From assembly GCA_019348475.1 (NCBI GenBank), contig JAHWJJ010000010.1, forward strand, positions 1 to 22,250: a stretch of 22,250 bases of DNA, read 5' to 3'. The notes beneath the pieces were generated by a model, which ran no database searches, was not told the origin of the DNA, and saw nothing but the letters and a program-made list of their open reading frames with translations. Of this stretch, positions 1 through 22,250 are shown piece by piece. Within the stretch, counting starts at the first letter, position 1; each line of letters opens with the position of its first letter. The position numbers and the translations under genes were made by a program. This DNA comes from Gemmatimonadota bacterium. GTDB lineage: Bacteria; Gemmatimonadota; Gemmatimonadetes; Longimicrobiales; Longimicrobiaceae.

Positions 1-488
1 CCCCGCCCCTCGATGATCGGGGTCCGCACGATCATCGGGTACGGCTCGCCGGGGCAGGCGGGGTCCACGCGGTGCCAGGCGCTGGTGCGGCGCTGGACGG
101 TGATCTCGATGGTGCACAGGTCCGCGATGCGCCCCACGGCTTCCACCATCCGACCGTCCGGGCCCGCCGCCCGCGCCGGGAACGAGGCCTGCGCGTAGCC
201 GGGCACCCAGCCGCTCCACCGCGTCCGCCCCGCGTGCGCGCAATCGGCGTCCGCCTGCACCGTCGCGGTCAGCTCGCCGGCGGCCTGGCTCACGCGCACC
301 GTCGCCGGGGCGCCGCACAGGAACTCGAAGGGCGCGCGGTACGTGCCCGCCAGCGCCAGCTCACCGTGCCGCAGCGTGGGGCGCACGCGCGACGCCGGGT
401 TCTCCGGGCACCGCTGCGCGTGCAGGTACGGTCCCGAGCTTCCCAGCGCGATCAGGGCCAGGCTGAGGGTGCGGCGCATGAGGTCCAT
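1..488 (-). CDS. Secreted protein of unknown function (C-terminus cut by window edge)
   Basis: An uninterrupted minus-strand frame of at least 162 codons runs from an ATG at 488 off the left edge. The N-terminus (MDLMRRTLSLALIALGSSG, then PYLHAQ) looks like a signal peptide: two Arg, a hydrophobic core and a probable cleavage site near LHA-Q, so the mature protein should be exported. The mature part is rich in Trp, Arg and spaced Cys (RCPEN, FLCGAP, DADCAH, DLCTIE, DPACPG), which would suit disulfides. A second ATG at 479 would still give a good signal peptide, and neither start has a clear ribosome binding site. It lies 63 bases after the stop of the 112-residue gene on the same strand, so the two may be co-transcribed. 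I recognise no family. That the frame is coding is well supported by length, lack of stops and signal peptide; function is unknown. Confidence 0.65.
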   Translation of the reverse strand, partial: MDLMRRTLSLALIALGSSGPYLHAQRCPENPASRVRPTLRHGELALAGTYRAPFEFLCGAPATVRVSQAAGELTATVQADADCAHAGRTRWSGWVPGYAQASFPARAAGPDGRMVEAVGRIADLCTIEITVQRRTSAWHRVDPACPGEPYPMIVRTPIIEGR

Positions 489-551
489 CGTGCAGATCGT
501 GAGAAGGTCGAGGCCACCCGCGTGCCGCGAGCAGGGCGCGTGCCTCTCCGT

Positions 552-890
552 CTACCCGTGACGACTGCCCTTGTGACGCGTGCCGAGGCGCACGCGGATT
601 CTCGGCGGATCCGCGTCGGGCTGTTCGACGTGGATCTGTCCCGGTCCGCGGACGGCGTCCGCGAGTGCACGGCCGATGTCGTCGCGCAGCTCCAGCGCAT
701 GGAAGGACGCCGCGGGATACAGATAGTCCTCGTCCGTCTCGTCGACCACACGGATCCACCCGCTCCGTGCTGCGCATGCGTCGGGGAGCACGCGATACAC
801 CTTGCGCACCTGCAGGCATACCGGCCAGCCGTCGTTGCGCAGGCACACAACAAAGCGCGGCGTTTCCCCGGGTGCAGTCACCTCATCCAT
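552..890 (-). CDS. Conserved-looking hypothetical protein, 112 aa
   Basis: The frame starts at ATG 890 (MDEVTAPGETPRFVVCLRND) and ends in TAG at 552. An AAGAGG-like ribosome binding site sits just upstream on the minus strand. A longer version from 1001 is possible but would overlap the divergent ferritin-like gene and adds a low-complexity basic N-terminus, so I chose 890. The protein is soluble, with alternating short hydrophobic strands (RFVVCLRN, VCLQVRKVYRVL, GWIRVVDE) followed by an acidic stretch (DETDEDYLYPAASFHALEL) and a basic tail ending in HKGSRHG; no membrane segment is evident. The first half reads like a small beta-rich domain. It probably heads a minus-strand pair with the exported protein at 1-488. 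I recognise no family and propose no function. Confidence 0.65.
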   Translation of the reverse strand: MDEVTAPGETPRFVVCLRNDGWPVCLQVRKVYRVLPDACAARSGWIRVVDETDEDYLYPAASFHALELRDDIGRALADAVRGPGQIHVEQPDADPPRIRVRLGTRHKGSRHG

Positions 891-899
891 GGGCCTCTT

Positions 900-927
900 T
901 TGGGTTCGGCGTGGACGACTGTAAGTT
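900..927 (+). promoter_or_regulatory. Possible sigma-70-type promoter for the ferritin-like operon
   Basis: TTGGGT (900-905) and TAAGTT (922-927) are separated by 16 bases, in the gap between the divergent genes at 890 and 983. The match to consensus is only partial. It is listed because it is the best-placed candidate for the 983-3136 operon. Confidence 0.25.
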
Positions 928-982
928 GTCCGCCGCGCCGCGGAATTCAAGAGCGGCGAAACGCCACCAGACGCACACTTTC

Positions 983-1384
983 GTGGACCTGATTTCCGCA
1001 CTGGAAGAGGCGCGCGCGGCCGAGAAGGAGCAGGCGCTCTTCTACCGCGCCTTGGCCGCTGAGGCCGAGGACCGCGGCGACGCCGCGATGAGCGAGCGCT
1101 ACAACGAGCTGCACGCCGACGAGCAGCACCACGTCAGCCGCCTTACCGCGCGGCTGCTGGAGCTGGGCGCCGGGCTGGCCGACATCGCGCACCTGACGTC
1201 GCGCCCGGTGGGGATGGAGGCGTGGGAGGCGGCGGCGCGCACGCGCGAAGAGGCCGAGGTGCTGCGCTACCAGACGCTGCTGGACGCCGAGCTGGATGCC
1301 GAGACGCGGGCGCTCATCGAAGAGATCCTGCAAACCGAGCGGCACCACGCCGCGGAGCTGGGGGGCAAGTGGACGACCGCGTGA
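983..1384 (+). CDS. Ferritin-like / rubrerythrin-type di-iron protein
   Basis: The 133-residue, almost wholly helical protein carries the spaced carboxylate/His pattern of the ferritin-like four-helix bundle: Glu14/Glu16 in helix 1, E47-x2-H50 in helix 2, Glu90/Glu92 in helix 3 and E119-x2-H122 in helix 4. Two ExxH motifs are the hallmark of rubrerythrin/ferritin-like di-iron sites, so I infer iron binding and a role in iron or peroxide handling. There is no rubredoxin-like Cys4 domain, so it is not a classical rubrerythrin. The GTG at 983 is the first start that gives only the helical domain; no strong ribosome binding site precedes it. Its TGA overlaps the ATG of the dehydrogenase by one base, which indicates an operon with translational coupling. 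The exact subfamily is uncertain. Confidence 0.75.
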   Translation: MDLISALEEARAAEKEQALFYRALAAEAEDRGDAAMSERYNELHADEQHHVSRLTARLLELGAGLADIAHLTSRPVGMEAWEAAARTREEAEVLRYQTLLDAELDAETRALIEEILQTERHHAAELGGKWTTA

Positions 1385-2136
1385 TGCTGGGACTGCGGGC
1401 AAGGCGGGCGCTGGTGACCGGCGCCTCGCGCGGCGTGGGGCGCGCCACGGCGCTGCTGCTGGCGCGCGCGGGCGCGGACGTGGGCATCGGCTACCACAGC
1501 CGCGACGCCGACGCGGCGCAGGTGGTGGAGCAGGCGCGGGGGCTGGGGGTGCGCGCTTTTGCCCAGGCCGCCGACGTGGCGACGCCCTGGGGCGCGGAGA
1601 TGCTCTTCGAGCGCTGCATGGTGGAACTGGGCGGCATCGACCTGTTCGTGGCCAACGCGGGGATCTGGATCCCGGACGACGTGCCCGTGGGCGCCATGAC
1701 CGACGCGCAGTGGGACCGGACGATGGCCGCCAACCTGACCTCCGTCTTTCAGACGGTGCGCCTGGCCGCGCGCTTCGTGAGCGACGGCGGGCGCATCGTC
1801 ATCGTCTCGTCCACCGCCGGGCAGCGCGGCGAGGCGTTTCACGCGGATTACGCGGCCAGCAAGGGCGCGCTCATCTCCTTCACCAAGTCCGTGGCCGTGG
1901 AGCTGGCGGAGCGCGACGTGACGGTGAACTGCGTTGCGCCCGGGTGGATCGACACCGAGATGGTGGAGAAGCCGATGGCGCAGGGGCGCGAGGCGATCGA
2001 GCGCGCCATCCCCCTGGGCCGCATCGCCAGCGCCGACGACGTGGCCGGCCCCATCCTCTTCCTCTGCTCCGCCCTCGCCCGGCACGTCACCGGCGAGATC
2101 CTGAACGTCAACGGGGGGAGCGTGCTCTGTGGCTGA
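1384..2136 (+). CDS. Short-chain dehydrogenase/reductase (FabG-like SDR)
   Basis: A complete 250-residue classical SDR. Visible landmarks are the Rossmann cofactor motif TGASRGVG (12-19), the NAG motif (91-93), catalytic Ser143 in VSSTAG, and the YxxxK pair Tyr156/Lys160 in DYAASK. The C-terminal NVNGGS is the usual end of the FabG/SDR fold. Family knowledge predicts NAD(P)-dependent oxidation or reduction of a carbonyl/hydroxyl substrate; the substrate cannot be read from sequence, and FabG-like ketoacyl reductase is only one option. The ATG at 1384 shares one base with the preceding TGA, and the gene's 3' end overlaps the asparaginase start by 8 bases. All three genes therefore probably form one transcript. 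Gene and family are certain; specific role is not. Confidence 0.9.
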   Translation: MLGLRARRALVTGASRGVGRATALLLARAGADVGIGYHSRDADAAQVVEQARGLGVRAFAQAADVATPWGAEMLFERCMVELGGIDLFVANAGIWIPDDVPVGAMTDAQWDRTMAANLTSVFQTVRLAARFVSDGGRIVIVSSTAGQRGEAFHADYAASKGALISFTKSVAVELAERDVTVNCVAPGWIDTEMVEKPMAQGREAIERAIPLGRIASADDVAGPILFLCSALARHVTGEILNVNGGSVLCG

Positions 2137-3136
2137 GGACGGCAATCGGCCGCGGGTGCTGCTGCTGGCCACGGGCGGCACCATCAGCATGCAGGTAGAT
2201 GCGGAGCAGGGCGGCGCCGTCCCCAAACTGACCGGGCGCGAGATCATGGACGCGCTGCCGGGGGTGGAGCGGGTGGCGCGCGTGGAGGTGCGCGAGTTCG
2301 GGCGCTACCCGGGTCCGCACATGACGATCGAGCGGATGTGGGAGCTGCGCGCCGCCATCCTGGGCGCGCTGGAGGAGGAGTTCGCCGGCGTGGTCGTCAC
2401 GCACGGCACCGATACGCTGGAGGAGACGTCGTACCTGCTGGACCGCTCCCTCCCGGCCGAGAAGCCGGTGGTGATGACGGGCGCCATGCGCAACTCCACC
2501 GAGCTTTCGTGGGACGGCCCCGCGAACCTGATGGCGGCCATCGAGGTGGCGGTGGCGCCCGAGGCGCGGGGCCGCGGGACGATGGTGGTGATGGACGAGG
2601 AGATCGTGCAGGGCGCGGAGGTGGTGAAGACGCACACGGAGGCGGCGGGCACCTTCCGCTCGCCGAACTGGGGCCCGCTGGGGGTGACCGACAAGGGCGA
2701 GGCGCTCTTCTACCGCGAGTCCCGCCGGAAGGCGCCGCTCACGCCGGATGCGCCGGCGCTGCCGGTGGACCTGGTAAAGATCGTGGCCGGGGCGGATTCG
2801 CGGCTGCTGGAGGCCAGCCTGGACACGGGCGCGCGCGGCATCGTGCTGGAGGCGCTGGGGCGGGGGAACGTGCCCCCGGCCGTGCTCCCCGGGGTGCAGC
2901 GGTGGGTGGACGCGGGCCGGCCCCTGGTCATCACCTCCCGGTCGCTGCGGGGGCGGGTGCTGGACACGTACGCCTACCCCGGCGGCGGGCACGTGCTGCG
3001 CGACATGGGCGCCATCTTCGCCGACCATATGACGGGGCAGCAGGCGCGCATCGAGCTCATGCTGGCCATCGGCGTGTACGGGGACGACGTGGAAGCCATC
3101 CGCAACGTGGTGGAGGCGGGGCGCTACGAGCACTGA
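2129..3136 (+). CDS. ansA: L-asparaginase (asparaginase/glutaminase family)
   Basis: The 335-residue protein has all landmarks of bacterial L-asparaginases, which hydrolyse L-asparagine to aspartate and ammonia. ATGGTIS (14-20) holds nucleophile Thr15; THGTDT (91-96) holds the Thr94-Asp95 pair; Lys167 in VVKTHT matches the third catalytic residue. There is no signal peptide, so a cytoplasmic enzyme is expected. The GTG at 2129 lies inside the end of the dehydrogenase gene (8-base overlap) and follows a GGGGAG ribosome binding site at suitable distance. The released ammonium could be reassimilated by the glutamine synthetase encoded at 6201. The symbol is given at family level; sequence alone does not separate the type I and II biochemical classes. 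The 3' end of this gene recurs in decayed form at 4094-4126. Confidence 0.93.
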   Translation: MAEDGNRPRVLLLATGGTISMQVDAEQGGAVPKLTGREIMDALPGVERVARVEVREFGRYPGPHMTIERMWELRAAILGALEEEFAGVVVTHGTDTLEETSYLLDRSLPAEKPVVMTGAMRNSTELSWDGPANLMAAIEVAVAPEARGRGTMVVMDEEIVQGAEVVKTHTEAAGTFRSPNWGPLGVTDKGEALFYRESRRKAPLTPDAPALPVDLVKIVAGADSRLLEASLDTGARGIVLEALGRGNVPPAVLPGVQRWVDAGRPLVITSRSLRGRVLDTYAYPGGGHVLRDMGAIFADHMTGQQARIELMLAIGVYGDDVEAIRNVVEAGRYEH

Positions 3137-3172
3137 AGGCGCAGCGGCGAATCACAATCCGCGGGAGTGTTG

Positions 3173-4090
3173 ATGATGATGTCGATCGTACGGCGGCTCA
3201 GGCCGGGCATGCCTCCGCAGGAGGTGCGCGCCGCGCGCGAGGCGAACGCCTGGTCCCTACAGGAGTTCTCCGAGGCGTTGTGGGTGAGCCCGCTGGAAGC
3301 GGAGGCGTGGGAGGCGGGCTCGGTTGCGCCTTCGCGGGGGCAGGAGGAGTGGATCCGCTGGCACGGGGAGATGGGCGTTCGCGACCGTGCCTTTGCCGAA
3401 GCGGGGCTGAGCCCCTGCGCGTGGGCGCGTGACCGGGCGGCGCAGTACCCGCCCGAACGGCGCGGCAGCCACCCGTCGGACTTTTCTCGTCCCGAGATCG
3501 CGCTGCACGTGCGGCAGTGCCGGGCCTGCCTCCCATCGCCGCTCCCCGAGCTGCTGCAGTCGCCCGCGCCCGAACCGCCCCTTGCCGAAAACATCGGGCG
3601 GGTGGACTGGTTCGTCGGCGGTTGGCGCAGGGCCGAGCACCTGCCGTTGGCCGAGCGCGTCGTGTGGCGTGTGCTGGCGCCGACCGGGCTGCTGGCGGGA
3701 GGCTTGCTGTTCATGGAGACGGCCTTCGGGAAGGACGACGGGTTCGATCTGCCCCTGAAGCCGTTTTTGATCTTCCTGGCCGGATACCTGGTGTTTCTGC
3801 TGACGAGCCGGCCGATGCGGTCGTTCGGCGACGATCATCCCTGGATCGCGTGGCAGGTACGGACGGCGGCGGTGCTCGGCTCCATGCTGCTCGTCTGGGC
3901 CGGCCTGGTGGAAGGCGTGGAACTGACGAATTCGGGTGCTCTGATTTTCGCCGCGGTCATTTCGGCGCTCATCGGCGGGGCGGCGGGTGCGATCGCGGTG
4001 GATTCCCGGGCTCCGGACGAGTATCTCGGGAAAACCGTGGCGCTCACGCTCCCAGCCTGCGATCCGGCGTCCGCCCCGAGCGAAAGCTGA
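3173..4090 (+). CDS. HTH / Cys-His zinc-motif / four-TM membrane protein, paralogue 1
   Basis: A 305-residue protein of composite plan. Residues about 14-60 resemble an XRE/Cro helix-turn-helix (VRAAREANAWSLQEFSEALW, then VSPLEAEAWEAG). Residues 82-119 carry C82-x29-H112-x3-C116-x2-C119, the spacing of the zinc site of ZAS-type anti-sigma factors. Four hydrophobic segments follow near 165-183, 194-211, 231-248 and 254-276, predicting a membrane-anchored protein with a cytoplasmic N-terminus. I chose ATG 3173 because GGGAG at 3163-3167 is its ribosome binding site; the GTG at 3167 overlaps that site, and ATGs at 3176 and 3179 are alternatives. The gene starts 36 bases after asparaginase and may belong to that transcript. 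A DNA-binding or signalling role is inferred; no named family is claimed. Confidence 0.8.
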   Translation: MMMSIVRRLRPGMPPQEVRAAREANAWSLQEFSEALWVSPLEAEAWEAGSVAPSRGQEEWIRWHGEMGVRDRAFAEAGLSPCAWARDRAAQYPPERRGSHPSDFSRPEIALHVRQCRACLPSPLPELLQSPAPEPPLAENIGRVDWFVGGWRRAEHLPLAERVVWRVLAPTGLLAGGLLFMETAFGKDDGFDLPLKPFLIFLAGYLVFLLTSRPMRSFGDDHPWIAWQVRTAAVLGSMLLVWAGLVEGVELTNSGALIFAAVISALIGGAAGAIAVDSRAPDEYLGKTVALTLPACDPASAPSES

Positions 4091-4093
4091 CGT

Positions 4094-4126
4094 GTGGAGG
4101 CCATCCGCAACGGGGTGGATGGCGGC
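4094..4126 (+). pseudogene. Decayed copy of the asparaginase 3' end (tandem-duplication scar)
   Basis: The gap between the two paralogues contains a stretch that matches 3089-3121 in the asparaginase gene at 28 of 33 positions, including an exact 13-mer (gccatccgcaacg). In frame it reads VEAIRNGVDGG against VEAIRNVVEAG of asparaginase, and weaker similarity continues for about 30 bases. It lies directly upstream of paralogue 2, as the asparaginase end lies directly upstream of paralogue 1. This is best explained by duplication of a block running from the asparaginase tail through the adjacent gene. It is not expected to be translated. Confidence 0.7.
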
Positions 4127-4193
4127 GTCTTACAAAGCACGGCAGCGCCGCGGTCCATCGATCGACGCGCGGTCCCTTGATGCAGGAGGTTGA

Positions 4194-5093
4194 ATGCTGA
4201 AGAAATTGATTCGCGCGAAGCCCGTCGTTCGCCCGGACGAGATCCGCGCGATGCGCGAAGAGGCCGGGTGGAGCCCGGAGCGGCTGGCGGAGGCTGTGGG
4301 CGTGCTGCCGCTGGAGGTGACGGCGTGGGAGTCCGGCGCCGTCGGGGTCGACCTCCACCAGGCCGCGCGGATTCGCTGGTCCATCGACCAGGCGGAGTAC
4401 GAGGCCCGGCTGCCCCGCTCCGCCTGCTACTGGACGCGCGCCAACGAAGCGCGCCTGCAGGGCATGCGCGAGCGCGGATTCTTTACCGGCGGCCGTGCGG
4501 ACCGCGAAGTGGCGGCGCACGCGCGGGGGTGCGCGGAGTGCATGCGTGCGGAGATGCTGCGGATTGGCATGCCCCCGCCGCCGCCGGAGCCAGCGGAGCC
4601 GGGGCTGCGCGGGTCGCTGGGTGCCCTGCGCAGCAGCATCGGCCGCCTTCCGGCGTGGCTCCGCGTGCCGCTGCAGGGGGCAGACATGGCGGTGCGTCTG
4701 GCGGCCTTTTACCTGGGCTTGTGGCTGCTGGACCGAATCCAGGGCGAGGATACTGCCGGCCCCTCGCTCACCGGGTTCCTCGCGATCGGCGGCGGGATCC
4801 TGTGGTTCCGCGCACTGGCCTGGCGGCTGCTGCCTCTCAGCGACCGGCGGCCGTACCTGGCCGGGCAACTGTTCGCCGCGGGCATCGCGCTCCCCGCGAT
4901 CCTGCTTGCGGGGCTGCTGGACGGCTGCGACCTGGCCAGCGCCGGACTTTGGATGTTCGCCGGCCTGGTGAGTGCTTTTGTTGGTGGCATGATCGGCAAC
5001 TCGGTCGCCAAAGCCGGCCAGCCGGAGAATGAGACGGAAGACGAGGAGCGGGTCGTCGTCGTCCCGCAGCAGGCGGAGTACTTTCAGCTATGA
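4194..5093 (+). CDS. HTH / Cys-His zinc-motif / four-TM membrane protein, paralogue 2
   Basis: A 299-residue protein with the same plan as the gene at 3173. The HTH (about 16-50; IRAMREEAGWSPERLAEAVG, then VLPLEVTAWESG) is closer to the XRE consensus than in paralogue 1. Then come C78-x30-H109-x3-C113-x2-C116, a Pro-rich linker (127-135), and four hydrophobic segments near 165-181, 192-213, 222-243 and 247-271. The soluble tail is acidic (ENETEDEE) and then hydrophobic. The Cys-aromatic-Trp context of the first Cys (CYW; CAW in paralogue 1) and the HxxxCxxC are conserved although overall identity is modest, so these residues are probably functional. ATG 4194 follows a perfect AGGAGG at 4184-4189. 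I infer a membrane-tethered transcriptional or sigma-related regulator; neither DNA nor sigma binding is shown by sequence. Confidence 0.82.
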   Translation: MLKKLIRAKPVVRPDEIRAMREEAGWSPERLAEAVGVLPLEVTAWESGAVGVDLHQAARIRWSIDQAEYEARLPRSACYWTRANEARLQGMRERGFFTGGRADREVAAHARGCAECMRAEMLRIGMPPPPPEPAEPGLRGSLGALRSSIGRLPAWLRVPLQGADMAVRLAAFYLGLWLLDRIQGEDTAGPSLTGFLAIGGGILWFRALAWRLLPLSDRRPYLAGQLFAAGIALPAILLAGLLDGCDLASAGLWMFAGLVSAFVGGMIGNSVAKAGQPENETEDEERVVVVPQQAEYFQL

Positions 5094-5563
5094 CCGGGCA
5101 CGGCATCATCCGCAAGGCCCCTGCGATCCTTCGTGGCACGATGCGGTTTCCGCGTGGGACCTGGCGTACCTGCGCCGCGGCCACGTGTAACACCGTTTGT
5201 CGTGGTTCTTTGTGCATTCGGGCCCGAAACGGCGTCTCCCGCGGAAGGCGCGGAGGCCGCGGAGGGGCCCTCCGCCTGGAATTTCCGTTCGGTCGCGGTG
5301 CACACGAAGGTGTGAAATTCCGTAGAATGGCTCTTCGATCCCGCTGATCCCACGGCGCCGAGAGCAACAGGGTGCGGTCAGCCGAATCCCCGCCTCCGCG
5401 GCTTCCGGAGGCGGGGATCCTTGCGCTCGCGCGCGGAGCCTCTCCCACCGGACGGCCTTTTCGCTCGTTCCCGACGACGGCATCCGACCGTTCCGCTCCC
5501 GCGGGGAGGGGATGGCGGAGCAGGATCATCCCCGGCCGACGCGACCTGCCCTCGTCACGCCTC
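5094..5563. other. Non-coding gap with two inverted repeats
   Basis: I find no convincing gene here. 5278-5285 (ggaatttc) is exactly inverted at 5314-5321 (gaaattcc), enclosing a smaller CACAC/GTGTG pair. 5386-5398 is perfectly inverted at 5406-5418 (13-base-pair stem, 7-base loop); it could end the upstream transcript although no T-run follows. The small plus-strand frame that starts at 5090 overlapping the upstream stop is Arg-rich and not believable as a gene. Confidence 0.5.
5386..5418 (+). terminator. Perfect 13-bp hairpin, possible terminator
   Basis: ATCCCCGCCTCCG (5386-5398) and its exact complement at 5406-5418 flank a 7-base loop. It lies between the membrane-protein pair and the Lrp promoter. 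The lack of a T-tract leaves intrinsic termination unproven; a structured or regulatory role is possible. Confidence 0.4.
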
Positions 5564-5592
5564 TTGCATCCGAAGCCTCCATCGGTTATCGT
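5564..5592 (+). promoter_or_regulatory. Predicted sigma-70-type promoter of the Lrp-glutamine synthetase unit
   Basis: TTGCAT (5564-5569) and TATCGT (5587-5592) are spaced by exactly 17 bases, each matching 4 of 6 consensus positions. Transcription would begin near 5599, giving a leader of about 38 bases. The surrounding AT-rich patch stands out in this GC-rich window. Confidence 0.45.
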
Positions 5593-5624
5593 TTGCAAAA
5601 TAAAGGCTGAGACAACTCACAACT

Positions 5625-5635
5625 TAAGAATCTTA
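5625..5635. promoter_or_regulatory. Palindrome abutting the Lrp start, candidate autoregulatory operator
   Basis: TAAGA-A-TCTTA is a perfect 11-base palindrome with one central base, ending one base before the GTG start of the Lrp-family gene. Lrp/AsnC proteins commonly bind AT-rich palindromes near their own promoters, so autoregulation by occlusion of initiation or elongation is a reasonable inference. Confidence 0.4.
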
Positions 5636-5636
5636 G

Positions 5637-6161
5637 GTGAACGGTCCGGCGCGCCTCGATGAGATCGACATCCGCCTGCTGGAGATGCTGCAGGAGCACG
5701 GCCGCACGTCGCAGCACGACCTGGCGCAGGCGGTGGGGCTCTCGTCGCCGGCGGTGGCGGAGCGGCTGCGCAAGCTGGAGGAGCGCGGCATCATCCGGCA
5801 GTTCACCGTGCTGGTGGACCCGCGCCGCGTGGGGCGCGACGTCACGGCGTTCATCTTCGTCGGCATCAACGGGTCGCACCACTACCCGGCCTTCCGGTCC
5901 AGCGTGGCGCGGCACCCCGAGGTGCTGGAGTGCCACAGCGTCACGGGCCAGGGAAGCCACATCCTGAAGATCCGCACCGACAGCACCAGCACGCTGGAAG
6001 GGCTGCTGGCGGAGATCCAGGCCTGGCCCGGCGTGCAGTGGACCACCACCAGCATCGTGCTGAGCACGGTAAAGGAAACCAGCGCGCTGGCGCTGGTGCC
6101 GCGCCCGCGCACGGCGGACGCGGCAGCGACGGACGGGGCGGCGGTCGCCCCGGCGCGGTAG
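5637..6161 (+). CDS. Lrp/AsnC-family transcriptional regulator
   Basis: The 174-residue protein has the standard two-domain Lrp plan. A winged HTH spans about 7-56 (DIRLLEMLQEHGRTSQHDLA, then QAVGLSSPAVAERLRKLEERGII), and a RAM/AsnC ligand-sensing domain spans about 57-146 (FTVLVDPRRVGRDVTAFIFV through SIVLSTVKE). It ends in a disordered Ala/Pro tail of some 25 residues. Family members are amino-acid-responsive DNA-binding proteins of nitrogen metabolism. The only start preserving the HTH is GTG 5637; it has no Shine-Dalgarno sequence and abuts an AT-rich palindrome. Glutamine synthetase III follows after 39 bases with no terminator between, so co-transcription and control of that enzyme in response to an amino acid are likely but inferred. 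The effector is unknown. Confidence 0.9.
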   Translation: MNGPARLDEIDIRLLEMLQEHGRTSQHDLAQAVGLSSPAVAERLRKLEERGIIRQFTVLVDPRRVGRDVTAFIFVGINGSHHYPAFRSSVARHPEVLECHSVTGQGSHILKIRTDSTSTLEGLLAEIQAWPGVQWTTTSIVLSTVKETSALALVPRPRTADAAATDGAAVAPAR

Positions 6162-6200
6162 CCACGTTTCCATTCGCCCAGAACCCCGCAACGAGGTCGC

Positions 6201-8408
6201 ATGCCCAGGACAACCGCCCGCTTCGACACGCTGGCCGCCGCCCGGGGGTGGGAGGGCGAGGCGCGCAACGGCGCCGCCCGCTCCGCGCCCCGCGCCGCCG
6301 CCGAGCCCATGGACATCGAGACGCTGTTCGGCCAGCACACCTTTGGGCTGGCCGAGATGCGCGGCCGCCTTCCCAAGCAGGTGTACAGGGCCATCCTGCG
6401 CACCCTGGAGCACGGCGACCCGCTGGACCCCTCCGTCGCCGACGTCGTCGCGCTGGCGATGAAGGAGTGGGCGCTGGAAAAGGGCGCCAGCCACTTCACG
6501 CACTGGTTCCAGCCGCTCACCGGCAGCACGGCCGAGAAGCACGACAGCTTCATCACCCCCAACGAGGGCGGCGGCGCCGTGGCCGAGTTCAACGGCAAGG
6601 AGCTCATCCAGGGCGAGCCCGACGCGTCGTCGTTCCCCAGCGGCGGCCTGCGGGCCACCTTCGAGGCCCGCGGCTACACCGCGTGGGACCCCACCTCGCC
6701 CGCGTTCATCGTGGAGACGGGGGCGGGGTGTTACCTGTCCATCCCCACGGCGTTCGCGTCGTGGACGGGCGAGGCGCTCGACACCAAGATCCCCCTGCTG
6801 CGGTCGATGAACGCGCTCGCCACGCAGGCCCGGCGCGCGCTGGAGCTGTTCGGCGTGCGGGACGCGCGGGTGACGGCCACCTGCGGGCCCGAGCAGGAGT
6901 TCTTTCTGATCGACCAGGAGTTCTTCTACCGCCGGCCGGACCTGGTGACCACGGGTCGCACCCTGATCGGGGCCAGGCCGCCGCGCGGACAGGAGCTGGA
7001 GGACCACTACTTCGGCTCCATCCCCGACCGCGTGCTGGCCTTCATGATGGAGGTGGAGCGCGAGCTGTACCGGCTGGGCGTGCCCGTGAAGACGCGGCAC
7101 AACGAGGTGGCGCCGGGGCAGTTCGAGATGGCGCCCATCTACGAGAACGCCAACCTGGCGGCCGACCACCAGCAGCTGATGATGATCACGCTGCGCAAGG
7201 TGGCGCCCCGCTTCGGGCTGGCGGCGCTGCTGCACGAAAAGCCGTTCGCGGGGGTCAACGGCAGCGGCAAGCACCTCAACTGGTCGCTGGGCACCGAGAG
7301 CCAGAACCTGCTGGAGCCGGGCGACACGCCGCACGAGAACATGCAGTTCCTGTTCTTCTGCACGGCCGTGCTGCGCGCGGTGGACCGGCACCAGGACCTG
7401 ATCCGGGCGTCGGTGGCGCACGCGGGGAACGACCACCGGCTGGGCGCCAACGAGGCGCCGCCCGCCATCATCTCCGTCTTCCTGGGGACGCAGCTTACGG
7501 ACGTGCTGGAGCAGATCGAGCGCGCGGGGACGGCCACCGAAAGCAAGCAGGGCGGGCTGCTGGGGCTGGGCAGCCCGGTGCTGCCGCACCTGCCGCAGCA
7601 CGCCGGCGACCGCAACCGCACCAGCCCGTTCGCCTTTACGGGGAACAAGTTCGAGTTCCGCGCGCCGGGCTCCTCGCAGTCCGTCTCGTTCCCGGCCACG
7701 GTGCTCAACACCATCATGGCCGAGTCGCTGGACGAGCTGAGCACGGCGCTGGACGCGGAGCTGGCGAAGGGGGTGAGCTTTGAGGACGCGCTGAGGCGGC
7801 TGATCGCGGAAGAGGTGCGGCGGGTGAAGCGCATCGTCTTCAACGGCGACGGCTACAGCCAGGAGTGGCAGGACGAGGCCGCCCGGCGCGGCCTGCTGAA
7901 CCTGCGCACCACGCTGGACGCGCTGGAGACGCTCCCCTCGGACAAGAACCGGGCGCTGTTCGAAAAGTACGGCGTGCTGACGCACCGCGAGCTGGAGAGC
8001 CGGCACGAGATCGCGCTGGACCAGTACTTCAAGACGGTGAACATCGAGGGCGAGACCACGGCCGACATGGCCGGCACCATGATCCTGCCCGCGGCGGTGC
8101 GCTACCTGAACGACCTGGTGGCGGCGGCGGACCGCACCCGCACGCTGGGGGTGGAGACGCGCGGCCTTACGCGCACGGTACAGATCGTCAACGAGCTGGT
8201 GGACGAGATGCGCGACGCGCTGGACGCCCTGGTGGCCCAGAACGCGGAGCTGGGCGGCGAGACGGTGCACAGCAAGGCGTACCACGTGCGCGACAACGTG
8301 GTCCCCGCCATGCTGCGCGTCCGCGCCGCCGCCGACCGCCTGGAAAAGGTGGTGCCGGACGACTACTGGCCCCTGCCCACGTACCGCGACATGCTATTCG
8401 TGAAGTAG
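6201..8408 (+). CDS. glnN: Type III glutamine synthetase (GlnN)
   Basis: A 735-residue enzyme catalysing ATP-dependent formation of glutamine from glutamate and ammonia. Its length matches type III enzymes (about 700-730), not the 450-residue type I. Type III blocks are clear: [20 protein letters not shown] (98-117), [20 protein letters not shown] (137-156), the metal-site Glu pair in GPEQEFFL (229-236), NEVAPGQFE (301-309), and the ATP/glutamate-site [15 protein letters not shown] (351-365). The helical C-terminal region is complete. About 35 Ala/Arg-rich residues precede the conserved start, so a downstream ATG at 6309 is an alternative; ATG 6201 has GAGG at 6193-6196. It follows the Lrp gene and is closed by a strong terminator. 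It probably recaptures ammonium, including that released by the asparaginase upstream. Confidence 0.95.
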
Positions 8409-8434
8409 CGCGGATCGGGATCATCGATGCAGGA

Positions 8435-8466
8435 GAGGGCCGCCCGCGAGGGCGGCCCTCCTTTTT
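8435..8466 (+). terminator. Strong Rho-independent terminator after glnN
   Basis: AGGGCCGCCC (8436-8445) pairs perfectly with GGGCGGCCCT (8450-8459) across a GCGA tetraloop, with one further G-C pair outside. A CCTTTTT run follows (T-run 8462-8466). The position 27 bases after the glnN stop is typical of intrinsic termination. Confidence 0.92.
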
Positions 8467-8976
8467 GCACGCGGAGCCGCGGGGAATCATACGGATCGCG
8501 GAGGATCATTCTGGAATCCGCCCCCGACAGGCCGTCATCCCCGATCGGCCGCAATAGAAAGTCGTCAGGGGAAGGCGGGCAGCGCTGGATGGATGGGCGT
8601 GCGACGGCCGGAGGCGGACCGGATGGGATCGGCAGGATGCAGGCGTCCCCTGGTAAAGAGAATGCTGCCGGCGAAGGGACGGGATCCGCATTTTTTCTGG
8701 ATGGGCACGGATCTAGGTGGCGCGGCGCATGCCCCGCCGGGGCACATCACACCCGATTGCGATCTTTAAAAGGCCGCCCCGGCTGGACGGGGGCCAACAG
8801 TGTGAAGACGGCCGCGTCATCAACCGGATGAGGAAGACGGTGTCGAAAGCACGAACTCGGGCTGGAAGTTCGTGCCAGAACTTCTGTTTTTGAGATCTGA
8901 TAGAACAACGAGGCGCGGAAGGACATCTCCCCCCGCGCCGCGTTCGTTTCTTCCGCGGCTCCGTGCGAAGGTCGTC
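8467..8976. other. Intergenic region between converging genes; overlapping hairpins, no gene found
   Basis: Short frames here are unconvincing on both strands. The main structure is at 8849-8891, where two mutually exclusive hairpins can form. Arms 8849-8857/8867-8875 make a 9-base-pair stem; arms 8865-8871/8878-8884 make a 7-base-pair stem followed by TGTTTTT (8885-8891). The second looks like a plus-strand terminator well downstream of the glnN terminator; the first could end the minus-strand gene at 8977. A small RNA ending at 8891 is possible but unsupported by a clear promoter. Confidence 0.45.
8865..8891 (+). terminator. Plus-strand terminator-like hairpin with T-tract
   Basis: GAAGTTC (8865-8871) pairs with GAACTTC (8878-8884), followed by TGTTTTT. 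The stem is AT-richer than the glnN terminator. It overlaps an alternative stem (8849-8875) that would serve transcripts from the opposite strand. Confidence 0.4.
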
Positions 8977-9336
8977 TCAGCCCTGCGGCTCGCGGACCTC
9001 GACGTCCACCTGGAACCAGTCCTTGAACCCCATGGCCAGCTCCGGGCCGGCGTAGCGAAGGACGCCGCGGTGCCACCAGGGGCCGTCCTCCGGGCCCACC
9101 TGCACCCCGGGCTGCAGCAGCGCCCGGAACTGGGCGTCGATCTCGGCCACCTGCGCGGGCAGGTCGGGGTCGGCGCCTTCGTCCAGCGTGGCCTGCAGGC
9201 GGTCGCGCACGGACAGGTCGTTGTGGTATTCGTACGCGTTCCACGCGTAGCCCGCCTCGCACGCGCGCACAAAGTCGCGCCACTCGTCCAGCAGCGTCTC
9301 GGTGCGCTCGTGGAGCGCTTCCTCGTGCGTGTTCAT
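8977..9336 (-). CDS. Hypothetical acidic protein, 119 aa
   Basis: The frame runs from ATG 9336 to TGA at 8977. The N-terminal half is helical and amphipathic (MNTHEEALHERTETLLDEWR onward), rich in Glu/Asp; the C-terminal half has aromatic residues (GPWWHRGVLRYAGPELAMGF, then KDWFQVDVEVREPQG) suggesting a compact mixed alpha/beta end. No signal peptide or membrane segment is present, so it should be cytosolic. The only in-frame ATG that leaves the upstream promoter region free is at 9336; no strong ribosome binding site is visible. An extended -10-like element lies about 60 bases upstream. It is monocistronic, divergent from the peroxiredoxin gene and convergent with glnN. I do not recognise the family. 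Confidence 0.65.
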   Translation of the reverse strand: MNTHEEALHERTETLLDEWRDFVRACEAGYAWNAYEYHNDLSVRDRLQATLDEGADPDLPAQVAEIDAQFRALLQPGVQVGPEDGPWWHRGVLRYAGPELAMGFKDWFQVDVEVREPQG

Positions 9337-9394
9337 CGGCCGGTCGGGGCTGAGGCTCGCGCCCCCGCCGGGGTCGGGCGGGCGGCGTGAATCA

Positions 9395-9403
9395 AATCTA
9401 ACA
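9395..9403 (-). promoter_or_regulatory. Possible extended -10 promoter for the 119-aa gene
   Basis: On the minus strand TG-T-TAGATT fits the extended -10 pattern TGnTAnnnT, inside an AT-rich island between the divergent genes. No good -35 is seen. The leader to ATG 9336 would be about 50 bases. Confidence 0.3.
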
Positions 9404-9446
9404 CGCTCGCACGTTGAATGCCGCCCCCGCGGGGGGACGCCGCTCG

Positions 9447-9475
9447 TTGCCGCGCGCGCCCGCCGGTGCCATCTT
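9447..9475 (+). promoter_or_regulatory. Possible sigma-70-type promoter for the peroxiredoxin gene
   Basis: TTGCCG (9447-9452) and CATCTT (9470-9475) with a 17-base spacer. The layout and -10 ending resemble the promoters proposed before purN, larC and pyrD. Transcription would start near 9482, about 68 bases before the ATG. Confidence 0.35.
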
Positions 9476-9549
9476 GGCCCCGTGGCGCCCGGAACCGGGT
9501 TTCCGTCCCGCCGCCATCGTATCGAAAGAACATTCCAAGGAGCGGATCC

Positions 9550-9990
9550 ATGGCCGAAGGGCTTCTGCCGGTGGGAAGCGAGGCGCCGGTGTTCACGGCG
9601 CAGACCACGGACGGCGAGCGGGTGTCGCTGCCGGATTTTCGCGGCACGCAGTCCGTGGTGCTGATGTTCTATCCCATGGACGACACGCCGGGATGCACGA
9701 AGCAGATGTGCCTGGCGCGCGACGAGGGGGCCCGGTACACCGAGGCCGGCGTGGCGCGCTTCGGGGTGAACCCGGGAAGCCTGGAAAGCCACGTGCAGTT
9801 CCGCGACAAGTATTCGCTGGACTTTCCGCTGATCGTGGATCAGGACGCGGAGATCGCCTCCGCGTACGGCGTGCTGACGGACCGGGGCGTGGCGCGCGCC
9901 ACCTACCTGATCGACCGCGACGGCCGCATCGCCTACGCGCAGCCGGGAACGCACGGCGCCGACGAGGTGCTGGGGGCGCTCCGTGGCTGA
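9550..9990 (+). CDS. bcp: Bcp/PrxQ-type thiol peroxidase (peroxiredoxin)
   Basis: A 146-residue AhpC/TSA-fold peroxiredoxin that reduces hydrogen peroxide and organic hydroperoxides with thiol reductants. The active-site block DDTPGCTKQMC places the peroxidatic Cys at 49 and the resolving Cys at 54. The Cys-x4-Cys spacing is diagnostic of the atypical 2-Cys Bcp/PrxQ group, which forms an intramolecular disulfide. The later ATYLIDRDGRIAYAQ strand is also typical. ATG 9550 has AAGGAG at 9536-9541 eight bases upstream; the long frame upstream is spurious. No signal peptide, so cytoplasmic. The downstream metallo-hydrolase gene begins inside this gene (8-base overlap), implying one transcript and coupled translation. 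The family call is firm; the symbol is by family resemblance. Confidence 0.92.
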   Translation: MAEGLLPVGSEAPVFTAQTTDGERVSLPDFRGTQSVVLMFYPMDDTPGCTKQMCLARDEGARYTEAGVARFGVNPGSLESHVQFRDKYSLDFPLIVDQDAEIASAYGVLTDRGVARATYLIDRDGRIAYAQPGTHGADEVLGALRG

Positions 9991-10660
9991 GGCGCGCGGC
10001 GCGGGCGAGGTCACCGTCCGCTCGTTCACCGGCGGCGTCTTCGCCGAGAACACCTACCTGGTCGCCTGCGCGCGCACCGGCGCCGGCATCCTGGTGGATC
10101 CCGGCGCGGCGGCGGCGGAGGCGGTGGCCGCGGCGCGCGCGGCGGGCGTCGCCATCGAGAAAATCGTGCTGACGCACGCGCACCTGGATCACGTGGAGGG
10201 CATCCCCGCCGCCCGGCGCGCACTGCCGGACGCGCCCGTCCTGCTGCACCCCGCCGACCGGCAGCTGTACGAGGCGGCCCCCTTGCAGGCGCAGATGTTC
10301 GGGGTGCCGCTGCAGCCGCTGCCGCCCGTGGACGGCGAGCTGGTGGTGGGGGAGGCGGTGCGCTTCGGCGACTGCGCGCTGCAGATCCGGTTCGCGCCGG
10401 GGCACGCGCCGGGGCACGTGATCCTGGTGGGCGACGGTGTGGCGCTGGTGGGCGACGTGATCTTCGCCGGTTCCATCGGCCGCACGGACCTGCCCGGGGG
10501 CGACTTCGCCACGCTGATGCGCTCCATCCGCGAGCAGGTGCTCACGTTGCCGGACGAGACCACGCTGCACACGGGGCACGGGCCCGACACCACGGTGAGG
10601 CACGAGCGCGTCAGCAATCCGTTCGTCACCGGCGTGTACGGCGGCGGCGGATTCGCATGA
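9983..10660 (+). CDS. Metallo-beta-lactamase-fold hydrolase, glyoxalase II-like
   Basis: A 225-residue protein with the complete MBL metal-binding set: THAHLDH (64-70; His65, His67, Asp69, His70), His141 in APGHAPGH, Asp158 in LVGDVIF, and His199 in HTGHGPDT. The GSIGRTDLPGGD block (163-174) is typical of the glyoxalase II-like YcbL/Gloxalase group, which hydrolyses thioesters such as S-lactoylglutathione. The actual substrate is not fixed by sequence; thiol-ester or persulfide chemistry would suit its coupling to a thiol peroxidase. GTG 9983 lies within the bcp gene as GTGGCTGA, whose TGA ends bcp. A hairpin with a short T-run follows the stop. Confidence 0.9.
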   Translation: MAEARGAGEVTVRSFTGGVFAENTYLVACARTGAGILVDPGAAAAEAVAAARAAGVAIEKIVLTHAHLDHVEGIPAARRALPDAPVLLHPADRQLYEAAPLQAQMFGVPLQPLPPVDGELVVGEAVRFGDCALQIRFAPGHAPGHVILVGDGVALVGDVIFAGSIGRTDLPGGDFATLMRSIREQVLTLPDETTLHTGHGPDTTVRHERVSNPFVTGVYGGGGFA

Positions 10661-10682
10661 TCCCGGCGGCGGCACGGAACGG

Positions 10683-10727
10683 CGCGGAGCCGGGGGATGG
10701 AACTTTCTGCCGCGGCTCCGCGTTTGT
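10683..10727 (+). terminator. Probable terminator after the peroxiredoxin-hydrolase pair
   Basis: CGCGGAGCCG (10683-10692) is exactly complementary to CGGCTCCGCG (10713-10722), followed by TTTGT. The loop is long (20 bases), so efficiency is uncertain, but the position 22 bases after the hydrolase stop fits. Confidence 0.55.
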
Positions 10728-10773
10728 GCGTGCGGCGCTCCCGCCCCTGCCGCTCCCCCGAACCGCTGGACGG

Positions 10774-11391
10774 ATGAACACTCGCGGATGGATCGCGCTG
10801 GCCGCGATGCTCCTGCTGGCCCCCGGCCTTCGCGCGCAGACGGCGGACGCAGACACCGCCGCCGCCGGCCCCGCCCTGGCCGACACGGCCGCGGCCGACC
10901 CGGTGCGCGGCTTTGTCCACGAGCTGGCGGACCCGCTGGCGCTGTCGAACGCGCTGGTGCTGGGGCTGTACGACCACGTGCGCACCCGGCCGTACGAGTG
11001 GGGCGGGGGACTGGACGCGCTGACGCAGCGCATCGCCTCGCGTGCGGGGGGGCACGTGATCGGCACGTCGGTGCGGCATGGGCTGGCGGCGGCGCTGGGG
11101 CGCTCGACCGAGTTCGAGCCGTGCCGCGGCTGCGCCAGCGCCGAGGACCGCGTGGCCCACGCGCTGGTGGAAACCTTTACGGACCGGGACGCCGCCGGCC
11201 GCCGGGTGATCTCCGAACCCTACCTTGCCGGCACCTACGCCGGCGCCCTCGCCCCCGCCCTGTGGCACCCGGACAGCACCCTGGCCGACGGGCTCAAGGC
11301 GGGTACCTGGTCCCTCCTCTTCACCGCCGCCGGGCGCGTGCTGTTCGCGCTGGTGGAGCCGCTGGCTGTGGGAGAGGGGGAGGGGCGGTAG
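10774..11391 (+). CDS. Exported protein of unknown function, 205 aa
   Basis: ATG 10774 opens a clean signal peptide (MNTRGWIALAAMLLLAPGLR, then AQ; cleavage probably after residue 21). A low-complexity Ala/Asp linker (about 22-45) leads into a globular helical domain with LSNALVLGLYDHVRTRPYEW and GGHVIGTSVRHGLAAALG. A CRGC pair in the middle could bind metal or form a disulfide, and a hydrophobic stretch lies near the end. The track-length version from 10657 would put a poorly coding 39 residues ahead of the signal peptide, so I reject it. The ribosome binding site is weak (GGACGG). Periplasmic or cell-surface location is expected. I do not recognise the family. The hairpin upstream suggests its own transcript. 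Confidence 0.7.
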   Translation: MNTRGWIALAAMLLLAPGLRAQTADADTAAAGPALADTAAADPVRGFVHELADPLALSNALVLGLYDHVRTRPYEWGGGLDALTQRIASRAGGHVIGTSVRHGLAAALGRSTEFEPCRGCASAEDRVAHALVETFTDRDAAGRRVISEPYLAGTYAGALAPALWHPDSTLADGLKAGTWSLLFTAAGRVLFALVEPLAVGEGEGR

Positions 11392-11460
11392 GGCGGGGGG
11401 CGGACCACGGCGGACGGGGCGGGACCGGCGCCATGGGCGGGCGCCACCGGCGCCGCCACG

Positions 11461-11500
11461 GGCGCCCACCGGCGCCCACCGGCGCCCACCGGCGCCCACG
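11461..11500. repeat. Decamer tandem repeat
   Basis: Four consecutive copies of ggcgcccacc (the last ends in g), preceded by two degenerate units. It lies between the exported-protein gene and hairpin-repeat copy A. It is non-coding and liable to copy-number change. Confidence 0.9.
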
Positions 11501-11580
11501 GGCTGAAGCCCGCGGCTGGGACTGCCATAAGCCCCGTCTCGGCTCGTTACACTCGCCGAACGGGGCTTCAACCGCTCGGG
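11499..11580 (+). repeat. Dispersed double-hairpin repeat, copy A
   Basis: About 82 bases, 73 identical without gaps to copy B at 14318-14399. It folds as two hairpins: CGGGC-TGAA-GCCCG (11499-11512) and a longer stem AAGCCCCGT (11529-11537)/ACGGGGCTT (11560-11568) with inner TCGGC/GCCGA. Several differences from copy B are compensatory, so the fold seems conserved. It sits upstream of purN; copies B and C lie after purH. Confidence 0.85.
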
Positions 11581-11666
11581 TGCGCCGGGCCCGTGCGTTC
11601 CGCCGCTGGCGTGTCAATGCAAGGAACACCGCTCCAGCAGGCTTCTTCGTGCGGCGGCGGATTCCG

Positions 11667-11695
11667 TTGACGCTCTCCGGCCGCGCGCCTATCTT
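11667..11695 (+). promoter_or_regulatory. Predicted sigma-70-type promoter of purN
   Basis: TTGACG (11667-11672), a 17-base spacer, then TATCTT (11690-11695): 5 of 6 and 4 of 6 consensus matches. Transcription would start near 11702, giving a leader of under 30 bases to the TTG start of purN, which supports that start. Confidence 0.6.
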
Positions 11696-11729
11696 CGCCC
11701 CTCTTTTTCCACCCGCCGCGGGCCCGGAG

Positions 11730-12461
11730 TTGAGCACACACGCGCGCATCGCCGTCCTCGCCAGCGGCGGGGGAAGCAACCTGCAGGCGCTGATCGACCG
11801 CCTGAACGCGGACCCGCAGGCGCCCGCGCGCGTGGAACTGGTGGTGGGCTCGCGGGCGGGGATCGGCGCCGTTCAGCGGGCGGAGCGCGCGGGCATTCCC
11901 GCGATGGCGCTGGACGCGCGGACGCTGGCGCCGGAGGCGTTCTGCGCCGGGCTGGCGGAGGCGCTGCAGTCGCACGGCATCGACCTGATCGTCCTTGCGG
12001 GGTGGCTGCAGCTGGTGCCGGCGGAGGTGGTGCGCCGCTTTCAGGGGCGGATGATCAACGTGCATCCCGCGCTCCTTCCCGCGTTCGGGGGACGCGGGAT
12101 GTACGGCATGCGGGTGCACCGCGCGGTGCTGGAGTCCGGGGTCCGCGTCACCGGCGCGACGGTGCACTTCGTGGACGAGGCGTACGACCAGGGGGCGGTG
12201 ATCGCGCAGTGGCCCGTCCCCGTGCTCCCGGGTGACACGCCGGAATCCCTGGCCGCGCGCGTGCTCGCCGTGGAGCACCGCATCCTCCCCCTCGCGGTGG
12301 AAGCGCTGGCGCGGGAGCCGGCTGTGCCCGTGTGGATCCAGGGGGAGCCGCTCGCCTTCGACCTGGTCTCCGCCCCGGCCCCCGCGGACGCGTCCATCCG
12401 CCGGACCCTGCGCCTGGCCCCGGGCGCCGCCGGTGCGCCTGGCGATCCCCGCCGCGACTGA
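11730..12461 (+). CDS. purN: Phosphoribosylglycinamide formyltransferase
   Basis: Third step of de novo purine synthesis: transfers a formyl group from 10-formyltetrahydrofolate to GAR. SGGGSN (12-17) is the phosphate-binding loop; catalytic Asn110 and His112 lie in MINVHPALLPAF and Asp153 in DEAYDQG, all correctly spaced. Start choice: TTG at 11730 puts the first beta strand (RIAVLASGGG) at the usual distance and lies just after a good promoter; no nearby ATG or GTG would keep the fold. GGAG directly abuts the TTG, so initiation may be weak or leader-dependent. At 243 residues it exceeds the usual 190-215 by a Pro/Ala-rich C-terminal tail from about residue 200. The next gene, purH, also uses 10-formyltetrahydrofolate. 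The 268-base gap between them holds small GC-rich inverted repeats and no gene. Confidence 0.93.
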   Translation: MSTHARIAVLASGGGSNLQALIDRLNADPQAPARVELVVGSRAGIGAVQRAERAGIPAMALDARTLAPEAFCAGLAEALQSHGIDLIVLAGWLQLVPAEVVRRFQGRMINVHPALLPAFGGRGMYGMRVHRAVLESGVRVTGATVHFVDEAYDQGAVIAQWPVPVLPGDTPESLAARVLAVEHRILPLAVEALAREPAVPVWIQGEPLAFDLVSAPAPADASIRRTLRLAPGAAGAPGDPRRD

Positions 12462-12729
12462 ATCGCCCGCTCGAAACTCGCCGCAAGCGCCTCGTCCGCT
12501 GCGGTGAGCGAATGACGTTCTCCCTCTCCGCGAGGAAGGAGCGGGGAGGGGCCGGGGGCGGGGCCCTCGCCGGGGGACGGGCGGACGTCCAGCCGCGGGA
12601 GCGAGTGAAGTTCGCCGCTGGAAAGGCGCAAAGTCCGCCTGCGTGGACTGCATGGGCGAGGGCGGCGCGCGTGAGTTCGGCCGCGGCGCACGCGGCCGGA
12701 TGCAGCTGGATCTACATCGGAATGGACCA

Positions 12730-14301
12730 ATGCCTCGCGCACTGCTGAGCGTATCGGACAAGACGGGCGTCGTGGAGCTTGCCCGTGAGCTGCACGGGCG
12801 CGGCTGGACGCTGCTTTCCACGGGGGGCACCGCGCGCACGCTGCGCGACGCCGGGCTCGCCGTCACGGAAGTGAGCGAGGTCACCGGCCATCCGGAGATG
12901 ATGGAGGGGCGGGTGAAGACGCTGCACCCCGCCGTGCACGCCGGCCTCCTCGGCCGCCGCGACAACGCGCAGGACGTGGCGCAGATGGCGGCGCACGGGT
13001 ACGAGGCCATCGACTTGGTCGCCGTGAACCTGTACCCGTTCCGCGAAACGGTCGCGCGGCCCGGCGCCAGCCTGGCGGAGGCGATCGAGAACATCGACAT
13101 CGGCGGCCCGTCCATGCTGCGCTCCGCGGCCAAGCACCACGCCAGCGTCTGGGTGGTCGTGGATCCGGCGGACTACTCGACGGTGCTGGCGGCGATGGAC
13201 TCCGGGGATGAGGAGCGCGCGCTCACCATCCGGCGGCGGCTGGCGGCAAAGGTCTACGCGCACACGTCCGAGTACGACGGCGCCATCGCCGGCTACCTGT
13301 CGCGCGCGCTGGAGGGCGGGGAAGCGGGTGGACCCACGGAATTCCCACGCAGCGTCACCGTCTCGCTGCGGAAGGTGCAGGACCTTCGCTACGGCGAGAA
13401 CCCCGACCAGCCCGCCGCCTTCTACCGCGACGAGGCGGCGTCCGGCGGGCTGCCGGCGCTGCGGCAGCTGCACGGCAAGGAGCTGTCGTTCATCAACCTG
13501 CTGGACGTGGAGGGCGCGCTGCAGGCCGTAAGCGCGTGGGAGGGGAGTGGGCTGGCTGCATGCGCCATCGTCAAGCACACCACACCGTGCGGCATCGCCG
13601 TGGGCGCGGACGCGGCGGAGGCGTATCAGAAGGCGCTCTCGACGGACCCGGTGAGCGCGTTCGGCTGCGTGATCGCGTTCAACGTGCCGGTTTCGGAAGA
13701 GGCGGCGGTGCTGATGCGTCCGAACTACGTGGAAGTGATCGCCGCGCCGTCGTTCGCGGACGCGGCGCTGCGGCTGCTGGCGGAGAAAAAGAACCTGCGC
13801 CTGCTGGAGCTCCCCTCGCTCGCGGGGGCTGACGATGGCCTGGACTGGAAGCGCGTCCGCGGCGGGTTCGTGGCCCAGCGGCGGCCCTCCGCGCAGTTTC
13901 CGGAGGATGGATGGCGTACCGTCACGCAGCGCCAGCCGTCACCGGAGGAGATGGACGACCTGCGCTTCGCCTGGCGCGCCGTGGCGCCGGTGAAGAGCAA
14001 CGCGATCGTGCTGGCGCGCGGGGGGATGGCGGTGGGCATCGGCGCGGGGCAGATGAGCCGCGTGGACAGCTCGCGGATCGCGGTGATGAAGGCGCGCGAC
14101 AACGGGTTCGACCTGGCGGGGGCGGCGCTGGCGTCGGACGCGTTCTTTCCGTTCCGGGACGGGGTGGATGCGGCGGCGCAGGCCGGGGTGCGCGCGATCA
14201 TTCAGCCCGGCGGCTCGGTCCGCGACGACGAGGTGATCGCCGCCGCCGACGAGCACGGCATCGCGATGGTGTTCACCGGGCGGCGGCTGTTCCGGCACTG
14301 A
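12730..14301 (+). CDS. purH: Bifunctional AICAR formyltransferase/IMP cyclohydrolase
   Basis: Catalyses the last two steps to IMP. The 523-residue length is standard. The N-terminal MGS-like cyclohydrolase domain (about 1-200) shows [40 protein letters not shown] and [17 protein letters not shown]. The AICAR transformylase domain follows with the catalytic Lys282-His283 in [12 protein letters not shown], then [20 protein letters not shown] and the terminal [14 protein letters not shown] 12730 gives the usual start ([13 protein letters not shown]); an in-frame ATG at 12700 would add ten residues. The ribosome binding site is weak. Together with purN upstream it makes a purine unit bracketed by hairpin-repeat copies A and B. 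Confidence 0.96.
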
Positions 14302-14317
14302 GGCGGGTTTCGGCCCG

Positions 14318-14399
14318 CGGGTTGAAACCCGCGGCTGGAACTGCCATAAGCCCGGTCTCGGCTCGGTACACTCGCCGAACCGGGCTTCACCTGCTCCGG
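14318..14399 (+). repeat. Dispersed double-hairpin repeat, copy B
   Basis: Same orientation as copy A, 17 bases after the purH stop. Hairpins are CGGGT-TGAA-ACCCG (14318-14331) and AAGCCCGGT (14348-14356)/ACCGGGCTT (14379-14387). The long stem may help end the purH transcript, though there is no T-run. Confidence 0.85.
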
Positions 14400-14430
14400 G
14401 CGCACAGGTCCTCCGCGGACCACACGAGAC

Positions 14431-14505
14431 GGGGTTGAAGCCCGGTTCGGCGAGGAACGAGCCGGGACCGGGCTTGTCGCCTTCCCAGCAGCGGCTTCAC
14501 CCGCT
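14431..14505 (-). repeat. Dispersed double-hairpin repeat, inverted diverged copy C
   Basis: The reverse complement matches copies A and B with a few small gaps, clearest in the long stem (AAGCCCGGT...ACCGGGCTT) and its inner TCGGC/GCCG-type pairing. Lying head-to-head with copy B, it could pair with it into one large hairpin downstream of purH. Confidence 0.65.
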
Positions 14506-14540
14506 CATCACGGGCTGGGCCAGGGCGAAGCCCTTACTCC

Positions 14541-14612
14541 CGCACTTTCGCACTTTCGCACTTTCGCACTCACGCACTCACGCACTCACGCACTCACGCA
14601 CTCACGCACTTT
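14541..14612. repeat. Octamer microsatellite before larC
   Basis: Nine perfect 8-base units: three CGCACTTT, five CGCACTCA, one CGCACTTT. The array ends four bases before the predicted -35 of larC. Two unit types in blocks suggest slippage or unequal crossover. Confidence 0.95.
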
Positions 14613-14616
14613 CGAG

Positions 14617-14645
14617 TTGACTCCGCCCCCGCGCGCGCCTACCTT
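14617..14645 (+). promoter_or_regulatory. Predicted sigma-70-type promoter of larC
   Basis: TTGACT (14617-14622), 17-base spacer, TACCTT (14640-14645). Spacing and -10 are nearly the same as for purN. The leader to the GTG at 14773 would be about 120 bases, GC-rich, without an evident riboswitch. Confidence 0.55.
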
Positions 14646-14772
14646 GCCGCGCCCCTGAAACCACGCGCCGCAGTTCGTTGCTTCCGCCCCGCGCGGCGGC
14701 GAGGAACGTGCGGCGCGGCGCGTGAAGTGACGCGCCGGCCGCGGCCGGCCTGTACCGATCGAGGAACGCGGC

Positions 14773-15945
14773 GTGCGCGGACTGATCTTTGATCCCTTCG
14801 CGGGGATCAGCGGCGACATGACCGTCGCCGCGCTGCTGGACCTGGGCTTGCCGCTGGAATGGCTGCGCTCCTTCGTGGCCGGGCTGGACCTGGGCGACAT
14901 CCGCGTGGACGCGGAGCGCGTGGACCGCAAGGGGATCGCCTGCACGCGGCTGGTGCTGGGGCTGCCGCACGAGCACGCGCACCGGCACCTGCACCACGTG
15001 GTCCGCATCATCGAGGGCACCGGCGTGGCCTCCGAAGTGCGGGACCGCGCCGTACACGCGTTCACGCTACTTGCGGAATGCGAGGCGGCGGTGCACGGTA
15101 CGACGGTGGAGAAGGTGCACTTTCACGAGGTGGGCGCGCTGGACGCCATCGTGGACGTGCTGAGCGCCGTGGCCGGGTGTCACGAGCTGGGCGCGGTCTC
15201 GTTCTACACACGGCCCGTGGCGCTGGGGCGCGGGTGGGTGGACATGGCGCACGGGCACTTTCCCGTCCCCCCGCCCGCGGTGCTCAAGCTGCTGCAGGGC
15301 GTGTCCGTCCGCGACCCGGAGTTCGAGGGCGAGTGCACCACGCCCACGGGCGCCGCGCTCATACAGGCGCTCACCGGCGGCGCGCCGCCCCCGGCCACGG
15401 ACACGCCGGTGGCCAGCGGCTTCGGCGCGGGGACGCGCGACCCGCAGGACCGGCCCAACTGCCTGCGGCTGGTGCTGATCGAGCCGCAGGGCGGGGCCGA
15501 CGAGGGCATCGTCGTCGTTCAGTGCGACGTGGACGACCTTACGCCCGAGTACGTGCCCACCCTGCTTCAGGCGGTGCTGGACGCCGGCGCCGCGGACTGC
15601 AGCGCGCAGCCGCTGGTGATGAAGAAGGGCCGGCCGGGGGTGCGGATCGAGGCGCTGGCCAGCCCCGAGCGGCTGGAGGCGGTGAGCGCCGCGCTGTTTC
15701 GCGGCGGGTCCACCATCGGCCTGCGCTTCTGGGCCGCGGGGCGGCGGGTGCTGCCGCGGCGGATGGAGACGGTGGCGTGGCGGGGCGAGGAGATCCGCGT
15801 AAAGCGCAGCGCCCTTCCCGGCGGGGGCGAGCGGGCCAAGCCCGAGTTCGACGACGTGGCCCGCGCGGCCGCCCGGCTGGGGATGACGCCGCTGGAGGCG
15901 TACCGCGCGCTTCTGGCGGACGGGGTGGCGCGCGAAGGGCGGTAG
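14773..15945 (+). CDS. larC: Nickel-pincer cofactor biosynthesis protein LarC (nickel insertion)
   Basis: A 390-residue LarC, the CTP-dependent protein that inserts nickel into the pincer nucleotide cofactor of lactate racemase and related LarA-family enzymes. The opening DPFAGISGDM (7-16), the His-rich HEHAHRHLHHV (66-76), VHFHEVGALDAIVDVLSA (115-132) and the TTPTGAAL motif (189-196) are family signatures. The second part (about 238-390; VQCDVDDLTPEYVP, then MKKGRPGVRIEAL) is the LarC2 domain. In Lactiplantibacillus the two parts are split and joined by frameshifting; here they form one uninterrupted frame. GTG 14773 follows GAGGAA at 14761-14766. No larA, larB or larE is in the window, so the partner genes lie elsewhere. 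Confidence 0.92.
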   Translation: MRGLIFDPFAGISGDMTVAALLDLGLPLEWLRSFVAGLDLGDIRVDAERVDRKGIACTRLVLGLPHEHAHRHLHHVVRIIEGTGVASEVRDRAVHAFTLLAECEAAVHGTTVEKVHFHEVGALDAIVDVLSAVAGCHELGAVSFYTRPVALGRGWVDMAHGHFPVPPPAVLKLLQGVSVRDPEFEGECTTPTGAALIQALTGGAPPPATDTPVASGFGAGTRDPQDRPNCLRLVLIEPQGGADEGIVVVQCDVDDLTPEYVPTLLQAVLDAGAADCSAQPLVMKKGRPGVRIEALASPERLEAVSAALFRGGSTIGLRFWAAGRRVLPRRMETVAWRGEEIRVKRSALPGGGERAKPEFDDVARAAARLGMTPLEAYRALLADGVAREGR

Positions 15946-16030
15946 CCGCGGCCGCTTGCGCCGGCGGGTGTTCGGCCGTTCCCCGGCGGCGGGGAGCGTG
16001 ATCCTTTTTTCAACCTTACGGAGGATGCTG

Positions 16031-17299
16031 ATGAAGATCGATCGTGGCCTGCTCGGCACGCTGGCCGTGGCGGCCCTGGGCGCCGCGTGTGCCAGCGCCG
16101 GCGGCGCGGGCGCTGGCGCTGGCGGAGGGCCGCGCGTCACCGTGCAGCCGCCCAGCGTGAACTGCGGCGGCGTTCCCCTTGCCACCAACGCGATCGCCGA
16201 CTCGGCGGCGGGGACCCTGGCGCTGATCCAGACGGTGGCGGACAGCGCGCAACCCATGCAGTACGCGCTTGCGCGCCAGCAGGCCGGCCGCGCCATCGCC
16301 GCGGCCCCGGACAACGCATACGGCTACTACCTGGCCGGCCAGGCGGCCATCGGCACGGCCGACTACGCGGACGCCGACGCGCAGTTCCGCCGCGCGGTGG
16401 AGCTGTGCCCGGAGCTGGGCGAGTACGACGTGGACCGCCTGCGCCGCGGCTCGGCGGCGCTGTCGGTGGAGCGCGGAAGCGCGCTCATCCAGGCCGCCGA
16501 CACGGCGGGCGGCATCGCCGCCTACCAGACGGCGCTCAGCCTGGACCCCACCAACTACCCGGCGGAGTTCTACCTGGGGCTGGTGAACTTCCAGCGGCAG
16601 AACACGGACGAGGCGGTGCGCCACTGGCGCCGCGTGGTGCAGATCATCGACGAGCTCCCCGCCGATACGTCGGCGGAGGTGATGGAGGGGCGCACCGAGA
16701 CGCGCGGCAACACGCTGAACGCGCTGGTGCTGGCCAGCGCCCAGTACCTGAACCGGCAGCAGTCGGCCCAGGCCGTGGAGCTGCTGGCGGAGCTCACGCG
16801 CCTTCTGCCCAACAACCCCGAGGCGTGGTACAACTACGCGCTTGCGCTCAACAACCTGCAGCGCTACAACGAGCTGGTGCCGGTGGCGCGGCGGGCGACG
16901 GAAGTCGCCCCGCTCAGCTACGGGGCGTGGATCCTGTACTACAACGCGTTCGCCGGACAGTCGCAGGCAGCCACCCAGGCCGGGCAGACGGCGCAGGCGG
17001 GCGAGCTGGGCCGCCAGGCGCGCCAGGTAAGCCAGCGCAGCGAGTCGCTGCCGGTACAGCTGGAGGGGATCACCATCGACGTGGAGGCCGAGAACACGCT
17101 GGTGCGCGGCACCGCCGTGGGCAGCGGGCCCACCGCGCCGGTGCAGGTGGAGTTCACGCTCCACGGCGCGGACGCCGAGCTGGGCCGGGGCACGGTCACC
17201 ATCACCCCGCCCGCGCGCGACCAGCAGTCCCAGTTCGAACTCACCATCCCGAACGCCGCGCCCGTCCTGGGCGTCACCTACCGCGTCGTCGGCGGCTGA
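16031..17299 (+). CDS. TPR-repeat lipoprotein
   Basis: A 422-residue exported protein. ATG 16031 has GGAGG at 16020-16024. The signal sequence ends in AALGAAC with Cys20 as probable lipidation site, then a Gly/Ala linker. The lipobox is imperfect (Gly at -3), so simple secretion is an alternative. Tetratricopeptide-like helix pairs are visible near residues 97-130 (YGYYLAGQAAIGTADYADAD), 160-205 (AAYQTALSLDPTNYPAEFYL) and 255-305 (AWYNYALALNNLQRYNELVP), typical of protein-protein scaffolds. The C-terminal 70 residues switch to a beta-rich domain (ITIDVEAENTLVRGTAV onwards). Likely an envelope scaffold; partners unknown. It lies 85 bases after larC with no terminator seen, and ends before a strong one. 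Confidence 0.8.
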   Translation: MKIDRGLLGTLAVAALGAACASAGGAGAGAGGGPRVTVQPPSVNCGGVPLATNAIADSAAGTLALIQTVADSAQPMQYALARQQAGRAIAAAPDNAYGYYLAGQAAIGTADYADADAQFRRAVELCPELGEYDVDRLRRGSAALSVERGSALIQAADTAGGIAAYQTALSLDPTNYPAEFYLGLVNFQRQNTDEAVRHWRRVVQIIDELPADTSAEVMEGRTETRGNTLNALVLASAQYLNRQQSAQAVELLAELTRLLPNNPEAWYNYALALNNLQRYNELVPVARRATEVAPLSYGAWILYYNAFAGQSQAATQAGQTAQAGELGRQARQVSQRSESLPVQLEGITIDVEAENTLVRGTAVGSGPTAPVQVEFTLHGADAELGRGTVTITPPARDQQSQFELTIPNAAPVLGVTYRVVGG

Positions 17300-17326
17300 C
17301 GAACGGCGGTTGTGGGGATGGATGAA

Positions 17327-17369
17327 CGGCGGGGCGGGGGATCGGCATCCCTCGCCCCGCCGGTCTTTT
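17327..17369 (+). terminator. Strong Rho-independent terminator after the TPR lipoprotein
   Basis: A 16-base-pair stem (17327-17342 with 17347-17362) broken only by one G-T wobble closes a CGGC tetraloop and is followed by GTCTTTT. It ends the larC/TPR transcript and separates it from pyrD. Confidence 0.9.
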
Positions 17370-17424
17370 CTCCGTGGAGAAGCCCGGGAGCGAATGGAGC
17401 CGGCGTCCGGAGCATGCGGGCGCC

Positions 17425-17453
17425 TTGCCCGCGCGCGGCCCCGGGCCTAAGCT
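17425..17453 (+). promoter_or_regulatory. Predicted sigma-70-type promoter of pyrD
   Basis: TTGCCC (17425-17430), 17-base spacer, TAAGCT (17448-17453). It starts about 95 bases before the pyrD ATG and just after the upstream terminator, where a promoter is required. Confidence 0.45.
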
Positions 17454-17519
17454 TCGCGCCGCGAGCCGGTCCGCACGCGCGCCTCGCGTCCGGCGCCGCA
17501 CACGCCCCGCCGCGCTCCC

Positions 17520-18623
17520 ATGCCGCTCTACGACCTGCTTCGTCCGCTCCTCTTTTCGCTCCCGCCCGAGCCGGCGCACCGCGCGGCGAGCGCGGCGCTG
17601 CACGCGGCCATGCTCACGCCCCCGCAGCGCGCCGCCGCACGTGCGCTGCTGCAGGTGCGGGACCCGGCGCTGGCCGTGGAGCGCTTCGGCATCCGCTTTC
17701 CCAATCCTGTGGGGATGGCGGCGGGGTTCGACAAGGCGGGCGGCTCGTTCAACGCGCTGGGGGCGCTGGGCTTCGGGTTCGTGGAGATCGGCACCGTGAC
17801 GGCGCTGGCGCAGCCCGGGAACCCGGCGCCGCGCCTCTTTCGCCTTCCCGCGGACGCGGCCCTCCTCAACCGGATGGGCTTCAACAACCCCGGCGCCGAC
17901 GCGGTGGCGGCGCGGCTGCGGCGCACGCCGGTCGAGCCGGTGCTGGGCATCAACCTGGGCAAGAGCAAGGCGGCGCCGCTGGAGGACGCCGCCGCCGACT
18001 ACCTGCGCACGCTCGAGCTGCTGGAGCCGTTCGCCGCCTACCTGGCCGTCAACGTAAGCTCGCCCAACACGCCGGGGCTGCGGCAGCTGCAGGACGCCGC
18101 GCCGCTCCGCGAGCTGCTGCGCGCCCTGCGCCTCCGCGCGGCGCAGCTCGCCTCCGCGCGGGGGGGAGCTGCCAGGCCCCTGCTGCTGAAGATCGCCCCC
18201 GACCTCACCGACCCGCAGGTGGAAGAGGCGGCCGCGATCGCGCTGGAGGAGGGGCTCGCCGGGGTGATCGCGACGAACACGACCGTCTCGCGCGCGGGGC
18301 TGCGCACCCCGGCGGCGCAGGTGGAGCGGCTGGGCGCGGGCGGCATCAGCGGCGCCCCCGTGCACCGGCGCGCCGTGGAGGTGGTCTCGCTGGTCTACCG
18401 CACCACGGGCGGACGGCTGCCGGTGGTGGGCGTGGGCGGCATCTTCGGCGCGGACGACGCGTGGCGGATGGTGCGCGCCGGGGCGGGGCTGGTGCAGGTG
18501 TGGACGGGGTTCATCTACCGCGGCTTCGGGATCGCGCGGGAGATCAACCGCGGGCTGCTGCACCGGCTGCGCCGCGAAGGGATGCGGTCGCTGGACCAAG
18601 CCGTGGGGGCGGCGCACCGATGA
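17520..18623 (+). CDS. pyrD: Dihydroorotate dehydrogenase, class 2 (quinone-dependent)
   Basis: Oxidises dihydroorotate to orotate in de novo pyrimidine synthesis, passing electrons to the membrane quinone pool. The 367-residue length and the N-terminal helical extension ([20 protein letters not shown]) mark the membrane-associated class 2. FMN and substrate motifs are intact: [10 protein letters not shown] (65-74), EIGTVT (89-94), NRMGFNNPG (117-125), the catalytic Ser181 in [38 protein letters not shown] and [15 protein letters not shown] 17520 is the conserved start; no Shine-Dalgarno is visible. The TGA overlaps the ATG of the hydrolase by four bases (ATGA), implying co-translation. It is the only pyrimidine gene here. 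Confidence 0.95.
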
Positions 18624-19720
18624 TCCCCAGCGTGCGCACCGCCCGCTTTCTGCGCGCCTACCTGCGCGGCGGCGCCGGCCCGGTTCGCGAGGAAGAGACG
18701 CACCTCGAGGTGGGGGGTGAGCGGCGCGAGGCCACGCTGTACCTGCCGCACCGCCCCCGCCCGGCGCCCGGCTGGGTGGTGCTGCACGGGCTGACCGTCC
18801 CCGGCCGCCGCCACCGGGCGATGACGCGCTTCGTGCGCTCGCTGGCGGCCTCGGGCGCAGCGGTGCTGGTGCCGGACGTCCCCGCCTGGCGCGAGCTGCG
18901 CCTGGACCTGGACGCGGCGCGCGCGAGCATCGTCGCGGGCGCGCGGCACCTGGCGGGGCGGCCGGAGGTGCGGCCGGGCGGCGTGGGCGCGGTGGGCTTT
19001 TCCTTCGGCGCCACGCACGCCCTGATGGCCGCCGCGGACCCCGAGGTGCAGCGAGACGTGCGCGCGGTGGTTTCGTTCGGCGGATACTGCGACGTGCGCC
19101 GGATGGTGCGGTGCACCTTCACGGGCGAGCACGAGTGGGACGGGGAGGGGCACGCCATCGACCCGGACCCGTACGGCCGGTGGATCCTGGCGGCCAACTT
19201 CCTTACGCAGGTCCCCGGTTTCGAGGGGATGGAGGACGTCCGCGCCGCCGCGCACGCGCTGGCGCTGGAGGCGGGGCGCCGGGGCGTGATGGCGTGGGAG
19301 GCGGAGTTCGACGCGCTGAAGCGCGAGCTCCGCGCCGGCCTTTCTCCCGCGGGAGCGGAGGTGTGGGATCTGCTGGCCCCGCCGACGGGGACGGTTCCGG
19401 CGGACCTGGAGGCGGCCCGCCGGCTGGCGGATGCCATGGCGGAGGCGATGCTGCAGCGCTTTCCCGGGCTGGACCCGCGGCCGCACCTGCCGGCGCTGCG
19501 CGGGCGCATCATCCTCTCCCACGGCCGGGCGGACCGGCTGATCCCCTACACCGAGACGCTGCGGCTGCAGACGCTGCTCCCGCCGGGGGCGCGCCCGTCC
19601 GTCACCATCACCGGCCTGTTCGCCCACTCCGCGCACGCGGGCTGGATGCACCCGCTGGAGCGCGCCCGCGAATCCGCCCAGTTCATCCGCTTGATGAACG
19701 ACGCGCTCTCCGCGGTGTGA
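18620..19720 (+). CDS. Alpha/beta-hydrolase (dienelactone-hydrolase-like)
   Basis: A 366-residue alpha/beta-hydrolase. The strand-loop [10 protein letters not shown] (53-62) forms the oxyanion region, Ser128 in GFSFG is the nucleophile elbow, the Asp in [10 protein letters not shown] (about 305) and a His in FAHSAHAG (336 or 339) complete the triad. A long helical insert (about 190-285) forms a lid. No signal peptide, so cytoplasmic. Substrate is unknown; esters or lactones are usual for the superfamily. ATG 18620 overlaps the pyrD stop as ATGA, so it is translated with pyrD, but a direct pyrimidine role is not implied. It ends at the tail of the antitoxin remnant, which is convergent. Confidence 0.85.
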
Positions 19721-20025
19721 TCAGCGGTTGGTCGCCGCCTCAGCCAGCTCGGAAGGCCTTCGGGACGGATGACGAGTGGCCAGGCGTAAGCGGTCACCCA
19801 GAGAACGCTCGATCTCATCCAGGGCATCGTCCAGAGCCGCCGCGTGCGGATTGCGCCGGTGCGCCTCGGAACCCGGAGGAGTTCGCTGCGTTGCTCTTCA
19901 CTCATCGGAAGCCGCTCGGGGCGCAGTGCCGCTTCGGCAGCCACTGTGGCCCAAAGGTCCTCCACGAGCTGGATTCGCTCGGCAAGGCTCAGCTGCAGCA
20001 GATCGGATACAGTGATGGTGTCCAT
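19721..20025 (-). pseudogene. Frameshifted addiction-module antitoxin (TIGR02574-like)
   Basis: From ATG 20025 the frame reads MDTITVSDLLQLSLAERIQL, then VEDLWATVAAE and ERLPMSEEQRSELL, the pattern of the small antitoxins called putative addiction module component. Near 19866-19876 the family pattern jumps frame: the continuation EAHRRNPHAAALDDALDEIE runs in the next frame to a TGA at 19721. One missing base near codon 51-53 would restore a 101-residue protein. No RelE/ParE-type toxin gene is adjacent, so this looks like a decayed orphan, unless the shift is a sequencing error. Convergent with the hydrolase, with no gap. The C-terminal tail is longer than usual for the family (65-80 residues). 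Confidence 0.7.
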
Positions 20026-20109
20026 GCCGAAGCATGATTTCCGAATCGTAGCGGCAGACGACCCCTGTCGTGGACCCATCACCGCCCGCGGCCCGTCAGC
20101 CGACGCACA

Positions 20110-20143
20110 ACGGCCGCCGGGGGCGCGAACCCCCGGCGGCCGT
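20110..20143 (-). terminator. Perfect 14-bp hairpin after the Cys-rich peptide gene
   Basis: ACGGCCGCCGGGGG (20110-20123) and its exact complement (20130-20143) enclose a 6-base loop. It lies 26 bases beyond the minus-strand peptide stop. Only TTGT follows in the minus direction, so it is a likely though T-poor terminator. Confidence 0.6.
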
Positions 20144-20168
20144 GCGTGTCCCGGTCAGGAACGCGCCC

Positions 20169-20318
20169 TCAGCAGGCGTATTCTTCGCAGGTAGCGACGA
20201 TGCACGGGATGCTGCAGTCACGCTCGGTGCAGTCCAGGAGCGCGGCGCCGAAGCGGTCCTCTCCCGCCGTAAACGTCTCCACCTTGAGCTCCGACACGTC
20301 GAGCTTCATCTTGCCCAT
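20169..20318 (-). CDS. Short Cys-rich peptide, candidate RiPP (lanthipeptide-type) precursor
   Basis: A 49-residue frame with GAGG five bases before ATG 20318. The N-terminal 20 residues (MGKMKLDVSELKVETFTAGE) match the leader style KxKLDVxxLxVExF that I know from ribosomal-peptide precursors of Bacteroidota, Myxococcota and Gemmatimonadota, including pinensin-like lanthipeptides. The C-terminal core is Cys-rich: Cys at 30, 35, 39, 44 and 49 (C-x4-C-x3-C-x4-C-x4-C), with Thr31, Ser36 and Thr43 as possible dehydration sites, ending in Cys. Few Ser/Thr are available, so disulfide or other thioether modification is an alternative. No modification enzyme, protease or transporter is in the window: an orphan, or served from elsewhere. 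It is bounded by a hairpin downstream and a divergent gene upstream. Confidence 0.75.
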   Translation of the reverse strand: MGKMKLDVSELKVETFTAGEDRFGAALLDCTERDCSIPCIVATCEEYAC

Positions 20319-20352
20319 CTCTGCCTCACTGTAACGGGGTTCAACGCCGGTG

Positions 20353-20370
20353 CGGGCCGAACGCGGCCCG
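20353..20370. other. Hairpin in the divergent intergenic region
   Basis: CGGGCCG (20353-20359) and CGGCCCG (20364-20370) form a 7-base-pair stem with a 4-base loop between the peptide gene and the glycolipid-binding-like gene. It would be in the leader of one of the two divergent transcripts; role unknown. Confidence 0.35.
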
Positions 20371-20400
20371 ATCCACGTTCCCGGTACACGTCAAAAGTCA

Positions 20401-20409
20401 TGCTACCCT
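20401..20409 (+). promoter_or_regulatory. Possible extended -10 element for the glycolipid-binding-like gene
   Basis: TG-C-TACCCT fits TGnTAnnnT and lies 61 bases before ATG 20470. No -35 match is seen 17 bases upstream. Confidence 0.3.
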
Positions 20410-20469
20410 GGCACCAGCCACCCGGCGCATCCGATAGCCGGCGGGCGCAAATCGTTCCCCGGACGGCAC

Positions 20470-21024
20470 ATGCAAACAGATGTAATTCTCTGGCGGTGGA
20501 TGGACCGCCCGGGCCACGAAGCCGCTCGCGTGGAGCGGGTAGAGGCGGAGTGGCACCTGGCGGGCACCTGCGCCTTCGCGAACGAGGGCGACGCGTGCGG
20601 GCTGAACTACCGGGTGGTGTGCGACGGCGCGTGGCGGACGGTGCGGGCGCGCGTGGAGGGGTGGATCGGCGCACGGACGGTGGCGTGCGAGATCACGGTG
20701 GATGCGGATGGCCGGTGGCGGCTGAACGGCGACGAGGTGCCGGCGGTGGCCGGGTGCGTGGACCTGGACCTGAACTTCTCGCCATCCACCAACCTGCTTC
20801 CCATCCGCCGCCTGGGACTGGAGATCGGAGAAGAGGCGGCCGTGAGCGCGGCGTGGCTGCGTTTCCCCAGCTTTGAGCTGGAGCGGCTGGAGCAGGCGTA
20901 CCGCCGCACAGGCGATCTGTCGTACCGGTACGAGAGCGCGGGCCGCGCGTTCGTCCGCGAGCTCCAGGTGAACGCTGCCGGGCTCGTCACGCGCTACCCG
21001 GACTTCTGGGAAGCCGTCGGATGA
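20470..21024 (+). CDS. Putative glycolipid-binding family protein (PF06475-like)
   Basis: The 184-residue protein has the plan of the family named putative glycolipid-binding (formerly DUF1089): ILWRWMDRPGHEAARVE at the start, RVVCDGAWRTVRARVEGWIG, DGRWRLNGDEVPAVAGCVDL, the hallmark DLNFSPSTNLLPIRRL, AAWLRFPSFELERLEQAYRR, and SYRYESAGRAF with VNAAGLVTRYPDFWEAVG at the end. The fold is beta-rich; the family name rests on limited evidence and the true ligand is not known. ATG 20470 has GGACGG upstream and is where conservation begins. No signal peptide. Its TGA overlaps the ATG of a small membrane-protein gene (ATGA), suggesting coupling. Confidence 0.85.
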   Translation: MQTDVILWRWMDRPGHEAARVERVEAEWHLAGTCAFANEGDACGLNYRVVCDGAWRTVRARVEGWIGARTVACEITVDADGRWRLNGDEVPAVAGCVDLDLNFSPSTNLLPIRRLGLEIGEEAAVSAAWLRFPSFELERLEQAYRRTGDLSYRYESAGRAFVRELQVNAAGLVTRYPDFWEAVG

Positions 21025-21200
21025 GCGGCGCGCGCGATGACCGGCTGCGCTTCATCCTGATCTTCGTCGCGCTGTACGGCTGTATCCTCTTCCTCAACCG
21101 CCCCGATCCCACGCGCACGCAGATGGCCTTCCGCTTCGCGCTGATCGCGATCGGGATCGCGGGGCTGGTGTGGCTGCACGTCCGGACCCGGAGGAGGTAG
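21021..21200 (+). CDS. Small two-TM membrane protein, 59 aa
   Basis: ATG 21021 overlaps the preceding stop as ATGA; TAG ends the frame at 21200. After a charged start (MSGARDDRLR) come a hydrophobic segment at about 10-26 (RFILIFVALYGCILFLN), a polar turn (RPDPTRT), a second segment at about 36-53 (AFRFALIAIGIAGLVWLH) and a basic end (VRTRRR). The positive-inside rule puts both ends in the cytoplasm. No family is recognised. The overlap and clean two-helix pattern make it a credible gene and a possible membrane partner of the upstream protein. Confidence 0.7.
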   Translation: MSGARDDRLRFILIFVALYGCILFLNRPDPTRTQMAFRFALIAIGIAGLVWLHVRTRRR

Positions 21201-21504
21201 CCGGGGGGCGCGCGGCACTTCGTTCAGGGGGTGCTGCCAAACGTCTTCACCGCGTGAAGACCGCCAGGAGTCATCCTGAGTCATCCGGCGCTGCGCGGAC
21301 GCGTGTGGGGATGAAAGCGCAGTTCAACCTCCCCCAGGGGTTTTTGGGGGAGGTGCGAGCCTGAGCGAGCGGAGGGGGCGCGGCAGGGAGCCCGCCACAC
21401 CTGCTGAACGCCCGGCCCGCCATGGCCCCTGCAGAGGCAAGCGCCTGTGTGGCGGCCCCCTCAGGATGCCTGGGGGGCTCCTGGGACTGGCTTCATACCA
21501 GCAG
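21201..21504. other. Intergenic region with two hairpins
   Basis: No convincing gene. ACCTCCCCC (21327-21335) pairs with GGGGGAGGT (21346-21354) around a T-rich loop. GCCCCC-T-CAGG (21455-21465) pairs with CCTG-GGGGGC (21469-21478) with one bulged T, 27 bases beyond the stop of the minus-strand DUF6941-like gene. They may end the two convergent transcripts; neither is followed by a strong T-run in the needed direction. Confidence 0.5.
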
Positions 21505-21909
21505 TCAGTGCGCGTCCGGGTCCTCGATCAGGTAGATGGGGGCAAGGGCCTGCTTCGTTTCGCCGACGGCGAGCTCGAACTCGTAGGCGCCGGCGCGGGG
21601 AAAGATCAGCTGGTCGATGGGGATGGCCATCTGCGTGCGCGCCGGGCGGTGGACGGCGTACTGGTCCTCCACCTGGGTCTGCGCGTTGATTGTGAGCACC
21701 GGGGCGCGGTCCGGGTCCAGCAGGTTGACCGTGAAGTCGATGGAGCCGCGCTCGGTGGCGTCCCACTCGATGGTGGTCACCAGCGTGAGCCCCTCCTGCC
21801 GGGCGGGAAAGCCGCGCGCGTACAGCTCGTGGAAAATGCCGTGCGCGTCCATGCGCCCGTCGTTGCGCAGCTGGGCGTCTTCGGCGATGACGGAGTAGAG
21901 AACTTTCAC
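21505..21909 (-). CDS. DUF6941-like protein, 134 aa
   Basis: GTG 21909 opens VKVLYSVIAEDAQLRNDGRM, followed by DAHGIFHELYARGFPARQ, LTLVTTIEWDA, DFTVNLLDPDRAPVLTIN, and a last strand pair with RAGAYEFELAVGETKQA. This order (N-terminal KVLY strand, GIFHELYA, FPARQ, LLDPDG-like, GAYEFEL) resembles the uncharacterised DUF6941 family as I remember it, a small beta-sandwich of unknown role. No signal or membrane segment. The GTG is the first start of the conserved part; no clear ribosome binding site is visible. Function unknown. It is transcribed in the same direction as hisD, separated from it by repeat-rich DNA. Confidence 0.75.
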   Translation of the reverse strand: MKVLYSVIAEDAQLRNDGRMDAHGIFHELYARGFPARQEGLTLVTTIEWDATERGSIDFTVNLLDPDRAPVLTINAQTQVEDQYAVHRPARTQMAIPIDQLIFPRAGAYEFELAVGETKQALAPIYLIEDPDAH

Positions 21910-21995
21910 GGAAGAGCAGGTTCAAGGGTCAAGGATCAAGTGCCGAGTACCTGGTACCCGAGTACCTACAATGGACCGGGCACTTCGCAGCTGCC

Positions 21996-22030
21996 CACTC
22001 GGCACTCGGCACTCGGCACTCGGCACTGGG
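21996..22030. repeat. Heptamer tandem repeat
   Basis: Four perfect CACTCGG units and one CACTGGG, directly after the hisD stop on the minus strand. Nearby 21940-21970 has a partly inverted and direct repeated version (gtgccgagtacc, ccgagtacc), so the whole gap could fold. Confidence 0.9.
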
Positions 22031-22032
22031 CA

Positions 22033-22250
22033 CTACCTACTGCCGTCCAGCCGTACCCGCACCGCCTCCGCGTGCCCGAACAGTCCTTCGGACTCCGCCA
22101 GCCGGATCACGTCGGGCGCGTCGCGGCGAAGGCGGGCGGGGGACAGGCCGATCAGGCTGGTGCGCTTCACGAAGTCGTACACGCCCAGCGGGCTGGCGAA
22201 GCGCGCCGTGCCGCCCGTGGGGAGCACGTGGTTGGGGCCGGCGAAGTAGT
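22033..22250 (-). CDS. hisD: Histidinol dehydrogenase, C-terminal part (cut by window edge)
   Basis: The last 72 codons of a minus-strand gene entering from the right edge, with TAG at 22033. YFAGPNHVLPTGGTARFASP and LGVYDFVKRTSLIGLS are the hallmark C-terminal blocks of HisD, which oxidises L-histidinol to L-histidine in two NAD-dependent steps; the His of PNHVLPT is a conserved residue of the active-site/zinc region. The tail through ESEGLFGHAEAVRVRLDGSR is the normal end of the family (EGL-x-HA-x-AV). The rest of the gene, and any his operon, lies beyond the window. The identity is secure in spite of truncation. Confidence 0.93.
   Translation of the reverse strand, partial: YFAGPNHVLPTGGTARFASPLGVYDFVKRTSLIGLSPARLRRDAPDVIRLAESEGLFGHAEAVRVRLDGSR

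Follow-up and report, generated by a model that had tools for sequence, protein, structure and literature searches.

The locus examined here raises the question of what a very short gene for a cysteine-rich peptide produces when no gene for a modifying enzyme lies beside it. The window, that is, the whole stretch of DNA analysed, is the entire contig C156, 22,250 bases long; the draft genome to which it belongs has 4.08 Mb, is divided into 504 contigs and is 76.55% complete. The first-pass annotation had placed in it a 49-residue gene with a good ribosome binding site, a leader of the KxKLDVxxLxVExF type and five evenly spaced cysteines, the last of them C-terminal. Its coordinates are exact, and the strand, which it did not give, is the minus strand: the reading frame at 20169-20318 starts with an ATG at 20318, ends with a TGA stop and encodes the 49 amino acids MGKMKLDVSELKVETFTAGEDRFGAALLDCTERDCSIPCIVATCEEYAC. 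Translation bears out the cysteines, at positions 30, 35, 39, 44 and 49, with their even spacing and the terminal Cys, and the leader motif reads as described. A ribosome binding site is indeed present, GTGAGG at 5 bases before the ATG, and is better called moderate than good. The G+C content per codon position is 0.56/0.46/0.86 on a contig of 72% G+C, and the high value at the third position is gene-like. The features of the locus are the following:

20169..20318, minus strand: precursor peptide gene, 49 amino acids plus TGA (open reading frame, leader HMM, homologue and paralogues)
20262..20318, minus strand: leader homology region of pinensin type, residues 1-19, MGKMKLDVSELKVETFTAG (leader HMMs; M1, L11, V13 and F16 invariant)
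20232..20261, minus strand: variable spacer, residues 20-29, which differs in sequence and length among aligned relatives
20172..20231, minus strand: conserved core, residues 30-49, CTERDCSIPCIVATCEEYAC (T31, C35, S36, C39, T43 and C49 invariant in nine sequences)
20324..20329, minus strand: candidate Shine-Dalgarno sequence GTGAGG, with the ATG 5 bases downstream (sequence)
20110..20143, minus strand: 15-bp hairpin 3' of the stop codon, terminator-like and without a T run (folding)

The hairpin is strong, none of 200 shuffled sequences giving an equally good fold. The leader may be cleaved off within the spacer, at residues 20-29, which carries no GG motif. Around the precursor gene, Pfam recognizes a dihydroorotate dehydrogenase, a putative glycolipid-binding protein, a DUF6941 protein and a histidinol dehydrogenase; the neighbouring protein encoded at 18620-19720 has no Pfam match. 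No RiPP enzyme was found by Pfam among the 20 window reading frames scanned, which had been picked by eye from 169 mechanical ones, some likely genes being left out. Genome-wide searches for LanB and LanC gave no match on the window contig either, so that precursor and enzymes do not share a cluster and the earlier statement that the window holds no maturation enzyme stands. The window also contains two dispersed repeats, one of about 220 bases (8568-8789) with two copies, 87% identical, on contig C261, and one of about 130 bases (21279-21408) with two copies on contig C72 and a partial copy at the extreme end of C261. A short tandem repeat of CACTCGG units, seen by eye, lies at 21996-22029, with the DUF6941 gene on one side and that for histidinol dehydrogenase on the other.

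Taken alone, the peptide has no NCBIfam or Pfam match, even at an E value of 10. As a non-circular test of its leader was wanted, an HMM was built solely from foreign leaders, 15 in number (14 distinct), all taken from LanB/LanC loci of other genomes. Among the 880 stop-to-stop frames of four host-genome contigs, the window frame ranks first with this model (25.3 bits, E 4.9e-7), and none of 5000 shuffled sequences reaches it, the best scoring 12.8 bits. The next ranks are taken by two paralogues on contig C72 (15.2 and 13.4 bits), a leader-like peptide on contig C322 (9.1 bits) and an unrelated frame (2.7 bits); the C72 paralogues are thus weak under this model, their scores being also given as 14.6 and 16.0 bits. 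A model of 66 foreign leaders (64 distinct), a set that excludes host-genome peptides, peptides with fewer than four Cys and peptides without the anchored motif, places the window frame second (26.0 bits) behind a C72 paralogue (26.8 bits), the best shuffle reaching 16.4 bits. The source list of peptides has 82 entries, of which at least two (L009_1176 and L079_3800) are not precursors. A third model, of 40 rows and built without the window, C72, P0005 and L008 sequences, gives the window leader 27.0 bits (E 3.1e-5) in a search of the whole host genome. More generally, profile searches in the 21 genomes of the family Longimicrobiaceae revealed that the motif M.KL.LD...L.VESF opens many short Cys-rich reading frames.

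These leaders resemble that of the pinensins, for which NCBI holds the model NF038180 (leader_pinensin). When 48 precursors with the leader type were compared with this model, 21 matched at E<=0.01, with a best E value of 4.4e-10; none of the 48 has a Pfam match at the same threshold. In another test, on ten precursors, four match at E<=1 and a single one (L030:1501-1719, 24.4 bits) exceeds the cut-off of 24 bits; L004 and L028 fall below this cut-off and P0005 does not match. The window peptide itself gives no match to NF038180 at E<=10 and is not a member of that family as defined, and the two C72 paralogues have no NCBIfam match at all. Judged by its sequence, the window leader is a member of a pinensin-type leader superfamily of the Longimicrobiaceae that is wider than NF038180. 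Database names give no hint about this family, the 51 homologues of one typical member being called "hypothetical protein" at most.

The part of the peptide that follows the spacer defines a narrower group. Protein searches brought together nine sequences with a related core: the window peptide, P0005, a tandem pair on C72 and P0006 to P0010, two of which are named hypothetical protein of Longimicrobium sp. Of these, P0005 also has 49 amino acids, is 59% identical to the window peptide and keeps the leader, the five Cys and every Ser and Thr of the core. The nine members are not independent, as P0007-P0010 share 63-89% identity with P0006 and the two C72 sequences are paralogous; with this restriction, ten positions are invariant in the alignment, the four of the leader and the six of the core listed above. 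The latter comprise all three Ser/Thr of the 20-residue window core, three of its five Cys and none of its 12 other residues. The number of Cys is five in eight of the nine members and six in the remaining one. We read the invariant core residues as three Ser/Thr-Cys pairs, the combination from which rings can be made. The predicted (methyl)lanthionines would be T31-C35, S36-C39 and T43-C49, leaving C30 and C44, which might form a disulfide. The C72 pair (L005:2438-2602 and 2798-2962, minus strand, 54 amino acids) has the core pattern of the window peptide, and the dN/dS between the two is 0.43. A model of the core subfamily searched against 200 genomes of the phylum found matches in two only, the host genome and G017, a near-complete relative; the two matches in G017, and one on contig C285 of the host genome, belong to the leader family at large.

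A first search of the host genome had yielded as paralogues the two tandem 54-residue peptides on C72 and one on C353. With the 40-row leader model, 18 leaders, that of the window included, were found across 14 contigs, none of them on the LanB-bearing contigs C261 and C322. All 18 begin short reading frames with 3 to 13 Cys, and the model contained no core. The same holds for the best 30 of the 71 leaders found in G017, each of which starts a short reading frame with at least three Cys. These 71 leaders are spread over 16 contigs, and a single one has a LanB or LanC match at 20 kb or less on its contig. Counts in other members of the family are at least 149 (G010), at least 150 (G011), at least 147 (G014), 65 (G001), 45 (G007), 11 (G015), 5 (G004) and 1 (G013). 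Among 117 genomes sampled from the order, the leader was detected at E<=1e-4 in ten, all Longimicrobiaceae, and in none of the 96 from outside this family. Some leader peptides have Cys-dense cores with 13 to 18 Cys: L025 (G014:C285), whose core contains repeats of the TCxxTC kind, L120 (contig C105 of the host genome) and L126 (G017:C2). Such peptides are perhaps many-ringed products or metal binders.

The distribution of the leader coincides with that of the class I dehydratase. LanB (PF04738) is present in ten of the 21 family genomes, the same ten that have the leader, and the remaining 11 have neither. If the genomes were independent, such an agreement would have a probability of 1 in 352,716; they are related and not independent trials, and its true weight is lower. 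Within the genus to which the window belongs, seven genomes have both leader and LanB and three have neither. LanC is less restricted, as it occurs in 13 of the 21 genomes, three of which lack both LanB and the leader. It should be mentioned that a model made from three sequences also matched ten of the 21 genomes, but another ten than the LanB set. It missed G013, G015 and G004, in which the leader model found its target, and its matches in G005, G006 and G020, which start inside the model or contain a stop and for which the plus-strand frames lack the leader motif, were not counted.

The host genome carries two LanB/LanC loci, on contigs C261 and C322, so that class I enzymes are available in the same organism. 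Contig C261 encodes a LanB N-terminal protein (LanB-N), a separate elimination-domain protein (Lant_dehydr_C) and a LanC. This LanC resembles the cyclases of LanM proteins, scoring 249 bits with TIGR03897, whose cut-off of 304 is set for a whole LanM, and its zinc-site motifs WCHG and LCHG correspond to a Cys-Cys-His site. The promiscuity of ProcM is linked to its different zinc site. A Cys-Cys-Cys site as a mark of promiscuity was considered for the C261 cyclase and dropped, given that this enzyme has Cys-Cys-His. The C261 LanB is 54-63% identical to the LanBs of loci L077, L078, L079, L080 and L082 of relatives, and the ABC-F gene that flanks it is 82% identical to its counterpart in L079. 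On the basis of these two identities, the C261 locus is very probably orthologous to the L079 locus. The contig ends 189 bases past the LanC gene, within a dispersed repeat, which may be the reason for the break; an end at this place would account for the lack of a visible precursor on C261.

In the relatives, leader peptides are found near the enzymes in five of the eight LanB loci fetched: two in L077, seven in L078, one in L079, three in L080 and one in L081. No leader peptide was found within the sequenced stretch examined around LanB in L082, L083 and L084. In all five leader-bearing loci the LanB is of the same type as that of C261, at 37-63% identity. An ABC exporter gene follows the enzymes in L077 and L078, as identified by Pfam, and in L079, as identified by homology; L078 also has an HlyD-type gene, with a homologue in L079. 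In L081 (G013:C30), the protein encoded at 7599-8846 on the minus strand is LanC-like, with LCCG in place of LCHG, a zinc site of the Cys-Cys-Cys type that is given for prochlorosin-like cyclases; this locus combines the LanC-like protein, a LanB and the sole leader match of G013, a peptide of 80 amino acids with 14 Cys.

The other enzyme locus of the host genome is of a different make:

L075 (contig C322) 6679-14776, minus strand: LanB, LanC and a C39-peptidase protein resembling an exporter, forming a second locus of class I lanthipeptide type

Here LanB is full-length, and the C39-peptidase protein has similarity to ABC exporters. A Cys-rich peptide with a GG, encoded inside the reading frame 14306-14776, belongs to this locus; its leader is weakly L1a-like (12.6 bits, cut-off 22). 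Another peptide of C322, at L075:2624-2785, is weakly leader-like, with scores from 9.1 to 14.8 bits. As to other enzymes, neither MNIO (PF05114) nor YcaO (PF02624) was found in the 76.55%-complete host genome, the same searches being positive in two and five, respectively, of 14 control genomes; LanM (PF13575) likewise gave no match in the host genome, but the control genomes were equally silent. At this level of completeness, another enzyme could be absent from the assembly.

Taken together, we consider it probable that the window gene encodes the precursor (LanA) of a class I lanthipeptide with a leader of pinensin type, modified in trans. Sequence comparison carries this reading: the leader family stands near split LanB/LanC genes in relatives, the host genome encodes 18 such leaders on 14 contigs as well as the split LanB, elimination-domain protein and LanC of C261, and the family genomes that have the leader are those that have LanB. 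The thioether chemistry of the window peptide is what these results predict. According to this scheme, the peptide would be translated and its leader, through LDVSELKVETF, would be bound by the C261 dehydratase, which would glutamylate Thr31, Ser36 and Thr43. The separate elimination protein would then take off the glutamate, and the LanC cyclase would join Cys35, Cys39 and Cys49 to the dehydrated residues, producing three thioether rings, with a possible disulfide between Cys30 and Cys44. An ABC exporter with an HlyD-type partner, like those encoded near the enzymes of relatives, would export the product, and a protease would cleave off the leader. For the role of the product, competition or signalling are guesses.

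Alternative explanations have been weighed against this one. The Cys residues might simply form disulfides in a secreted peptide whose leader serves export alone; five Cys in eight of nine subfamily members leave room for disulfides, and the exporter genes near the LanBs of relatives (ABC and HlyD) would suit such a role. However, disulfides need no Ser or Thr, and the three of the core equal three of the Cys in their invariance; moreover, the same leader is found near LanB and LanC and accompanies LanB perfectly across the 21 genomes. We thus regard a disulfide peptide as unlikely, if the least unlikely of the alternatives. It is unlikely, too, that the peptide is a lanthipeptide precursor served by the C322 system instead of that of C261. 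Contig C322 does offer a complete LanB, a LanC, the C39-peptidase/ABC-exporter-like protein and one weakly leader-like peptide (L075:2624-2785), but it has a GG-type Cys-rich peptide of its own, with an L1a-like leader (a weak match), and the five loci of relatives in which the leader lies near LanB carry a LanB of the C261 kind; the fetched LanBs include no listed full-length relative of the enzyme on C322.

That the leader guides another tailoring enzyme, for instance a radical SAM protein, alone or together with LanB, and that the product belongs to a different RiPP class, would agree with the many leader-family cores of varied sequence that have at least ten Cys. The recurrence of LanB/LanC neighbours, in five of eight loci, and the empty MNIO and YcaO searches of the host genome make this very improbable. 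Least probable of all, and scarcely to be expected, is a decayed or untranslated precursor remnant or a chance reading frame: the moderate ribosome binding site and the lack of any Pfam or NCBIfam match would fit it, but a full-length homologue, 59% identical, retains the leader, all Cys and all Ser/Thr of the core, the G+C of the codon positions is gene-like, the leader scores far above shuffles and the related C72 pair shows a dN/dS of 0.43.

The reading as a lanthipeptide precursor modified in trans had been one of three options of the first-pass annotation, the others being another thioether peptide and a disulfide peptide, and it is now the best supported of them, given the leader family, the enzymes in the genome and their co-occurrence. 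The more general interpretation as a RiPP precursor is likewise supported by these comparisons. The gene had also been called an orphan, which is true of its immediate surroundings; elsewhere in the genome there are paralogues and LanB/LanC genes, and in the two genomes checked scattering is the rule. Two of the checks proposed then, a search for other peptides with this leader and varied cores and a search of the genome for RiPP enzymes, have both given positive results, with many leader homologues on the one hand and LanB and LanC on the other.

This arrangement calls to mind the prochlorosins, for which the available text of PMC10783134 describes scattered precursors with one leader type and diverse cores, apparently served by one or a few enzymes in trans; the first such system comprised 29 precursors, according to the part of PMC12328550 at hand. 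We lean towards the view that the Longimicrobiaceae possess a class I counterpart, in which up to about 150 or more scattered precursors per genome, all with one leader of pinensin type, would depend for their maturation in trans on a single promiscuous split LanB/LanC set or a few of them. Within it, the subfamily of the window peptide would have a fixed function of its own, as its core, with the three invariant Ser/Thr-Cys pairs, is conserved rather than hypervariable.

If this is true, very large natural collections of class I lanthipeptide precursors exist in a soil lineage that is difficult to find in culture, and where they have been counted almost all lie outside gene clusters (one of 71 near an enzyme in G017). 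Genes of this sort are missed by mining the neighbourhood of LanC, as with the distance limit of seven genes given in the available text of PMC7268733. The leader could then serve as a tag for collecting hundreds of natural cores, and the system for testing how a class I dehydratase in split form, together with a Cys-Cys-His cyclase, can accept them.

In titles and opening lines of abstracts from the open-licence literature, subscription papers being outside the scope of this search, no mention was found of class I precursors scattered in this way in the Longimicrobiaceae; such a set is also not described in the available portions of PMC7268733, PMC11251773, PMC10783134, PMC12328550, PMC8692599, PMC11271474 and PMC13101482. 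Longimicrobium terrae has been credited with three lanthipeptide clusters and with RiPPs without known relatives (PMC7291104), and, in the accessible part of PMC11271474, with four lanthipeptide and two RRE-containing clusters. Already known, too, are the NCBI model of the pinensin leader and the prochlorosins as a scattered system, of class II.

Among known systems, the pinensins share with the peptides described here the leader family (NF038180). According to the accessible text of PMC7268733, the LanB of pinensin is split, and LanM-like LanCs go with a precursor family that includes pinensin; both a split LanB and a LanM-like LanC are also encoded on C261. In contrast to the pinensins, the window peptide does not match NF038180, has a different core and is encoded apart from the enzymes, on a contig without them, and its type of leader has here multiplied into many scattered copies. 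The class I lanthipeptides with GG leaders and C39 proteases, to which C322 belongs and whose leader is given as LxLxKx5L in the available text of PMC7268733, likewise have LanB, LanC and a Cys-rich precursor, but the leader motif of the window peptide is different and has no GG. Regular Cys spacing is also a feature of the CefA "Cys-every-fifth" RiPP (NF038108), to which the window peptide has no match and its paralogue on C38 (L028) a weak one (15.0 bits, cut-off 30). With the prochlorosins, as far as the accessible descriptions go, the likeness is one of organization: one leader type, scattered precursors, varied cores and apparent modification in trans. They differ in relying on a class II LanM and a Nif11-type leader, whereas a class I split LanB/LanC is found here, and prochlorosin-like enzymes have a Cys-Cys-Cys zinc site (PMC11251773, in the text available), where the C261 cyclase has Cys-Cys-His.
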